Made by a program: the position numbers and the translations under genes. Shown one piece after another: positions 1 to 64,000 of a DNA stretch of 64,000 nt (position 1 is its first letter; every line of letters starts with the position of its first letter). The stretch covers positions 558,001 to 622,000 of the forward strand of contig NZ_LLWC01000022.1 in assembly GCF_001561995.1 (NCBI RefSeq). The letters run 5' to 3'. Under the pieces are notes generated by a model. It was given only the letters and a program-made list of their open reading frames with translations. It was not told the origin of the DNA and made no database searches. Source of the DNA: Polycladidibacter hongkongensis (GTDB lineage Bacteria; Pseudomonadota; Alphaproteobacteria; Rhizobiales; Stappiaceae).

Positions 1-225
1 GAACAAAGCGCGGCCACAGCGGAGATTTCCCGCTCGATTCAAACCGTTGCTGTTGCCGCCGACAGTGTGAACAACGAAGTGGTTGGCATAGAAACCCAAA
101 CAAACATGGCCGCCGACGCCTCGTCTAAAGCCAATGATGCAGCACAGCAGCTACTTGATAGCAGCGCACAGGTCTCAAAACAGATTGAGACCTTCTTGAA
201 ACTGGTAAAAACAGACAAGCACTAA
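1..225 (+). CDS. Methyl-accepting chemotaxis protein, C-terminal end (partial)
   Basis: The reading frame is open from the first base and ends at TAA 223-225, giving the last 74 residues. The residues are rich in Ala, Ser, Gln and Glu with heptad-like spacing (ISRSIQTVAVAADSV, then SSAQVSKQIETFLKLV). This is the usual end of the cytoplasmic signalling coiled coil of a methyl-accepting chemotaxis receptor, which relays ligand or energy state to CheA/CheW. The sensor, HAMP and kinase-contact tip lie outside the window, so the ligand cannot be judged. A stem-loop terminator follows immediately. Confidence 0.75.
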   Translation, partial: EQSAATAEISRSIQTVAVAADSVNNEVVGIETQTNMAADASSKANDAAQQLLDSSAQVSKQIETFLKLVKTDKH

Positions 226-227
226 AA

Positions 228-257
228 AAACGGCGCCGAGCGGCGCCGTCTTTTCCT
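228..257. terminator. Bidirectional intrinsic terminator between the chemotaxis receptor and the Lrp-type gene
   Basis: The stem ACGGCGCC (230-237) pairs with GGCGCCGT (242-249) around a 4-base loop. An A-run precedes it and CTTTT follows, so it works in both directions. It sits between two convergent genes. Confidence 0.85.
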
Positions 258-271
258 TACACGGCAAGCAA

Positions 272-745
272 TCAGTCGTCTTCAATCGGCACGCAAGGTA
301 CATCCTTCACCCGCCGGATCGTCAGCGCTGTGCGTACATTGTCCACATTCGGAGTAGATGTCAGCTCACGAATGATGAAAGTCTGAAAACTCTCCAGATC
401 TGGTGCCACACACTTTAAAATAAAGTCGACTTCCCCCGACAGCATAAAGCTCTCACGCACGATGTCCCAGGACTGGATCTTGGCATCAAAAGCGACCAAA
501 TCAGCCTCAGTCTGATTGTGCAACCCAACCATGGCAAAGGCAGTCACTTCATAGCCAAGCTGCTTTTCATCCAGCAAAGTGCGATACCCGCGCACCAGTC
601 CAGCCTCTTCCAGCGCACGAACACGTCGCAGGCACGGCGGAGCAGAGATCCCCACACGCCGGGCAAGCTCCACATTGGTAATACGGCCATCCTCTTGTAG
701 TTCTTTGAGGATTTGCCAATCAATCGTATCTAGTCGCGCCTTCAA
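272..745 (-). CDS. Lrp/AsnC family transcriptional regulator
   Basis: A 157-residue regulator of the feast/famine family. The N-terminal winged helix-turn-helix (IDWQILKELQEDGRIT, then ARRVGISAPPCLRRVRALE) is followed by the C-terminal RAM domain that binds amino acids and drives oligomerisation (residues ~65-150). I place the start at TTG 745. It follows AAAGGA at 6-base spacing and gives the usual family length; upstream ATGs would add 24 residues unlike the family. Lrp-type genes are commonly found next to trxB and the LysR gene in this group. The effector amino acid and targets are not visible. Confidence 0.88.
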   Translation of the reverse strand: MKARLDTIDWQILKELQEDGRITNVELARRVGISAPPCLRRVRALEEAGLVRGYRTLLDEKQLGYEVTAFAMVGLHNQTEADLVAFDAKIQSWDIVRESFMLSGEVDFILKCVAPDLESFQTFIIRELTSTPNVDNVRTALTIRRVKDVPCVPIEDD

Positions 746-904
746 AGCGTATCCTTTGCACTTTTCACCCGAAGATGCTACGAGTTTCCGAAAGCGTGAG
801 CAAACGGCGAACATCATCTACAAATCGGTTCATTGTGTTCTCTTTATTGCTTATCAGCGAAATAGTATACTAAGACAACTTCCCAATTCGACAGATTCGT
901 ACAA

Positions 905-1876
905 ATGATAGACACCTCCTCGCAAAACCTGTGGGTAATAACAGATGGGAAAGCAGGAGATGAAAATCAGTGCCGCGGCGTAGCCGAAGCGTTGGGCTTC
1001 CCCTACGAAACAAAGCGCATAAATCCAAGGAAAGTTTTCGCATGGGCTATGCCCGTCGGGCCTATAGACCCCAAAGACGCGCCATCCAAGCAACATAGCC
1101 CGATAAGACCTCCCTTCCCCACAGTGGCGATCGCTTCTGGCCGTCGTGCTGTTCCCTATTTACGCGCGATTAAAAAGGCCTCTGGTGGCAAAACCCTCAC
1201 TGTCTTTTTGAAGGATCCGCGAACCGGTCCCAAAGCAGCTGATCTAATCTGGGTTGCCCAGCATGATAAGCTGCGCGGACCAAATGTAATTGTTACCGAG
1301 ACCGCACCGCACCTTCTTAGCGCCAGTAAGCTCATTGAGGCTCGCGCCAATCCATGGCCGCAAGTCGCCAAGCTTTCCACACCACGCGCCGCTGTGCTGA
1401 TCGGCGGCAACTCCCGTCACCACACTTTTTCGAAGGAATGCAGTGAGCGCTTGCTCACAGGGCTACGCACCGCCAGCAACACCCACAGCCTGATGATCAC
1501 CGCAAGCCGTCGCACGCCAGCCGCGCTCCAAGCAGAATTGCAAAAACTGGCTTTTGACACAGGGGGGCTGTACTGGGACGGCGAGGGGGAAAACCCGTAC
1601 ATGCAATTCATCGCCAATGCTAATGCCCTTGTTGTCACAGCTGACAGCACCAATATGGTGGGAGAAGCCACCGCAACCGGAAAACCGGTGTTTGTCTTTG
1701 AACCCACTGGCACTCACAAAAAAATTACGGGGTTTTTGCGCAATTTACTCGATAAAGGGGTATTGCACCCCTTCCCAGCCCCGCTGGAAGGTTCTACCTA
1801 CGAGCCAATCGATTCAACACCGATCATCGCACAGGCTATCCGTCAAATGCTGGATGCCCGTCGAGATACCGCGTAG
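905..1876 (+). CDS. ELM1-family (DUF1022) glycosyltransferase-like protein
   Basis: A 323-residue protein of the Mito_fiss_Elm1 family (PF06258). It opens with WVITDGKAGDENQCRGVAEALG, written here as the family's typical start WVITDGKAGDEN. The middle has VAIASGRRAVPYLRAI, and the C-terminal part VVTADSTNMVGEATATGKPV resembles the donor-binding half of GT-B glycosyltransferases. The family is named after a plant mitochondrial division factor, but its bacterial function is not established. It reads into trxB with a 29-base gap, so co-transcription is likely. No clear ribosome site precedes ATG 905, so the start is tentative. Confidence 0.8.
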   Translation: MIDTSSQNLWVITDGKAGDENQCRGVAEALGFPYETKRINPRKVFAWAMPVGPIDPKDAPSKQHSPIRPPFPTVAIASGRRAVPYLRAIKKASGGKTLTVFLKDPRTGPKAADLIWVAQHDKLRGPNVIVTETAPHLLSASKLIEARANPWPQVAKLSTPRAAVLIGGNSRHHTFSKECSERLLTGLRTASNTHSLMITASRRTPAALQAELQKLAFDTGGLYWDGEGENPYMQFIANANALVVTADSTNMVGEATATGKPVFVFEPTGTHKKITGFLRNLLDKGVLHPFPAPLEGSTYEPIDSTPIIAQAIRQMLDARRDTA

Positions 1877-1905
1877 AAGCCGCCGCATATTGTAAGGAAC
1901 ACACC

Positions 1906-2871
1906 ATGGCCACCAAGCACTCCAAACTGCTGATCATCGGCTCCGGCCCCGCTGGCTACACCGCAGCCATCTATGGCGCCCGTGCCATGTTGGAACCGAC
2001 CCTCATCACCGGTATTCAAACGGGTGGGCAGCTGACCATCACCACAGATGTAGAAAACTATCCCGGCTTCGCAGATCCAATCCAAGGCCCATGGCTGGTG
2101 GAGGAAATGCGCAAGCAGGCTGAGAACGTCGGCACAAAAATCGAGTACGACACCATTGTCGAGGCTGATCTCTCTGCAAAGCCCGTCCGCCTCACCGCCG
2201 ACAGCGGCAATGTTTATACTGCAGATACGCTGGTAATCGCCACAGGCGCTCAGGCAAAGTGGCTAGGGCTTGAATCTGAGGTTAAGTACCAAGCAGGGGG
2301 CGTTTCTGCATGTGCCACCTGTGATGGTTTCTTCTATCGCGGCAAGGAAGTTGTTGTCGTTGGTGGTGGCAACTCTGCTGTTGAAGAAGCGCTCTACCTC
2401 GCCAATCTGGCCAGCAAGGTAACTCTCATCCACCGCCGCGACAGTTTGCGTGCGGAAAAGATCCTGCAAGATCGCCTCTTCAAGCACGAACGCATTGAAG
2501 TCCGCTGGAACAACGCTATTGAAGAGATTGTTGGCACCGAAAGTCCGGCCGTCGTCACTGGCGTAAAGCTGCGAGACACCAACACCGGCGAACTCAGCGA
2601 ACTCGCCACAGATGGTGTCTTCATCGCCATTGGCCATGCTCCGGCTGTCGAGCTGTTTAAAGATCAGCTCAAACTGAAGGAATCAGGCTACCTTTGGACG
2701 GCGCCAGATTCTACACAGACCTCGATAGAGGGCGTGTACGCGGCCGGTGATGTGACCGACGATAAATATCGGCAGGCTGTTACAGCCGCTGGCATGGGCT
2801 GCATGGCAGCGCTAGAGGCCGAAAAATATCTCGCCGCGCTTGAGGCCAAGCAAAGCGAGGCAGCAGAATAA
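1906..2871 (+). CDS. trxB: Thioredoxin-disulfide reductase
   Basis: A flavoprotein of 321 residues that reduces thioredoxin with NADPH. It has the FAD site GSGPAGYTAA (res 12-21), the redox-active CATC pair (Cys136 and Cys139), the NADPH motif GGGNSAVEEA, and the C-terminal FAD motif YAAGDV. AAGGA precedes ATG 1906 at good spacing. It is followed by a LysR gene, the same order as trxB-lsrB of rhizobia, where the regulator is tied to redox control. Nothing unusual in length or key residues. Confidence 0.97.
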   Translation: MATKHSKLLIIGSGPAGYTAAIYGARAMLEPTLITGIQTGGQLTITTDVENYPGFADPIQGPWLVEEMRKQAENVGTKIEYDTIVEADLSAKPVRLTADSGNVYTADTLVIATGAQAKWLGLESEVKYQAGGVSACATCDGFFYRGKEVVVVGGGNSAVEEALYLANLASKVTLIHRRDSLRAEKILQDRLFKHERIEVRWNNAIEEIVGTESPAVVTGVKLRDTNTGELSELATDGVFIAIGHAPAVELFKDQLKLKESGYLWTAPDSTQTSIEGVYAAGDVTDDKYRQAVTAAGMGCMAALEAEKYLAALEAKQSEAAE

Positions 2872-2933
2872 CAATAATGGCTCTGCATCAAACATATGCA
2901 GAGCCTTCATGGCGCTAGATGGGAGAAAGCGAT

Positions 2934-3845
2934 ATGCAGGGGCGGTCAATGGACTGGGATAAGCTGAGAATTTTTCATGCAGCCGCGCAGGCGGGCAGCT
3001 TTACCCATGCCGGCGAAACTTTGAATATGAGCCAGTCCGCTGTATCCCGTCAGGTCAGTGCGCTTGAAAGCGAGCTCGGCGTCTCGCTTTTTCACCGCCA
3101 TGCCCGCGGCCTAATCCTCACCGAGCAAGGTGAGTTGCTCTATCGCACCTCCCGCGAAGTCTTGATGAAGCTGGAGTCGGTTCAGGCCCGCCTAACCGAC
3201 ACCAAGGAAAAGCCATCCGGCTTGCTACGCATCACCACCACTGTCGGCCTTGGCTCGACGTGGCTGACGGCCCGTGTTAACGAATTCATCGATCTGTACC
3301 CAGATATGCGGCTGGAAATTATCTGTCAGGATGACGAGCTGGACTTGGGTATGCGCGAAGCTGACGTCGCTATTCGCCTGCGCCAACCAACCCAGCCAGA
3401 CCTGATTCAACGTAAACTCTTTACCGTGCACTTCCATGTATATGCTGCGCCTAGTTATCTAGAACGATTTGGCACCCCAAATTCTGCCGAGGATCTCGCA
3501 AACCACCGTATCATCACCATCGGCGACAACACGCCATCGTATTTGCGCGGCATGAACTGGCTAGAAACCACAGAGCTGCCAACCGGCGAACAACGCGACA
3601 TAGCCTTGAAGGTGAATAACCTTGTCGGCATCAAACGCGCCGTCCAAAAAGGCATTGGCCTTGCCATTCTGCCAGATTACATGGTGGAGTCTGATGCTGG
3701 CATCGTCCCGGTTATGTCGACCAAGGAAGAAACGCTGCCCTCTTTCGACACATATTTTGTCTATCCCTCGGAGCTGCGCAATACCGCGCGCGTCACCGCC
3801 TTCCGCGATTTCCTTGTTTCCTATGCCGAAAGATGGACACACTAG
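2934..3845 (+). CDS. lsrB: LysR-type regulator, LsrB/VtlR-like
   Basis: A LysR-type regulator of about 303 residues. The DNA-binding helix-turn-helix begins at MDWDKLRIFHAAAQAGSFT and includes SQSAVSRQVSALE. The effector-binding domain covers residues ~95-295. I prefer ATG 2934, which has GGGAG at 7-base spacing; ATG 2919 and 2949 are alternatives. Position directly after trxB and the N-terminal sequence suggest the conserved alphaproteobacterial LsrB (Sinorhizobium) / VtlR (Brucella) group, which controls envelope, redox and virulence traits. VtlR is known to activate the sRNA AbcR2. An AbcR-like sRNA lies ~250 bases downstream here, which supports the assignment. Only one cysteine is present, so a multi-cysteine redox switch is unlikely. 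Confidence 0.85.
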   Translation: MQGRSMDWDKLRIFHAAAQAGSFTHAGETLNMSQSAVSRQVSALESELGVSLFHRHARGLILTEQGELLYRTSREVLMKLESVQARLTDTKEKPSGLLRITTTVGLGSTWLTARVNEFIDLYPDMRLEIICQDDELDLGMREADVAIRLRQPTQPDLIQRKLFTVHFHVYAAPSYLERFGTPNSAEDLANHRIITIGDNTPSYLRGMNWLETTELPTGEQRDIALKVNNLVGIKRAVQKGIGLAILPDYMVESDAGIVPVMSTKEETLPSFDTYFVYPSELRNTARVTAFRDFLVSYAERWTH

Positions 3846-4033
3846 CCACGTCAGTGGTGGAATAACTATCCACATAGTAATGTATGCCAAAGGCAATGCG
3901 AGGCCGCAAAGCCCCGCAAGCAATGTATTCAATACCTAAATATTCAAATTTCCCCTAAGGCAACAAAGACTTGCCGGAAGATTACCGCGACATCCTGCCC
4001 TATCGTCAATCGATCTTCACTGGTATACCGTAA

Positions 4034-4052
4034 TTGCATATCTGCATTGCAA
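4034..4052. promoter_or_regulatory. Candidate LysR-type operator upstream of the sRNA
   Basis: A perfect inverted repeat, TTGCA-N9-TGCAA. It lies ~28 bases ahead of the predicted -35 hexamer of the downstream sRNA, where LysR-type activators usually bind. The nearest regulator gene is the LsrB/VtlR-like gene just upstream. Binding is inference. Confidence 0.45.
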
Positions 4053-4061
4053 AAAAGTTCC

Positions 4062-4094
4062 TTGAACCAAGGAGAATGCACTGCATATATGCAG
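4062..4094 (+). promoter_or_regulatory. Predicted promoter of the AbcR-like sRNA
   Basis: TTGAAC (4062-4067) could be the -35. A -10 of type ATATAT (4085-4090) follows at 17 bases. The -10 lies inside the perfect palindrome CTGCATATATGCAG (4081-4094), which could also be an operator. Transcription would start near 4096-4100. Confidence 0.45.
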
Positions 4095-4096
4095 CA

Positions 4097-4230
4097 GCTG
4101 TTGATCAGCGAGGCACAACTCTCCTCCCTGTGGCTCGCATCTGATCAGCTGTTCCCCTCTGGAAGGTGATTGCACCAAAACTCTGGTGTTTATCAATTAG
4201 ACTGCCGGGCCTTTGGCCCGGCTTTTTTTT
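4097..4230 (+). ncRNA. Candidate AbcR (alpha-r15) trans-acting small RNA
   Basis: A gene-free stretch with the layout of the AbcR/alpha-r15 family of Hfq-dependent sRNAs. The first hairpin pairs TGATCAG (4102-4108) with CTGATCA (4141-4147). It continues inward through CGAG/CTCG and CAC/GTG, leaving CTCTCCTCCCT exposed in the apical loop (4117-4129). That loop is an anti-Shine-Dalgarno sequence. A second pyrimidine patch, TTCCCCTCT (4152-4160), lies in the linker. A small CACC/GGTG hairpin (4173-4188) and a strong terminator follow. These RNAs are known to repress many ABC-transporter mRNAs by blocking ribosome binding. The 5' end is inferred from the promoter. Family membership rests on architecture and neighbour, not on an alignment. 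Confidence 0.72.
4204..4230 (+). terminator. Intrinsic terminator of the AbcR-like sRNA
   Basis: GCCGGGCC (4204-4211) pairs with GGCCCGGC (4215-4222) around TTT, followed by eight T. A very strong Rho-independent terminator with no coding gene in front of it, which itself argues for an RNA gene upstream. Confidence 0.92.
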
Positions 4231-4346
4231 GCCTATACTTCAATAAATTACGAACTTTGGCGCCGCTAATCTCGGCGGAGTACAAAAAGCAGAGCGCTGC
4301 CCATCCTGTTCATATATGAGCATAAGCACTCCAGTTGCACCCCGCC

Positions 4347-4384
4347 CAATTTCTAGGCACACGCTGTGCAATTTCTATGCACAC
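4347..4384. repeat. Tandem 16-base direct repeats, 22-base period
   Basis: Copies at 4347-4362 and 4369-4384 differ at one base (CAATTTCTAKGCACAC). Their spacing of 22 bases is about two helical turns, as for paired operator sites. The GCACA-CGC-TGTGC palindrome (4357-4369) bridges them. An AGGAGGG sequence and an ATG (4397) opening a 34-codon frame follow, but spacing is too tight and the frame runs antisense into msrP, so I do not call that gene. Confidence 0.45.
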
Positions 4385-4433
4385 AAAAAGGAGGGAATGA
4401 GCAAGCTACAGTTAAAAGTAAAAGTTCCTCCAT

Positions 4434-5399
4434 CTAGCGATAAAGCGCTTCACCTTCCATATGCTTGTAAAGGTGCGCAACATACTTACCATAGCCATTA
4501 AACAACTTTGTTGGCACGCGCTCACCACTGCCCAGTAGCCGCTCACTTGCCTGCGACCACCTCGGGTGCGGCACCTTGGGGTTTACATTCGCCCAAAATC
4601 CGTACTCATCACCCGCGATCTCTTGCCAAAAGCTCACAGGCCGCTCTTCAACAAAGGATATCTTGGTAATCCCCTTGATAGACTTAAAGCCATACTTCCA
4701 AGGCGTTACCAACCGAACAGGGGCGCCAAACTGTTTGGCAAGCGGCTTGCCATATATGCCAGTCGCAATGAACGCCAATTCATTTTGCGCCTCGGCCATG
4801 GAGAGGCCCTCCACATATGGCCATGGATACCAGAACTGGTTTTGCCCACTTGCTTGCGACGGGCGCTTAAACCCCTCTAAGCGCACATACCGTGCCCCCG
4901 ACAGTGGCCGCACCATCGCCACAAGGTCTTTGAGCGCGAACCCGCTCCACGGAACTGTCATGGCCCACGCCTCAACACAGCGATGCCGATAAACCCGCTC
5001 TTCCAGCTCCATTCGTTTTACCAACTGGTCCATATCGAGCTTGAGCGGCCGTTCAACCAAGCCATCAATCTCCACAGTCCACCCATCGATATCCAACCCT
5101 TGTGCCAAGGCTGCGATCTCTTTGTGAGAACCAAATTCGAAATAGTTATTGTAGTTTTTCGAAATACGCTCCGGCGTCAGACCTCGGCCAGCTTCATAGG
5201 CCTCGCTACGCACCGCAGGATAAGGCGTTGCTGCCAGTGCCTCGCTTGCCCCGGGTAAAAGCCCTGAGGCCAAAGCACCACCACCAATCGCGCCAAACCC
5301 CATGTGACGCAGCAGCTGTCGCCGGTTCAGATATACCTCTTCGGGAGTAACATCGCCTTCGTAATGACCAAATCTGTTTTTGTGTTTTAGCTGATGCAT
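4434..5399 (-). CDS. msrP: Periplasmic methionine-sulfoxide reductase, molybdopterin subunit MsrP
   Basis: MsrP (YedY) reduces methionine sulfoxide in periplasmic proteins with a Mo-molybdopterin cofactor. The 321-residue protein has a Tat signal (NRRQLLRHMGFGAIGGGALA, res 26-45). It also has the sulfite-oxidase fold with the molybdenum-binding cysteine at residue 141 (RHRCVEAWAMTVPWSG). The start ATG 5399 follows GAGGG at 5-base spacing. The usual haem-membrane partner msrQ, normally next to msrP, is absent on both sides, so electrons must come from an unlinked MsrQ or another donor. The molybdopterin genes moaD and moaE lie elsewhere in the window. Confidence 0.93.
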   Translation of the reverse strand: MHQLKHKNRFGHYEGDVTPEEVYLNRRQLLRHMGFGAIGGGALASGLLPGASEALAATPYPAVRSEAYEAGRGLTPERISKNYNNYFEFGSHKEIAALAQGLDIDGWTVEIDGLVERPLKLDMDQLVKRMELEERVYRHRCVEAWAMTVPWSGFALKDLVAMVRPLSGARYVRLEGFKRPSQASGQNQFWYPWPYVEGLSMAEAQNELAFIATGIYGKPLAKQFGAPVRLVTPWKYGFKSIKGITKISFVEERPVSFWQEIAGDEYGFWANVNPKVPHPRWSQASERLLGSGERVPTKLFNGYGKYVAHLYKHMEGEALYR

Positions 5400-5525
5400 G
5401 GGTCCCTCACTTTGCGATAACACTAAGCGATCACAAGGATAAACTCCAAATCAACAGCATGTGAGCAGCGCACAATGCTGCCGGAGCAAATGCCCCGACA
5501 GCAACCTGACAACAATTTTGGAAAC

Positions 5526-7592
5526 CTAGGCGCTGGCCTCGGCCTTGGCCTTCACCACTTGCTCCGCCGCGCGCCCGGTCAGCTCTGCCAGATGGTCAAA
5601 ACTGCGCTTCAAAGATGCCACACCCGCAGTTGCAGAGCGCATTTCCACGATAATATCGGCCAGTTCGCTTTCCGGCACCATCGCTTCCACTTCGTCCCAG
5701 CCATCCCAGTTCTCTCGGGCATCAAAGCCGAGTATCTGCCCACGCCTTCCAGATATAATCGCGTTAATCTTCGCGGTTGTCTCACTGGGGCAATGCACAA
5801 CGACCTTGCAAATTGGCTCCAGCAGCACCGGCTTGCATTGCGGCAACCCTTCTCGCATCCCCAAAATAGCAGCCATGCGGAATGCCTGGTCTGAACTGTC
5901 AACACTATGGTAGGAGCCATCGCGCAGCACCACAGCCACATCAACAACAGGGAAGCCCAGCGGCCCTTTCTGCAACGCTTCTTTTACCCCCTCACCAACA
6001 GAAGGAATGTACTGCTTAGGCACCACACCGCCGCTGATAGTATCGGAGAAACTGTGCCCCTCGCCTCTTGGCATCGGCGCAATGTCAATCACCACATCAC
6101 CAAACTGGCCATGCCCACCGCTTTGCTTTTTATGCCGGCCACGCACATTTGTCCCACTTCGGATCGTTTCCATGTAGGCAACAGATGGCATGCCGGACTT
6201 CACCGCCAACCCATAACGACCTTGCAGCTTCTCCAATGCCACCCTCAAGTGCATTTCCCCCTGCCCTTCAAGCAGGGTCTCCGCACTACTTTGTACATGC
6301 GTCATACGCAAGGAAGGATCTTCTTCCACCAACTTAGCAAGGGCTGCTGATAGGCGAACTTCGTCCTTTCGCTCCTCAACGGCAATGGCCTTGGAAAGCG
6401 TGGGCTCAAGAACGAGGCCACTATCCAGCAGCACCTCAGGAGCGGCACCAACACCAAGTGTCTCACCCGTGCTTACAGGTTCGAGTTTGGCCAAGCCAAC
6501 CAAGCCCCCCGCTTCACAGCTTGCCACCTTGGTTGTTTTCTCGCCTTGCAGGGTAAACAGGCCCGCTGGCTTACCAACCTCCCCTGACTTTGCGTAGATA
6601 ACCCCACTCTCCGCCACACTGCCACGCAAGACACGGGCAATGCTGAGTTTGCCACCATGCGCGGTATGAAGCGTTTTTAATACTTGCAGCAAAGGCACAC
6701 CCTCCGGTGCGATCCCAAGGCGGGAGCAAGTATCCACCACCCTCGGCCCTTCATGCCGTAACGCCTTAAGCAAGCGGCGAATTCCGTTCCCTTGCTCAGA
6801 ACTGCCAATAAAAACGGGGCAGATATCGCCATTTTTCATTTCGCCAACCAGATCTTCAAAGACTTGGAAGGTCTCGGGCGCGATATCCTCGAGCAGCTGC
6901 TCCATCAACGCATCATCATGATCCGCCAATGTCTCCAGCATATTATAGCGTGCCTCTACTTCCCGCGCCTGATCATCAGAGGGAATGGCAATCTGCTCGC
7001 TTGGTGCACCATCATGATAGATAAATGCCCGCTCCAGCGCTAAGTCGATAAAACCGGTAACATGCCCATCCTTCCACATTGGCAATTGCCGCAGCACCAG
7101 TGGCACCGCAGAGGCCCTTTGCAGCTGCATCAGAGAATGGCGCACCCCATGGCTCGCCCTGTCAATCTTATTGAGATACATAATCCGCGGGATTCCGCGG
7201 TCTTCCAGATGCTTTAAAATAACTTGCAGTGCCGGTATCTTCTTCTCATCCGGCTCGGCGACAACAATGGCCATATCCACGCCATCCAGCACCGCATCTG
7301 TTTCCTGCAAAAACTCGATCGACCCGGGTGTGTCGATAAAAATGAACTCTTCGCCTTTGTAGTTGGTCCCCGCCACGTTGAGTTCCACGCTCATCGTGTG
7401 ACTACGTGCTTCTGGTGAGGCGTCACCAAGTGTTGTCCCGGCGCTCACGCTCCCCTGTCTGCTAATTGCCCCCGTTCGTGCCAATAAAGCTTCAAGCAGC
7501 GTTGTTTTCCCGCTACCGAAAGGCCCTACAATTGCAACACAACGAGGGCCGACTCCCCTGCCTCCGGCATCTCCTACCCGTTTTTCTCCCAT
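5526..7592 (-). CDS. Elongation factor G-like translational GTPase (EF-G2 type)
   Basis: A 688-residue GTPase with the five-domain EF-G plan. The P-loop reads GPFGSGKTTL, the G3 motif DTPGS replaces the usual DTPGH, and the G4 motif is NKID. The fourth domain includes HKKQSGGHGQFGDV. The divergent G3 (Ser for the catalytic His) and a shortened G domain mark the EF-G-like paralogue common in alphaproteobacteria rather than the housekeeping fusA. Its role is not settled. ATG 7592 follows AAGGGAG; a longer start would add 15 hydrophobic residues. It stands alone on the minus strand. Confidence 0.87.
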   Translation of the reverse strand: MGEKRVGDAGGRGVGPRCVAIVGPFGSGKTTLLEALLARTGAISRQGSVSAGTTLGDASPEARSHTMSVELNVAGTNYKGEEFIFIDTPGSIEFLQETDAVLDGVDMAIVVAEPDEKKIPALQVILKHLEDRGIPRIMYLNKIDRASHGVRHSLMQLQRASAVPLVLRQLPMWKDGHVTGFIDLALERAFIYHDGAPSEQIAIPSDDQAREVEARYNMLETLADHDDALMEQLLEDIAPETFQVFEDLVGEMKNGDICPVFIGSSEQGNGIRRLLKALRHEGPRVVDTCSRLGIAPEGVPLLQVLKTLHTAHGGKLSIARVLRGSVAESGVIYAKSGEVGKPAGLFTLQGEKTTKVASCEAGGLVGLAKLEPVSTGETLGVGAAPEVLLDSGLVLEPTLSKAIAVEERKDEVRLSAALAKLVEEDPSLRMTHVQSSAETLLEGQGEMHLRVALEKLQGRYGLAVKSGMPSVAYMETIRSGTNVRGRHKKQSGGHGQFGDVVIDIAPMPRGEGHSFSDTISGGVVPKQYIPSVGEGVKEALQKGPLGFPVVDVAVVLRDGSYHSVDSSDQAFRMAAILGMREGLPQCKPVLLEPICKVVVHCPSETTAKINAIISGRRGQILGFDARENWDGWDEVEAMVPESELADIIVEMRSATAGVASLKRSFDHLAELTGRAAEQVVKAKAEASA

Positions 7593-7837
7593 GGCCGTCA
7601 CTCCCTTTAGATGAAATAGGGCAACAAAGCAAAGCACCTATAAAAGCAAAGGCGCTCCAGATACTTTGCGCCGCCCCGCGCCTTGCGGGTCTCCATCCTC
7701 GCGCTGTTTGCCCCCCTTGCGCAACCAAAGAAATATCACTGCTGCAAAAACGTGACAGTCCGCCGCATGTCATCCCCCTCAGGTACGGCTTGAATTTGTG
7801 AGGAGAAAAACACCTATGGCGCGAATGAGATCAAGGC
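7593..7837. other. Gene-free gap between the EF-G-like gene and the DUF992 terminator
   Basis: The stretch should hold the promoter of the EF-G-like gene on the minus strand. I see no convincing gene. A 40-codon frame starting at 7816 is discussed under rejected items. Confidence 0.4.
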
Positions 7838-7867
7838 AAAAAACCCGCTTCTTGGCCAAGAAGCGGG
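7838..7867 (-). terminator. Intrinsic terminator of the DUF992 gene
   Basis: A perfect 24-base palindrome, CCCGCTTCTTGG (7844-7855) with its complement (7856-7867). On the minus strand a run of six T follows. It lies ~30 bases after the DUF992 stop codon. Confidence 0.88.
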
Positions 7868-7896
7868 CCCAAACTATTCATAGTCGGAAATTACCG

Positions 7897-8472
7897 CTAC
7901 ATTTTCTTGAGTGTCATGCCACTGATGCCCGCGCTTAAGTTGGCACCTGTTTGGCTTTGCAAGCTGATCGGTTGCAACGCTATCGACTTTGTCGAACCGC
8001 CCACAAGCACGTTCGCCTGCACGCCAGCCCCAACAGTGACGCCAGCCGTTAAACCGCCATAACCGCCAGCAAGCGCGCCGGGCGCCACATCGCGTGATGG
8101 CGACATCACCGCCCAAACCATAGATCCAGATGTAACCGGCCCAATGTCAAGCCCGACACTGGTCATCTTCGCTGAATACTGTTCATCCTTACCGGTTGTA
8201 CTGTTGTTGAACGTACACATCATCCGATCAACTGAGCCAACGACAAAAGTCGCCGCATCGGTTATCTGGCATCGCAACACGCCTAGCTTGACGCCATAGC
8301 CACCCTTCTCTGGCTCCGATGCTGGCGTTTTCATATCGGTTGCCTTTGTCGCAGGTTTTGCCTGGGTTTGTGCACTATTCTTTTGCTGAGCCATTGCACC
8401 AGTAGGCAGAGACAAAGCCCCACCAATGATCAGTACCGCAGCACCTGAGAAAACGAGATCAAGATATTTCAT
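7897..8472 (-). CDS. DUF992 secreted protein
   Basis: A 191-residue exported protein. The N-terminal signal peptide (MKYLDLVFSGAAVLIIGGAL, cleavage near AMAQQ) is followed by a Lys/Thr/Ala-rich linker (res ~35-60). The DUF992 domain (PF06186) then runs from GVLRCQI to the end, Gly- and Ala-rich with beta character. The family is confined largely to alphaproteobacteria and its function is unknown. ATG 8472 follows GGAG at 6-base spacing; longer starts add non-signal residues. A strong terminator follows. Confidence 0.85.
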   Translation of the reverse strand: MKYLDLVFSGAAVLIIGGALSLPTGAMAQQKNSAQTQAKPATKATDMKTPASEPEKGGYGVKLGVLRCQITDAATFVVGSVDRMMCTFNNSTTGKDEQYSAKMTSVGLDIGPVTSGSMVWAVMSPSRDVAPGALAGGYGGLTAGVTVGAGVQANVLVGGSTKSIALQPISLQSQTGANLSAGISGMTLKKM

Positions 8473-8659
8473 TGGCATCTCCATCAAACGTAGACCCCAA
8501 CGAGACGCCTGCTGCACCTGAAAGTCAAAACCCTAGGCAAATTCAGGTAAACCAAATACCTAAATCCCCAAGCCTATTGAGTTTTCCTTTTAGTTAATTC
8601 CTTACAACCGTGCCCTGCCGCCAGCTCAAAATGGAAGCAGGGCCTTCAACGCCGACAGC

Positions 8660-10099
8660 CTAGTGTTGCATCGCCAACAAACTCAGAGCCTTTTGCAATG
8701 TCGCTTTGTCCACTTGCTTGGCCAGCTGCTGAGCCGTTTCCTGCTGGGCTGCCTGATTGGCACTGGCAGAGGACTGATTGCCATGCACCACTTGGCTTGC
8801 TTGCAAAGGCGCGCTTTGCTGACCACCATTCGCCGCTTGCGAATTGGCCGCGTTACTCGGCGCGTTCGCAACCCGCAAGCCACCCCCAGCAGCCTGCAAG
8901 GCCGCCTGCAAGTCATCGAAGGCACGCCCTTCCAGTTTGAGCTCCGCCAGTTCAATGGAGTTCATCGCAATTAGATTGTCAAAAGTCACCGCATCGCCAA
9001 TGTTTAGTCCCGCCATATCATTGGCAACAGCTGCCAAGCTCGGGTCCCCATGCTGATAGAAATAGTTCTGCTGTGACTGGCGCTTCCGTTCTCTATAGAA
9101 TTTGTCATACTTGCTATTCAATGTGAAAACGGAACTATCTGTCGGGTTCTCCACCAACAAGCCGATCTCGACATCCGCATAGGGGTTCAGATTGATGTCA
9201 ATGAGATCTCGGAGCACCACCAAGCCACGACCTGCCAAATCCCGGCTGAGCACTTTGTTGCCATGCATAAGCGCCGCCGCCGGCGCCTCCTGCATATGCT
9301 TTTGCCCCAAACTGCGGAAGTTGTAGAAATTAAACTCCGGCAATACCGAGCTACCGCCCATCGCACTGGAGGAAAGGGAGAGCGCAAGCCCTGTCTCCAT
9401 CAAGGAGTGATGGTACTGCAGCACCATCGTCGCAATAGGAACCAGCTCTTCACCATCAAACATCGCCTGATCTAGGCTCTTTGTGAGATCGTCATCCCCG
9501 AGCGTGTCAGCATTAAACGCTGCCAGCACCGCAAGGCTATCTGTCGTCGTGCCGGAAATATCCGCGCCAATATAGGGGCCGTAAAATCGCTCCATGTATT
9601 TGACGGTGGATCTATCAAGCAGGTTGAACTTGAAAATCCCAAGATCCGGCCACTCCTGCAAGGCAAAATCCGGCACCGGCTTGCGCGCTCGGTTAGCCAC
9701 ATTAAACGCGATTTTGTTGCGCAACCCGCGGCGCAAGTCTTCCACCTGTTTGCCGCGCGCACCACCGCCACCAAGCTCAAAATACTCGCCTATACCGCGC
9801 AACCCGTCGCCAACAGCAAATACGTCGAAAATGTCCGTGCCATTGTCAAACTGGATCAATCGTGCATGCGCATCTTGCAGACGTTTAATCGCCACAGCTG
9901 GTCCTTGTGCATCCGCGAGCAGATCGGCCGACCACTTAACCAGCAAACCTGAAAACGCACTGCCGATGTTGGTGCCTGCGGTGCCCGCTTGGTTCCACAA
10001 CACGACACGCAGTGTTTCCAGCATGGTAGATATCTGAGCTGAGCGTAATACGTTTCGCGCCTGCTGCACGGCGCCGCCATAAATGATGATAGAAGCCAC
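8660..10099 (-). CDS. Hypothetical protein, 479 residues, unrecognised
   Basis: I do not recognise this protein. From GTG 10099 (AAGGAC seven bases ahead) it encodes about 479 residues. There is no signal peptide or transmembrane helix. Residues ~1-385 look like a compact mixed fold with features such as VASIIIYGGAVQQARN, YGPYIGADISGTTTDS and YFYQHGDPSLAAVAND. After residue ~400 the sequence becomes a Gln/Ala/Ser/Asn-rich linker (from about NAPSNAANSQAANGG), ending in a short predicted helix KATLQKALSLLAMQH. Such a low-complexity linker with a terminal helix suggests a tethering or partner-binding tail. It stands alone between DUF992 and aatA, with no mobile-element signs. Confidence 0.75.
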   Translation of the reverse strand: MASIIIYGGAVQQARNVLRSAQISTMLETLRVVLWNQAGTAGTNIGSAFSGLLVKWSADLLADAQGPAVAIKRLQDAHARLIQFDNGTDIFDVFAVGDGLRGIGEYFELGGGGARGKQVEDLRRGLRNKIAFNVANRARKPVPDFALQEWPDLGIFKFNLLDRSTVKYMERFYGPYIGADISGTTTDSLAVLAAFNADTLGDDDLTKSLDQAMFDGEELVPIATMVLQYHHSLMETGLALSLSSSAMGGSSVLPEFNFYNFRSLGQKHMQEAPAAALMHGNKVLSRDLAGRGLVVLRDLIDINLNPYADVEIGLLVENPTDSSVFTLNSKYDKFYRERKRQSQQNYFYQHGDPSLAAVANDMAGLNIGDAVTFDNLIAMNSIELAELKLEGRAFDDLQAALQAAGGGLRVANAPSNAANSQAANGGQQSAPLQASQVVHGNQSSASANQAAQQETAQQLAKQVDKATLQKALSLLAMQH

Positions 10100-10169
10100 T
10101 GCCCTTGTCCTTTCAATGCCCCAGGTAACAAGAAAGACGCAGACGTTCGGCCAGCGTGAAACAAACAAC

Positions 10170-10202
10170 AAAAAACCCCTGCAATCTCGGGGACTGCAGG
10201 GG
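10170..10202 (-). terminator. Intrinsic terminator of the aspartate aminotransferase gene
   Basis: CCCCTGCA (10176-10183) pairs with TGCAGGGG (10195-10202). On the minus strand six T follow. It lies 25 bases after the aatA stop codon. Confidence 0.87.
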
Positions 10203-10227
10203 CTCAAATTGCCATTTTCTGAAAGGC

Positions 10228-11493
<1,266 letters not shown>

Positions 11494-11675
11494 TCACCAG
11501 CGCAAGGAAAAACCCATAGGCCAGCAGTTATTCTCAGCGGAAAGAACAAGGCCCTTCCAGTTTTCTACAGTCTATGCAAATAACTGCGCTTGCCTAGGCA
11601 CCCCACGCGGTTCTACGTTGTGGTTTGCTCAAGCTCCGCACATGCAAGCTAAACATTAATCAAGGCCCAATCCCT

Positions 11676-12092
11676 ATGAAATCGCTTCTCTTGAAATTGT
11701 TAGGCACCCAGTTCGCACGATTTTGCATGGTCGGCACCTCAGGGCTTCTTGTCGATATGGCAGTGCTTGCGCTCCTGCTAAACACAACCCCCCTCGGCGC
11801 TGTGCTCTCGCGCATCGTCTCCATCGCCATCGCCATGACCAACAACTGGTTCTGGAATCGGCAATTCACGTTCCAGAGAAGCGAAACCCCACAAACGTGG
11901 AGCCAGGTCGGGCAGGAATATCTACGCTTCGTTGCCGTGAACAGCACAGGCGCACTGATCAACTATGCCAGCTATGTCTATATGGTGAAATCAACACTGG
12001 CACTCTCCCCGTACATTGCTCTTGCGATCGCGACCTTCGTTTCGCTCGCATTCAACTTCTTGGGTTCCAAATTTCTCGCATTCCGCCGTTAG
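11676..12092 (+). CDS. GtrA-like membrane protein
   Basis: A 138-residue integral membrane protein of the GtrA family (PF04138) with four predicted transmembrane helices. The first helix carries FARFCMVGTSGLLVDMAVL, and the conserved TNNWFWNRQFTFQ loop sits between helices two and three. GtrA-type proteins are thought to help move lipid-linked sugars across the membrane. No glycosyltransferase gene is adjacent. ATG 11676 is preferred because the first helix then begins directly. Confidence 0.87.
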   Translation: MKSLLLKLLGTQFARFCMVGTSGLLVDMAVLALLLNTTPLGAVLSRIVSIAIAMTNNWFWNRQFTFQRSETPQTWSQVGQEYLRFVAVNSTGALINYASYVYMVKSTLALSPYIALAIATFVSLAFNFLGSKFLAFRR

Positions 12093-12223
12093 AGCTCAAC
12101 CTACGCCCCTCTGCACCGCAACAAATCTCCCTGCTAATGCCTAGGTTCTGCCGCATTGCAGTAGCGCTTTTGCCAAGGTTAAAGCGCTTCATAACTCCTG
12201 CCATTCGACACGGAGGATCAGAT

Positions 12224-12379
12224 ATGCAGAGCCCGTCTAAACCAGTTGTGTTTCCAAAGCTTCCTCAAAAAGAGCCGCAAAAGGCCCTAACGTGGCCGCA
12301 ATGGGACGCCCGCGCCTATGCCTTTACCGCAGCATTGTTGCCGCTGCTGGCGCTAGGAGTTCCACGTTTATTTTTTTAG
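12224..12379 (+). CDS. Small membrane protein, 51 residues
   Basis: A short frame with a good ribosome site: GGAGG at 7-base spacing before ATG 12224. The product has a polar N-terminal half (KPVVFPKLPQKEP, TWPQWDARAY) and one C-terminal transmembrane helix (AFTAALLPLLALGVPRLFF). I do not recognise a family. It follows the GtrA-like gene in the same direction, 131 bases later. The Shine-Dalgarno sequence and the clean helix are the evidence for a real gene. Confidence 0.5.
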   Translation: MQSPSKPVVFPKLPQKEPQKALTWPQWDARAYAFTAALLPLLALGVPRLFF

Positions 12380-12404
12380 TCTGTATAATCTGATGCAGGT
12401 GCGC

Positions 12405-12556
12405 GCAAGCTGATTAAAAACAGCTTGGCCGTGTTCCTCACATGGTGTGAAAGAACACGGCCCTCAGGTCCGCCACATTTAGATCAAGTCTTCTTAACCA
12501 TAAACGCCTGCCCCCTCAAATAACAAGTAGAAATTTTAGCAATTTGTTACTTGAGG
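12405..12556. repeat. Cluster of three inverted repeats in a gene-free gap
   Basis: Three stem-loops lie in a 410-base region without genes (12380-12789). The first is AAGCTG (12407-12412) with CAGCTT (12421-12426). The second, directly adjacent, is GGCCGTGTTC (12427-12436) with GAACACGGCC (12453-12462), with TCACA/TGTGA pairing inside it. The third has 13-base arms at 12514-12526 and 12544-12556 that match at 12 of 13 positions. None is followed by a T-run on the plus strand, so a simple terminator does not explain them. Confidence 0.6.
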
Positions 12557-12789
12557 CAAGCAAGTAAATGTATAGCCGCCTAAACTACTGAATAACTTCA
12601 TCTTTAATCACTCCTTTGCATTGCACTGCTAGTTTTCCTTCTTAGATTTGCCGTTTGTTTTCACTGCTTAAAGAAAGTTTGAGAGCAACCTCTGCCACAA
12701 CATCTTCATCTCCACACTTGAGGGACTTCCCCTTGCCATGCCGCGCCTTTAGGCAGATACTAAAATCAAAACAGATGGAGGGTGTATCA

Positions 12790-13200
12790 ATGGCAGTAAA
12801 CTTAAGTCTCTCCGCCGCCACAGTGCGTATGATTGCCGAGAAAGCCCGTGCCGCCTCCGCTTCTGTCCCCGACAGTTATGAGGATGGACACGAAGGCAAT
12901 GTCAACTTTGACCCTGACGCCGCAACCCTTCAAGTGTTACCGGAGGGGCTGGCCGAAGAAGCTCATGATGATTATCTCGACGAAGAGCTGGTAGAGCTCA
13001 TGAGCGATTTAAACATCGATGAGTCCGCCGAACTTGTTGCGATCACTTGGATTGGCCGCGGTGATTATGACGCGGCTGATTTCGCTGAAGCGGTGCTGCA
13101 AGCCAAAGAACGCGCCACTGGCTCAGCTAAACCCTACCTCCTCGGCCTGCCGCACTTCCCAGATCATCTGGAAAACGGCTTGAACGAACTAGGCGTCTAG
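12790..13200 (+). CDS. DUF3775 domain protein
   Basis: A 136-residue acidic, soluble protein. After LSLSAATVRMIAEKARA comes an acidic stretch (DGHEGNVNFDPDAA). The DUF3775 core (PF12616) follows, with LDEELVELMSDLNIDESAEL, a conserved WIGRGDYD and LLGLPHFPDHLENGL. The family is found in proteobacteria with no known function. ATG 12790 follows GGAGG with 8-base spacing. No operon partner is evident. Confidence 0.85.
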   Translation: MAVNLSLSAATVRMIAEKARAASASVPDSYEDGHEGNVNFDPDAATLQVLPEGLAEEAHDDYLDEELVELMSDLNIDESAELVAITWIGRGDYDAADFAEAVLQAKERATGSAKPYLLGLPHFPDHLENGLNELGV

Positions 13201-13286
13201 GGAAACGTTAAAAACTCAGCCAATCGTTGAGGTTAAGGCGAGAAAATGCCCTTGCTGCCGTAAGCGCCTTTCGATAGACAGGCGCT

Positions 13287-14186
13287 ATGTCCAGAGCACT
13301 CGCAAACCTACTTCTACTGACGTCCGGCCTCATTTGGGGCATGGCCTTTGTCACACAGTCCACCGCCATGGAAAACCTTGGTGCCTTGCAATTCACGGGC
13401 ATCCGTTTCCTCCTTGCCTGCATAGCAGTCGCACCGCTCGCGTGGTATGAAGCGAGAAAACCAAAGGCGCAGCCCTTGCGCAAAAGCAGCTACCTCCCGT
13501 TGCTTGGTGTCGGCCTTTGCTTCACTCTGGGCTGTATATTGCAACAATACGGCATCATCATCACTTCAGTCACAAACGCAGGTTTTCTAACAGCAGTTTA
13601 CGTTGTGCTCACCCCGTTCCTCGCGTGGCTCCTCTTTAAAGAGCAAGTAAACCCACTTGTTTGGTGCGCCAGCGGCCTCACACTCTTCGGCATCTTCTTA
13701 CTTGGCGGCGGCAGTCTTACCGCATTAAACGCAGGTGACCTTCTTATGCTCGCCTGTGCCGTATTCTGGGCCTTACAAGTAATTTTCGTCGGTCGGTTGG
13801 GCAAGTCTATCGGCCGCCCTGTCGCCATCGCCCTAAGCCAGTTTCTAACGGTAGGTATCCTTTGCACCATTGCTGGCTTCATTCTTGAGCCGATTTCATG
13901 GTCAGCTATCAACGCAGTGTGGTTCGAGCTTTTCTTCGCGGGGGTTTGCTCTGGCGGCGTTGCGTTCACCATTCAGGCCTTTGCCCAGCAGTGGACAAAA
14001 CCAGCCGACGCCGCAATCATGCTGTCATCCGAGGCATTGTTCGCAGCGCTCTTTGCCGCTGTCTTGCTGGGTGAACGCCTGAATGTCATGAGCGGCATCG
14101 GCGCTGCGTTGATCTTCTCGTCAATCCTGCTCGTCGAGCTCGCACCGCACCTGCGGGCGAAGCTGCGCCCGAGCCACCCGGGGTAA
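13287..14186 (+). CDS. DMT-superfamily (EamA) transporter
   Basis: A 299-residue membrane protein with ten predicted helices arranged as two EamA repeats (PF00892). The first repeat holds GLIWGMAFVTQSTAMENLG and the second ACAVFWALQVIFVGRLG and SSEALFAALFAAVLLGE. EamA proteins usually export metabolites such as amino acids; the substrate cannot be read from sequence. The start ATG 13287 lacks a strong ribosome site. Confidence 0.9.
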   Translation: MSRALANLLLLTSGLIWGMAFVTQSTAMENLGALQFTGIRFLLACIAVAPLAWYEARKPKAQPLRKSSYLPLLGVGLCFTLGCILQQYGIIITSVTNAGFLTAVYVVLTPFLAWLLFKEQVNPLVWCASGLTLFGIFLLGGGSLTALNAGDLLMLACAVFWALQVIFVGRLGKSIGRPVAIALSQFLTVGILCTIAGFILEPISWSAINAVWFELFFAGVCSGGVAFTIQAFAQQWTKPADAAIMLSSEALFAALFAAVLLGERLNVMSGIGAALIFSSILLVELAPHLRAKLRPSHPG

Positions 14187-14221
14187 GCGAAAGGTCTGCA
14201 CGTGGCAGAAAGCACTGGGCC

Positions 14222-14686
14222 TTAGTGGGCGCGACTGTGCTTTCGCGCCAAAACGTGCAGGCCATCGAGTGCCTTTTGCGCGGATATCTCAAAATAGTCG
14301 CGCGCAAAGTTTATCAATTGCCCACTGGTGGGGTGATCAACCGTTTCAACCCCGTGCAGCTTGCCTTCAAAAGCCGGAACATGCTTCAACGCATGCTTAG
14401 CAAGTTCGAGCTTAGCAAAGCCCGGCCCGACGATCAGCACCTCATCAGCTCCCTTTAAGTGCGCCTCGATCTCTTCGAAGAACTTGTGCTCATCGGGGCT
14501 ATGTCGCCCTGCGTTCTTATTGCGCTTGTTGTGCATATGAAAATGGCTATGCGGTTCTTTCACATGCAGCTGCACAGCCTTAAAGTCCCAAATCTTGTCA
14601 ATCTCGTCCATTTCATGCACTTCATGATTTTTCAGCGCGTAGACTTCAGCACTTTGGTGATCCAGCCAAACAAGCACCTTGCTCAT
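14222..14686 (-). CDS. baeRF-like 'translational machinery' protein
   Basis: A 154-residue His-rich protein of the bacterial eRF1/pelota-like group often annotated 'translational machinery protein'. Typical features are the start VWLDHQSAEVYAL, the central HSHFHMHNKRN, LIVGPGFAKLELAKH, and VETVDHPTSGQLINFARDYF near the end. The molecular role is unknown. Its ATG overlaps the dps stop codon (ATGA), and GAGGGG lies 5-6 bases ahead inside dps, so it is translationally coupled to dps. This points to a stress-related role (inference). Confidence 0.75.
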   Translation of the reverse strand: MSKVLVWLDHQSAEVYALKNHEVHEMDEIDKIWDFKAVQLHVKEPHSHFHMHNKRNKNAGRHSPDEHKFFEEIEAHLKGADEVLIVGPGFAKLELAKHALKHVPAFEGKLHGVETVDHPTSGQLINFARDYFEISAQKALDGLHVLARKHSRAH

Positions 14687-15183
14687 GATTGCCCCTCTTC
14701 ATCATCCAGATGTGCGCGTAAGAACCACGCCATCTTTTCGTGCTTTAAGATGAGGTCCTCCATAAGGCTAATCGTCCCCACATCATGTTGCCGCTGATCA
14801 ACGCTGTCATGATGCAACCGCAGTTCTCTCACAATCGTTTCGTGATCCTGCACCAAAGCGCTCACCATTTCCTGCGCCTTGGGCAAAGGCTTATGAAACG
14901 GCATTTCCTTTAGCCGTGTGTGCTCATGGATCGCATGCATGGAGCCCAATGGTTGGCCACCCAGCGCCCTCACCCGCTCAGCAATGTCATCCACCACTTC
15001 GACCAGTGCATGATATTGCTCATCCAGCAACACATGCTGGCTATGGAATGCATTGCCTCGAATATTCCAGTGGCAATTCCATGTCTTCACCAGCAAAACA
15101 AATTCATCGGCAAGTAAACTATTCAGTACCTTAGCGGTTTGCTCACGCGCGCTGTTGGTCAAACCTAAAGACGCCTGTTCCAT
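14683..15183 (-). CDS. dps: Dps ferritin-like DNA-protection protein
   Basis: Dps proteins form dodecamers that oxidise and store iron, guarding DNA in starvation and peroxide stress. The 166-residue protein has the signature KTWNCHWNIRG (res ~33-43) and the interface ferroxidase residues in HVLLDEQYHALVEVVDDIAERV-type spacing. ATG 15183 follows GGAGG at 5-base spacing; an earlier ATG is too close to that site. It is the first gene of a two-gene unit with the baeRF-like gene, overlapping it by four bases. Confidence 0.92.
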   Translation of the reverse strand: MEQASLGLTNSAREQTAKVLNSLLADEFVLLVKTWNCHWNIRGNAFHSQHVLLDEQYHALVEVVDDIAERVRALGGQPLGSMHAIHEHTRLKEMPFHKPLPKAQEMVSALVQDHETIVRELRLHHDSVDQRQHDVGTISLMEDLILKHEKMAWFLRAHLDDEEGQS

Positions 15184-15327
15184 GCATGCCTCCGCAATTG
15201 CATTATTGATGACAGGCGCTCAATATAATCTTGAGGCGTGAGCCAAGCTTTGCAAAGGCCGTTAAAATCCGCAATGACGCAGCAAGAGTAAATCTGGCAT
15301 GGCAGCTGCCTGACCTAAACTCACAAC

Positions 15328-18069
15328 TTAGCTCTTTTTCTTTCGGTAGGTGCGTGTGCCCGGCCGGCCACCTGTACTGCGCCCTCCCCCGGAACCGGCT
15401 TCGGCTGCCTTCGCCTCCGCGGGGGGCAAATTGGCGGCCGAGCCATATTTTCCTGAACCAGAAAACGCCCCCGCCTTGCCCGCCACATCACTTTGGCGGC
15501 TGAGCGGATCATCGGCAACAGCCAGTTCGGTTTCTTGCAGTCGCTTGATTTCGTCGCGCAAACGCGCAGCTGTCTCAAACTCCAGATTGGCTGCTGCATC
15601 ACGCATCTGGGCTTCAAGGTCTTCGATATGCCCTTTGAGATTGTGCCCAATTGTGGCGCCTTCTTCAGCGAAGCCTGCATCTACCGTAACGTGATCCTGC
15701 TCGTAGACACTTTCCAGAATATCGCCGATATTCTTGCGCACACTCTCCGGTGTGATGCCGTGCTCTTCGTTATAAGCCTGTTGCTTTTCACGCCGCCGAT
15801 TGGTTTCATTAATGGCCCGTTCCATAGATCCGGTCATTTTATCGGCGTAAAGCACCACGCGCCCATCAACGTTACGCGCAGCACGGCCAATCGTCTGGAT
15901 CAGCGAGGTTTCGGAGCGAAGAAAGCCCTCTTTATCCGCATCAAGAATTGCCACCAACGAGCATTCGGGAATATCAAGCCCCTCACGCAAGAGGTTAATT
16001 CCGATCAGTACATCAAAAGCGCCTAGCCGCAGATCACGAATGATCTCAATCCGCTCTAGTGTATCAATGTCAGAGTGCATGTAGCGTACCCGCACGCCGT
16101 TCTCGTGCAAATACTCGGTCAAGTCCTCCGCCATGCGCTTGGTGAGCGTTGTCACCAGCGTCCTCGCCCCCTTTGCCGCTTGTGCCTTCACCTCGCCAAG
16201 CAAATCATCAACCTGCGTTTTTGCAGGACGTATCTCGATCACCGGATCAAGCAGGCCTGTCGGCCGGATCACCTGCTCGGCAAACACACCGCCTGCCTCT
16301 TCCATCTCCCAGCTTGCCGGAGTTGCAGAAACAGCCACGGTCTGCGGTCGCATGGCATCCCACTCTTCAAAACGCAAGGGCCGGTTATCCATACAAGAAG
16401 GCAGGCGGAAGCCATACTCCGCCAGCGTCGCCTTACGGCGGAAGTCACCGCGATACATTGCGCCAATCTGTGGAATAGTGACATGGCTTTCATCGATGAA
16501 AACCAGCGCATTATCAGGTAGGTACTCGAAAAGGGTTGGCGGCGGCTCACCCGGCGCACGGCCGGTCAGATACCGAGAGTAGTTTTCAATACCGGCACAA
16601 GATCCGGTCGCCTCAATCATCTCGATATCAAAAGTACAGCGCTGCTCCAGCCGCTGTGCCTCCAGCAAGCGGCCATGCCCGTTTAATTCCTCAAGACGGT
16701 GCTTCAGCTCGTGTTTAATCGCCTTTACAGCCTGATTCAGCGTCGGCTTTGGCGTCACATAGTGGGAATTCGCATAAATCTTGACGGCCTCTAGCACACC
16801 GGTTTTCTTACCCGTCAGCGGGTCGAACTCGGTGATACCCTCAATCTCGTCGCCCCAAAGGGAGATACGCCAAGCACGGTCTTCAAGGTGCGCAGGAAAC
16901 ACCTCAATTGTATCCCCGCGCACGCGGAAAGTACCACGCTGAAACGCCGCATCATTGCGCTTGTATTGCAGCGCCACCAAATCCGCAAGCAGTTGCCGCT
17001 GCTCGATCCGCTCGCCAACGGAAAGGCCAAAGGTCATGGCAGTGTATGTTTCAACCGAGCCGATACCGTAGATACAAGAGACCGATGCAACAATGATTAC
17101 ATCATCCCGCTCCAGCAATGCACGCGTTGCCGAGTGGCGCATCCTGTCAATCTGTTCGTTAATCGAGCTCTCTTTTTCGATAAACGTATCAGTTCGCGGT
17201 ACATAGGCTTCCGGCTGATAGTAATCGTAGTAGGAAACAAAATACTCGACTGCGTTGTTCGGAAAAAACTGCTTAAACTCACCATAAAGCTGAGCCGCAA
17301 GCGTCTTGTTATGCGCCAGGATGAGCGCTGGCCGCTGGCTCTGCGCGATAACCTGCGCCATCGTAAAGGTCTTGCCTGATCCTGTCACCCCAAGCAACAC
17401 TTGCGTGCGTTCGTCTTCCCCCAGCCCCTCCGTCAGATCTGCAATAGCCGTTGGCTGATCGCCCTGCGGTGAAAACTCGGAAACCAAATCAAAAAGGACA
17501 CCACCCTCGGATTTCTGCGGGCGTTCAGGGCGATGCGGCACCCAAGGGTTTTCATCCTCCTCAGCGCGGCCACGCTGAATCAGCTCTGCCAGAGCCTGTA
17601 CTGTTGCGGTCGCCCCGCTAATCTGCTCAACTTTGTGCTGCTTACGTTTCTTCTTATTGTCTTTGCGATGCTTCTCTAGCAGCTCTTCAGCCTCTTCCAA
17701 AGAAACATCCAGACCCGCAATTGGGTTTAGCCCGCCACCGGCCCTCTCTCTGGGCGAAGGCGCATCGGCATTTTTCTTAGGCGCCCCTGTCGACTTCTTC
17801 TTGGGAGCAGATCGCTTAGCACTTGCCCCATTTTTTGCATCAGTCTGCATAGGAGCTACGACCACATCAGATCGTTTTTTCGTCTCTGCCTTTGCTTTAA
17901 GAGCGCTTATGTCCTCTTCTTCAATCTGCTGCGCCCAATCGCTCAAGCTGCCTGCGAGCGGTGCTCCAGATAGTGCCGGTTGCGGCGACTCACCCAACCC
18001 TGTGACCGACGGCTCTGTCTTGGAGGCTTCGGAGGATGAAGAAATAGAAGGCGTTTGTTTCCTAGACAT
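15328..18069 (-). CDS. uvrB: UvrABC excision nuclease subunit B
   Basis: UvrB is the damage-verifying helicase of nucleotide excision repair. The 913-residue protein has an alphaproteobacterial N-terminal extension of ~200 low-complexity residues. The helicase core follows, with Walker [11 protein letters not shown], the beta-hairpin region [21 protein letters not shown], and motif [15 protein letters not shown] motif ([19 protein letters not shown]) and a Gly/Lys-rich tail end the protein. I start at ATG 18069; no good ribosome site is visible. A perfect LexA box lies 41 bases upstream, so SOS control is expected. uvrC is 10 kb away. Confidence 0.95.
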
Positions 18070-18109
18070 ACCGACAATATGCCGTGTCACCCGTAGAATG
18101 GCAAGCAAA

Positions 18110-18124
18110 GTTCCCTTTTTGTTC
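18110..18124. promoter_or_regulatory. LexA (SOS) box of uvrB
   Basis: GTTC-CCTTTTT-GTTC is an exact match to the alphaproteobacterial LexA operator GTTC-N7-GTTC. It overlaps the TTGAAC that could serve as the minus-strand -35 of uvrB. It also lies 115 bases ahead of the divergent secreted-protein gene. Confidence 0.85.
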
Positions 18125-18238
18125 AACAAAAGGTAACAGTAACACTTTGCTAACCACACTTCCTTGTTTTATTCGCAGATAACACTATCTATAGTGGCGT
18201 CGTTTATTTTAGACGAAATCACTTTGTATCTAGTAGCT

Positions 18239-18706
18239 ATGAACCAAAAAAGAGCGGCTCTCCTAATTGCCCTCCTCATCGGCTCTACAGGGTTTGGTGA
18301 GGCAAAGGTGCCCGCGCAAGGCGAACTCCAGTTCAGCCTTTCCAACACGCTTGGCATAACCAACGATGGCCGCCCCATTCCCAGCCTCACTTCCGCTTGC
18401 GAGGAGGCTGGCGCGCATTTTCTCTTCCAAACTGTCGCCGTCCAGTATCGGATCGGCAACAACAGCCCTTCTTCTGCCACAATGCATCTTGCCGGAGAGA
18501 AGGTTGCTCTGCGCCCATTAAAGCTGGCTGGCACACATACGTTTATCGCAACTGGCTTGCCCAAGGCTTTCGTCCGGCAAAACGTAAAAGTGCTGTTTTT
18601 TTCTATCTCCGGCGCGCTCAACCACCCGTCGGTTGGCCTACATCTGCAATACACTGCCAACGAGCGCTGCTACCTTGGCTCGACACCTCTTGGTATCTCT
18701 CACTAG
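18239..18706 (+). CDS. Small secreted hypothetical protein
   Basis: A 155-residue protein with a signal peptide (NQKRAALLIALLIGSTGFGEA, cut near EAK). The mature part is beta-rich, with two likely disulfide cysteines (SACEEAG and NERCYLG). I do not recognise a family. The start at ATG 18239 gives a clean signal peptide. It is transcribed divergently from uvrB and shares the intergenic region with its LexA box, so SOS effects on it are possible. Confidence 0.65.
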   Translation: MNQKRAALLIALLIGSTGFGEAKVPAQGELQFSLSNTLGITNDGRPIPSLTSACEEAGAHFLFQTVAVQYRIGNNSPSSATMHLAGEKVALRPLKLAGTHTFIATGLPKAFVRQNVKVLFFSISGALNHPSVGLHLQYTANERCYLGSTPLGISH

Positions 18707-18721
18707 ACGTGCATCAAAATG

Positions 18722-18750
18722 AAAAAGGCGCCCTGCTTGCAAGGCGCCTT
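18722..18750 (-). terminator. Intrinsic terminator of the FadL-like gene
   Basis: AAGGCGCC (18725-18732) pairs with GGCGCCTT (18743-18750). On the minus strand a five-T run follows. The symmetric A/T flanks may also stop the convergent secreted-protein transcript. Confidence 0.82.
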
Positions 18751-18775
18751 AACAGTAATTTGCCAAATACCGAGC

Positions 18776-20017
18776 TTAGAACTTCAACTTCAGCTTACTG
18801 TTAACCGCAAAGTTCCACGAACCATCGTAGTCGTAGGTAGTTGTTGAGGTGCTTTCTGTCCCACGGCTTTTAGAATCGATCACAATCTTGTTGTTCTTAC
18901 TCGCTGTCTTGTAGATAGCAGAACCACCAAGCGATACGGTCGCCTTTTCGTTTAGATCGTAAGAAACACCGGATCCAATCGCATAAGTGTCAGAGTAAGC
19001 ACCGCCAATGCCTTTGTCCCATGTCAGGCTCGCGCCAACACCGAATTTCTCACTTAGCTTGTGCTTGACAAAGCCGCGCACCGTCCAACCATCAGAATAT
19101 CCGAGCCGACGGATACGATAATCGCCATTCGCAAAATCAACTTTAAGAGATGACAATCGGCTCCAGTTCATCCACTTGGCATCAACACCAACAAGCCAAC
19201 CCGGGGCGACGCCAGATTGCAGTGCAATCTCGACGGACTCAGGCAGTGTTATTGACGCTGTTCCTGGTGTTCTTGACGTGCCAAAAATTCGGTCACCCGC
19301 CAAACCAACATCTACTGCAGAATCATAGGAAATCATTGCACGCAGCGCATACTCGGGGATTTCGTAGGCCGCACCGGCACGCCAACCAACACCAAGATCG
19401 TCTGAGCTGAAGTCAATCGTCGCAAGATAATCGCGTCCAGGAGGCACTGGTATACCAGCACCCGCCGCAACTGTGCCATTCACAAATGTTGTCGAAAGAT
19501 AATCAATGGTCGTTGTGCGCAAGCCACCAAACACCCGCAAATTGTTGCTCTCGCCCAGCGCAAACTTATAGGCACAGGTCGCATCAATCCCTAAGCTATC
19601 TGCATCTGTGCTGTCGATCTGGTAGCGACCTGCCCAAGTGGTGGAGAACTTCTCGCCGATAATCCAAGGATTATGTAGCTTCGCCATACAGTCAACATTG
19701 TCAACGATCTGAGCCTTAACACTTAACCCGTAGGTCCACACATTTGGTGTCATAGACGAAGAACTGTCGCCGGAAAGCGGTCCCAGGACACCATTTCCCG
19801 GAACATCTAGGTTACCTGCTGGACCTGCAAACAGCTGCCCCTTGGCGTTCTTCACATTTACATTACGATCAACGTAGGTGTAGCTGCCTTCCACGGCGAA
19901 TTTGCTGTCATCAAACAGCATAGAAAACGAGCCAAGGCCTTGCGTATCATAGCCACCTGCAAGCGCTGCGGTGCTACCCAGCACTACCAGCGAGGATGCT
20001 GCGAGAATTCTTTTCAT
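18776..20017 (-). CDS. FadL-family outer-membrane transporter
   Basis: A 413-residue outer-membrane beta-barrel of the FadL/OmpP1/TodX type, which carries hydrophobic compounds such as long-chain fatty acids across the outer membrane. A signal peptide (MKRILAASSLVVLGSTAALA) precedes a 14-strand barrel with alternating residues. It ends in the typical C-terminal aromatic residue (NSKLKLKF). The start ATG 20017 follows a GGGGG tract. It has its own terminator, and no fatty-acid genes are adjacent. Confidence 0.83.
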   Translation of the reverse strand: MKRILAASSLVVLGSTAALAGGYDTQGLGSFSMLFDDSKFAVEGSYTYVDRNVNVKNAKGQLFAGPAGNLDVPGNGVLGPLSGDSSSSMTPNVWTYGLSVKAQIVDNVDCMAKLHNPWIIGEKFSTTWAGRYQIDSTDADSLGIDATCAYKFALGESNNLRVFGGLRTTTIDYLSTTFVNGTVAAGAGIPVPPGRDYLATIDFSSDDLGVGWRAGAAYEIPEYALRAMISYDSAVDVGLAGDRIFGTSRTPGTASITLPESVEIALQSGVAPGWLVGVDAKWMNWSRLSSLKVDFANGDYRIRRLGYSDGWTVRGFVKHKLSEKFGVGASLTWDKGIGGAYSDTYAIGSGVSYDLNEKATVSLGGSAIYKTASKNNKIVIDSKSRGTESTSTTTYDYDGSWNFAVNSKLKLKF

Positions 20018-20474
20018 TCGTGCCCCCAAAATCGCGCAGCCAACCCTGCGCTTCATTTGATCCATCCCCGCGTGCACGACGCCATGCCTTGCAGCCCCAA
20101 TTGCGTGTCTGGACAATCTCTAGTTGTTTATCATTGGCGTTAATGCCAACTTCTATTCAGCTAGCTAAATTTAATAAATACCATTTTCTAAGGGTCAATA
20201 CCTACAAAGGGGCAGGTTACGTAAACGAGAGCAGACATTGCGCGGTAGCTTGGTGCACAACAAACACTCTTATCTTTCCGGTTTTCGGGAAATATCTATA
20301 ATTTTCTATAGGTTATTTTGGCTTTTATGCAAACTGCAAAAAAAATTGGGGGGATCATTTCGCTTTCCAGCACCCTCAAAAACAAGTTGTGCAGAAATTA
20401 CAGTAAAACTGGTCCAGTTGCACAAATACAACGCATACCCTAGGGGAACACCTTAGAATTTAAGGGTCCATATA
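20018..20474. other. Gene-free region upstream of the FadL-like gene
   Basis: About 450 bases, AT-richer than its surroundings, between the minus-strand FadL-like gene and the end of the DUF1624 gene. It should hold the FadL promoter. I see no convincing gene or strong hairpin. Confidence 0.4.
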
Positions 20475-21239
20475 TTAGAGATAAAGAATACGAGCGAAGC
20501 AATACACGATTCCATAAAGCAGCGGTTGATGAACTAGATAGACCAACAATGAATGCCGCCCCGCCAACGCCACCACCCGCATGAACCGCCAATTCTTAGC
20601 AAGTGTCGACCCGCTAACTTCAGTCGGTAACCTGATTACCTTTGCCGCTGATACACCAAATAGGAGCAATGCAAACCAAGGAAACACGGGCACAAAATCG
20701 ACAGTGCCGTACACGGGCTCAGACAACCCAATCCAAAACAAATAGGAAGCATAGCTGGCCAGAACATCAGGCAGCACCAGCGAAATGGACCAAACAATAA
20801 CAGCGGCCACACTCGCCCAATACCAACGGATCCATAAGAATGGCAAGCACAACAACGAGCCCACTGCGATTGCATGCAATATTCCAAATCGCACCATAAA
20901 CGCGCCAAATGCAAAATATGTCGCCAAGGAAATCGCCGCAGCGGCGCAACCAATCTTAGCCAAACGCCACCAATACCGCCTCCACCCAAAAGGGCTTCGC
21001 GATGCCGAAATAGCAAGTGAGAACCCTGAAAGAAACAGAAAACTTCCAGCGATTATTTGCGCAAACAACACCCAGCCCGCACCTGATTGCACGGGCCAAG
21101 CAACAAAACCGAAATACTGCAAATCCCAACTAAAGTGAAAAAACAGCATCAAAGCCAGAGCACAGCCCCGCGCCAAATCAAGCGCAAACAAGCGTTTATC
21201 CTTGCTAACATCTACCATTTTCATCACATCTGCTGGCAT
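20475..21239 (-). CDS. DUF1624 / heparan-alpha-glucosaminide acetyltransferase-like membrane protein
   Basis: A 254-residue integral membrane protein with about seven helices (PF07786). The N-terminal signature is ALDLARGCALALMLFFHFSWDLQYFG, here shown as LARGCALALMLFFHFSWD. HSLLVYLVHQPLLYG lies near the C-terminus and carries the conserved histidines. The family is related to membrane acyltransferases that modify sugars, but bacterial substrates are unknown. ATG 21239 follows GAGG at good spacing. Confidence 0.85.
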   Translation of the reverse strand: MPADVMKMVDVSKDKRLFALDLARGCALALMLFFHFSWDLQYFGFVAWPVQSGAGWVLFAQIIAGSFLFLSGFSLAISASRSPFGWRRYWWRLAKIGCAAAAISLATYFAFGAFMVRFGILHAIAVGSLLCLPFLWIRWYWASVAAVIVWSISLVLPDVLASYASYLFWIGLSEPVYGTVDFVPVFPWFALLLFGVSAAKVIRLPTEVSGSTLAKNWRFMRVVALAGRHSLLVYLVHQPLLYGIVYCFARILYL

Positions 21240-21396
21240 TGCTTCCTCTTTCCTTCACTTGGTGTCCGCCTCACGCCAGCGTAGTCATCCACACTGAATT
21301 ACCCAGCCATTCACCATGCCCCCGAAACCGAAGGGTTTTCAATCACCCCATTTCAAAGAAGATACGTAAATAGCGCAACGTAACAGCCAGCAAAAT

Positions 21397-22389
21397 ATGC
21401 CTCGCCCTCAGAACAGATCACCGCGTGTCCTCCTAGCTCTAATCTGGCCCTTCTTAGTCGCCGTGATAATGCTTGGCTTTCCAGCAGCGACACTAGGCGC
21501 AAACACGCAAATCGTGCCGCCCGGAAATCGGCATGCAGAACAACCGCCTATCCCTGGGATATCGCGCAAACGCACCCAGCAGCGCGCCAGTTCATTTGAA
21601 CAAAAGTTTCAAAGCACCCTTGCCATGATCAATCGAGACCGCGCACTTCGCAGGCAGATAGCTGAAGTAGCTAGTCTTTATGATATTGATTCAATACATA
21701 TTTTAGGTGCTATCGTTGGCGAGCACACATATAATTATGATATTTTGGATACAGCCCAATCCTATTTTATGAAAGCACTAAGTTACTCCGGATTGCCAAT
21801 TGCTTTCACGTACAAAGGGGAAAACATCTCGGAGTTTATCAAAAGGCCTGAGCTGGCTCAGTGCCGCCAAGCAGAAGACTCAGCCACCCATTGGGGGTGC
21901 ATTGAAACCGTCTGGCGTAAGAGGTTTGCAGGCAAAACAGTCGCGGGCAAAACCTTCGAGCCAATTTCACTGCAACGCGCCTTTTTTCGTCCCCTCTTTG
22001 CAGGTCAAAGCTTTGGGATCGGGCAATTAACCCCGCTGACCGCCTTAAAAGCGGACACAATAACAACAAGAATTAGCGGCTTTTCTCCCCTTAACCTGGA
22101 TCAGCCAAAAGAGATTTATCGCCGCGTAATGGATCCGCAAACGTCGCTGCACTACACAGCAGCCACTCTAAAAATGGCAATTCGCGCCTATTTGCGACAT
22201 GCAAACACTGATATCTCAAAAAACCCCGGCATCACCGCAACACTCTACAACCTTGGGAGCCCTCAAATGCGCGCAGTAGCCTTTGCAAAAAGAAAGAGGA
22301 AAAGCCCGTCCGCCCTTCCTCAAGAAAATTACTACGGTTGGCTCGTTAATGATCGGATCGAAGACCTAGAAGCGCTGTTGCGGCGCTAG
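21397..22389 (+). CDS. DUF1402 family exported protein, lytic-transglycosylase-like
   Basis: A 330-residue protein with an N-terminal signal or anchor (LALIWPFLVAVIMLGFPAAT). A DUF1402 domain (PF07182) covers residues ~60-330. The motifs GAIVGEHTYNYD, SFGIGQLTPLTAL and ITATLYNLGSP match the E...GIGQL...NLG pattern of the lysozyme-like transglycosylase fold. A role in cell-wall turnover is therefore plausible but not shown. It ends one base before the convergent MBL hydrolase gene. Confidence 0.83.
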   Translation: MPRPQNRSPRVLLALIWPFLVAVIMLGFPAATLGANTQIVPPGNRHAEQPPIPGISRKRTQQRASSFEQKFQSTLAMINRDRALRRQIAEVASLYDIDSIHILGAIVGEHTYNYDILDTAQSYFMKALSYSGLPIAFTYKGENISEFIKRPELAQCRQAEDSATHWGCIETVWRKRFAGKTVAGKTFEPISLQRAFFRPLFAGQSFGIGQLTPLTALKADTITTRISGFSPLNLDQPKEIYRRVMDPQTSLHYTAATLKMAIRAYLRHANTDISKNPGITATLYNLGSPQMRAVAFAKRKRKSPSALPQENYYGWLVNDRIEDLEALLRR

Positions 22390-22390
22390 A

Positions 22391-23056
22391 TTATATTAAA
22401 AATGGGTTAGACGCGCGTTCCTCCCCGAATGTGGAGGCCTCGCCATGGCCAGGCAAAAACGCAACATCATCTCCCAGGGGCAACAGCTTATCCTTTATCG
22501 AAGCAATCAAAGTCGCATGATCTCCACCTGGAAGGTCAGTTCGCCCCACCGATCCGGCGAACAACACATCTCCGCTGATCGCCAATTTCATTTGCGGCTG
22601 ATAGAATACGACATGCCCCAGCGAGTGTCCCGGTGTGTGCAATACATCAAAGTCTAGCCCTGCAATTGTCACGCTGTCCCCCTCTTCCAACCATCGATTG
22701 GGCGACACAGTGCGCAAGCCCTCAACACCAAACTGCTTGGACTGCTCTTCAACACGTGCAATCAGTGGCTCATCGGCCTTATGCGGCCCCTCTACGTCAA
22801 CCCCAAGCTTCTCTGCAAGCTCAGCGGCACCGCCAACATGATCGAGGTGCCCATGAGTGAGCAAGATTCGCTCGACATCAACGCCCAAATGCGCCACAGC
22901 ATCGAGCAAAACATCCACATCCCCCCCAGGATCAATCACAACCCCTTTTTTGGTTGCAGGGCTAAATATGATGCTACAGTTCTGCTGAAACGGTGTCACT
23001 GGCACCACAGAAATCTGCAGGTTTGGCTGCACATCTGCAGAATTATCCTGTTCCAT
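22391..23056 (-). CDS. MBL-fold metallo-hydrolase, glyoxalase II-like
   Basis: A 221-residue metallo-beta-lactamase-fold enzyme. It has the metal motif LTHGHLDHVGG, plus HTPGHSLGHV, SGDVLF and PGHGEAS, which supply the other ligands. Its short form resembles the YcbL type of glyoxalase II, which hydrolyses S-lactoylglutathione. Persulfide dioxygenase-like activity is an alternative. ATG 23056 follows GGAG at 6-base spacing. Confidence 0.87.
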   Translation of the reverse strand: MEQDNSADVQPNLQISVVPVTPFQQNCSIIFSPATKKGVVIDPGGDVDVLLDAVAHLGVDVERILLTHGHLDHVGGAAELAEKLGVDVEGPHKADEPLIARVEEQSKQFGVEGLRTVSPNRWLEEGDSVTIAGLDFDVLHTPGHSLGHVVFYQPQMKLAISGDVLFAGSVGRTDLPGGDHATLIASIKDKLLPLGDDVAFLPGHGEASTFGEERASNPFLI

Positions 23057-23421
23057 GAACAACTCCATTTATTGATGGTTGCCTCCGGCTATATCATGGA
23101 GCGCACCCTAACCTCTAGTCTCCAAAGCAAAATTTGAGATCTAGACACCCCAACGAGATCTATACTGCAATTTGCATACGAAATTTTTTCTCTCCAAAGA
23201 CATTAGTGAGAAGATTTTCATCAAACTGAAATACTCGCAACGCCCGCCCCCAAATTATGTAGGGTTTTGCAACAATTACCTCTCATTTTACTTGCCGCCA
23301 TACCAATTTACAATTTAGTATGCTTGAGAGCTATCGTTGGCGAACGTAAATATGCGCCTTTAAATTGCAATGGGCAACGTTGAAGTTCACGCGACAGCTA
23401 GCAAACCTGTCAAGATTATCT

Positions 23422-23488
23422 GCTACCCCTAAGATAGCGGGTAGCCTTAGCGTTATTTGATGTGCAGTGACTGTCTTCTGACACTGCA
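23422..23488 (+). promoter_or_regulatory. Structured leader of the cold-shock-domain gene
   Basis: Two hairpins precede the cold-shock gene. GCTACCC (23422-23428) pairs with GGGTAGC (23439-23445), and TGCAGTG (23463-23469) with CACTGCA (23482-23488). The second ends right at the GGAAAGG ribosome site. Such leaders can respond to temperature; this is inference. The rest of the 450-base region from 23057 should hold promoters for both flanking genes. Confidence 0.5.
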
Positions 23489-23505
23489 GGAAAGGCGATA
23501 TTGTA

Positions 23506-24210
23506 ATGCATAATGGGAATTCGGGTCGTCGCCCGCGTAACAAACGGGGCGGCAAGCGCGAATTTGGGGCTCCGCAAGAGTTCGGAATTGAATTTGGTGC
23601 ACCAGGCTTTTTGCAAGAACCAGTAGAGCAAGCTGGCGCCCAATGGGATAACCCGACACATGATGGCGGCTCAAACCAGTATGGCGATCGTGGCGCCTTT
23701 TCTGGCACACAGCAATCTCATAGCGAGCACACAAGTAGAGGCTACCCTCCGCGCAACGGCTTCAACAATGGCGCCCGTGGTCATCATGGCGGTGATAACA
23801 GCACCTATCGCGCCGGTGGCGGCTATGGTGGAGGAGACCGAGGCGGCTATGGCAACGGCGGCGGCGATGATCGCGGCGGTTATGGCAACGGTGGTGGTCA
23901 AGGCAATAACGGGGGCTTTCGCCGCAACTATCCTCCGGTAGAGCGTGGCCCGCGCCAATACGGCACTGTCAAATTCTTTAAGCTGGACAAAGGCTTCGGC
24001 TTCATCACACCGGATGAAGGTGCAAATGACGTGTTTGTACACATTTCAGCTGTAGAGCGATCCGGCCTTGGCAACTTGGAAAGCGGTCAGCGGATTTCAT
24101 TCGAAACCGAACCTGATCGCCGAGGCAAAGGGCCAAAAGCCGTTGAACTCCGCCTAGAGCCCGCACAGCCAGTGGACGAACAGCACCTACAAGAAGAACC
24201 TGCGGACTAA
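23506..24210 (+). CDS. Cold-shock-domain protein with a long Gly/Arg-rich N-terminal region
   Basis: A 234-residue protein. Residues ~150-215 form a cold-shock domain with both RNA-binding motifs (GTVKFFKLDKGFGFI and DVFVHI). It is preceded by ~145 disordered residues rich in Gly, Arg, Asn and Tyr. These include RRPRNKRGGKREFG, two EFGAP copies, and a repeat GGYGNGGGDDRGGYGNGGG. This resembles RGG/GY-rich tails of RNA-binding proteins and suggests RNA binding or condensate formation (inference). Typical Csp proteins have ~70 residues. A hairpin leader and a terminator flank it. Confidence 0.88.
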   Translation: MHNGNSGRRPRNKRGGKREFGAPQEFGIEFGAPGFLQEPVEQAGAQWDNPTHDGGSNQYGDRGAFSGTQQSHSEHTSRGYPPRNGFNNGARGHHGGDNSTYRAGGGYGGGDRGGYGNGGGDDRGGYGNGGGQGNNGGFRRNYPPVERGPRQYGTVKFFKLDKGFGFITPDEGANDVFVHISAVERSGLGNLESGQRISFETEPDRRGKGPKAVELRLEPAQPVDEQHLQEEPAD

Positions 24211-24228
24211 CACAAGGTCTGTAAACAA

Positions 24229-24257
24229 GAAAGGCGGCATCACCAGCTGCCTTTTTT
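24229..24257 (+). terminator. Terminator after the cold-shock-domain gene
   Basis: AAAGGCGGC pairs with GCTGCCTTT (one mismatch), followed by a T-run ending at 24257. It is placed 19 bases after the stop codon. Confidence 0.75.
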
Positions 24258-24336
24258 GTTTGACACCGAAAGCTGAAACCCAGTAGTGCGGAGCACACTC
24301 AGGCAATCGTCTGTGTTTGACAACGGCAAGGCTCCC

Positions 24337-25197
24337 ATGAACTATCGTCATATCTACCACGCTGGTAACATCGGTGATGTGCTTAAACACATTACCCAGA
24401 CCCTGATCATTGAGTATCTCAAGAAAAAGCCTGCTCCGTTTCGCGTATTCGACACGCATGCAGGCATTGGCATCTACGATCTATCAAGTGAGCAAGCCCA
24501 AAAGACCGGTGAGTGGCAAAAAGGGGTAGCCCTAGTCTTACAAGCGATAGAGGCTCAAACCATTCCGCCTCAGGTGCACCAACTCTTGTCCCCTTGGCTC
24601 GAAGTCGTCAACCAGCTAAATCCGCAGGGAAATCTGGAAACATATCCCGGCTCTCCCGAGCTTGCCAAAAGATTGCTGCGCAAAGAAGATCGCCTCACCC
24701 TAACAGAGTTGCACCCAGCCGATTTTGCAAGCCTAAAAGAAACCTACGGCAATGATAAGAAAATCAAGGTCATAGAGTTGGACGCATGGCTGGCACTTGG
24801 GAGCTTCTTGCCACCAAAAGAGCGACGCGGTCTTGTGCTAATCGATCCTGCATTTGAGGTAGAGGACGAATTCTCGCGCCTCACAGACGGATTAAGTCGT
24901 GGCTACAAAAAATGGCAAACCGGCGTATATGCAGCTTGGTACCCTGTAAAGAACCAGAGATCCGTTGCCAACATGGTGCTATCCCTAGCTGAGCAAGGTG
25001 TGCGCAACGTACTGCGCCTGGAACTCTCCGCCGGACGTATCTCTCCTGACGCGCCAATGAAATCAAGCGGCATGTTGATCATCAACCCACCCTACACACT
25101 CAAAACTCAAATGGAACTATTACTTCCATGGCTTTGTCAAGCAACCTCAGAAAATGAAGGGGCATATTTTGAGGTAGAACAAGTTATAGAGGAGTAA
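24337..25197 (+). CDS. rlmJ: 23S rRNA (adenine2030-N6)-methyltransferase RlmJ
   Basis: RlmJ methylates A2030 of 23S rRNA using S-adenosylmethionine. The 286-residue protein starts with the family hallmark MNYRHIYHAGNIGDVLKH. It has the cofactor loop FDTHAGIGIYDL and YPGSPELAKRLLR. The catalytic motif IV, usually DPPY or DPPF, reads LIDPAFE here. That alanine substitution is noted as a finding. ATG 24337 is chosen because the family starts exactly there. Confidence 0.93.
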   Translation: MNYRHIYHAGNIGDVLKHITQTLIIEYLKKKPAPFRVFDTHAGIGIYDLSSEQAQKTGEWQKGVALVLQAIEAQTIPPQVHQLLSPWLEVVNQLNPQGNLETYPGSPELAKRLLRKEDRLTLTELHPADFASLKETYGNDKKIKVIELDAWLALGSFLPPKERRGLVLIDPAFEVEDEFSRLTDGLSRGYKKWQTGVYAAWYPVKNQRSVANMVLSLAEQGVRNVLRLELSAGRISPDAPMKSSGMLIINPPYTLKTQMELLLPWLCQATSENEGAYFEVEQVIEE

Positions 25198-25330
25198 CCT
25201 GCCCCCAAACTCGTTGATCTGAAATCTGCAGGATTGCTCTTAAACGTCGCGCCCATCACACTTGTAGCATCGCGGTTCTTTGAAACTGCTCAATCTCCTG
25301 TTGCTAAAGGCAGACTGCAAGAGAGCAATC

Positions 25331-25786
25331 ATGCGCACACCCATATTTACAATTGCATTCCTATCGGCAACTATCGTCGTGCCCCTTGCCGGTCATGAAC
25401 TTCATGCAGCGGACATGCCCGCAAACACGCCGCAACTCTCAAAAGAGTATAGCAACCTGCCGGCTTGCGCAGATGAATCTGTTGCACGAGCCGTAGCGCG
25501 GCAAATCAGTCGCGCAGACACATTCTATTACAATGGCAGAACACTACAACAAGTCTACCACCCAGCAGATCAAGGGCTTGAACGCTATCCAGAAAGCAGT
25601 ATCACACGGCGTAACTGCAGCGCGACGGCTCTCCTCTCGGATGGCAGCACGTACCCTCTCTTCTACCGCATTGTTGAGGATCAAGGAATATTTGGCATAT
25701 CTTGGGGGGTTGAGGCCTGTTTAAGCGGATTGGACAAGTTTCACGTCTACAATGCAGCATGCCGGAGCATTCGAAGAAACATGTAG
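25331..25786 (+). CDS. Conserved secreted protein of unknown function
   Basis: A 151-residue protein with a signal peptide (MRTPIFTIAFLSATIVVPLA, cut near HAADM). Four cysteines (ACADES, RRNCSAT, EACLSG, NAACRS) probably form two disulfides. Pattern RRNCSATALLSDG...YRIVEDQGIFGISWGVEAC resembles small secreted proteins common in Hyphomicrobiales, but no function is known. ATG 25331 has GAGAG upstream. The GST gene follows 71 bases later in the same direction. Confidence 0.75.
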   Translation: MRTPIFTIAFLSATIVVPLAGHELHAADMPANTPQLSKEYSNLPACADESVARAVARQISRADTFYYNGRTLQQVYHPADQGLERYPESSITRRNCSATALLSDGSTYPLFYRIVEDQGIFGISWGVEACLSGLDKFHVYNAACRSIRRNM

Positions 25787-25857
25787 AACAATGGTTGCAT
25801 AGACTCAAAGATAGCTGTTTACTCCTTACCGCTCTCGATAAAGAAACTGGAGAAACA

Positions 25858-26469
25858 ATGCTTACCTTAAGGTCATCTGCTGCTTCACCATTTGGTAGAA
25901 AAATTAAAATTGCTGCAAAAACACTGAGTCTTTATGACCAGATTACCATCGAGAGTGCCAATACTGCGGACCCTGAAGATACACTGCGCAAGCAAAACCC
26001 ACTTGGAAAAATTCCCGTTCTCATCTTGGAAAATGGGAAAACGCTGTACGACAGTCGTGTCATCCTTGAGTATATTGATCATCTTTCCGGGGGGAACAAA
26101 CTTCTTCTCAATGGTGCCGCCCGCTTCGATGCCTTAACCCTGCAGGCACTCGCAGATGGGATTTGCGATGCCGCGATCTTGATTGTTATGGAAGAGCGCA
26201 TGCGCAAACCAGAGGAACGCAGCGAGCTGGTAACAGACTATCAGCGCCAGAAAATCAACCGCGCGCTGGCTCACCTTGCCACCAACCCACCCGAAAGTTT
26301 GGGGAAGGCAACCCCAAATGTGGGGCAAATCGCTCTAGCCTGCGCTCTGGGTTATTTGGATCTACGTCTCGATGGCTTTTGGCGCGCTGACAACCCAAAT
26401 CTGGTTTCATGGCTAAATGACTTCAGCCAAAAAGTACCTGCATTTGATGAAACCAGAATGCCAAGCTAA
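25858..26469 (+). CDS. Glutathione S-transferase family protein
   Basis: A 203-residue protein. The thioredoxin-fold N-terminal domain begins LRSSAASPFGRKIKIAA, where Ser residues could act on glutathione. It includes the cis-proline KIPVL and the DSRVILEYID glutathione-binding loop. The all-helical C-terminal domain (res ~85-203) carries NVGQIALACALGYLDLR. The substrate is unknown. ATG 25858 follows GGAG at 5-base spacing. Confidence 0.9.
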   Translation: MLTLRSSAASPFGRKIKIAAKTLSLYDQITIESANTADPEDTLRKQNPLGKIPVLILENGKTLYDSRVILEYIDHLSGGNKLLLNGAARFDALTLQALADGICDAAILIVMEERMRKPEERSELVTDYQRQKINRALAHLATNPPESLGKATPNVGQIALACALGYLDLRLDGFWRADNPNLVSWLNDFSQKVPAFDETRMPS

Positions 26470-26503
26470 AAGACCGCCCGCCTTTCAAGCTTTCACAGGG
26501 CGC

Positions 26504-26543
26504 AAAGGGGCGCTTGTGCCCATAAAAACACAGGCGCCCCTTT
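26504..26543. terminator. Inverted repeat between convergent GST and Omp genes
   Basis: AAAGGGGCGC (26504-26513) pairs perfectly with GCGCCCCTTT (26534-26543), with GTG/CAC inside the loop. T-runs are short on both strands, so it is a likely but not ideal bidirectional terminator. Confidence 0.65.
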
Positions 26544-26578
26544 CAAAAAATAAAGGAGGAATATTGAGCGTTTGCCCT

Positions 26579-27232
26579 TTAGAACTTGTAGGACATGCCA
26601 GCGCGAACCAAGTTTTCGTTAAGTTTCGAAGTTTCTGTTCCTGACGTCAAATCAAACTTCTGTTTGCCAAAATCTTGATAGGCATACTCAATGCGGGTTG
26701 TCAGGTTCTCTGTCAGCGCATGTTCAACACCCGCACCAATAACATACCCTACAGCATTTTTACTGTCTTTCGCGCCAGCATCACTTGCCGTGAATTGCGC
26801 AAATGCAACACCACCGGTACCATAAAACAAAGTACGGTCAACTGCATAGCCCGCCCGTGCACGTAGACTACCATTCCAGTCCGAGCTAAGCTTAGACCCA
26901 GATACCTTGTTGTTTATGTCGTTGTATTGGATATCCGCCTCGGCACCCAGCACCACATTTGGGCTCACCATAAAGTTATAGCCGCCATGAACACCAACTG
27001 AAACACCATTGGTGTTGTCGTCCAGCGCGCCGACAGTGGCCCCTTTGGCATCAACACCTGCAAAAGACCACCCGGCATTCACACCAGCATAGGCACCAGC
27101 CCAATTATACCCTTGAACAGTGACCGGCACATCATAGACAACTTGCGGCACTTCTTGCGGCAAGTCAGCCGCCATTGCAGACGTCGCAATCAAACCAAAA
27201 GCGAGGGCAGAAACAGTGGTAGTACGCAGCAT
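26579..27232 (-). CDS. Omp25/31-type outer-membrane beta-barrel protein
   Basis: A 217-residue outer-membrane protein with a signal peptide (LRTTTVSALAFGLIATSAMA). It forms an eight-strand OmpA-like barrel. The N-terminal NWAGAYAGVNAGWSF, the central RARAGYAVDRTLFYGTGGVAFA, and the C-terminal RAGMSYKF with final Phe are typical of the Omp25/Omp31 group of Hyphomicrobiales. ATG 27232 follows GGAG at 6-base spacing. These are abundant surface proteins in related bacteria. Confidence 0.9.
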   Translation of the reverse strand: MLRTTTVSALAFGLIATSAMAADLPQEVPQVVYDVPVTVQGYNWAGAYAGVNAGWSFAGVDAKGATVGALDDNTNGVSVGVHGGYNFMVSPNVVLGAEADIQYNDINNKVSGSKLSSDWNGSLRARAGYAVDRTLFYGTGGVAFAQFTASDAGAKDSKNAVGYVIGAGVEHALTENLTTRIEYAYQDFGKQKFDLTSGTETSKLNENLVRAGMSYKF

Positions 27233-27477
27233 TAAACTCTCCATTAAAACGAGTTAGAAAGAACAAAGCCCACCCACCAGCAGGCTTGCCTTTCGACGAA
27301 GAGAGTTGTCGCCCCGTAATCGGGCCAAACCAGTCAATAAAAATGAACTTTCGAAGACAAATTGCGGCTTTTGTGCGATACCATCAGCAACCCATTGATT
27401 TTTCAGGCATGCCCTGCACATTTATAGTGTTTCATACACACTCAAAGCCGCAAAACTGTGACGAGGCCATGTTTTCT

Positions 27478-27493
27478 TGTGATAGCCATCACC
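27478..27493. promoter_or_regulatory. CRP/FNR-type operator candidate
   Basis: TGTGA-TAGCCA-TCACC matches the CRP-type palindrome TGTGA-N6-TCACA at nine of ten half-site positions. It lies in the 374-base gap between the divergent Omp25-like and antiporter genes, 114 bases ahead of the antiporter start and ~245 bases ahead of the Omp start. No other gene is seen in the gap. Confidence 0.45.
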
Positions 27494-27606
27494 CAATTAC
27501 AACCTTCCCCCTTCAAGCTGGCTCATTAAATGACTATATAGCCGTTAAATATCGCCGCCCCGCTCATTCGCGGCCCAATCAAAGCTAAAGAAATTCAGGG
27601 AATCGT

Positions 27607-28596
27607 ATGCCGGAAGGTTACATCTACCTCATCGGAGGATTGGCAGCTCTTGTCTTCACGGGGGATCTCCTTGTGCGTGGCGCTGTTGGCGTTGCCCACC
27701 GGATGGGGATTCCGGCAATGGTGATAGGCCTAACCATCGTCGCATTCGGCACCTCTGCCCCAGAGCTGATGGTATCAATCAAATCCTCTTTGGATGGAAA
27801 CAGCGGTATCGCTATCGGCAACATTGTGGGTTCAAACATCGCCAATGTTCTGTTGGTGCTTGGCATGCCCGCGCTCTTCGCCACCACGTCCTGCGGCGAA
27901 CAAGGCGCATTAAAAAGCGCCAAGTTCATGCTTTTCGTGTCGGTTGTCTTTGCCATCCTCTGCCTAAAGGATCTGCTTGATTTCAAAGCGGCGTTTGTCC
28001 TGCTCGCACTTCTCGGCATCTTCTTGTATGAATCAGCCCGCATTTCTCGCAAGCATAAGAAAGCGTCCGCCCAAGCAGCCGCAGCAGAAGAAGAAGGCTG
28101 CGGCATGGACGAGCTGGACGAAGAAGCTGTGCCTAAGAGCATTTGGAAAGCGGTCTTGTTTGTCCTGATCGGCATCATCGGCCTGCCTCTGAGCGCTAAA
28201 TTTGCGATTGACGGTGCTGTCATTCTCGCTCGCTCTTGGGGAGTAACGGATGCCGTCATCGGGCTGACGGTCGTCGCGTTCGGCACGTCACTGCCCGAGC
28301 TTTCTACAACAATGATGGCCGCAATCCGCAATCATTCGGCCGTCGCAATTGGCAATGTTATTGGCTCCAACATATTTAATATTCTGGCCATTATGGGCAT
28401 CACCACCGCCATCACCCCGGTCCCGGTTCCCGAGCAGGTGGTTCATTTCGATCTATGGGTGATGCTAGGCTGTGCCACATTGCTGCTTTACTTCGCCAAC
28501 CACAGTAAGAACCTCACACGCAAATGGGGTATTCTGCTTACGCTTGGCTATGTGCTATACACGGCCATTGTCTTTCAGCTTGGGCAAGTGGGCTAG
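27607..28596 (+). CDS. CaCA-family calcium/sodium antiporter (YrbG-like)
   Basis: A 329-residue inner-membrane protein with about ten helices. It has the two inverted alpha-repeats of the cation/calcium exchanger superfamily: FGTSAPELMVSI with GNIVGSNIANVL, and FGTSLPELSTTM with GNVIGSNIFNIL. A cytosolic loop rich in Lys, Ala and Glu (res ~150-178) separates the halves. It probably exchanges Ca2+ for Na+ or H+. Confidence 0.92.
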   Translation: MPEGYIYLIGGLAALVFTGDLLVRGAVGVAHRMGIPAMVIGLTIVAFGTSAPELMVSIKSSLDGNSGIAIGNIVGSNIANVLLVLGMPALFATTSCGEQGALKSAKFMLFVSVVFAILCLKDLLDFKAAFVLLALLGIFLYESARISRKHKKASAQAAAAEEEGCGMDELDEEAVPKSIWKAVLFVLIGIIGLPLSAKFAIDGAVILARSWGVTDAVIGLTVVAFGTSLPELSTTMMAAIRNHSAVAIGNVIGSNIFNILAIMGITTAITPVPVPEQVVHFDLWVMLGCATLLLYFANHSKNLTRKWGILLTLGYVLYTAIVFQLGQVG

Positions 28597-28632
28597 CCTT
28601 ACCTCTGCCCACTCTCAAGAGGTTGCGAAACC

Positions 28633-30612
28633 ATGGCAAAAGAACCTGCCCAGACAGCATCGGCTGAAAGCGAAACCGCAGCCCCAACACAAGAGCCTGC
28701 CATGGTCGGCGTCGAGATCATCAAGGATTGCGTAAAGCGTCTCCCACTCAGCCCCGGCGTATACCGCATGTTCGACAAGGAAGGCGCGGTTCTATACGTC
28801 GGCAAAGCGCGGTCATTAAAAAAGCGTGTCACCAGCTACACCCGCCTGCAAGGACAGTCGAACCGCATTCTCCGCATGATTATGGCAACCGCCGCCATGG
28901 AGTTTGTCGAAACGCGCACAGAAGCAGAAGCCCTGTTGCTGGAAGCCAATCTCATCAAGCGGTTGCGCCCACGCTACAACGTACTTTTGCGCGATGACAA
29001 ATCGTTCCCCTACATCTTGATCGGCGAGGATCACCCCTCCCCCGCGCTCATGAAGCACCGCGGGGCACGCAATAAAAAAGGCAGCTACTTCGGCCCGTTT
29101 GCCAATGCCGGTGCGGTTAACGACACCATCAACGCCATGCAAAAGGCGTTTCTTATTCGCAATTGCACCGACAGCTATTTTTCCAATCGCTCTCGTCCCT
29201 GTCTGCTCTATCAAATAAAACGCTGCGCGGGCCCATGCACCAATGAAATATCGGGCCCCGACTATCAGGAGTTGGTCAAACAAGCCAAGGCGTTTCTTTC
29301 GGGGCGCTCGCAGGAAATCAAAAAAGATCTGGCCGTGGCCATGGAAGCTGCCTCGGCGGATCTTGATTTTGAACGCGCGGCTGTCTACCGCGACCGCATC
29401 GCCGCGCTTTCCCACGTGCAGAGCCACCAAGGCATTAACCCGCAAAACACAGAGGAAGCGGACGTCTTCGCCCTTTATCAGGAAGGCGGCCAAAGCTGCG
29501 TGCAGGTGTTTTTCTTTCGCACTGGACAAAACTGGGGCAATCGCGCGTATTTTCCAAAAGCAGACAGCAGCTTTAGCGAGGCGGAAGTTCTGTCCAGCTT
29601 TATCTCTCAATTTTACGAGGACAAGCCGGTCCCACGCCTCATCCTTACCTCTCACGAGGTCGAAGATGCCGAATTGCTGCAGCAAGCACTCTCCACCAAG
29701 TCCAATCGCAAAGTCGAGCTGGCAGTGCCCAAGCGCGGCGAAAAAGCCGACCTCGTTGCCCATGCCGGCACCAATGCAAAAGGCGCTCTTGGCCGCCGCT
29801 TGGCGGAAACATCCAGCCAGCGCAAGCTGCTTGCCGGCGCAGGCGAAGCCTTTGGCCTTGACCGAGCCCCGCGCCGCATCGACGTGTTCGACAACTCTCA
29901 TATCTCGGGAACGAATGCTGTAGGCGGCATGATTGTCGCAGGTCCAGAAGGCTTTGCAAAGGCACACTACCGCAAATTCAACATTAAGAACCCCGAGACA
30001 GAGCCCGGCGACGACTATGCCATGATGCAGGAAGTTCTCAGCCGCCGCTTTGCTCGCTTGCTTAAGGAAAACCCGCAGGGATTGCAGAATGCTGCCCGCT
30101 TCAGTACCGCTCGTCCAAAAAGTGAAGCCGAAGCAGACCCAACACACGAAGGCCCCGATTTGCCGGAATGGCCAGATCTTGTGCTAATCGACGGCGGTAA
30201 AGGCCAACTTTCCGTGGTGCAAGAGGTCATGCAAGAGCTGGGCGTGGCGGACATCCCGGTCGTCGGCATTGCCAAAGGGCCGGATCGCGACGCTGGCCGC
30301 GAAAAGTTCTTCATAGAAGGCAAGCCCAGCTTCATGTTGCCAGAGCGTGACCCGGTGCTGTACTTTGTACAACGCCTGCGGGACGAAGCGCACCGCTTTG
30401 CCATCGGCACGCACAGGGCCAAGCGCAAGAAAGCGATCTCCACTAATCCGCTGGACGAAATCCAAGGTATCGGCCCCGCCCGCAAGAAAGCGCTGTTGCA
30501 CCATTTTGGCACAGCAAAAGCCGTCTCTAAAGCTGGGGTCGAAGACTTGCGCGCTGTAGACGGTATTTCTGCCAGCACCGCACGACAAATCTACGATTAC
30601 TTTCACGAGTAA
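28633..30612 (+). CDS. uvrC: UvrABC excision nuclease subunit C
   Basis: UvrC makes both incisions in nucleotide excision repair. The 659-residue protein has the GIY-YIG nuclease at the N-terminus ([19 protein letters not shown]). A Cys cluster ([13 protein letters not shown]) and a UVR motif ([16 protein letters not shown]) follow. Next are the RNase H-like nuclease ([26 protein letters not shown]) and a C-terminal helix-hairpin-helix pair. GAGG lies 10 bases ahead of ATG 28633. Its position upstream of pgsA-moaD-moaE is the usual order in this group. Confidence 0.97.
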
Positions 30613-30660
30613 GCACAGCGCTGGACCCACTACAGCGAGATATGCCGCAGGTCGCTGTGC
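30613..30660. repeat. Inverted repeat after uvrC
   Basis: GCACAGCG (30613-30620) pairs with CGCTGTGC (30653-30660) across a 32-base loop, starting right after the uvrC stop. No T-run follows, so it may be an mRNA 3'-end stabiliser rather than a terminator. Confidence 0.45.
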
Positions 30661-30745
30661 GTAACTTACCTGCAATAAACCCGTGCGTGACGAATCCCTG
30701 TATTAAGGCGACAAACAAATTATCAAAGCGGCATCAGGTGGATCC

Positions 30746-31375
30746 ATGGCAAAGCTCTACTTCAACTTCTCGGCAATGAACGCGGGCAAATCCACTTTGC
30801 TATTGCAGGCCTCCTATAACTATCAGGAGCGCGGCATGCAGACCCTGCTCTTCACCGCCGCAATTGATGACCGCGCTGGCCTTGGCGAGATTGCCTCACG
30901 TATCGGCCTCAGCGCGCACGCCCACATCTTTGCTGATGACCTCGACATGTTCGCCTACATCGAAGCCAAGCAACAAGCAGGTCCGCTACACGCCATTTTT
31001 GTCGATGAAGCACAGTTTCTCAGCACAGAACAAGTTTGGCAGCTCGCACGCGTTGCAGACAAACTGAAACTTCCTGTTATGTGCTACGGCCTGCGGACAG
31101 ATTTCCAGGGCAAGCTGTTTCCCGGCAGTGAAGCGCTGCTGGCCATAGCAGATATCCTGCGCGAAATTCGCACCATCTGTTGGTGCGGAAGCAAAGCCAC
31201 CATGGTCGCACGTATGGACGAAAATGGTAACATCGTCGATGAAGGCGCTCAGGTCGTCATCGGCGGCAATCAAACCTACATTTCGTTGTGTCGTCACCAC
31301 TGGCTCGAACGCCAGCTCTCTCCGACCAAGACTGAAGACATTACTTGTACCCCCGCCGAAGCGACGGTAGGGTAA
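30746..31375 (+). CDS. tdk: Thymidine kinase
   Basis: A TK1-type thymidine kinase of 209 residues that salvages thymidine to dTMP. It has the P-loop SAMNAGKSTLLL, the DEAQF Walker B, the substrate-binding lasso with YGLRTDFQGKLFPGS, and zinc-binding residues in CWCG and near CRHHW. Its position between uvrC and pgsA is not the usual rhizobial arrangement. It may be co-transcribed with the short hlyU-like gene. Confidence 0.95.
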   Translation: MAKLYFNFSAMNAGKSTLLLQASYNYQERGMQTLLFTAAIDDRAGLGEIASRIGLSAHAHIFADDLDMFAYIEAKQQAGPLHAIFVDEAQFLSTEQVWQLARVADKLKLPVMCYGLRTDFQGKLFPGSEALLAIADILREIRTICWCGSKATMVARMDENGNIVDEGAQVVIGGNQTYISLCRHHWLERQLSPTKTEDITCTPAEATVG

Positions 31376-31403
31376 TATCCTTGCTTTAGTACATGAGGAA
31401 CAC

Positions 31404-31691
31404 ATGAAATTTTTGCGCAATCTCTTTTCAATGTCATCCGCGTCTGGCGAGGCTGCCGCTGTCGCTACCGATGAGTTTCAGGGTTATAAAATCTATGCTG
31501 AACCGACGAGCCGCGGTGCAGGCCAATGGCAAACCGCAGGCCGCATCACCAAGCAGTTTGGCGAGGAAACCAGAGAACACCAATTTATCCGTGCAGACAC
31601 CCATCCATCCAAAGAAGGTGCAGCCGACTTCTCTTTGCAAAAAGGACGCCAAATCATACAGGAACTTGGCGATAGTATCTTTGATGCCTAG
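31404..31691 (+). CDS. HlyU-family protein
   Basis: A 95-residue protein of the HlyU family (PF10115). The core reads YKIYAEPTSRGAGQWQTAG, then RITKQFGEETREHQFIRAD and KEGAADFSLQKGRQIIQ. The name comes from a Vibrio haemolysin regulator, but these short alphaproteobacterial proteins are not shown to bind DNA. It lies 28 bases after tdk. GAGG lies a few bases ahead of ATG 31404. Confidence 0.85.
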   Translation: MKFLRNLFSMSSASGEAAAVATDEFQGYKIYAEPTSRGAGQWQTAGRITKQFGEETREHQFIRADTHPSKEGAADFSLQKGRQIIQELGDSIFDA

Positions 31692-31794
31692 CCCTCATGG
31701 CCTTTGAACAGGATAAACACCGCAGCTTTTTGTTGCACCTTTTAGCTGGGCGGCGTAAGACGGCGTAAGCCCAGCACCAAACTGCAAGGTTCAA

Positions 31795-32367
31795 ATGTCC
31801 AAGCGTATTCTTTTTAACCTCCCGAACGTTTTGACTTATCTGCGCATTGCCGCAGTGCCGGCAGTCGTAGTCTGCTTTTACTTCCCCGGTCATACAGCAC
31901 GATGGGTTGCTCTGGCTATTTTTGCTTTGGCGGCGATCACCGATTTTTTCGACGGTTATCTCGCCCGGGCATGGCAGCAGCAATCCGCCCTTGGCCGCAT
32001 GTTAGACCCGATCGCCGATAAACTCTTGGTTTCGGTGTGTTTGCTCGTGCTAACATGGCGCGGGACTATCGGAGATATCTCTGTCATTGCAGCACTTATC
32101 ATCCTGTGCCGTGAAATCCTTGTCTCAGGTTTGCGCGAGTTTCTAGCGGAACTGCGCGTTTCTGTGCCGGTAACCAAGCTAGCGAAGTGGAAAACCACGC
32201 TCCAACTGCTTGCCCTCGGGTTTTTACTAGCTGGCCCGGCTGGCGACGCTGTGCTTCCCTATACTTCACAAATCGGTGTAGCTCTGCTTTGGGGTGCTGC
32301 CATTCTCACGCTATATACCGGCTACGATTACTTTCGCGCTGGCATTGGACATCTTCTAAAGTCCTAG
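31795..32367 (+). CDS. pgsA: CDP-diacylglycerol-glycerol-3-phosphate phosphatidyltransferase
   Basis: PgsA makes phosphatidylglycerol phosphate, the first step to phosphatidylglycerol and cardiolipin. The 190-residue membrane protein has the CDP-alcohol motif DGYLAR-x8-G-x3-D-x3-D with ALGRMLDPIADKLL. About five helices are predicted. It starts NLPNVLTYLRIAAVP, a family hallmark. It leads the conserved unit pgsA-moaD-moaE. Confidence 0.95.
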   Translation: MSKRILFNLPNVLTYLRIAAVPAVVVCFYFPGHTARWVALAIFALAAITDFFDGYLARAWQQQSALGRMLDPIADKLLVSVCLLVLTWRGTIGDISVIAALIILCREILVSGLREFLAELRVSVPVTKLAKWKTTLQLLALGFLLAGPAGDAVLPYTSQIGVALLWGAAILTLYTGYDYFRAGIGHLLKS

Positions 32368-32382
32368 TATCAGGATGACGAC

Positions 32383-32649
32383 ATGAGCGGAAAAAGCATA
32401 AAAATAAGATACTTCGCTTGGCTGCGAGAGCGCATCGGCAAGGCGGAAGAAACCATCACACTGCCACAAGGCGTAGCAACAGCGGCCCAGCTTATCTCGT
32501 GGCTTTCCGCAACAGATGAGGGCTATGCCTACGCCTTTGAAGAGCCCGACACCATCCGCATCGCACTTGACCAAGAGCATGCGGAAGCCGACGCGGCACT
32601 GGCTGACATCAGTGAAGTAGCCTTTTTTCCACCTATGACAGGCGGGTAA
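32383..32649 (+). CDS. moaD: Molybdopterin synthase small subunit
   Basis: MoaD carries the sulfur that MoaE inserts into the molybdopterin dithiolene. It is 88 residues with a ubiquitin fold, a start IKIRYFAWLRERIGKAEE, and the essential C-terminal Gly-Gly (PPMTGG). AGGA precedes ATG 32383. It lies 15 bases after pgsA and is followed by moaE. Confidence 0.95.
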   Translation: MSGKSIKIRYFAWLRERIGKAEETITLPQGVATAAQLISWLSATDEGYAYAFEEPDTIRIALDQEHAEADAALADISEVAFFPPMTGG

Positions 32650-32692
32650 AACTTCAGCTTATTCTGTCTGCTTTCGTCAATTTGGAGTGCCC

Positions 32693-33160
32693 ATGAGCCA
32701 AGCGACCGTAACACTGCGTGTACAAGAGCAAGACTTCGACCAAGCAGTAGAGTTGGCAAGCTTAACCGCTGGCAAAACCAATGTTGGCGCTGCAGTGGCA
32801 TTTGTTGGTTACTGTCGCGATGAAGAAGGCACACTTAACTGTCTGGAATTAGAACACTTTCCCGGCATGGCAGAAAAACAAATAGGCACCTTGTGCAAAA
32901 AGGCCAGCGCCCGCTGGCCCCTGAGTGGCCTCACAGTTATTCACCGCCACGGCAAAATTAAGCCCGGTGAGCAGATCGTCCTTGTCATCGCCACCAGCCG
33001 CCATCGCCGCGCAGCTTTTGAAGCCGCTGACTTCCTTATGGATTACCTCAAGACAAGCGCCCCTTTTTGGAAAAAAGAGCACAAAAAGGATGGCAGCAAT
33101 CCAAGCTGGGTTGTAGCCAAGGCCCAGGATGACCAAGACACCTTACGTTGGGAAAAATAA
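32693..33160 (+). CDS. moaE: Molybdopterin synthase catalytic subunit
   Basis: MoaE converts precursor Z to molybdopterin with MoaD thiocarboxylate. The 155-residue protein has GAAVAFVGYCRD near the N-terminus, HRHGKIKPGEQIVLV in the core, and the conserved SRHRRAAFEAADFLMDYLK followed by APFWKKE with the catalytic lysines. ATG 32693 has GGAG at 5-base spacing; a GTG six bases earlier is less likely. MsrP in this window needs the product. Confidence 0.95.
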   Translation: MSQATVTLRVQEQDFDQAVELASLTAGKTNVGAAVAFVGYCRDEEGTLNCLELEHFPGMAEKQIGTLCKKASARWPLSGLTVIHRHGKIKPGEQIVLVIATSRHRRAAFEAADFLMDYLKTSAPFWKKEHKKDGSNPSWVVAKAQDDQDTLRWEK

Positions 33161-33213
33161 TTTCCCTAACCCTTGCACCTCTGAAAAATACTGATCATAC
33201 TGTTCCTCCCGCC

Positions 33214-33225
33214 GGTCTTAAGACC
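33214..33225. repeat. Perfect 12-base palindrome upstream of the MFS gene
   Basis: GGTCTTAAGACC lies 108 bases ahead of the exporter start. It could be an operator for a local repressor, but there is no linked regulator gene. The match could also be chance. Confidence 0.3.
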
Positions 33226-33332
33226 ATGGTGCAGTTGTCTTCAAAACACCCACTCTAATAACATGTTAAGCAATTCTCGAGTAATGCTGCTTTGATCTAG
33301 CGGCATGCCCTGTCTTCGATCTAGGAAAATAC

Positions 33333-34574
33333 ATGTCTCAACCTGCGAAAAAAACGCCGGGAGCCTCCCCTTCCGGCCTGCCTTTTGCTGAAACGCTCGC
33401 GCTTGTCGCAGCGCTAATGGCCCTGAACGCTCTGGCCATCGATGTCATGTTGCCGGCATTACCAGCCATAGGCAGCGCTCTACAAATAGATGCTCACAAT
33501 GACCGACAGCTCATTATCACCGCCTTCTTGATTGGCATGGCTGTCGCCTCGTTGGTTTTCGGGCCTCTTTCAGATTCCATAGGCCGTAGAAAGGTTCTTT
33601 TAGCAGGCCTTGCGATCTACAGCATCGGCGGAGTTATCTCGTCCATTGCAACCAGTTTCGAAGCTATGCTTGCCGCTCGCTTCCTCCAGGGCATTGGTGC
33701 CGCCGCACCTCGCGTTGCAACCATTTCCATGGTGCGCGATTGGTATTCAGGTCGCGAAATGGGTCGGGTCATGTCCCTAGCAATGGTCGTCTTTATGTCT
33801 GTGCCCATTGTGGCACCGTCCATCGGCCAGCTCATCCTGAGTTTTGGCGAATGGCGCGCAATCTTTGCGATGTTGACAATCGTGGGAATATTGCTGTTTA
33901 TCTGGCTATGGGTGCGCTTACCCGAAAGCTTAAAGCCGCAAAACTCACGCCCCCTGTCATTCTCCGGCACTCTACTAGCGTACATTAAGGTCATGAGAAC
34001 GCCGATTACCGTTGGCTATATGCTGGCGATGAGCCTGATCCTCGGCACGCTCTTCGGCTTTATCAACTCGGCGCAGCAAGTCTTTGTTGATGTTTTTGGC
34101 CTGCAGGACGAATTCCCGATCATGTTTGCCCTAATAGCCTCAACAATGGCCGCCGCGTCTTTCCTGAACGCCAATTTGGTTCGCCGCTTTGGTATGCGAA
34201 AACTCGCCCATGGCGCCATGTTAGCGTTCACAGCAGCAAGCTTGGTCGGCACCACATTGGCCGCAACTGGCTTACAAACTGTGACCAGCTTTATGATCAT
34301 TCAGTGCCTTTGCATGTTTTTCTTCGGCTTCATCGGCTCTAACTGTAATGCCATGGCCATGGAACCAATGGGCAGTCTGGCAGGCGCCGCTTCTTCGGTG
34401 ATCAGCTTCTTTACCACACTGATCGGTGCAGTACTTGGCGCATTGATTGGTCATGCGTTCAACGGCAGCACCGCTCCACTTACCACCGGTTTTGCTGTGC
34501 TGGGCGTACTGGCCATCGTGGTCGTATATTTCACCGAAGGCCAACGCTTGTTTACACCCAAAAATGAATCCTAG
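33333..34574 (+). CDS. Bcr/CflA-family multidrug efflux MFS transporter
   Basis: A 413-residue protein with twelve predicted helices, from the drug:H+ antiporter-1 group. Typical signs are IDVMLPALPAIGSAL in the first helix, the loop GPLSDSIGRRKVLL between helices two and three, and RFLQGIGAAAPRVATISMVRDW in helix four. Substrates may be chloramphenicol- or bicyclomycin-like compounds, unproven. No regulator is adjacent. Confidence 0.92.
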   Translation: MSQPAKKTPGASPSGLPFAETLALVAALMALNALAIDVMLPALPAIGSALQIDAHNDRQLIITAFLIGMAVASLVFGPLSDSIGRRKVLLAGLAIYSIGGVISSIATSFEAMLAARFLQGIGAAAPRVATISMVRDWYSGREMGRVMSLAMVVFMSVPIVAPSIGQLILSFGEWRAIFAMLTIVGILLFIWLWVRLPESLKPQNSRPLSFSGTLLAYIKVMRTPITVGYMLAMSLILGTLFGFINSAQQVFVDVFGLQDEFPIMFALIASTMAAASFLNANLVRRFGMRKLAHGAMLAFTAASLVGTTLAATGLQTVTSFMIIQCLCMFFFGFIGSNCNAMAMEPMGSLAGAASSVISFFTTLIGAVLGALIGHAFNGSTAPLTTGFAVLGVLAIVVVYFTEGQRLFTPKNES

Positions 34575-34579
34575 ACGCA

Positions 34580-34608
34580 AAAAGGGGCGGCCTCACGCCG
34601 CCCTTTTA
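34580..34608. terminator. Bidirectional terminator between MFS and ilvE
   Basis: GGGCGGC (34585-34591) pairs with GCCGCCC (34597-34603), flanked by an A-run and TTTT. It separates two convergent genes. Confidence 0.87.
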
Positions 34609-34627
34609 AACGTGCATTTACAGTTGG

Positions 34628-35524
34628 TTACTCAGCCGCTTGTGCCGCAGCATTTGGCTGAACAACTGCATCATAATCTTCAACCAGCTGTTTCACGATC
34701 TCTCCGACTTCGAAGTTGTAGTCTGCAATTTCGCGCACCGGCGTCACTTCAGCCGCTGTCCCTGTTAGGAAGCATTGCTCGAAATCAGCCAGTTCCTCAG
34801 GCATAATCGCCCGCTCGATCACGTTAATCCCGCGCTGCTTCGCCAGATCGATAACCGTCCTTCGGGTGATCCCGTCAAGGAAGCAGTCCGGCTTAGGAGT
34901 GTGGATCTCGCCATCCTTTACGAAGAACACATTTGCCCCGGTAGCCTCAGCCACCTGCCCGCGATAATCCAGCATCAATGCATCAGCATATCCTGCTGCC
35001 TCAGCCGCGTGCTTGGAGATGGTGCAAATCATGTAAAGACCAGCCGCTTTGGCTTTGTAGGGCGCCGTTGCCGGGTCTGGTCGGCGGTATTCCGCCATAC
35101 CCAAACGCAGCCCCTTCAAGCGTTCTTCCATTGTGAAGTAGCTTGGCCACTCCCAAGCAGCAATAGCCAAATGAATGGTGTTGCTCTGCGCAGAAATTCC
35201 CATCATCTCGCTGCCGCGCCATGCAACCGGGCGGAAATAGGCATCTTTCAAGCCTTGACGCTCCAACAACTCATAGCAAGCCTTGTTGATGTCATCAGCG
35301 CTGTAAGGTATCTCGAAGCCAAGCTCACGGCCTGATGCGATGAGGCGATCAGTGTGCTCTTGCAGCTTAAAGATCACGCCGCCATACGCCCGCTGCCCTT
35401 CAAATACAGAGCTGCCATAGTGCAGGCCATGCGTCAGCACGTGCACTCTTGCGTCGCTCCATGGAACAAACTCGCCATCATACCAGATAACGCCTTCGCG
35501 CTGATCAAATGGAACCCCGGCCAT
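34628..35524 (-). CDS. ilvE: Branched-chain amino-acid aminotransferase
   Basis: A class IV PLP transaminase of 298 residues, the last step of leucine, isoleucine and valine synthesis. It has VHVLTHGLHYGSSVFEGQRAY, written here as LTHGLHYGSSVFEG, and the cofactor lysine in YKAKAAGLYM. The signature EATGANVFFVKDG and GITRRTVIDLA follow. ATG 35524 has purine-rich GAAGG ahead and removes 20 residues that do not fit the family. It is divergent from petP. Confidence 0.94.
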   Translation of the reverse strand: MAGVPFDQREGVIWYDGEFVPWSDARVHVLTHGLHYGSSVFEGQRAYGGVIFKLQEHTDRLIASGRELGFEIPYSADDINKACYELLERQGLKDAYFRPVAWRGSEMMGISAQSNTIHLAIAAWEWPSYFTMEERLKGLRLGMAEYRRPDPATAPYKAKAAGLYMICTISKHAAEAAGYADALMLDYRGQVAEATGANVFFVKDGEIHTPKPDCFLDGITRRTVIDLAKQRGINVIERAIMPEELADFEQCFLTGTAAEVTPVREIADYNFEVGEIVKQLVEDYDAVVQPNAAAQAAE

Positions 35525-35846
35525 AACCTTCGCCTTCTTTCCTGTGACGAACAATTCACAGTGCCGCCTTCGTAATGCAGACAACGTGGCCTGTTCGCTT
35601 TAAAGCTGTTAGATATTTACAAATTCACCGTTATCGGAGCGCGGCAGCCTTTGTGGCCACCTGTTCCAATAACGCGATACGAACAAGAGAAGCAATGAAC
35701 GCAAACTTTCTACGCCAACTTTGTTCTTTTGTTTCGCATCCCGTGAGTGTTTGGTAACATTTCACAGGCGATAAGTCAACATAGCTGACCCTTTTTGCCT
35801 GATTTTTTTGTGGCTCACCATGTCGTATCACGATAGGAAAGCATCT
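35525..35846. other. Divergent ilvE-petP intergenic region
   Basis: About 320 bases that must hold promoters of both ilvE (minus) and the petPR-kinase unit (plus). I see no convincing gene, terminator or strong operator palindrome. Confidence 0.4.
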
Positions 35847-36326
35847 ATGGTCTTGAAAACGCAAAAAGAACCCCGATTTGACCTCATCGAGTTGTTGTTT
35901 TTTGCTTATCGCGATTTTACCGGGGACCCAGATACCCTACTCACCGAAATCGGCTATGGCCGTGCGCACCACCGTGTACTGCACTTCGTTAACCGCAATC
36001 CGGGGCTGCGCGTTTCTGATCTTCTTGAAATTCTTAAGATAACCAAGCAGAGCCTAGGCCGTGTCCTCAAGCAGCTTGTTGACGATGGATACATCGAGCA
36101 AGCCCCGGGCGAGCAAGATCGCCGCGAGCGCCTGCTCCACACCACGCCGACGGGCAATGCACTTTGCAAGAAACTCGCCTATCTTCAAACCAAGAGAATC
36201 AACGAAACCATTGCCAAGATGCCAGATGGATCCGATGAGACGATTCGCCAGTTTTTGTATCTAATGATCGACGAGTCCCAGCGCGGCGCAGTCGCCGCCA
36301 TGATTGCGAAAAAGCAAAAAACCTAA
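35847..36326 (+). CDS. petP: MarR-family regulator, PetP-like
   Basis: A 159-residue MarR-type winged-helix protein. VLHFVNRNPGLRVSDLLEIL and TKQSLGRVLKQLVDDGYIEQ form the recognition region, and EQDRRERLLHTT the wing. It directly precedes an OmpR-type regulator, the arrangement of petP-petR of Rhodobacter capsulatus, where PetR is needed for cytochrome bc1 production. Here the bc1 genes are ~16 kb away. AGGAAAG precedes ATG 35847. Confidence 0.82.
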   Translation: MVLKTQKEPRFDLIELLFFAYRDFTGDPDTLLTEIGYGRAHHRVLHFVNRNPGLRVSDLLEILKITKQSLGRVLKQLVDDGYIEQAPGEQDRRERLLHTTPTGNALCKKLAYLQTKRINETIAKMPDGSDETIRQFLYLMIDESQRGAVAAMIAKKQKT

Positions 36327-36342
36327 GAGAAGGAAGCAGCAG

Positions 36343-37041
36343 GTGTCCGCACAACCACCAACCGACAACGCCGCCCACCTACTGCTCATCGACGATGACA
36401 GCCGCATCCGCGACCTGCTAAAGCGTTTTCTAGGCGAGCAAGGGTTTCGTGTCACTGATGCCGCCGATGCTTTCGAAGCGCGCCGTCGCATGCAGGGCCT
36501 CAGCTTTGACCTGTTGATATTGGATGTCATGATGCCCGGCGAAAGCGGACTGGAGCTGGCCCGCGACCTGCGCAAAACCAGCGCTGTTCCAATTCTCATG
36601 CTCACCGCTCGTTCTGAAATCGACGACCGCATCAATGGCCTTGAAGCAGGCGTTGATGACTATATGGCAAAGCCGTTCGAGCCGCGCGAATTGTTGCTGC
36701 GGATCAACGCCATCCTCCGCCGGGGTGGCCCAAAACAGGCAGAACGTGCCGAAACCCTGCAGTTCGGCCCCTTCATCTACACAGTTGAGCGCGGTGAGTT
36801 AAAAAGGGACGAGGACTATGTTCGCCTTACTGATCGTGAAAAACATATCCTCAATCACTTTGCGGAGAAGCCGGGCCAGACTGTTGCCCGCTCCGAGCTT
36901 GCCAGCGCGGACACCGCCCAAGGTGAACGCACAGTCGATGTGCAGGTAAACCGATTGCGCCGCAAGATCGAAGAGGACCCCAGCAACCCACTCTATCTGC
37001 AAACCGTGCGTGGCATCGGTTACCGCTTGATCACCAACTAG
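36343..37041 (+). CDS. petR: OmpR-type response regulator, PetR-like
   Basis: A 232-residue response regulator. The receiver domain has the acidic pocket IDDD (res 16-19), phospho-acceptor Asp61 in LLILDVMMP, and the conserved Lys in MAKPFEP. The C-terminal OmpR winged helix includes LTDREKHILNHF and the signature RTVDVQVNRLRRKI. I start at GTG 36343, after AAGGAA with 7-base spacing; it lies 16 bases after petP. The histidine kinase follows by 14 bases, so the kinase is the probable partner. Confidence 0.88.
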   Translation: MSAQPPTDNAAHLLLIDDDSRIRDLLKRFLGEQGFRVTDAADAFEARRRMQGLSFDLLILDVMMPGESGLELARDLRKTSAVPILMLTARSEIDDRINGLEAGVDDYMAKPFEPRELLLRINAILRRGGPKQAERAETLQFGPFIYTVERGELKRDEDYVRLTDREKHILNHFAEKPGQTVARSELASADTAQGERTVDVQVNRLRRKIEEDPSNPLYLQTVRGIGYRLITN

Positions 37042-37055
37042 GCAAAACTGGCGCA

Positions 37056-38435
37056 ATGGTAAACTTCAAAGGCGTGTCTCTTCCAAGGTGGCTATCGCCC
37101 TTACTTGCCCCCTACAGATTTGTTGCAGGTTGGCTGCATCGGCACTTGCCCAAGGGGCTGTACTCTCGTGCCCTGCTGATCATCATCATGCCAATGGTTA
37201 TCTTGCAGTCAGTACTCGCCTTCGCCTTCATGGAGCGCCATTATGACCTCGTCACTCAGCGCTTATCTCAGGCCGTGGTAAAGCAAATCCGTGCTGTGGT
37301 GACGATGGACGAAGAATTTTCCGGCCAGAAAATCGACGAGCAACTTAAAATCGTTGCAGGCAGCATGAGCTTGTCACTCGCAATTCTGCCACTGGAACCC
37401 TTGCCACCGCCAAAACCCAAACCATTCTTCGATTTGGTTGATCGCTATATGAGCCGCCAGATCGCGACCACGATTGACAAGCCATTCTGGATCGACACCA
37501 TTGGCAATTCTCGCTTTGTCGAAATTCGTATTCAGATGCCCGATAAAACCCTGAAGTTTGTTGCCCGCCGCTCGCAGGCGCATGCCTCGAATTCTCACAT
37601 TTTTATCGTTTGGATGGTGGCAACCTCCTTCGTTCTGGTCACCATTGCCGTTCTGTTTTTGCGCAACCAAATTCGCCCGATTGTTCAGCTCGCCAATGCA
37701 GCCGAGCGATTTGGCAAAGGGCGAGAGCTGGTCGAATTCCGCCCTCACGGCGCACGTGAAGTCCGTAAAGCCGCGCTTGCCTTTATGGATATGCGCCGCC
37801 GTATCGAACGGCATGTAGACCAACGCACCACCATGCTCGCCGGTGTCTCCCACGATCTACGCACCATCCTCACACGTTTCCGCTTGCAGCTCGCTCTGTT
37901 TGAAGACAGTCCGGAAGTACAGGCTTTGCGCGATGATGTCGATGAAATGAGCCGCATGCTGGAGGACTACCTGTCCTTCTCCAAAGGCAGCCAGCAAGAA
38001 CAGCCAACCCAAGTCGATGTAGCGTTGATGCTGGAAGATCTCGAAGTCGAGGCAGAAGTCGTCGGCGCACAGGTGAGCTCCCACTTCGAGGGTGACCCGA
38101 ACGTAATCCTGAAAGCCCAGTCTTTCCGCCGCTGCCTGCTGAATTTGGTTTCCAACGCTGCCCGTCATGGCAAAACTGTCCGCATGCAAGGCAACCGAAC
38201 AGACGATTGGCTCGTCGTAACCATTGATGATGATGGGCCCGGCATTCCGCCAGAAGAGCGGGAGAACGTCTTCCGTCCCTTCCTACGGCTGGATACCTCG
38301 CGCAATCAAGACACGGTCGGATCCGGCCTCGGCCTCGCCATTGCCCGAGACATAGTCCGTTCTCATGGCGGCGATATCTTCCTGCGTGAAGCCCCATTGG
38401 GTGGCTTGCGTGTGCGCTTGCGTGTACCGATCTAA
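37056..38435 (+). CDS. EnvZ-like sensor histidine kinase
   Basis: A 459-residue membrane kinase. Helices at ~40-62 and ~184-205 enclose a periplasmic domain (res ~65-183) with a Pro-rich segment (PLEPLPPPKPKPF). HAMP follows, then the H-box AGVSHDLRTILTRF with the phospho-accepting His. The ATPase has NLVSNAARHG (N box), DDDGPGIPP (G1) and GSGLGLAIARDIVRSHGG (G2). It is the last gene of the petP-petR-kinase unit and likely phosphorylates PetR (inference). Confidence 0.93.
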   Translation: MVNFKGVSLPRWLSPLLAPYRFVAGWLHRHLPKGLYSRALLIIIMPMVILQSVLAFAFMERHYDLVTQRLSQAVVKQIRAVVTMDEEFSGQKIDEQLKIVAGSMSLSLAILPLEPLPPPKPKPFFDLVDRYMSRQIATTIDKPFWIDTIGNSRFVEIRIQMPDKTLKFVARRSQAHASNSHIFIVWMVATSFVLVTIAVLFLRNQIRPIVQLANAAERFGKGRELVEFRPHGAREVRKAALAFMDMRRRIERHVDQRTTMLAGVSHDLRTILTRFRLQLALFEDSPEVQALRDDVDEMSRMLEDYLSFSKGSQQEQPTQVDVALMLEDLEVEAEVVGAQVSSHFEGDPNVILKAQSFRRCLLNLVSNAARHGKTVRMQGNRTDDWLVVTIDDDGPGIPPEERENVFRPFLRLDTSRNQDTVGSGLGLAIARDIVRSHGGDIFLREAPLGGLRVRLRVPI

Positions 38436-38456
38436 ATCGGCCAAGAGCACCGTTGC

Positions 38457-38807
38457 TTAATGCAACCGCCCGCCATTTGGCACAGCTTTGTCTACGCCGA
38501 TAAGGCGAATAGCACCTTCATCATCATCAAGCCCTAAAACCAAAACCTCGGACATGAATTTGCCGATCTGGCGCAACGGGAAGTTGACAACAGCCAGAAC
38601 CTGTCGCCCGACCAAATCTTCAGGCGCATAGTGCACAGTGATCTGGGCGGATGAGCGTTTGACACCTATCTCCTCGCCAAAATCTACGCGCAGCTTAATC
38701 GCAGGCTTGCGCGCTTCAGGAAACGGCTCAGCCTCGACAATAGTGCCAACGCGAATATCGACCTTTAGAAAATCCTCAATACCAATAGACGGTGTTTGCT
38801 CACTCAC
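38457..38807 (-). CDS. csaA: CsaA-like tRNA-binding protein
   Basis: A 116-residue protein with one OB-fold tRNA-binding domain. [23 protein letters not shown] is the family start, shown as [12 protein letters not shown]; the end has [15 protein letters not shown] and VPNGGRLH. CsaA proteins bind tRNA and have been linked to protein export or chaperoning. I prefer GTG 38807 with GGAG at 6-base spacing over the ATG four codons upstream, which overlaps that site. Confidence 0.87.
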
Positions 38808-38827
38808 CAGCAACTCCATAAAAAATC

Positions 38828-39517
38828 TTAGGCAGTATGTTCTGCGGCCTCCGGCCTTCTACGCTTGCGCCTCCCGGCAGCCATCGCCCCGGCAACACAT
38901 GAAGCTAGTCGAAAGCTCTTCACCGCAACAGGTTGCAGGCAAGCTTCTACCCTTGCAACCCGTGAAAGCATGTTTTCTCCGCGACGCAACACACGGTCCA
39001 ACTCGCTCATCGTGCGAGGCTTGGCCTCATCGTCCTCTTGCAGCCAAACCCGCATGACCTGAACAAAGCCCAGCGCCAACCCGCGTGCAGCCACCTGCCG
39101 CACAATCCCCTCACGAGCCGCAGCACAGGCATCCAGCATCCAGTGCATACTGCGTGTCTCAAGAGAAAGCAGAGTGCCTGCAAAAACGGGATCCTTGCAC
39201 GCGGCTGTATCCAGCGCCAGCAGAGCCGCACTGTCCGCGCTCAGTGCATCAAGCCTGTTCATTAAGCAATCAAACAATTGTTCACGTACGGGTTCACCGG
39301 CTAAATCCGCATCAATTTGCGCCAATACCTGCTGATCAACCTGCGTATAATACCAAGCAAGGATATCGCTGCGGCGGGAAAAACAGGCCCGAACTTCGCT
39401 TAAGGATACCTGTGCTCCCTCTGCGATTTCGGCAAAACCGACCTGCTCAACCGGCGCGGTGGCAAGGCATTCCAAATAGGCTCGGCAGATCTTCGAGCGC
39501 GTCTTGTCCGTAGGCAT
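38828..39517 (-). CDS. TetR-family transcriptional regulator
   Basis: A 229-residue protein with an N-terminal TetR-type helix-turn-helix: [22 protein letters not shown]. The all-helical ligand domain includes [17 protein letters not shown]. The C-terminal tail is Arg-rich ([11 protein letters not shown]). The signal and targets are unknown. ATG 39517 follows AGGAGAG. In related genomes proC often sits here between the YbjN gene and csaA; it is absent. Confidence 0.78.
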
Positions 39518-39617
39518 AAGGCTCTCCTGTCGCTGGCTAGGTGCAGTCCCGCACCCAGCGCAGTATAGGAGTAAAACGTAAGCCCTGCCAAGCAGCCAAC
39601 CACTGAGCCAATGCGCC

Positions 39618-40118
39618 CTAGGCTTCTCCCGCTGTTTCAAACATCACGGTCTCCATCGCTTCCGATGCGCTTTTCCCAGCCCAAATCACAAATTGTAGCG
39701 CCTGATAGTAGCGCTCACACGCATCTAGGGAGTTGGAGAGCATAATCTGGATTTGCTGGTCGTTTGCCTCGGCCCCACCGGCCAGCAGCAGAGACTGGCG
39801 GAAAATCACCAAGCCCTCCCGGCTCCATAAATCAAAATGCCCCATCCACAATTGCTCGTTAATGGACGAAAGCAACGTCAGCACTTCGACCTTGCGCGCT
39901 GCGGGTACTTTTTGATCAAACGCGGTGGACATGTGCAAGGCTTCCACCTCCTCCATCCAGGAGAATGTGACATGATAGTCGCACCAAGCACCACTTACAG
40001 AGATTGAAATTTCATCATCGCCCAAACGCTCGAACGACCAATCATTGAGCGCCGCCAGACTTTCAATTGCATCGACAGGGTTGTTGGGCGCTTCGAAATC
40101 TAGATCCAATAGGCTCAT
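39618..40118 (-). CDS. YbjN-domain protein
   Basis: A 166-residue acidic protein of the YbjN family (PF10722), with a fold like type III secretion chaperones. It has PVDAIESLAALNDWSFERLGDDE, shown here as WSFERLGDDE, plus SGAWCDYHVTFSWMEEVEAL and NSLDACERYYQALQFVIW. The family affects stress and motility in enterobacteria when overproduced, but its molecular role is open. GAGGG precedes ATG 40118. It lies downstream of ubiK. Confidence 0.85.
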   Translation of the reverse strand: MSLLDLDFEAPNNPVDAIESLAALNDWSFERLGDDEISISVSGAWCDYHVTFSWMEEVEALHMSTAFDQKVPAARKVEVLTLLSSINEQLWMGHFDLWSREGLVIFRQSLLLAGGAEANDQQIQIMLSNSLDACERYYQALQFVIWAGKSASEAMETVMFETAGEA

Positions 40119-40391
40119 GCGGGGCCCTCATTCTGGCAGACTGCGCCTCTCCCAATGTTTGGCGAGGCGCACAGGATGCGGCAGCTACGGCACTTGCGCG
40201 CTCTTGTCCAGCAACTTTACGTGTCGTCAGCCACTTATATTTATAGCCAACAAGACGAATCCGCTTACCCAATGACTATAAGGGCAGCCGATCCTTCCGC
40301 GATACACATCCAGCCAAGCAAAACTCGTGAAACTTGTGGACGACAGCCACTCGCCCACAAGATATTTCAAGCCCTGTTAATAGCGGATGCC

Positions 40392-40676
40392 TCAGCAGTC
40401 GCTATCCTTGTTTACAGTGTTCTCACCTGCGCCGATTTTTTCTTCTAGTTCAGCAAGCCGAGCCTCGAGCCGCCCAACTTCGTCCAGCGCTTTGGCTGCC
40501 ATATCTTTTACAGTGTCAAACTCGTCCCGGTGGATCAGATTCATATCAGCGACAAAACGCTCAACCTGCGCCTGAAAGGCTGTCTCCACTTCGCGCTTCG
40601 CCCCTTGCGCCATACCGGCGGCATCGGTCATCAACTTGGCAAACTCATCAAAAATGCGATTGTTCGACTGGCTCAT
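40392..40676 (-). CDS. ubiK: UbiK-family (BMFP) ubiquinone accessory factor
   Basis: A 94-residue protein of the membrane-fusogenic BMFP family (PF04380). An amphipathic N-terminal helix (RIFDEFAKLMTDAAGMAQG) is followed by a C-terminal coiled coil (EVGRLEARLAELEEKI). UbiK helps the aerobic ubiquinone-synthesis complex in E. coli. ATG 40676 follows GGAGGG. It is divergent from lgt, the usual order in Hyphomicrobiales, and heads the minus-strand set with the YbjN gene. Confidence 0.88.
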   Translation of the reverse strand: MSQSNNRIFDEFAKLMTDAAGMAQGAKREVETAFQAQVERFVADMNLIHRDEFDTVKDMAAKALDEVGRLEARLAELEEKIGAGENTVNKDSDC

Positions 40677-40900
40677 CCGGCCCTCCAAAGACTAATCCTC
40701 TTAAACTCAACTATTGCCTCACTCGCGGAACTTCAAGAGAAGAGCGCTCTCCCCCGCAAAAAATGTGGGGCTATGCACCGCAAAACCGCTATGCCGTCTC
40801 TCTTCCTCTCGCCAACTTGGCAACCGCTTGCTATCACATGGCCAAAGATCTGGGCTTATCGCCCGCGCCCGAAAGCTACAGCACGAAGGACTGCATTCTC

Positions 40901-41728
40901 ATGCCGCTTTTCGCCCTTCCGTTCCCGCAGATAGATCCCGTGCTCATCGAGTTCGGGCCGCTTGCTATCCGCTGGTACGCACTAGCCTACATCGCCGGCA
41001 TCCTGCTCGCGTGGCGCTATATGTTAAAAACCTGCGCCAATGATATACTTTGGCGGGCAATACCGCACCCCAGCGCGCAAGACATCGACGATTTCCTCGT
41101 CTGGGCCGCGCTTGGCATCGTTCTAGGTGGACGCCTTGGCTACATCTTGTTTTACAATCTGCCATTCTATCTGGATAACCCGACAGAAATTTTTGCAGTT
41201 TGGCACGGAGGCATGGCTTTTCACGGAGGCTTTCTTGGCATGATCGCGGCCATGCTGCTTTTTGCCAATAAACGTAAACTTCGCGTTCTCACCCTGTTTG
41301 ATCTGGCCGCAATCTCCGCGCCGATTGGCCTGTTTTTTGGTCGTATCGCCAATTTCATCAATTCTGAGCTTTGGGGCCGCCCTACTGATGTGCCGTGGGG
41401 GGTCGTCTTCCCGACAGGCGGACCAGAACCGCGCCACCCCAGCCAACTCTATGAAGCCGCACTTGAAGGAGTTCTACTGTTTCTTGTGCTGCGCCTGCTC
41501 TCACACCGTTTCAAGCTTTTACAAAAACCGGGCGCGATAGCAGGCTGCTTTGCCATTGGCTACGGCATGGCCCGTTCGTTTGTCGAACTATACCGCGTGC
41601 CAGATGCCCATATCGGCTACTTAAGTGGCTTTCTAACCATGGGCATCCTTTTGTCGCTGCCAATGATACTGGCTGGCCTTGCCTTGCTCCTTTACGCCGT
41701 AAAACGCAGTCCAGCAAAGGCAAGCTAA
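40901..41728 (+). CDS. lgt: Prolipoprotein diacylglyceryl transferase
   Basis: Lgt attaches diacylglycerol to the lipobox cysteine of prolipoproteins at the inner membrane. The 275-residue protein has seven helices and the signature GRIANFINSELWGRPTDVPW, here as ANFINSELWGRPTD. HGGMAFHGGFLG and PRHPSQLYEA hold essential His and Arg residues. ATG 40901 gives the usual start PLFALPFPQIDP. The stop abuts the next ATG with no gap. Confidence 0.95.
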   Translation: MPLFALPFPQIDPVLIEFGPLAIRWYALAYIAGILLAWRYMLKTCANDILWRAIPHPSAQDIDDFLVWAALGIVLGGRLGYILFYNLPFYLDNPTEIFAVWHGGMAFHGGFLGMIAAMLLFANKRKLRVLTLFDLAAISAPIGLFFGRIANFINSELWGRPTDVPWGVVFPTGGPEPRHPSQLYEAALEGVLLFLVLRLLSHRFKLLQKPGAIAGCFAIGYGMARSFVELYRVPDAHIGYLSGFLTMGILLSLPMILAGLALLLYAVKRSPAKAS

Positions 41729-42808
41729 ATGTCGCCAAGCCCACTTCTGCAAAAGATCAAGTCGCAAATCTCGCTACATGGTCCCATGAGCATCGCCCGC
41801 TACATGGAGCTGTGCCTGTCCGACCCAGATCACGGCTACTACACAACCCGCGATCCCTTTGGCGCTCAGGGGGATTTCATCACCGCTCCAGAGGTTTCCC
41901 AGCTCTTTGGCGAGTTGTGCGGCGCTTGGTTGCTGCAACGCTGGCTGGAAGATGGATGTCCCAAAAACTGCGTCATTGCCGAAATTGGGCCGGGGCGTGG
42001 CACGTTAATGCGAGACATGCTGCGCGTTTTTGCCCTGCGCCCCCAGTTCATGCAGGCAAGCACCTTGCATCTAGTAGAAACCAGTCCCTCCCTACGTAAG
42101 ATACAGGCAAAGAAACTCCGCCCCTTTTCGATCAAGTGGCATGACAGCATCCACACCTTACCGGACGGGCCACTCTATCTCATCGCCAATGAGCTTTTCG
42201 ATGCGCTGCCCATCCAGCAATTCCAATGGGCAAACAACAAGTGGTACGAGCGCGCCATCGGCCTTGATGATGACGGCAACCTCGCCTTTGGCCTCGCAGC
42301 GGCAACATTATCGCCAGATCAAACCGGCCTGCCTATTGGCACCATACCGCACGCAGGCGATATCCTTGAACTTTCCGCTGCCTCCACTGCATTAATTCGA
42401 ACCTTGGCAGAACGCATCAAATCGGACGGTGGCAGTGCACTACTCATCGACTACGGTTACACCACAACGACCTGCGGAGACACCTTCCAAGCGCTGAAGG
42501 CCCATCAGGCAATCTCTCCATTAGAACAGCCGGGTGATGCCGATCTGACCGCCCACGTGAATTTTGAAAGCCTCGCCAATACCGCTAAGGCACAGGGCAT
42601 ACACACGTTCGGCCCAATCACACAGGCAGAACTGTTGCTTGGCCTTGGTTTGCTAGAGCGCGCAGGCCAACTTGGCACAGGCAAATCAGCAAACGAGCAG
42701 GAAAGCATCCGCAAAGCAGTAGAGCGCCTCGCCGCAGATAATGAAATGGGTACGCTGTTTAAGGCCCTTGCCATCTCGCAAAATCCCAAGTGCCCCCCTG
42801 CGTTCTAG
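41729..42808 (+). CDS. MidA/NDUFAF7-like SAM-dependent methyltransferase
   Basis: A 359-residue class I methyltransferase (PF02636). It has SIARYMELCLSDPDHGYYTTRDPFG, here SDPDHGYYTTRDPFG, then SQLFGELCGAWLL and the SAM loop AEIGPGRGTLMRDML. NELFDALPIQQF is the family signature. The mitochondrial relative methylates an arginine of complex I NDUFS2, so the bacterial protein may act on NuoD (inference). It starts directly after the lgt stop and lies before pgeF. Confidence 0.9.
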   Translation: MSPSPLLQKIKSQISLHGPMSIARYMELCLSDPDHGYYTTRDPFGAQGDFITAPEVSQLFGELCGAWLLQRWLEDGCPKNCVIAEIGPGRGTLMRDMLRVFALRPQFMQASTLHLVETSPSLRKIQAKKLRPFSIKWHDSIHTLPDGPLYLIANELFDALPIQQFQWANNKWYERAIGLDDDGNLAFGLAAATLSPDQTGLPIGTIPHAGDILELSAASTALIRTLAERIKSDGGSALLIDYGYTTTTCGDTFQALKAHQAISPLEQPGDADLTAHVNFESLANTAKAQGIHTFGPITQAELLLGLGLLERAGQLGTGKSANEQESIRKAVERLAADNEMGTLFKALAISQNPKCPPAF

Positions 42809-42902
42809 CTACGCAGTTTAGCGAGCTCCACCCCCGGGCTGTGAGAACGCTCCAGAGCTTTTCACGCACGCCCAATTGACAGCGCCGCCCCTGCACCCCA
42901 AC

Positions 42903-43739
42903 ATGTCTCGCCAAAACAACAGGCTGAACAACGCCAAACAAGTGAGGACATTTGTGCAACTCAACGCGGTCCAAGCAAACGCATTATCGCAGATCTCAGG
43001 CCTCACCCACGGCTTCTTCGGCCGCGAGGGCGGGGGCTCCACGGGGCTCTACAACAGCTTGAACGTTGGCAAGGGCTCGCAGGATGATCGCGACAGCATT
43101 CGCCGCAATCGCGAACGCATCGCCAACGCGCTGCAAGTAGCGCCCGCAAACTTGGCAACAGTTTATCAAGTGCATTCAGCCGATGTCGTAACCCTGCACG
43201 CCCCCTTCCCCGCCGAAACCACCGCGCAGCCTCCCCGCGCCGATGCCATCGTCACCGCCACCAAAGGGCTCGCCATCGGCATCTTAACCGCCGATTGTGG
43301 CCCGGTGCTCTTTGCCGATCCAGACAAGAAAATCATCGCTGCCGCCCATGCAGGCTGGCGCGGCGCCAAAGCAGGCGTGTTGGAAAACACCATTGACGCT
43401 ATGTGCAAGCTTGGTGCCGAGCGCGCCAACATCATTGCTGCAATTGGCCCGATGATATCCCAAGATAACTACGAGGTCGGTCCAGAGTTCCACGCAGCTT
43501 TTACAGAGGAACGCCGCGAAGACGTCGTCTTTTTTAAACGAGCCAACAAGCCCGAGCACTTCAACTTTGATTTACCTAGCTACATTGTAAAGCGCCTTAA
43601 AGGCACAAAAATCGGGCACATTGAGAATCAAACCCGTTGCACCTACGCGCAAGAGAGCCAGTACTTCTCTTATCGCCGGGCAACACACGCACAACAACCA
43701 GACTATGGCCGCCAAATCTCGGCGATTGCAATAAACTGA
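42903..43739 (+). CDS. pgeF: PgeF/YfiH-type multicopper-fold purine nucleosidase
   Basis: A 278-residue protein of the Cu-oxidase_4 family (PF02578). HGFFGREGGGSTGLYNSLN starts the domain. The zinc site lies in QVHSADVV, TADCGPVLFAD and AAHAGWRG. E. coli PgeF cleaves mis-incorporated residues in peptidoglycan precursors, and relatives act on adenosine. ATG 42903 or TTG 42876 are both possible starts; neither has a clear ribosome site. It is third in the lgt unit. Confidence 0.92.
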   Translation: MSRQNNRLNNAKQVRTFVQLNAVQANALSQISGLTHGFFGREGGGSTGLYNSLNVGKGSQDDRDSIRRNRERIANALQVAPANLATVYQVHSADVVTLHAPFPAETTAQPPRADAIVTATKGLAIGILTADCGPVLFADPDKKIIAAAHAGWRGAKAGVLENTIDAMCKLGAERANIIAAIGPMISQDNYEVGPEFHAAFTEERREDVVFFKRANKPEHFNFDLPSYIVKRLKGTKIGHIENQTRCTYAQESQYFSYRRATHAQQPDYGRQISAIAIN

Positions 43740-43758
43740 ATAAACAAGGGGCATCCCA

Positions 43759-44919
43759 ATGGCGCTTCACTTTTCATCAGAAGAATTTGCCCGCAGGCGG
43801 GCCGCATTGGACGCCTTGCTGGCCGAGCGCAAACTCGACTGCCTGCTGATTTTCTCGCAAGAAAGCATGTATTGGCTCAGCGGTTACGACAGTTTCGGCT
43901 TCTGCTTCTTCCAGTGCCTCATCTACCGCCCGGGTGAAGAGCCAATTCTGCTAACCCGTTCGCCAGATTTGCGCCAAGCTCGCCACACCTCCAACATCAA
44001 TGATATCCGTGTTTGGATTGATGTGGCTGGCAAGTCTCCGGTATCGCAAGTGAAAGACATGCTGTTCGAGCTGGAGTTGCTTGGCACCCGCATTGGTGTC
44101 GAGTTTGACAGTCACGGCCTGACTGCCGCCCGCGGCCGCGAGCTGGATGACTCGCTGCGCTCCTTTGCCGATATTGAAGACGCGTCCTATCTCATCTCTT
44201 CGCTGCGCCTTACAAAATCTGAAGAAGAACTAGTTTACGTGCGCAAAGCCGCCGAGTTGGCCGACCAAGCCTTTACAGATGCACTCGCCGCGACCAAACC
44301 CGGCGCCAACGAAGCAGATATTCTGGCCGCCATGCACCACGCCATCTTTGAAGGCGGCGGCGATTACGCTGCCAATGAATTTGTGCTCGGCTCTGGCCGC
44401 GACGCCCTGTTGTGTCGTCCTAAATCCGGTCGCCGCACCCTCGCCGATCATGATCAGATGACAGTGGAACTGGCCGGGGCCTATCGCCGTTATCATGCGG
44501 CCCTCATGCGCACAGTAGTTATTGGCGAGCCAACACCCCGCCATCTGGAATTGCATCAGGCCGCCTGTGCCGCGCTCTCCGCCATCGAGGATAAGATGCG
44601 TCCGGGCTTCACTTTTGGCGATTTGTTCGACGCCCATGCGACCGAGCTGGACAGCCGTGGCCTCACAGCCCATCGCATCAGCGTTTGCGCCTACTCCTTG
44701 GGCGCACGCTTCGCGCCAAGCTGGATGGATGCCCCTTACCTTGCCTACAAGGGCAATCCTCAGCCGATCGAGGCCAACATGGTCCTGTTTGCTCCGATTA
44801 TGCTTATGGATTCAGACAGCGAAACCGCCATGACCTTAGGCAGAAGCTATATTGTTGCAGACAACGGCCCCGAACCGCTCTCGCAATTATCACTCGACCT
44901 CCCGCAAAAGCTGCTCTAA
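43759..44919 (+). CDS. M24-fold peptidase-like protein with altered metal site
   Basis: A 386-residue pita-bread-fold protein with a creatinase N-terminal domain (res ~1-150) and an M24 domain (res ~160-370). The two Asp ligands usual in the VDxG and SDxTRT motifs are replaced (VELAGAYRRYHAALMRT). The HxxGxxxHE segment reads SVCAYSLGARFAP. It is therefore probably not a standard Xaa-Pro aminopeptidase. Similar changes occur in ectoine hydrolase (DoeA). The substrate is unknown. It is 19 bases after pgeF. Confidence 0.82.
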   Translation: MALHFSSEEFARRRAALDALLAERKLDCLLIFSQESMYWLSGYDSFGFCFFQCLIYRPGEEPILLTRSPDLRQARHTSNINDIRVWIDVAGKSPVSQVKDMLFELELLGTRIGVEFDSHGLTAARGRELDDSLRSFADIEDASYLISSLRLTKSEEELVYVRKAAELADQAFTDALAATKPGANEADILAAMHHAIFEGGGDYAANEFVLGSGRDALLCRPKSGRRTLADHDQMTVELAGAYRRYHAALMRTVVIGEPTPRHLELHQAACAALSAIEDKMRPGFTFGDLFDAHATELDSRGLTAHRISVCAYSLGARFAPSWMDAPYLAYKGNPQPIEANMVLFAPIMLMDSDSETAMTLGRSYIVADNGPEPLSQLSLDLPQKLL

Positions 44920-44992
44920 GACTAGCCTATTCATTTTCGAGAGAGAAAACCGCAGCAGGGCTGGCCCTGCCACTTGCAAAAATGGGATTCCA

Positions 44993-45496
44993 ATGCTGAA
45001 CGTCGCCAATGCAGCCAAATTCTGCGCCCTAGCCCTTGCGCTTGCTTTAGCCGCATGCGCTGACAACCCGCTGCCCCGCGCCGACATCTCCGGCATGATT
45101 GAAAACCAGTCAACCCCGCCGACCGTTCCTGCTGATCGCGCAACCATTGCCTTTGAACAGTTCAGCGGCATCCCCGGCAATGAGGCTGACGCCCTAGCCC
45201 GCTTGATCGCCGAGCGAGCCAACGTAGCCAAGCTCAATCTCGTGCGCCGCATCGGGGCCCCGGCCACCTATCGGGTTCAGGGACATCTCTCCGCCTCTGG
45301 GTTCAAAAACACCAGCACCATTCACTACGTGTTCGATGTATATGATTCCAGCGGCAAACGCGTGCACCGCATCGAGGGGCAAGAGCTCACCAAAGGCAAC
45401 CCCGGCGACCCATGGGGCTCGATAGAATCGGGGGCGCTCAAACGAGTCGCCGCACGCACCGTTGCCGCCCTCGATGCATGGTTGCATAGCTCCTAA
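44993..45496 (+). CDS. Hypothetical lipoprotein
   Basis: A 167-residue protein with a lipoprotein signal peptide: KFCALALALALAACADN, with lipobox LAAC. The mature part has FEQFSGIPGNEADALARLI, YRVQGHLSASGFKNTSTIHYV, and RVAARTVAALDAWL near the end. I do not recognise a characterised family. It lies 73 bases after the M24-like gene and, like all lipoproteins, depends on Lgt encoded upstream. Confidence 0.78.
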   Translation: MLNVANAAKFCALALALALAACADNPLPRADISGMIENQSTPPTVPADRATIAFEQFSGIPGNEADALARLIAERANVAKLNLVRRIGAPATYRVQGHLSASGFKNTSTIHYVFDVYDSSGKRVHRIEGQELTKGNPGDPWGSIESGALKRVAARTVAALDAWLHSS

Positions 45497-45577
45497 GCCC
45501 CCATTTGTAGAAATTTAGCCACGGCAAATAACCAGAAGCGCGAAAAAGCACCCAATTCATCCCTTCTTGCTATTGTC

Positions 45578-45696
45578 GGGCCTTGCTCAGGTTGCTACAA
45601 GGCCCGCGCAAGCTGCACCCTTGTAGCGGCAAAAGATCAAGTTCCACACCTCGGAACCCTGTTCCAGTTCTACCTTTACAATCGCCTAGGTAGAAC
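45578..45696 (+). promoter_or_regulatory. Structured 5' leader of prs with alternative hairpins
   Basis: Hairpin A pairs GGGCCTTG (45578-45585) with CAAGGCCC (45598-45605). Hairpin B pairs GCTACAAGG (45594-45602) with CCTTGTAGC (45619-45627). They share 45598-45602 and so cannot form together. GGAAC (45653-45657) pairs with GTTCC (45661-45665), and GTTCTACCT (45667-45675) pairs perfectly with AGGTAGAAC (45688-45696), ending ~27 bases before prs. This looks like a leader that switches between two folds. Confidence 0.55.
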
Positions 45697-45723
45697 CCAC
45701 AGCCCAAGAAGGACTTGCGGGTC

Positions 45724-46656
45724 ATGAAAATCATCGCGGGTAACTCCAATCGCGCGTTGGCTGAAGAAATCTCAAAGTATCTGGATATTCCACTGGCATC
45801 TTGTCAGGTCCGCCGATTTGCGGATCAGGAAATATACATTGAAATTCAGGAGAATGTACGCGGTGAGGATGTTTTCATCATCCAGCCGACAAGCTACCCC
45901 GCAAACGATCACCTGATGGAATTGCTGATCCTGATTGATGCGCTGCGCCGCTCTTCGGCTCGCCGCATCACCGCCGTAGTCCCTTATTTCGGCTACGCCC
46001 GGCAGGACCGCAAGCCGGGGCCTCGCACCCCAATTTCAGCAAAGCTGGTTGCCAACCTTATCACGAATGCCGGTGCTGACCGCGTTCTGACCATCGACCT
46101 GCACGCTGGCCAGATTCAGGGCTTCTTCGATATCCCTACCGACAACCTTTACGGTGCGCCGGTCATCACACGCGATATCAAAGAACACTACAACACCGAA
46201 AACATCATGGTCGTGTCACCCGATGTTGGCGGCGTTGTACGGGCCCGCGCCCTCGCTAAACGCATCAATGCGCCATTGGCTATCGTTGACAAGCGTCGTG
46301 ACAAGCCCGGGGAATCCGAAGTGATGAACATTATTGGTGATGTAAATGGCTACGAATGCCTGCTCGTAGACGACATCGTTGATTCCGGCGGCACCCTGTG
46401 TAACGCCGCAGATGCTCTGTTGAAGAACGGCGCCAAGTCTGTAACTGCATACATCACCCACGGTGTATTGTCAGGTGGCGCGGTGGCTCGTGTATCTGCC
46501 TCCAAGCTGAAAGAGCTGGTGATTACCAACTCCATCGAGCCAACCGCCGCTGTGCTGGCTGCGCCAAACATTCGCACCATGTCTGTGGCCCCGCTGTTGG
46601 GCGAAGCCATCAACCGCATTGCGCAAGAGCGTTCGGTCTCCAGCCTGTTCTTCTAG
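45724..46656 (+). CDS. prs: Ribose-phosphate pyrophosphokinase
   Basis: Prs makes PRPP, the common precursor of purines, pyrimidines, histidine, tryptophan and NAD. The 310-residue protein has the ATP region [12 protein letters not shown] and the catalytic flexible loop [14 protein letters not shown]. It also carries the PRPP signature [16 protein letters not shown] 45724 gives the standard length; TTG 45715 is less likely. It is preceded by an unusual structured leader and followed by a terminator. Confidence 0.97.
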
Positions 46657-46690
46657 GGCACTGAAAAACCGAGTTTTAGCAAGCAAAGTC

Positions 46691-46716
46691 AAAGCCGGGG
46701 CCCGCCCCGGCTTTTC
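46691..46716 (+). terminator. Terminator after prs
   Basis: AAGCCGGGG pairs with CCCCGGCTT around 4 bases, followed by TTCTTTT. It separates prs from the rplY unit. Confidence 0.9.
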
Positions 46717-46844
46717 TTTTACAAAAAATAGCAGATTCTCTGCACTTGCGAGGGTTGTTTCCCATCGAAGCGCTTGCCCTGTTATCGCTAATCGGCTATA
46801 TCCTGCCTCGCACGTCGTCACCCTTGGAGGAGGCGTGCACCACG

Positions 46845-46887
46845 GGCCGCTAAAGCTAAGGTGTATTTACACCTAACGCATGCGGCC
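46845..46887 (+). promoter_or_regulatory. Structured leader of rplY
   Basis: GGCCGC (46845-46850) pairs with GCGGCC (46882-46887) and encloses AGGTGTA (46859-46865) with TACACCT (46868-46874). The structure ends ~19 bases ahead of the AGGAG ribosome site of rplY. A ribosomal-protein control element is possible. Confidence 0.45.
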
Positions 46888-46918
46888 TTCATTCTATCGA
46901 ATACTAGGAGATACCACC

Positions 46919-47524
46919 ATGGCAAACAGCTATGAGCTGAAAGCAACGGTGCGTGAACGGGCCGGCAAGGGGGCCGCTCGTGCAGCTCGTCGTCAGAACC
47001 TCGTTCCAGCCGTAATCTACGGTGACAAAAAACCGGCAGTTACCATCAACCTGCCTTTTAAAGAAGCTTCCATGACCCTGCATAAGGGTGGCTTCCTGTC
47101 CCACATCGGCACCATCGATCTGGACGGCGAGAAAATTACCGTAATCGCTAAAGACTTCCACCTGCATCCGGTTAAAGACTTCCTGATGCACGTTGATTTC
47201 ATGCGCGTTGCAGCTGACGCTCAGCTCACCGTAGAAATCCCTGTGAAGTTCATCAACGAAGACAAGAGCCAGGGCCTCAAGCTCGGCGGCACCTTGAACA
47301 TCGTTCGTCACACCGTTGAAATGGTTGTACCAGCCTCTAACATTCCAGAGGCAATCATTGTCGATCTGGAAGGCGCTGGCCTTGGCTCTTCCCAGCACAT
47401 CTCTGCTGTAGAACTGCCAGCAGGTTGCACCCCAACCATCACCGACCGTGACTTCACCATCTCCACCATCGCAACTCCAGGTGGCGGTGCTGCGGCAGCT
47501 GAAGAAGCTGAAGGCGAAGAATAA
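46919..47524 (+). CDS. rplY: 50S ribosomal protein L25/Ctc
   Basis: L25 binds 5S rRNA. The 201-residue long form has the N-terminal L25 domain (ELKATVRERAGKGAARAARR, res 5-24) and the C-terminal TL5/Ctc domain (res ~95-190). The tail is acidic (AAAAEEAEGEE). AGGAG precedes ATG 46919 at 8-base spacing. It is the first gene of rplY-pth-ychF, a conserved set. Confidence 0.95.
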   Translation: MANSYELKATVRERAGKGAARAARRQNLVPAVIYGDKKPAVTINLPFKEASMTLHKGGFLSHIGTIDLDGEKITVIAKDFHLHPVKDFLMHVDFMRVAADAQLTVEIPVKFINEDKSQGLKLGGTLNIVRHTVEMVVPASNIPEAIIVDLEGAGLGSSQHISAVELPAGCTPTITDRDFTISTIATPGGGAAAAEEAEGEE

Positions 47525-47562
47525 ACCTGAGACTGCGTAGATCTGTGCTGGGAGACTGGTAG

Positions 47563-48309
47563 ATGAAACTCTTTGTCGGCCTTGGTAACCCGGGCGCGAA
47601 ATACGCAAGTAACAGGCACAATATTGGCTTCATGGCGGTTGATGAAATTCATCGCCGCCATGGCTCTTTCACCCCTTGGCGTAACCGCTTTCAAGCGCAG
47701 GTAAGCGAGGGTACACTCGCAGGCGAAAAACTGCTCCTTATCAAACCGCAGACTTATATGAATGAGTCAGGCCGCTCCATCGGCGAGGCGATGCGGTTTT
47801 ACAAGTTGCAGCCAGAGGATGTGTATGTCCTCTATGATGATCTTGATCTGGTTCCCGGAAAATTCAAAGTCAAAGCCGGTGGCGGCCACGGCGGCCACAA
47901 TGGCCTGCGCTCGGCAACGGCACACATCACCGACAAGTACCGGCGCATTCGCCTTGGTATCGGCCATCCCGGCCATAAAGACGCTGTACACCACTGGGTG
48001 CTCGGTGATTTCGCCAAGGCAGACAACAAATGGCTTGAGCCACTGCTTGATGCAATCGCTCAACATGCGGACTTGCTGGCCAATGGCATGGACAGCCAAT
48101 TTGCCAACAAGGTCACCCTAACCATTCGCGGGGAAGCCCCGCAAAAACCGGCAAAACCCAAGAACCCTAAAAACGGTGAGACGGTAGCCACCCCTGAACG
48201 CAGCGGTGAACATGCGACAGGCGCCGGTAAAATCACATCAACCAAAACATCTCCAAAAAAAGGACCGCTCGCCTCCGGGCTGGAGCGGCTGTTCGGCTCG
48301 AAAGGATAA
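47563..48309 (+). CDS. pth: Peptidyl-tRNA hydrolase
   Basis: Pth releases peptides from stalled peptidyl-tRNA. The core (res 1-190) has [20 protein letters not shown] with the catalytic His, and PQTYMNESG. The lid region is [13 protein letters not shown] Lys/Pro/Thr-rich extension of ~55 residues follows, making 248 residues against ~190 in enterobacteria; such tails are common in alphaproteobacteria. It ends five bases ahead of ychF. Confidence 0.96.
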
Positions 48310-48314
48310 CACTC

Positions 48315-49415
48315 ATGGGCTTTCAATGCGGCATCGTTGGCCTGCCCAACGTTGGCAAATCAACTCTGTTCAACGCGCTCACCAAAACAGCGGCAGCACA
48401 GGCGGCTAACTACCCGTTTTGCACCATCGAGCCGAACACGGGCGATGTGGCAGTTCCTGATCCACGCCAAAATGCCATTGCTCAAATCGCTGGCTCAAAA
48501 GAGATTATCCCAACCCGCCTCACCTTCGTTGATATCGCTGGCCTTGTGCGCGGTGCTTCTAAGGGCGAAGGCCTTGGCAACCAGTTCCTCGCCAACATCC
48601 GCGAAGTAGATGCCATCGCCCACGTGCTGCGCTGCTTTGAAGACAGCGACATCACCCACGTAGATGGCAAGGTAGACCCGATTGCCGACGCTGAAACCGT
48701 CGAGACCGAACTTATGGTCGCCGATATGGAAAGCCTTGAAAAACGCATCTCGCCGCTGAAGAAAAAAGCGCAATCCGGCGATAAAGACGCAAAAGCGCAA
48801 CTGCCCATCATGGAAGCTGCCTTGGAGATCTTGCAGGAAGGCAAACCAGTACGCATGCTGGAACTGGCTGACGAAGAAGAACGTCGCCAATTGCACTTGC
48901 TGAATCTGCTTACCTCCAAGCCAGTGCTCTACGTATGTAATGTAGAAGAGGATGCTGCTGGCGAAGGCAACGCGCTTTCTGAAAAAGTGGCCAAGATGGC
49001 CGCGGAACAGGGCAACGCACATGTTGTTATCTCCGCCGCTATCGAGGCTGAAATCGCCCAGCTCGACGCTGAGGAAGCCAAAGAATACATGGCAGACATG
49101 GGCCTTGAGGAGCCGGGCCTCGATCGCCTTATTCGTGCAGGCTACAACCTGCTGGAACTCATCACGTACTTCACGGCTGGCCCTAAAGAAACCCGCGCTT
49201 GGACGATCACCAAAGGTACGAAGGCACCTCAGGCTGCTGGCGTTATCCATACTGACTTTGAGCGCGGCTTTATCCGTGCCCAAACCATTGCCTATCAGGA
49301 TTATGTAGAGCTAGGCGGTGAAGTGGCTGCCAAAGACGCAGGCAAAGCGCGTGATGAAGGTAAGGAATATGTTGTTCAGGACGGCGATGTGATGCTGTTC
49401 AAGTTCAACACCTAA
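48315..49415 (+). CDS. ychF: Ribosome-binding ATPase YchF
   Basis: An Obg-family P-loop protein of 366 residues that hydrolyses ATP rather than GTP and binds ribosomes. It has GLPNVGKSTLFNAL (G1), the switch region TRLTFVDIAGLVRGAS, and a C-terminal TGS-type domain. The G4 motif NKxD is replaced by NVEED, which fits ATP specificity. It is the last gene of the rplY unit and is followed by a terminator. Confidence 0.96.
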   Translation: MGFQCGIVGLPNVGKSTLFNALTKTAAAQAANYPFCTIEPNTGDVAVPDPRQNAIAQIAGSKEIIPTRLTFVDIAGLVRGASKGEGLGNQFLANIREVDAIAHVLRCFEDSDITHVDGKVDPIADAETVETELMVADMESLEKRISPLKKKAQSGDKDAKAQLPIMEAALEILQEGKPVRMLELADEEERRQLHLLNLLTSKPVLYVCNVEEDAAGEGNALSEKVAKMAAEQGNAHVVISAAIEAEIAQLDAEEAKEYMADMGLEEPGLDRLIRAGYNLLELITYFTAGPKETRAWTITKGTKAPQAAGVIHTDFERGFIRAQTIAYQDYVELGGEVAAKDAGKARDEGKEYVVQDGDVMLFKFNT

Positions 49416-49446
49416 CCCACGCACAGCTTTGCTCAGGCAAATAAAC

Positions 49447-49473
49447 GGAAAAGGCGCCACAATGGCGCCTTTA
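49447..49473. terminator. Bidirectional terminator between ychF and the DeoR-like pair
   Basis: AAAGGCGCCA (49450-49459) pairs with TGGCGCCTTT (49463-49472) around CAA, with A/T flanks on both sides. It lies between convergent genes. Confidence 0.87.
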
Positions 49474-49526
49474 CTTTTTGCACTGGAGCAAGAAGCTTGA
49501 TTACATCATGCCGCAGGTGCTTTCGC

Positions 49527-50372
49527 TTATAGATCTAACAGAACCAATTCTTCAGGCGAATCCTCGTCTATTTCTGCAAGAATGAGCCGCCGTGCACCGC
49601 CCTCACCTGCCAGCAGCTTGCGTCCTTGTGCCCCAAGCCCATCATCGCTGATAACAATGTCCGCTTCGCGTAAATGAAACGCGGCAGCCTTATCTTTCAC
49701 CCCGACTTTCGCACTATTTGCCAGCACGAGCACCTGTTGTGCCCTCGCGCTGATCCGACAAGCAAAGGCTGCTTCCTCTTCGGTTCCGTAGTACAACACA
49801 CCATCAACGCTAATAGCATTTGGGCTCACTATTCCCCAATCATAGCGCCTCGCCGCAATGAATGCCTCCGCCTCATCCCCAAGAATGGATTGGCCATCGC
49901 TTTGCATCCACCCCCCTGCCAGATGAACTTCCAGTTCTGGCTGGCGCTCGGCAACAATCGCAGAGAGGCTCAAGCAGTTGGTATAGACAGAAGATACAGG
50001 CACTCCAGCCAAATGCTGCGCAAAAATGGTCAAGGTGCTGCCTGCTTCAACTGCAACCACATCTCCCTTGCCAAGCAGCTCGGCCGCGCTTCGTCCGATC
50101 AAGTACTTTTGCAAGTAGTCTTGCCCCATGCGCTTTACAAAGGGCCGCATCTCACGCTTTGCAGTGAAGACAAAGCGATCATCAAGTATCGCAATAGCTT
50201 CACCGCTTGCTTGCAGCTCTACCGCTTCATTAAAAAGCTCTTCAGCCGAGCTTCCTGTTAGCTGCACGGCAAGCTCCAGACTTAATGATCCATGCATCGC
50301 AACAAGCGGCAACAACGAGGGCGCACTCTGCTCAACATTATCAAAGCTTAGTGGTAAAAACTCTTTAGACAT
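49527..50372 (-). CDS. DeoR-like regulator, second of a coupled pair
   Basis: A 281-residue protein. The C-terminal half matches the DeoR sugar-phosphate sensor domain (DVVAVEAGSTLTIFAQHL, then YYGTEEEAAFACRI and VLVLANSAKVGV). The N-terminal ~65 residues replace the classic DeoR helix-turn-helix with a diverged winged-helix-like segment. The ATG at 50372 overlaps the stop of the upstream paralogue by 8 bases, so translation is coupled. Both proteins end in ELVLLD plus one residue. The effector is unknown. Confidence 0.72.
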   Translation of the reverse strand: MSKEFLPLSFDNVEQSAPSLLPLVAMHGSLSLELAVQLTGSSAEELFNEAVELQASGEAIAILDDRFVFTAKREMRPFVKRMGQDYLQKYLIGRSAAELLGKGDVVAVEAGSTLTIFAQHLAGVPVSSVYTNCLSLSAIVAERQPELEVHLAGGWMQSDGQSILGDEAEAFIAARRYDWGIVSPNAISVDGVLYYGTEEEAAFACRISARAQQVLVLANSAKVGVKDKAAAFHLREADIVISDDGLGAQGRKLLAGEGGARRLILAEIDEDSPEELVLLDL

Positions 50373-51198
50373 CCAGCAACACCAACTCATCGTCAACCCG
50401 TGTAACAGGTTTCACGAAAACCACCTCGGGATGGCCCATTTGCGCAAGAACATCACCAAAAACAGCAAGGTCTTGCGGGCGCATATCGCTTACCATCGCC
50501 TCAACATGCTGCCCTTCTGCCAAGCCAGAATAGTTGGACCGTTGCCCGAGCTTGCTTTGATCTGCAAGCACAATCACCCGCCTCGAGCCTCTGCAGATCG
50601 CCCGGGCTATCAACGCGTCCTCCTCCTCATAATAAGCCGGACCATATCGCGGATCCATCACGGCCGGGCTAAGCACGCCCAAGTCTGCATCTGCGTTTTC
50701 AAATGCCTCGATTACGCGTGGGCCAACAAGGTTGGAGTTGTGCGCGCAGACCTCCCCACCCGTTACGCGTAGTTTCAAAGAGCCTCTTGCGCTCAGCGGC
50801 TTTAGGGAAAGCGGAGAGCAACTAATAACCTCGAGGTTCTTTTTGGCTTGCAACGCGCGGCAAAAGTAGACGCTGGTACTGCCTCCCTCCACCAACACTC
50901 TTCGGCTTTCTCCGACCAACTCAGCAGCGGCTTCACCAATCGCTGTTTTCTCTCCACTATGCAGCTGCATACGGACGCTAAGAGCTGGCTCAGGCAACAC
51001 ATCTATGCAAATGACGTTCAAACCACGCAGGCAAACCAAGCCAGCCGCCGCTAAGACCTTTAGTTCGGCAGTGAGCTCTCTTGCAGGAACCTGCAACAGC
51101 GCATGTAGTTTGTTGATATGCAACGATCTTTGCGCACGCAACAACTGCAAGATCTGCTCAGCTAAAGAGCCAGATGTATAGAGCCGACGATCAACCAC
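50365..51198 (-). CDS. DeoR-like regulator, first of a coupled pair
   Basis: A 277-residue protein with an N-terminal winged helix (SLAEQILQLLRAQRSLHINKL, here ILQLLRAQRSLHINKL) and a DeoR sensor domain. The latter includes RVLVEGGSTSVYFCRAL, TGGEVCAHNSNLVGP and VIVLADQSKLGQ. GTG 51198 follows GAGGG with good spacing. It lies 8 bases after a GNAT gene and overlaps a divergent paralogue. Tandem coupled paralogues suggest a heteromeric regulator (inference). Confidence 0.75.
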   Translation of the reverse strand: MVDRRLYTSGSLAEQILQLLRAQRSLHINKLHALLQVPARELTAELKVLAAAGLVCLRGLNVICIDVLPEPALSVRMQLHSGEKTAIGEAAAELVGESRRVLVEGGSTSVYFCRALQAKKNLEVISCSPLSLKPLSARGSLKLRVTGGEVCAHNSNLVGPRVIEAFENADADLGVLSPAVMDPRYGPAYYEEEDALIARAICRGSRRVIVLADQSKLGQRSNYSGLAEGQHVEAMVSDMRPQDLAVFGDVLAQMGHPEVVFVKPVTRVDDELVLLDV

Positions 51199-51206
51199 GG
51201 TGGCCC

Positions 51207-51707
51207 TCAGTCCTCCATGCGTCGTTTCGGTAGGCTTCTGGCAAACACCACTTCATCACGGATAGGAATACCATGTAAGCCGGTAACCGGAATTTCCGGT
51301 TTTAATTCGCGTTCACGGTCTATCACACCCTGAACAACCGCCTCGAGACGAAACCCACGTCTTTGATAAAAGCGAAAAGCATCCAGATTGTCGTTTGATG
51401 TACGAACCATAAGCCGTTCAATGTGAGCCTCAAGTGCGCCATCCACACAGCGGTCTAGCAGCTGCGTCCCAATTCCCCCCCAACGGCGTAAAGAATCAAG
51501 CGTGAGAATTTCCCACTCACTTTCCCGCTTAATCAGCGTAACTAGCCCCACCAGCTCATCATCATCAAAAGCTATAAAGCCGGGTAAAGCTGAACCATTC
51601 ACCATCTCGCCATCGATCAAGATCTCCGGACTTGTCCAGCGCCGCACCAAAAGGTCAATAACTTGCGCGCGGTCACTCTCCTCAATCGCGCGAGTGGTAA
51701 TAGCCAT
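51207..51707 (-). CDS. GNAT-family N-acetyltransferase
   Basis: A 166-residue acetyltransferase with the GNAT core. TLDSLRRWGGIGTQLLD is the acetyl-CoA loop (motif A, with WGGIGTQLL in place of RGxGIG). The family motif RTSNDNLDAFRFYQRRGFRLE follows. The substrate is not predictable. ATG 51707 follows GGAGGGG. It is the first gene of a unit with the two DeoR-like genes. Confidence 0.85.
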   Translation of the reverse strand: MAITTRAIEESDRAQVIDLLVRRWTSPEILIDGEMVNGSALPGFIAFDDDELVGLVTLIKRESEWEILTLDSLRRWGGIGTQLLDRCVDGALEAHIERLMVRTSNDNLDAFRFYQRRGFRLEAVVQGVIDRERELKPEIPVTGLHGIPIRDEVVFARSLPKRRMED

Positions 51708-51898
51708 GCGTCCCCTCCAAAATAGATCAACTCAATTTTCGCGGCCAAGCGCCATGTCAAGCGTGCTGGTAAAACTACTCCCGAACCAGAACTGCGTGCT
51801 AGCCTTGCACTTTCCCGCATTAAATTCAAAACAAAAAACCGCACAACCCTTTGGGTAATCTCGCCTTATCAAGCCGCGCGCAGCACTAAATAATCCAG

Positions 51899-52441
51899 CT
51901 AGTGGCCAGCAAATTCCACCAGTGTCCGCACAGGTACCCCAAGCGCCTCAAGCTTCTCTTTACCGCCAAGGTCTGGCAGATCTACGACGAATGCCGCAGA
52001 TACAATGTGCGCACCAGCCTGTTGCAGAAGCTTAGCAGCTGCTACCGCTGTGCCACCAGTTGCAATAAGATCGTCGACTAGAATAACCTTCTGACCCGGT
52101 TTGATCGCGTCCCTATGGATCTCAATTACATCCGTGCCATATTCCAGTTCGTACTCCATTTCGATCGTATCACAAGGTAATTTGCCTTTCTTACGGACTG
52201 GCAGAAAACCCGCACCAAGCTGGTGGGCGATCGCCCCGCCGAGAATAAATCCCCGCGCTTCAACACCTGCAACCAGCTCTACTCCCGCACCCTGCCAAGG
52301 GGCTACCAACGCATCCACACTCTCGCGAAACGCCTCTGCATCAGTAAGCAGAGTCGTAATATCTCTAAAGATAATACCGGATTTGGGATAATCGGGAATG
52401 GAGCGAATGACATGCTCCAGCTTATGCGCAAGCGTTTCCAT
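51899..52441 (-). CDS. apt: Adenine phosphoribosyltransferase
   Basis: Apt salvages adenine to AMP using PRPP. It is 180 residues. It has [18 protein letters not shown] at the N-terminus, [14 protein letters not shown], the flexible-loop region PVRKKGKLP, and the PRPP signature [14 protein letters not shown]. It lies just after petABC on the same strand but past a terminator, so it has its own promoter. Confidence 0.96.
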
Positions 52442-52545
52442 TGTATCAGAGGATCCTTTTCGAGGGGCTTTCCCGCGTATCTAGCACTATTTGCTCACAT
52501 GCTTCAAGGCAGCTGCAACGCCGCATCTCAATGGTAAGCACCCAC

Positions 52546-52573
52546 AAAAAAAGGGCACCCAAAAGGGTGCCCC
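52546..52573 (-). terminator. Terminator of the petABC operon
   Basis: GGGCACCC (52553-52560) pairs with GGGTGCCC (52565-52572) around AAAA. On the minus strand seven T follow. It lies 23 bases after the petC stop codon. Confidence 0.9.
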
Positions 52574-52595
52574 GTTACCTGTCAGCTAAGTAGAC

Positions 52596-53474
52596 CTAGT
52601 GGTCGACGTCACGCCAAATCTTACGCTTGGAGTAGTAGAGCAAGCTTGCAAACACCATCAGGAAGCCCAAAACACCAAGACCAAGCTGTTTACGCTGGTC
52701 AAGCTTCGGCTCTGCGGTCCACATCAGGAATGCAGAAACGTCGCGTGCATATTGGTCAGTGGTCATTGGGGTACCGTCTGCATACTCAACTGCCTCATCG
52801 AACAGCGGTGGTGCCATTGCAATCCCGCCACCGGTCAGATGCAGCTCAGCACATTCTGCTGGCAACGTACCGCCGATGAATTTCGGGTTGAAGTAGTTGG
52901 ACTGCTCGCCCGCACAAGCTGGAAACTCTTCTTCGTAGCTTGTCAGCAGGTTGTAGAGATAGTCTGGGCCGGATTCTTGATACTGCGTGAACAGATCAGA
53001 GAAGAACTTCCAGCCACGGCCAGTTGCCCGTGCCTTTGCAATCAGAGAAAGATCAGGCGGCAATGCCCCGCCGTTAGACGCCTTTGCCTGCTCATCGTTT
53101 TCAAATGGCGCAGGGAAACGATCAAACGGCTTGGCAGGACGCTCGAACATGTCACCATCTTCGTTAGGTCCATCAACAACAGTATACTCTGCTGCCAGTG
53201 CCTTGACTTCTTCCTCGGAAAAACCCGGGCCACCCTCTTCTGCAAGATTGCGGAAGGCAACGTAGTTCAACGAGTGACAAGAAGAACATACTTCCTTGTA
53301 CACCTGAAAACCGCGCTGCAGCTGCGCCTTGTCAAACTGACCAAATGGGCCCGAGAAGGACCACTTCTGCTCTTCGATGTGTGGGCCGGCCCCGGCTGCG
53401 AGAGCCGAGCCAGACAGCGCCACACCAGCCACCAGTGCGGCCACGCGAGCAGTATTGAACATATACTTTTTCAT
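52596..53474 (-). CDS. petC: Cytochrome c1 of the bc1 complex
   Basis: PetC passes electrons from the Rieske protein to soluble cytochrome c on the periplasmic side. The 292-residue precursor has a signal peptide (ARVAALVAGVALSGSALA) and the haem motif CSSCH (Cys63, Cys66, His67). The Met ligand region is GGGIAMAPPLFD. One C-terminal anchor helix is followed by SKRKIWRDVDH. An acidic insert (res ~85-130) is typical of alphaproteobacterial c1. Confidence 0.96.
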   Translation of the reverse strand: MKKYMFNTARVAALVAGVALSGSALAAGAGPHIEEQKWSFSGPFGQFDKAQLQRGFQVYKEVCSSCHSLNYVAFRNLAEEGGPGFSEEEVKALAAEYTVVDGPNEDGDMFERPAKPFDRFPAPFENDEQAKASNGGALPPDLSLIAKARATGRGWKFFSDLFTQYQESGPDYLYNLLTSYEEEFPACAGEQSNYFNPKFIGGTLPAECAELHLTGGGIAMAPPLFDEAVEYADGTPMTTDQYARDVSAFLMWTAEPKLDQRKQLGLGVLGFLMVFASLLYYSKRKIWRDVDH

Positions 53475-53494
53475 CGTAAATCTTCCTGCTCGTC

Positions 53495-54727
53495 TTAATG
53501 CGCTTTGGCGTTTGCCAACACGTCATCATTGATAGAGGCCGGCAGCTTCTTCGGCTTCTCAATGAAACCAAGCAGCGGCATGAAGATAAGGAAGTGCGCG
53601 AAATACAGCACGGTGAAGATACGTGACGCTGTCACGAATGGTTCTTCAGCGGGCTGCCCACCGAGCCAACCAAGCGCAAGACAGGTGAACATGAACACCC
53701 AGAACAACATGCGATAGATTGGACGGAAGCGGGCGGAACGCACCTTCGATGTATCAAGCCAAGGCAGGATAAACAGCATGGCAATCGCGCCAAACATCGC
53801 AACAACACCGCCGAGCTTGTCCGGCACCGCACGCAAGATTGCGTAGAATGGCAAGAAGTACCACTCAGGCACAATATGCGCAGGCGTCACCATTGGGTTC
53901 GCCTCGATGTAGTTATCAGGGTGACCCATAAAGTTAGGCAGGTAGAACACGAACCAAGCGAAGAAGATGAAGAACACGATAATCGCGAACAGATCCTTCA
54001 CCGTGTAATACGGGTGGAAAGGAATAGTGTCTTTCTCGGTCTTCGGATCGATACCAGCCGGGTTATTGTTGCCAGTGGTATGGAATGCCCAGATGTGCAG
54101 CAGCACAATACCAACCAGCACAAACGGCAGCAGGTAATGCAGCGAGAAGAAGCGATTAAGCGTCGGGTTACCAACAGCAAACCCACCCCAAAGCCATGTG
54201 GTGATGCTTTCACCTACAAATGGCAGCGCAGAGAACAGGTTGGTAATAACAGTCGCGCCCCACAAGGACATCTGTCCCCAAGGCAACACATAGCCCATAA
54301 ACGCGGTTGCCATCATGATCAGGAAGATCAACACACCCAAAATCCAGGAGATTTCACGGGGTGCCTTGTAGGAACCATAATAAAGGCCACGGCAAATATG
54401 GATATAAACCGCGATAAAGAAGAAGGATGCGCCATTCGCATGCATATAGCGAATGAGCCAGCCGAAGTTCACATCACGCATGATGTGCTCAACAGATGCA
54501 AACGCCAGAGTTTCATGCGGGGTGTAATGCATTACCAGCACAATACCGGTAACAATCTGCACCACGAGCACAGCAAAAGCGATACCACCGAAAGTCCACC
54601 AGTAGTTCAGGTTCTTCGGGGTTGGAAAGTCAACAAAGCTCCCGCGGATAAGCGAGATAACCGGCAAACGGGCCTCTAGCCACTTTGCAGGTGCACTTTG
54701 TGGAACATATTTGGAATGTCCAGCCAT
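53495..54727 (-). CDS. petB: Cytochrome b of the bc1 complex
   Basis: PetB holds both b-type haems and the quinol/quinone sites. The 410-residue protein has eight helices. Haem ligands lie in [11 protein letters not shown] with [11 protein letters not shown], and in [11 protein letters not shown] with [10 protein letters not shown]. The quinol-site motif PEWY is present ([14 protein letters not shown]). It is the middle gene of petABC. A neat, full-length member of the family. Confidence 0.97.
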
Positions 54728-54749
54728 TATTGCCTCCTGAAAGACCGGT

Positions 54750-55310
54750 TTAACCGATTTTGATCACATCGTCTTTGACGAACGAGAACGGCGGCACCAG
54801 CATATTCTCCGGCGCCGGGCCCTTACGAATACGGCCGGCCGTATCGTAGTGCGAACCGTGACATGGACAGAACCAGCCACCAAAATCGCCCTCTTCCCCA
54901 AGTGGCACACAGCCAAGGTGAGTACATACGCCAACCATAACAAGCCAGGCTTCTTTACCTGTCGCCGAACGGTTCACATCAGTTGCCTCAGCCTCGGGGG
55001 CCAGATTGAGGTTCCGCGCTAGCGGATCCGGCAGATCATTCAGAGCAACAGCGTTTGCTTCTTCAATCTCTTTTTCCGTGCGTTGACGGATGAAGACAGG
55101 CTTGCCGCGCCACTTGACAGTGATCGACTGGCCAACCTCGATTGCAGAGACATCCACTTCGATAGACGCAAGCGCCAAAGCGGATGCATCCGGGTTCATC
55201 TGGTCAATAAATGGCCAGGCAACAGCACCCACGCCAACAGCGCCAACAGCGCCGGTCGCAAGGTACAGAAAGTCGCGGCGAGACGGTTCTGCCGTTTCCG
55301 TGTGTTCCAA
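54750..55310 (-). CDS. petA: Rieske iron-sulfur subunit of the bc1 complex
   Basis: PetA takes the first electron from quinol. From TTG 55310 (AGAGG 8 bases ahead) it is 186 residues. That start gives [19 protein letters not shown], the usual Tat-type N-terminus; an upstream TTG is less likely. The signal anchor is followed by the Rieske cluster motifs CTHLGC and CPCHGSHYD. It is the first gene of petABC. Its regulation may involve the PetR-like protein in this window (inference). Confidence 0.95.
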
Positions 55311-55607
55311 GGTCGCGTCCTCTCGAAACAAGATTAATCTGGATACGCCAAAGGGCTTGCCCCCCTCGCCTTCCCTTCACCCCTGAAGGTAGAGCAGACA
55401 AATCAGCAAGCAACTTCGTTGGCGAACTGCGTGAATTGCGCAATTATTTTAGCGTGGCCTGTGTGGCACCAATGGTCGCACTTGTCCAGTATACTTGCGG
55501 AGATCTGGACTTATTGTCGCAGGAAAACTGGGAAAAACACGTAAAACGGCCAATCTGGAACGGTTTTAAACGCTCGTCAGGTGCAACTAAACCACCGGAA
55601 TCCGTGG

Positions 55608-55644
55608 ATAAAAAGGATAACCCCGAAGCGTTTCGCCTCCGGGT
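55608..55644 (-). terminator. Weak terminator after the ABC exporter gene
   Basis: An imperfect stem pairs 55620-55630 with 55634-55644 around TTT. On the minus strand a five-T run follows after a few bases. It lies ~30 bases after the exporter stop, ahead of the petABC promoter. Confidence 0.55.
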
Positions 55645-55675
55645 CATCGTTTCGACTGATTCTATATCCGGTGCT

Positions 55676-57514
55676 TTATTCTGCCGCAGCCTGTGCCAAA
55701 AAGCCGCCAGACTGACGCTGCCAAAGCGAGGCGTAAAGGCCATTGGCTGCCAGCAAATCTTCATGGCTGCCCATCTCTTTAATCTCGCCTTTGTCCATCA
55801 CCACAAGCCGGTCCATCGCCGCGATCGTTGACAGGCGGTGCGCAATGGCGATCACGGTTTTGCCTTCCATCAGCTCAAACAAGCTTTCCTGAATAGCTGC
55901 CTCGACTTCGGAGTCCAGTGCCGAGGTCGCCTCGTCCAACACCAAGATCGGCGCATTGCGCAAAAGCACACGCGCAATGGCAATACGCTGCCGCTGCCCG
56001 CCAGATAGTTTGACACCGCGTTCACCCACCAGCGTCTCAAATCCGGTACGCCCTTTAGGGTCCCGCAAGCCTTCGATGAACTCTAGCGCGTGTGCCCGCC
56101 GGGCCGCCTCCTGCACCTGCTCCATCGCAACTTCACCGCTACCGTAAGCGATGTTCTCAAAGACTGTCCGATGCAACAGTGACGTATCTTGCGTCACCAC
56201 CCCGATTTGAGAGCGTAAAGATTCCTGCCGCACCATTGCAATGTCTTGCCCGTCAATGCGGATTTGCCCCCCTTCCAAATCATGGAAACGCAGCAGCAAA
56301 TTCATCAGCGTAGATTTCCCAGCGCCAGAACGGCCAACAATGCCAATCTTCTCGCCTTTCTGAACACTTAGCGAGAGCTGCTCTAGCACACCACTTTCCT
56401 TGCCGTAGTGAAAACGCACATTGTCAAAATCAATCCGCGCATCACTCACCACAAGGTCCGTTGCGCTCTTGGCATCTTGCACCTTCACCGGCTTACACAG
56501 CATGCTAATACCGTCCTGCACCGTTCCGATATTCTCAAACAGCGAGGCGACTTCCCACAGGATCCATTGGGACATCCCCTGAAAGCGCAGGGCCAAACCA
56601 ATCGCAACCGCAATGCTTCCGGTCGTTACCAGATCAACCTGCCAAAGGTAAATCGCAGTCACTGTCAATGAGGCAAACAGCAAACAGTTAAGCGAAGTCA
56701 GAACGATGTTCAGCCATGTCACCAAACGCATCTGCCGATACACCGGATCCATGAATTTCTCCATAGACCCTTGAGCATAAGCCTCTTCATCTTGCGCCTG
56801 CGAGAACAGCTTTACAGTCGAGATATTCGTATAGGCATCAACAACATGCCCTGTCATAACAGAACGTGCATCCGCTTGTTGCTTGGCCACATCGCGCAGT
56901 TTGGGTACAAAAAACCACATCACCGCCACATAGCCAAACATCCACGTAAACATCGGCAGTGCCAACCAGATATCGGTAGCGGCAAGCACCGCAATAGCCG
57001 TGGCGAAGTAAACGCAAACATAAACCCCTATATCGGTCAGCTTGGTAACCACCTCGCGCACAGCTATCGCTGATTGCATCAACTTGTTTGAAAGCCGGCC
57101 TGCGAAGTCGTTGTTGAAGAAGTCCATAGACTGTCGCAATAGGTAGCGATGTCCACGCCAGCGGATCAGCATCGGAAAGTTGCCAACAATCCCTTGGTGA
57201 AACACAAACTCCCATAGCATGGAGACCAGTGGCATCACCACCAACACCACCAGCCCCATGCCAACCAGCATCAGAGAACTGTCCTGCCATATGGTTTCGC
57301 GATTTCCGGCCTCAAGCCAGTTAACCAATTCACCCATAAAGGAAAACAGCCAGACTTCTAAAATCGCAATCCCCCCGGCCAGCACCGCAGTACAAAGCAA
57401 CAGCCATCGGAACGGCCGCGCATAAAACCAGATAAACTGCCACAGACCCTCTGGTGGGGTCTGCAGCTCTGTTATTTCAAACGGATCTACCAGTTTTTCA
57501 AAGAGTCGAAACAT
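55676..57514 (-). CDS. ABC exporter, fused permease and ATPase
   Basis: A 612-residue half-transporter. Six helices (res ~25-330) precede the ATPase domain, which has Walker A GRSGAGKSTL, the Q-loop VTQDTSLL, and signature LSGGQRQR. Walker B is ILVLDEATSALD and the H-loop IAIAHRLSTIA. It belongs to the MsbA/multidrug type; the substrate is unknown. ATG 57514 lacks a clear ribosome site; a GTG four codons upstream is the alternative. The small membrane-protein gene ends 38 bases upstream. Confidence 0.92.
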   Translation of the reverse strand: MFRLFEKLVDPFEITELQTPPEGLWQFIWFYARPFRWLLLCTAVLAGGIAILEVWLFSFMGELVNWLEAGNRETIWQDSSLMLVGMGLVVLVVMPLVSMLWEFVFHQGIVGNFPMLIRWRGHRYLLRQSMDFFNNDFAGRLSNKLMQSAIAVREVVTKLTDIGVYVCVYFATAIAVLAATDIWLALPMFTWMFGYVAVMWFFVPKLRDVAKQQADARSVMTGHVVDAYTNISTVKLFSQAQDEEAYAQGSMEKFMDPVYRQMRLVTWLNIVLTSLNCLLFASLTVTAIYLWQVDLVTTGSIAVAIGLALRFQGMSQWILWEVASLFENIGTVQDGISMLCKPVKVQDAKSATDLVVSDARIDFDNVRFHYGKESGVLEQLSLSVQKGEKIGIVGRSGAGKSTLMNLLLRFHDLEGGQIRIDGQDIAMVRQESLRSQIGVVTQDTSLLHRTVFENIAYGSGEVAMEQVQEAARRAHALEFIEGLRDPKGRTGFETLVGERGVKLSGGQRQRIAIARVLLRNAPILVLDEATSALDSEVEAAIQESLFELMEGKTVIAIAHRLSTIAAMDRLVVMDKGEIKEMGSHEDLLAANGLYASLWQRQSGGFLAQAAAE

Positions 57515-57552
57515 CACACCACTCACAAACGACCAGAAAAGGCAGAACTACC

Positions 57553-57930
57553 TTAACGGTAGCCTCCCTCTTCTTGCAAAGGTTCTTCTTTCGTATACTT
57601 GCCAAAAACTCCAAGCAACACAGGCGCCAGCCCAAGGCCAACAGCTGCGGCTCCCACGAGCAGGCGCATCAACCGCTCACGGGCAGCCGCACCGCTTTCA
57701 TAGAGCCCGCCGTGGCCGATAACCTCTATCCGCCCAAGGAAGTCAAAGAGGATCGGCAGGAATACAACAAGTGCAATTGCACCGGCACTCAGCAGATAAA
57801 CAGCCAGTTGAGTTAGAACGCCAGCCTGTTGCCCCTGACTTGCCGGAGGGCTTTGCGAGAAAATTCGAGGTTTTTCAGCGTCAAAAAGACGGGCCGCGCG
57901 CAGATGCGCGAGCATAAATAACGAGTACAT
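57553..57930 (-). CDS. Small membrane protein, unrecognised
   Basis: A 125-residue protein with two predicted helices: LTQLAVYLLSAGAIALVVFLP, shown here as LLSAGAIALVVFLPILFD, and LMRLLVGAAAVGLGLAPVLLG. I do not recognise the family. ATG 57930 follows GGAG at 6-base spacing. It is directly upstream of the ABC exporter in the same direction, so it may be its accessory. An 18-codon frame lies in the ~180 bases ahead of it. Confidence 0.68.
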   Translation of the reverse strand: MYSLFMLAHLRAARLFDAEKPRIFSQSPPASQGQQAGVLTQLAVYLLSAGAIALVVFLPILFDFLGRIEVIGHGGLYESGAAARERLMRLLVGAAAVGLGLAPVLLGVFGKYTKEEPLQEEGGYR

Positions 57931-58053
57931 AGGAAACTCCAGCGACGAAGATAGCAGGGTCCGCGCGGACTGATAGGAAGGCGCACCCTTAAACAAAGAT
58001 TGGTTGAGTTTTAAATAAGACAGAGCACCAGCAGGCGCCCAAACCCGAGAAGA

Positions 58054-58110
58054 TCAGCGATGAAGCGCAGAGACAGTCAGCGCCATACGCACACAAGCAA
58101 ATTCATTCAT
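58054..58110 (-). CDS. Possible 18-residue leader peptide
   Basis: A short frame reading MNEFACVRMALTVSALHR, with GGAG exactly 7 bases ahead of ATG 58110. It is too short to be judged by sequence alone. It lies ~120 bases ahead of the small membrane-protein gene on the same strand. The palindrome GTCCGCGCGGAC (57959-57970) lies between them. The ribosome site is the main evidence. Confidence 0.35.
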   Translation of the reverse strand: MNEFACVRMALTVSALHR

Positions 58111-58145
58111 GTACCGTCTCCTTTTGTCCTACAGGTTAAAATTCA

Positions 58146-58267
58146 GATACCCGTTGCAGGTATCGAGTGAAAAGGCAGCTTCCTCACAAACGTAAAGGAG
58201 CGCCTTTGCCGCTGCACCTGCGTTTATAGGCGACTCATTTTTGCGCATCTACTAGGATTTCTAGTAG
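58146..58267. repeat. Inverted repeats in the 58.1-58.4 kb intergenic region
   Basis: GATACC (58146-58151) with GGTATC (58159-58164), AAAGG (58194-58198) with CCTTT (58203-58207), and CTACTAG (58249-58255) with CTAGTAG (58261-58267). They lie in the shared upstream region of the divergent trmL and the minus-strand unit. They are operator-like in size. Confidence 0.4.
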
Positions 58268-58456
58268 GAACACCATTTCCCTTGCACTGTGTCCTAGTCG
58301 CAACAAATCCGAGCACGACCTCAAGTTGCGCAAAGAGCTAACCAGCGACAGAAAAAGCAAGAATGTCCGTTTTCCAAATCCGTTGTATAGATGCTTGCCG
58401 ATACGCTGCAAAAAACGCTAGAAACCCCAAATCCGATCAATACCTAGATAGAGCCC

Positions 58457-58906
58457 ATGCCTGATATCGCGCTTTACCAACCGGAAATTCCGCAGAACAC
58501 CGGCACCATCCTTCGCCTTGCGGCATGTATGGATGTCACCGTGCACTTGATCGAGCCAGCAGGTTTCCCGCTATCCGATCACACACTAAAGCGCGCAGGC
58601 ATGGATTACATCGAGCGTGCCAAGCTTACCCGCCACATTTCATGGCAGGCCTTCAATGAGTGGCGCCAAACGTGCAACCGCCGCCTCATCCTGCTTTCCA
58701 CCAAGGCAGCACAGCCCTACACCCAGTTCACCTATGAGAAAGACGACCTGCTGCTCATAGGCCGCGAAAGCTCTGGCGTCCCCGAAGACGTCCACAACGC
58801 CGCCGATGCCCGTGTCATCATCCCGATGAAAAACGGCATGCGCTCGCTCAATATGGCGGTGACCACCGGCATGGCAATCGGTGAAGCCCTCCGCCAAACC
58901 GGTTGA
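58457..58906 (+). CDS. trmL: tRNA (cytidine/uridine-34-2'-O)-methyltransferase
   Basis: TrmL methylates the wobble nucleotide of certain leucine tRNAs. The 149-residue SPOUT enzyme has LYQPEIPQNTGTILRLAAC, the knot motifs LIGRESSGVP and IPMKNGMRSLNMAV, and a short C-terminal helix. Its location between petABC and hemF is the usual order in Hyphomicrobiales. It is followed by hemF in the same direction. Confidence 0.94.
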   Translation: MPDIALYQPEIPQNTGTILRLAACMDVTVHLIEPAGFPLSDHTLKRAGMDYIERAKLTRHISWQAFNEWRQTCNRRLILLSTKAAQPYTQFTYEKDDLLLIGRESSGVPEDVHNAADARVIIPMKNGMRSLNMAVTTGMAIGEALRQTG

Positions 58907-58993
58907 TGGTGGGCAATGAGGATCATTTCAACTTGTGCGCCGCCCTGCGGCCTTTTACATATGCCATCACAATGCAGCTAGCGGAGACAGACG

Positions 58994-59905
58994 ATGAGCG
59001 AGCGCGGCGGGCCGATCCCCTCAAATATCGAAGAGAAAAAGCAAAACGCAACGCAGTGGTTTGCCAGCTTACGCGACCAGATCTGCGCGGCCTTTGAAAA
59101 GCTCGAGGATGATATCGCCGTAGAAGGCGGCCCCAATAGCGACAAACCGGCTGGCCGCTTCGTACGCACCCCATGGGAACGCACCGACCACACCGGCGCT
59201 AAAGGCGGCGGCGGCGTTATGTCCATGATGCATGGCCGCGTGTTTGAGAAAGTCGGCGTGCACGTCTCCGCCGTGCACGGGGAATTCTCGCCGGAGTTTC
59301 GCGGCCAAATCCCCGGCGCCGATGAAGACCCGCGCTTCTGGGCTTCCGGCATCTCCCTCATCGCCCACATGCACAATCCGCATGTTCCAGCGGTGCATAT
59401 GAACACCCGTATGGTTGTCACCACCCGCCAATGGTTTGGCGGCGGCGCAGATCTCACACCGGTTCTGGATGCCCGCCGCACCCAAACCGACCCCGATACA
59501 ATCGCCTTCCACAACGCGATGGAACAGGCATGCACAGGCCACAAAGGCGCCGATTACCCGCATTACAAGCAATGGTGCGACGACTATTTCCACCTGAAGC
59601 ATCGCAATGAGCCACGCGGTATCGGCGGCATTTTCTACGATTACCATAACACCGGCGATTGGGATGCCGATATGGCCTTTACCCGCTCTGTCGGCAAAGC
59701 CTTTCTGGAAATTTATCCGCAGCTGGTGCGCGCCAACTATCTCAAGCCTTGGAACGAGGCAGAGCGTGAAGAGCAGCTCATCCGCCGCGGCCGCTATGTT
59801 GAGTACAATTTGCTTTATGATCGCGGCACAATATTTGGCTTGAAAACCGGCGGCAATGTCGCCTCTATTCTGTCCTCTATGCCCCCTGTGGTCAAATGGC
59901 CATAG
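58994..59905 (+). CDS. hemF: Oxygen-dependent coproporphyrinogen III oxidase
   Basis: HemF makes protoporphyrinogen IX from coproporphyrinogen III using oxygen, a step in haem synthesis that feeds the cytochromes encoded upstream. The 303-residue protein has [25 protein letters not shown], shown as [19 protein letters not shown], plus [11 protein letters not shown] and [14 protein letters not shown] lies 7 bases ahead of ATG 58994. Length and motifs are standard. Confidence 0.96.
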
Positions 59906-59921
59906 AGGTCCTTCGCTTTTT

Positions 59922-59963
59922 ATAAAAAGAGAGAGCGCCGCCCCCTGCCGCGACACTCTCTCC
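59922..59963 (-). terminator. Terminator after the permease gene
   Basis: GAGAGAG (59929-59935) pairs with CTCTCTC (59956-59962). On the minus strand the tail is TTTTT followed by ATA. It also lies just after hemF on the plus strand. Confidence 0.65.
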
Positions 59964-59991
59964 CTTGCTGCGAGTGGCCCCACGCAGTTTT

Positions 59992-61268
59992 CTAGAACAA
60001 GCCTTTCACGATTGCAGAAATCGCAATCAAGCCCATTACACTAATAAATACATTAGATAGCGCCCCGTCATACTTTCGCATCGTCGGCACTTTCTTGATG
60101 GCATACATCGGCATCAGAAACAGTATTGCCGCGATAAAAGGCGCACCAAGTGACTCGATCATCCCAAGAACAGAAGGATTGATCACTGCCACACCCCAAG
60201 TGGAAAAGAAGAAGAACGCAACAAGCAGCGTGTTAAAGCGCCCCTCGCCCATCCCCTGTATCATGCCCGGAGCCGCCTTCTTGGCAATACCTGCGAGCCC
60301 CTCTTTTGCGCCAAGGTAGTGGCCAAAGAAGGAGGAGAAGATCGCGAGGAAGGCTACAACAGGGCCGAGTACGGAGATAACAGGCGAGTCAAACACATTG
60401 GCAAGATAGGAAAGCACCGGCAAATTCTGTGCCTTGGCCTCAGCCAATTGCGCAGGAGATAGAGCCAACACGCAGCTGAAGACAAACAGCATCACAAAGC
60501 CCAGCAGCATCACCGAGGCATGCTTCAAGATCATGTCAGTTTTTACCGCCGCATCCTCGCCGTACTCCTCCCGTTGGGCGAGCGCCATGGAAGACACAGC
60601 CGGGCTATGATTAAACGAGAATATCAGCATCGGAATAGTGAGGTACACGATAGACATCATTGACCCGAAGTCCGGCATCGTGGACAGGCTCATCGCCTCA
60701 AACGACCAAGAGGGAACAAGATACACCGACATGGCAAACAGAATAAAAACTAGCGGGTACACGAGCATCTCAGTGGTAATCAACATAATGCGGCGACCAA
60801 AATCATCACCCCCATCATCATCGCCACCAGCGCTCCGGAAAGCAGCCAACGAGGCAAAGGCTCCATGTCAAGCTGATTGATCAAGAAGCTATCAACCGTG
60901 TTGGTAATAGCGTTTCCGTAAATCAATACAATCGGGTAGATTGCAAAAAAGTAGAAGAAAGTAATCAGCAAGCCAGCCGTCTTGCCAAAATGCTCCTCCA
61001 CTACATCGGTGATATCCGCATCTTTACGTGATGATGACAGCACAAAGCGTGCCAAAGCCCGGTGAGAGAAATACGTCATTGGCCCGACAAGAGCAGCAAT
61101 CACAATCAATGGCCAGAAGCCTTCCAACCCAGCGCGGATCGGCAAGAACAACACCCCAGCCCCGACAGCCGTACCGAACATGGAAAGCGACCATGTCAGA
61201 TCTTGCTTGCTAAAAGAGGAGAGGCTGGCACTGTTGCCCGCATCACCTGATAAGGTTGTCTCTGACAT
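59992..61268 (-). pseudogene. HAAAP-family amino-acid permease with a one-base frameshift
   Basis: Two overlapping frames make one protein of the SdaC/serine-aromatic permease family. The first (61268-60780) holds the start and about four helices, with [15 protein letters not shown], and runs to [12 protein letters not shown] before ending out of frame. The second continues [19 protein letters not shown] to the end at 59992. The frames join at a run of four A (T on the coding strand) at 60799-60802. One extra T there would restore a 425-residue protein of normal length. It may be a pseudogene, a sequencing error, or a slippage site. Confidence 0.8.
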
Positions 61269-61958
61269 AACGTGATGCCTCCACTAGTTAAGCAGCGCAA
61301 GAACGGAGCCCGTGAAATTTGGGAGGGTGCCTAAGCGTAAGCCTTTGCAACTTCTATAAGTATTACTACTTATCTCATGTTAACTTATCAATGAAATTCA
61401 GCTTTTCAGATATCGACCAGTATGCTCTGCAATTTCTCGAAAAATCAGTATCTACCTGTTTTATATATATTTTTTTACTAAGTGCTAGCATCGGCACCAA
61501 AAGCCGCAAGAAAGCAATGCAATATTTTTCATCAAAACGAGAAATATTCATCAACTGCAACAAGTTCACTTTTTTATCGGCGACTTGGTTTTCCGCAGTG
61601 TATAACATTTAAATTATGCCAGCTAACCTGACCTTATTTTTGACAAATTAACCCAAAGTAAAATTACAAAAACTCCTAGATGAAGCTGTTGCCCAATGGG
61701 CACAATTAATGCCTGCAAAGCTTACATCTGGATATTCACCTAGACATCCAACACAACCATGCCCATAGTTGCCAGCATTGCACTTCAAACATTGGGGGCT
61801 GATATGAAAACCATTTCCATCAGCGGCCGTCACTAAGCAACGGCCTAAAAACCACATTGCACAGTCCGTCGGCCATAGCCGCGCGGGTGATGAATTCTAC
61901 ATAGCGCGGAGCCACGTCTCCAGCGTTATCCATGTTTGATGCTTTGAAAGAGCTTTCC
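61269..61958. other. Gene-free, AT-rich stretch between the permease and ABC exporter
   Basis: About 690 bases. The part ~61320-61660 is clearly poorer in G+C than the rest of the window. Short frames on both strands lack ribosome sites and family features. TTGACA at 61640-61645 could be a -35 element. No strong hairpin is seen. Promoters of both flanking genes should lie here. Confidence 0.45.
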
Positions 61959-63701
61959 ATGTTTAAAGATTTCGCGGCGTTGTACGCCCCGCATAAGCGC
62001 CTTTTTGCGCTCGATTTCGGCAGCGCGATCCTGTCTGCTTTGCTTGAATTGTTTTTCCCCGTTGCCGTTATCTGGTTTATGGACACCTTGCTGCCACAAA
62101 AAGACTGGAGCCTAATCTGGCAAGCCAGCCTCGCGCTCGCCTTGCTATACGCCGTCAACACAGCCCTTCGCTTCTGCGTTGATTACTATGGCCACATGCT
62201 TGGCATGGCGATTGAAACGCGCCTGCGCGCCAATGCCTTCGCCCACCTGCAAACCCTATCAGTGGGCTTTTTTGACAATACAAAGTCTGGAGTTCTAGCA
62301 GGCCGCTTGGTGAAGGACTTCGACCAGATCGGCGAGTTCGCCCACCATGGCCCAGAAGACGTGTTCATTATCCTCATAACCTTTTTGGGATCATTGGCGC
62401 TAATGTTTTACGCAAGCCCGCAGCTTGCGCTGATCACCGCCATTCTGGCCCCGCTCATAGTCTGGTCTGCGCTTATCTATGGTCGCCGTTTTGAAGCAAT
62501 TTGGCGAAGCCTATTTGACACTGTCGGCTCACTGACTGCCAGAATTGAAGACTATGTTGGCGGGATCCGGCTGGTTAAATCATTTGGCAACCAGCGCTTC
62601 GAAGAACAGCGCTTCGACAAGGACAATCAAAAATTCCGCGAAGCTCGCGAACGCGGCATCGCCAATATCTCCATTTCGATGGGCTGTATCTATGCCGGCA
62701 CGCGCGCCATGCAGATTATTGTGCTGCTCGTGGGCGGTTGGCAAGTCGTTGAGGGGCAAATTACCAATGGAGAGCTGGTTGGCTTCTTGCTGTTGGTTGG
62801 CGTTTTTATTCGCCCCCTAGAGAAAATCGGCACCGTAATGGAGAGCTTCACAAATGGCATTACTGGTTTCAAGCGCTATCGTGAATTCCTACAGATCCAG
62901 CCGGATATAATCGACAAGCCGCAAGCCATAGCCATGCCTGCGCCCCGTCGCTCTATCCGTTTCGAGCACGTTGCGTTTCAATATGGCCAAGAGAATTCCA
63001 CCGCGCCCGCTGTACTGGAGGACATTAACCTCGACATCCCCATCGGCAAAACCACCGCCTTCGTTGGCGCATCTGGCGCGGGCAAAAGCACGATCTGTGC
63101 ATTGCTGCCAAGGTTCTATGATGTAAGTGCCGGTTCCATCACCTTCGATGGCACCGACCTGCGCCAAGTGAGCCAAAGTTCTCTACGCGATCATATTGGT
63201 ATTGTTGAACAAAGTGCCTTCCTGTTCTCTGGCACACTGGGCGAAAACATTGCCTATGGAAGCTTGGAGGCAACTCCCGATGATATCCTGTCCGCAGCGC
63301 AAAAGGCGAACCTCAAAGAGCTTGTCGATGAACTGCCAGACGGCCTTGACACTCTTGTGGGTGAACGTGGCGTAAAGCTCTCCGGTGGTCAACGCCAGCG
63401 TGTCTCTATTGCCCGCATGTTCTTGAAAAACCCGAGAATTGTTATCCTAGATGAGGCGACCTCTGCCTTGGATTCCAAAGCCGAGCAACTCATCCAAAAT
63501 GCTCTCTCGAAACTCTCAAAAGGGCGCACCACTCTCGTCATTGCACACCGGCTGGCGACCATTAAAGCCGCAGATCAGATTGTAGTGATGGATAAGGGGC
63601 GCGTTGTCGAACTTGGTAGACACCCAGAGCTTATGCAGAAACAGGGCATCTATCATAGCCTTGTAGAAGCACAGTCGTTAAGCAGCCCGCTGCTGGTCTA
63701 A
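61959..63701 (+). CDS. ABC exporter, fused permease and ATPase
   Basis: A 580-residue half-transporter. The permease domain has six helices (res ~1-310), including GRLVKDFDQIGEF. The ATPase has Walker A GASGAGKSTICALL, signature LSGGQRQRVS, Walker B IVILDEATSALD and the H-loop VIAHRLATIK. It is of the lipid/drug exporter type with unknown substrate. ATG 61959 has AAAGAG ahead; ATG 61932 is an alternative that adds nine residues. It is not closely similar to the exporter at 55.7 kb. Confidence 0.92.
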   Translation: MFKDFAALYAPHKRLFALDFGSAILSALLELFFPVAVIWFMDTLLPQKDWSLIWQASLALALLYAVNTALRFCVDYYGHMLGMAIETRLRANAFAHLQTLSVGFFDNTKSGVLAGRLVKDFDQIGEFAHHGPEDVFIILITFLGSLALMFYASPQLALITAILAPLIVWSALIYGRRFEAIWRSLFDTVGSLTARIEDYVGGIRLVKSFGNQRFEEQRFDKDNQKFREARERGIANISISMGCIYAGTRAMQIIVLLVGGWQVVEGQITNGELVGFLLLVGVFIRPLEKIGTVMESFTNGITGFKRYREFLQIQPDIIDKPQAIAMPAPRRSIRFEHVAFQYGQENSTAPAVLEDINLDIPIGKTTAFVGASGAGKSTICALLPRFYDVSAGSITFDGTDLRQVSQSSLRDHIGIVEQSAFLFSGTLGENIAYGSLEATPDDILSAAQKANLKELVDELPDGLDTLVGERGVKLSGGQRQRVSIARMFLKNPRIVILDEATSALDSKAEQLIQNALSKLSKGRTTLVIAHRLATIKAADQIVVMDKGRVVELGRHPELMQKQGIYHSLVEAQSLSSPLLV

Positions 63702-63749
63702 CAAACGCCCAGCAACATTAAAGGACCCAGTAAAAACGGTCCAATATAA

Positions 63750-63785
63750 CGGCAAAGGGGCCTAAGCGCGGCCCCTTTCCTTTTT
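63750..63785 (+). terminator. Terminator after the ABC exporter
   Basis: AAAGGGGCC (63754-63762) pairs with GGCCCCTTT (63770-63778) around a 7-base loop, followed by CC and five T. Convergent with the Tim44-like gene. Confidence 0.87.
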
Positions 63786-63797
63786 GCATTTGCACGC

Positions 63798-64000
63798 CTA
63801 GCCTTGCTGGATCGCCGAAAGCTTCCATGGTTGCCCTGTTTGGCGAATAAAGGTCCATAGCTCGGTGCGCTCTTCCGGCACATCCGCATCACCTTCAACC
63901 ACTTTGTTGTTCGCCCGCTCCCGCATCACGTCAATCGAGCTGTAGCGCATGGCAACAGTGGCATATTCATCGCTGCCCTCGCGCCAGCTTTCTGCCAAAT
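63798..64000 (-). CDS. Tim44-like domain protein, C-terminal end (partial)
   Basis: The frame is open to the window end; about 67 residues are visible. WREGSDEYATVAMRYSSIDV, shown here as EYATVAMRYSSIDV, with ERTELWTFIRQTG and the ending WKLSAIQQG, match the C-terminal half of Tim44-like proteins (PF04280). These are membrane-anchored proteins related to the mitochondrial import motor subunit; the bacterial role is unclear. The start lies outside the window. Confidence 0.82.
   Translation of the reverse strand, partial: LAESWREGSDEYATVAMRYSSIDVMRERANNKVVEGDADVPEERTELWTFIRQTGQPWKLSAIQQG

Follow-up and report, generated by a model that had tools for sequence, protein, structure and literature searches.

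The question raised by this locus was what is encoded by the non-coding stretch at positions 4097-4230 (+ strand) of the window (the whole stretch of 64,000 nt that was analysed), for which an AbcR/alpha-r15-like sRNA next to an LsrB/VtlR-type LysR gene had been proposed in the initial annotation. The sequence elements quoted there were all found at the positions given for them. The stretch is a structured, conserved RNA gene orthologous to AbcR, and with a probability of about 0.93 it encodes the single AbcR (alpha-r15) trans-acting sRNA of this genome, which would be activated by LsrB, bound by Hfq and directed at the repression of transporter mRNAs. The structure and conservation of the RNA gene, its AbcR orthology, its motifs, the register of its box and promoter and its copy number were computed here. 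Evidence for the AbcR/alpha-r15 identity comes from the order of genes at the locus, the architecture of the promoter, the two targeting motifs, covariation in the structure and a series of homologs leading to ar15 RNAs that pass the Rfam cut-off.

The gene order in the window was an Lrp/AsnC-type regulator (272-817, - strand), an ELM1-like gene (905-1876, + strand), trxB for thioredoxin reductase (1906-2871, + strand), lsrB (2919-3845, + strand), the sRNA and an msrP-type gene convergent with it (4434-5423, - strand). The gene trxB, a conserved neighbour 5' of lsrB, was assigned by a match to NCBIfam TIGR01292 above its cut-off. The gene preceding the sRNA was of the claimed LsrB/VtlR type: its product, 308 aa in the ORF as listed, carries the Pfam domains HTH_1 and LysR_substrate, has as best PDB match 9HH1 (E 5.8e-121), the structure of A. 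tumefaciens LsrB (PMC11975290), and is 87% identical to a Pseudovibrio stylochi protein, the nearest named lsrB found. The matches of many relatives' LsrB begin at residue 7-11, and the true start of the protein may lie about 10 codons further in than the listed ORF start. The end of lsrB and the start of the sRNA are separated by 251 nt on the same strand.

The non-coding region ends, as had been described, in a textbook intrinsic terminator (4204-4230, + strand) composed of an 8-bp G+C stem with a 3-nt loop (4204-4222) and T8 (4223-4230). Folding of 4090-4231 gave -56.8 kcal/mol (z -4.1), better than 200 of 200 dinucleotide shuffles, which averaged -40.4 kcal/mol, and a scan of 3840-4440 on both strands returned 8 terminator-like sites versus 0.6 expected, three of the eight being one + strand hairpin. 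The fold showed the three-hairpin plan with a Rho-independent terminator; hairpin 2 was predicted in the window and is absent from the consensus structure. The anti-Shine-Dalgarno sequence claimed for the loop of hairpin 1 and the second pyrimidine patch were present as CTCTCCTCCCT at 4119-4129 and TTCCCCTCT from 4152, respectively. The two motifs proper are aSD1, CTCCTCCC at 4121-4128, in the loop of hairpin 1, and aSD2, TTCCCCTC at 4152-4159, between hairpins 1 and 2 (both + strand). They have the same letters as aSD1 and aSD2 of S. meliloti AbcR1/2, whose 8-nt motifs were shown by mutation to act, and were exact in 59/71 and 67/71 loci, respectively. AbcR is defined by two anti-Shine-Dalgarno motifs, a CU-rich one within the hairpin 1 loop and another (UUCCCCUC) 3' of that hairpin (PMC8844928, section 8), a definition that fits the window sRNA as well. 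An A/U-rich stretch 5' of the terminator (4188-4203, + strand) is a candidate Hfq contact; such a stretch has been described for S. meliloti AbcR (PMC3712013). In one RNA from an uncultured Pseudovibrio (L011:5226-5366) the second motif reads TTCCCCAATTGA instead of TTCCCCTCTGGA, and the remainder of the RNA looks intact.

Covariation was assessed on 27 sequences and 26 pairs of the RNAalifold consensus with 500 shuffles. Paired cells amounted to 97.1% versus 89.4% in the shuffles, pairs with changes on both sides to 14 versus 7.5, and cells with changes on both sides to 68 versus 20.1. The observed pairing and double-change values were reached by 0/500 shuffles, and the number of further pair types by 43/500. 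When the partners were slid out of register, pairing went down to 27-46%. Support by changes on both sides was found for 10 of the 13 pairs of hairpin 1, namely 5/7 in its outer helix (4100-4106 with 4143-4149) and 5/6 in its inner helix (4111-4116 with 4130-4135), where the window sRNA has one G-G mismatch in the consensus register. All eight pairs of the terminator stem were kept in 27/27 sequences, and in four of these pairs both partners changed. The small consensus helix 3 around aSD2 is almost invariant and therefore has no covariation support.

The promoter was read against that of S. meliloti PabcR1, for which GCAT-N3-TG-N3-T at -61 to -49 and CTTGAC-N17-CTATAT are reported (PMC8844928, section 5). 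A predicted LsrB-binding box, GCATATCTGCATT, exact to the published pattern, lies at 4036-4048 (+ strand). Application of the published box position to it places +1 at 4097, the start given in the initial annotation, and the box at exactly -61/-49, as in an LsrB/VtlR-activated promoter. The window promoter reads TTGAAC-N17-ATATAT at 4062-4090 (+ strand), with a putative -35 element at 4062-4067, which varies in the promoter alignment, and a putative -10 element at 4085-4090; at 4084-4088 the letters C, A, T and T were invariant in 25 promoters, and the intervening A was almost invariant. A simple promoter scan found no sigma-70 site at the sRNA. The box stood in register with at most one mismatch in 70/71 loci (window included), in 33 with none, versus 0-13/71 at six shifted places, a count that is partly dependent, since the box itself had served to fix where the extracted RNAs begin.

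By itself the box is frequent by chance (the window has 17, with 16 expected), so its weight rests on position and conservation. In the genome 20 matches to GCATNNCTGNNNTGC were found, 15 of which are crossed by an ORF of more than 100 codons. For the longer word TGCATANCTGCANTGCA, drawn partly from the abcR promoter, the two best genome matches both lie at this locus; the second, with one mismatch, is a box-like palindrome on the - strand (4077-4093) that overlaps the -10 element and ranks second of 131 genome matches at three mismatches or fewer. This palindrome is largely kept in the aligned promoters of Pseudovibrio, Pannonibacter and Roseibium. Elsewhere in the genome, an exact LsrB box, GCATAACTGACAT, lies outside long ORFs (L194:1647-2209, contig C1 at about 410.38-410.94 kb), starting 122 nt before a 72-aa ORF with no Pfam match, after which come three CTCCTCCC/CTCCCT-type motifs (an ar14 score of 30.8 bits, short of the cut-off); the locus looks similar to the small genes activated by VtlR in Brucella and Agrobacterium. 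The ORF behind one of the boxes not crossed by a long ORF was first read as DUF1127-type, and the name was dropped when Pfam gave it no support.

The box and promoter also bear on whether the structure is mainly the 3' end and terminator of the lsrB mRNA, in which case an sRNA would be either lacking as a separate transcript or released from this mRNA by cleavage. The sRNA lies on the lsrB strand, and the scan of 3840-4440 found no + strand terminator-like site between the two, so that transcription could read through from lsrB. Against such an origin, the sRNA has a conserved promoter of its own and an LsrB box in fixed register. Among the 71 loci with the sRNA on the lsrB strand it lies within 600 nt of lsrB in 64 and farther away, up to 3.6 kb, in seven; in two further loci (L061, L070) it lies upstream of lsrB on the opposite strand. 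The sRNA can thus move apart from lsrB, and its being chiefly the tail of that mRNA is held to be very improbable.

The AbcR reading was extended to relatives by a scan for LsrB, which gave 80 named loci, mainly of Pseudovibrio, Roseibium/Labrenzia, Stappia, Pannonibacter and other alphaproteobacteria. Candidate RNAs 3' of lsrB were extracted (64), 4/68 rows with no box within two mismatches having been dropped before alignment, and 27 of 42 non-redundant RNAs, mostly the closer ones, were aligned to build the covariance model R1; the ends of L013, L016 and L029 were corrected by hand, and the box picks of L029 and L051 look out of register. R1 recovered the sRNA with E values of up to 0.0013 in 73/81 lsrB loci including that of the window, a count in which 27 loci, the window among them, are those from which R1 was built. 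Weak matches were obtained in L062 (E 0.099) and L072 (E 0.078), and within the flanks searched no RNA was found by R1 in 6/81 loci (L021, L042, L063, L075, L077, L081).

That the genome carries one copy, as had been noted from the window, was borne out genome-wide: the window sRNA scored 117.3 bits over positions 1-135 of 135 of R1, versus 26.5 bits for the next best match in the 3.74-Mb genome. In 25 of 25 family genomes searched with R1, many of which probably belong to species already represented in R1, the best match had 78-137 bits and no second one exceeded 33 bits. The 26.5-bit runner-up was rejected as a second copy, being by its letters the end of a coding sequence plus a terminator; the runners-up that were inspected, four in all (two at G000:C12, one each at G007:C86 and G007:C76), were by their letters coding-sequence ends or gene-side stretches with a terminator. 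A second ar15 match in the genome (L002:1501-1567, 23.5 bits) was likewise set aside; it coincides in part with the 3' end of a codirectional 468-aa ORF and is absent among the matches listed for R1.

A covariance-model search, named in the initial annotation as its check, agreed with it in family and extent but not in score. At gathering scores Rfam returned nothing in the window. In a permissive Rfam search of 3846-4433, ar15 (AbcR, RF02345) was the best-scoring of the 13 matches listed and was matched over its full length (1-112) with 26.6 bits (E 0.0023), below the gathering score of 40. Taken alone this result would look weak, because the ar15 model scores the Pseudovibrio-side clade below its cut-off: of 61 genomes searched with ar15 (this one and its relatives) one passes, a member of the same order in which three copies score 112-127 bits, and 0/37 genomes of this family do so. 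At the same locus in relatives, the RNAs of six of the 16 loci given to Rfam passed the ar15 cut-off (L057, L064, L069, L071, L073, L080). Canonical tandem ar15 copies (L085/L113), with ar15 scores of 127 and 119 bits, were matched by R1 with 35.9 and 32.4 bits, and their locus (L191) has the order trxB, lsrB, sRNA, sRNA with an exact LsrB box 5' of the first sRNA, which matches the gene order in the window. The Pseudovibrio RNAs below the cut-off and the rhizobial RNAs above it form one positional and sequence family, since they are linked by R1 and by locus order. On the basis of the six passing relatives and of R1 joining both groups, the score below the cut-off was read as a limit of the Rfam model.

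Other Rfam families were weighed as well. An sRNA of the ar14/NfeR1 type or of the CcsR type, likewise directed against Shine-Dalgarno sequences, would be distinct from AbcR; NfeR1/ar14 is an LsrB-activated anti-Shine-Dalgarno sRNA in S. meliloti (PMC10746234). The ar14 model also matches the window sRNA weakly (20.2 bits), and in L075 and L077 an RNA with three CTCCTCCC motifs lies behind an LsrB box, that of L077 scoring 49.4 bits with ar14. On the window sRNA, however, ar15 outscores ar14, and better ar14 matches lie elsewhere in the same genome (57.2 and 43.3 bits). The motif set is one CUCCUCCC and one UUCCCCUC, the AbcR pair, whereas the separate NfeR1/ar14 family carries three identical CUCCUCCC motifs. 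Assignment to one of these types in place of AbcR is accordingly regarded as most unlikely.

In the two loci just named (L075 at about 4960-5140, an Ahrensia MAG, and L077:5016-5149, Oricola), the three-motif RNA stands behind lsrB and the box in the place of AbcR, which looks like a replacement of AbcR by an NfeR1-like RNA; the ar14 cut-off is 58.8 bits. In the window genome four ar14-like matches, with 57.2 to 30.8 bits and none reaching the Rfam cut-off, were recorded at G000:C2:76802-76927 (-), C33:19411-19526 (-), C36:139172-139316 (-) and C1:410782-410938 (+). The 2-kb sequences surrounding the C2 and C36 copies contained no exact LsrB box, and for the C33 copy none was seen on its own strand.

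The probable LsrB-AbcR circuit at this locus was examined from the side of the regulator. C144 and C273 are conserved in LsrB of A. tumefaciens, S. meliloti and B. abortus; a change of C273 raises peroxide sensitivity and a change of C144 alone is without effect (excerpts of PMC11975290). In the alignment to 9HH1, the positions of C144, C236, C244 and C273 of Agrobacterium LsrB are occupied by V, V, I and V in the window protein, which accordingly has no C144/C273 redox-sensor pair. Among 82 aligned LsrB sequences C144 is Cys in eight and C273 in six, and the sampled proteins of Pseudovibrio, Roseibium/Labrenzia, Stappia and Pannonibacter have none of the four cysteines. A lone cysteine at another position is present in ten of 11 Pseudovibrio LsrB proteins, L013 being the exception. 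The C144-C273 disulfide proposed for Agrobacterium is impossible in the window LsrB because the cysteines are absent. The compact local circuit of the initial annotation stands as far as the probable driver of the sRNA is concerned, but not with a disulfide of the Agrobacterium type. With all four cysteines missing, the input to the circuit probably differs from that in Agrobacterium.

The same absence could be taken to mean that AbcR has escaped LsrB control in this strain, the missing cysteines having been linked to the activity of Agrobacterium LsrB (function in excerpts of PMC11975290). The box is nevertheless exact, in register and kept across relatives, most of whose LsrB also lack the cysteine pair, and a loss of control is considered unlikely. 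A wider proposal for the Pseudovibrio/Roseibium clade is offered tentatively and is considered rather unlikely: LsrB without the redox pair would receive a different input, the single AbcR would cover the roles of the LsrB-driven and RpoH1-driven copies of S. meliloti, and the palindrome at 4077-4093 would let LsrB both activate and limit abcR. If this proposal were true, the cysteine switch would be a rhizobial add-on and not the original signal.

From the elements described above we infer the transcription of the sRNA, its LsrB dependence, its Hfq binding and its targets as follows. LsrB from the adjoining gene would bind the box at 4036-4048 and activate transcription starting at 4097, giving a transcript of 134 nt that ends at 4230. 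Hfq would probably be bound via the A/U-rich stretch and the U tail. The sRNA would then pair CUCCUCCC or UUCCCCUC with ribosome-binding sites and repress the translation of target mRNAs, many of which would code for periplasmic binding proteins of ABC transporters.

The last step was assessed with 43 ABC-transporter binding-protein genes (SBP), assigned by Pfam match to five families, against a background of 333 ORFs, taken from the window and from 20 segments of 20 kb each. Start codons were set by a simple rule, with signal peptides used for the SBP genes only, and no SBP start was in the background. The word test that was relied on used the published motifs and not words picked from the list of pairing energies. 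At least 6 nt complementary to aSD1 were found in 13/43 SBP genes versus 26/333 background ORFs (p 9e-5), and to aSD2 in 7/43 versus 14/333 (p 0.005); the 16S anti-SD control words gave 5/43 versus 23/333 (p 0.2). By their N-termini, the ten PF13407 genes include LacI-type regulators, and the test was therefore repeated without all ten, with the same outcome (aSD1 11/33, aSD2 7/33 and 16S control 5/33; p 0.0001, 0.0012 and 0.094, respectively). Permuted words did as well in 2/27 cases for aSD1 and in 10/55 for aSD2.

Raw pairing energy differed between SBP genes and background with p 0.007 for the aSD1 segment and p 0.15 for aSD2, and 0/30 shuffles differed as much for either. The stronger Shine-Dalgarno sequences of SBP genes (16S control p 2e-4) partly account for the aSD1 enrichment in pairing energy, which after Shine-Dalgarno regression was not significant (aSD1 p 0.21, aSD2 p 0.86); among strong-SD genes only, p was 0.02-0.07 for aSD1 and 0.27-0.85 for aSD2. 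As a target signal, the motif enrichment in transporter genes is suggestive. The role as repressor of transporter mRNAs, part of the initial annotation, is carried over to the window sRNA as a predicted function, with this sequence test as suggestive evidence.

AbcR is known from soil and plant-associated relatives as a down-regulator of nutrient-uptake genes. In the literature searched, which was mostly without subscription papers (possibly among them a 2018 review of Rhizobiales AbcR cited in PMC7143759), no description of AbcR in Pseudovibrio was found, nor one of AbcR1 in Stappia, Labrenzia or Roseibium among the papers listed, and the papers on Pseudovibrio and sRNA were, judged by title, unrelated. 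With the present locus, a well-studied nutrient-uptake circuit known from symbionts and pathogens of plants is extended to marine bacteria, in which the standard RNA library scores the sRNA below its cut-off. Single-copy genomes are simpler for finding the role of AbcR, as there is no redundant twin, and with the cysteines absent from LsrB, the circuit's need for redox sensing can be put to the test.

In comparison with known systems, the locus has in common with S. meliloti LsrB-AbcR1 (alpha-r15, RF02345) the position at the side of lsrB, the box at -61/-49, the three-hairpin plan, CUCCUCCC and UUCCCCUC, the A/U stretch and the terminator. It differs in copy number, with one strong copy in place of the tandem AbcR1/AbcR2 (a second, RpoH1-type copy as in S. 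meliloti was not found in the genome by the R1 search), in length, with an estimated 134 nt versus 121 and 114, and in a sequence that has diverged from the S. meliloti type to below the Rfam cut-off. In A. tumefaciens, VtlR/LsrB directly activates an AbcR gene (PMC7486931); that system shares with the window the LsrB relative seen in 9HH1, and the four cysteines are present on the Agrobacterium side only. For Brucella, the published VtlR motif CAATGCAGCCATGCA agrees by eye, on the other strand, with window 4035-4049 at 13/15 positions, while abcR2 is one of two copies there and VtlR also drives DUF1127 genes (excerpts of PMC12595884). The sRNA at 4097-4230 joins the known AbcR family as an additional member, ordinary in kind and useful in detail.
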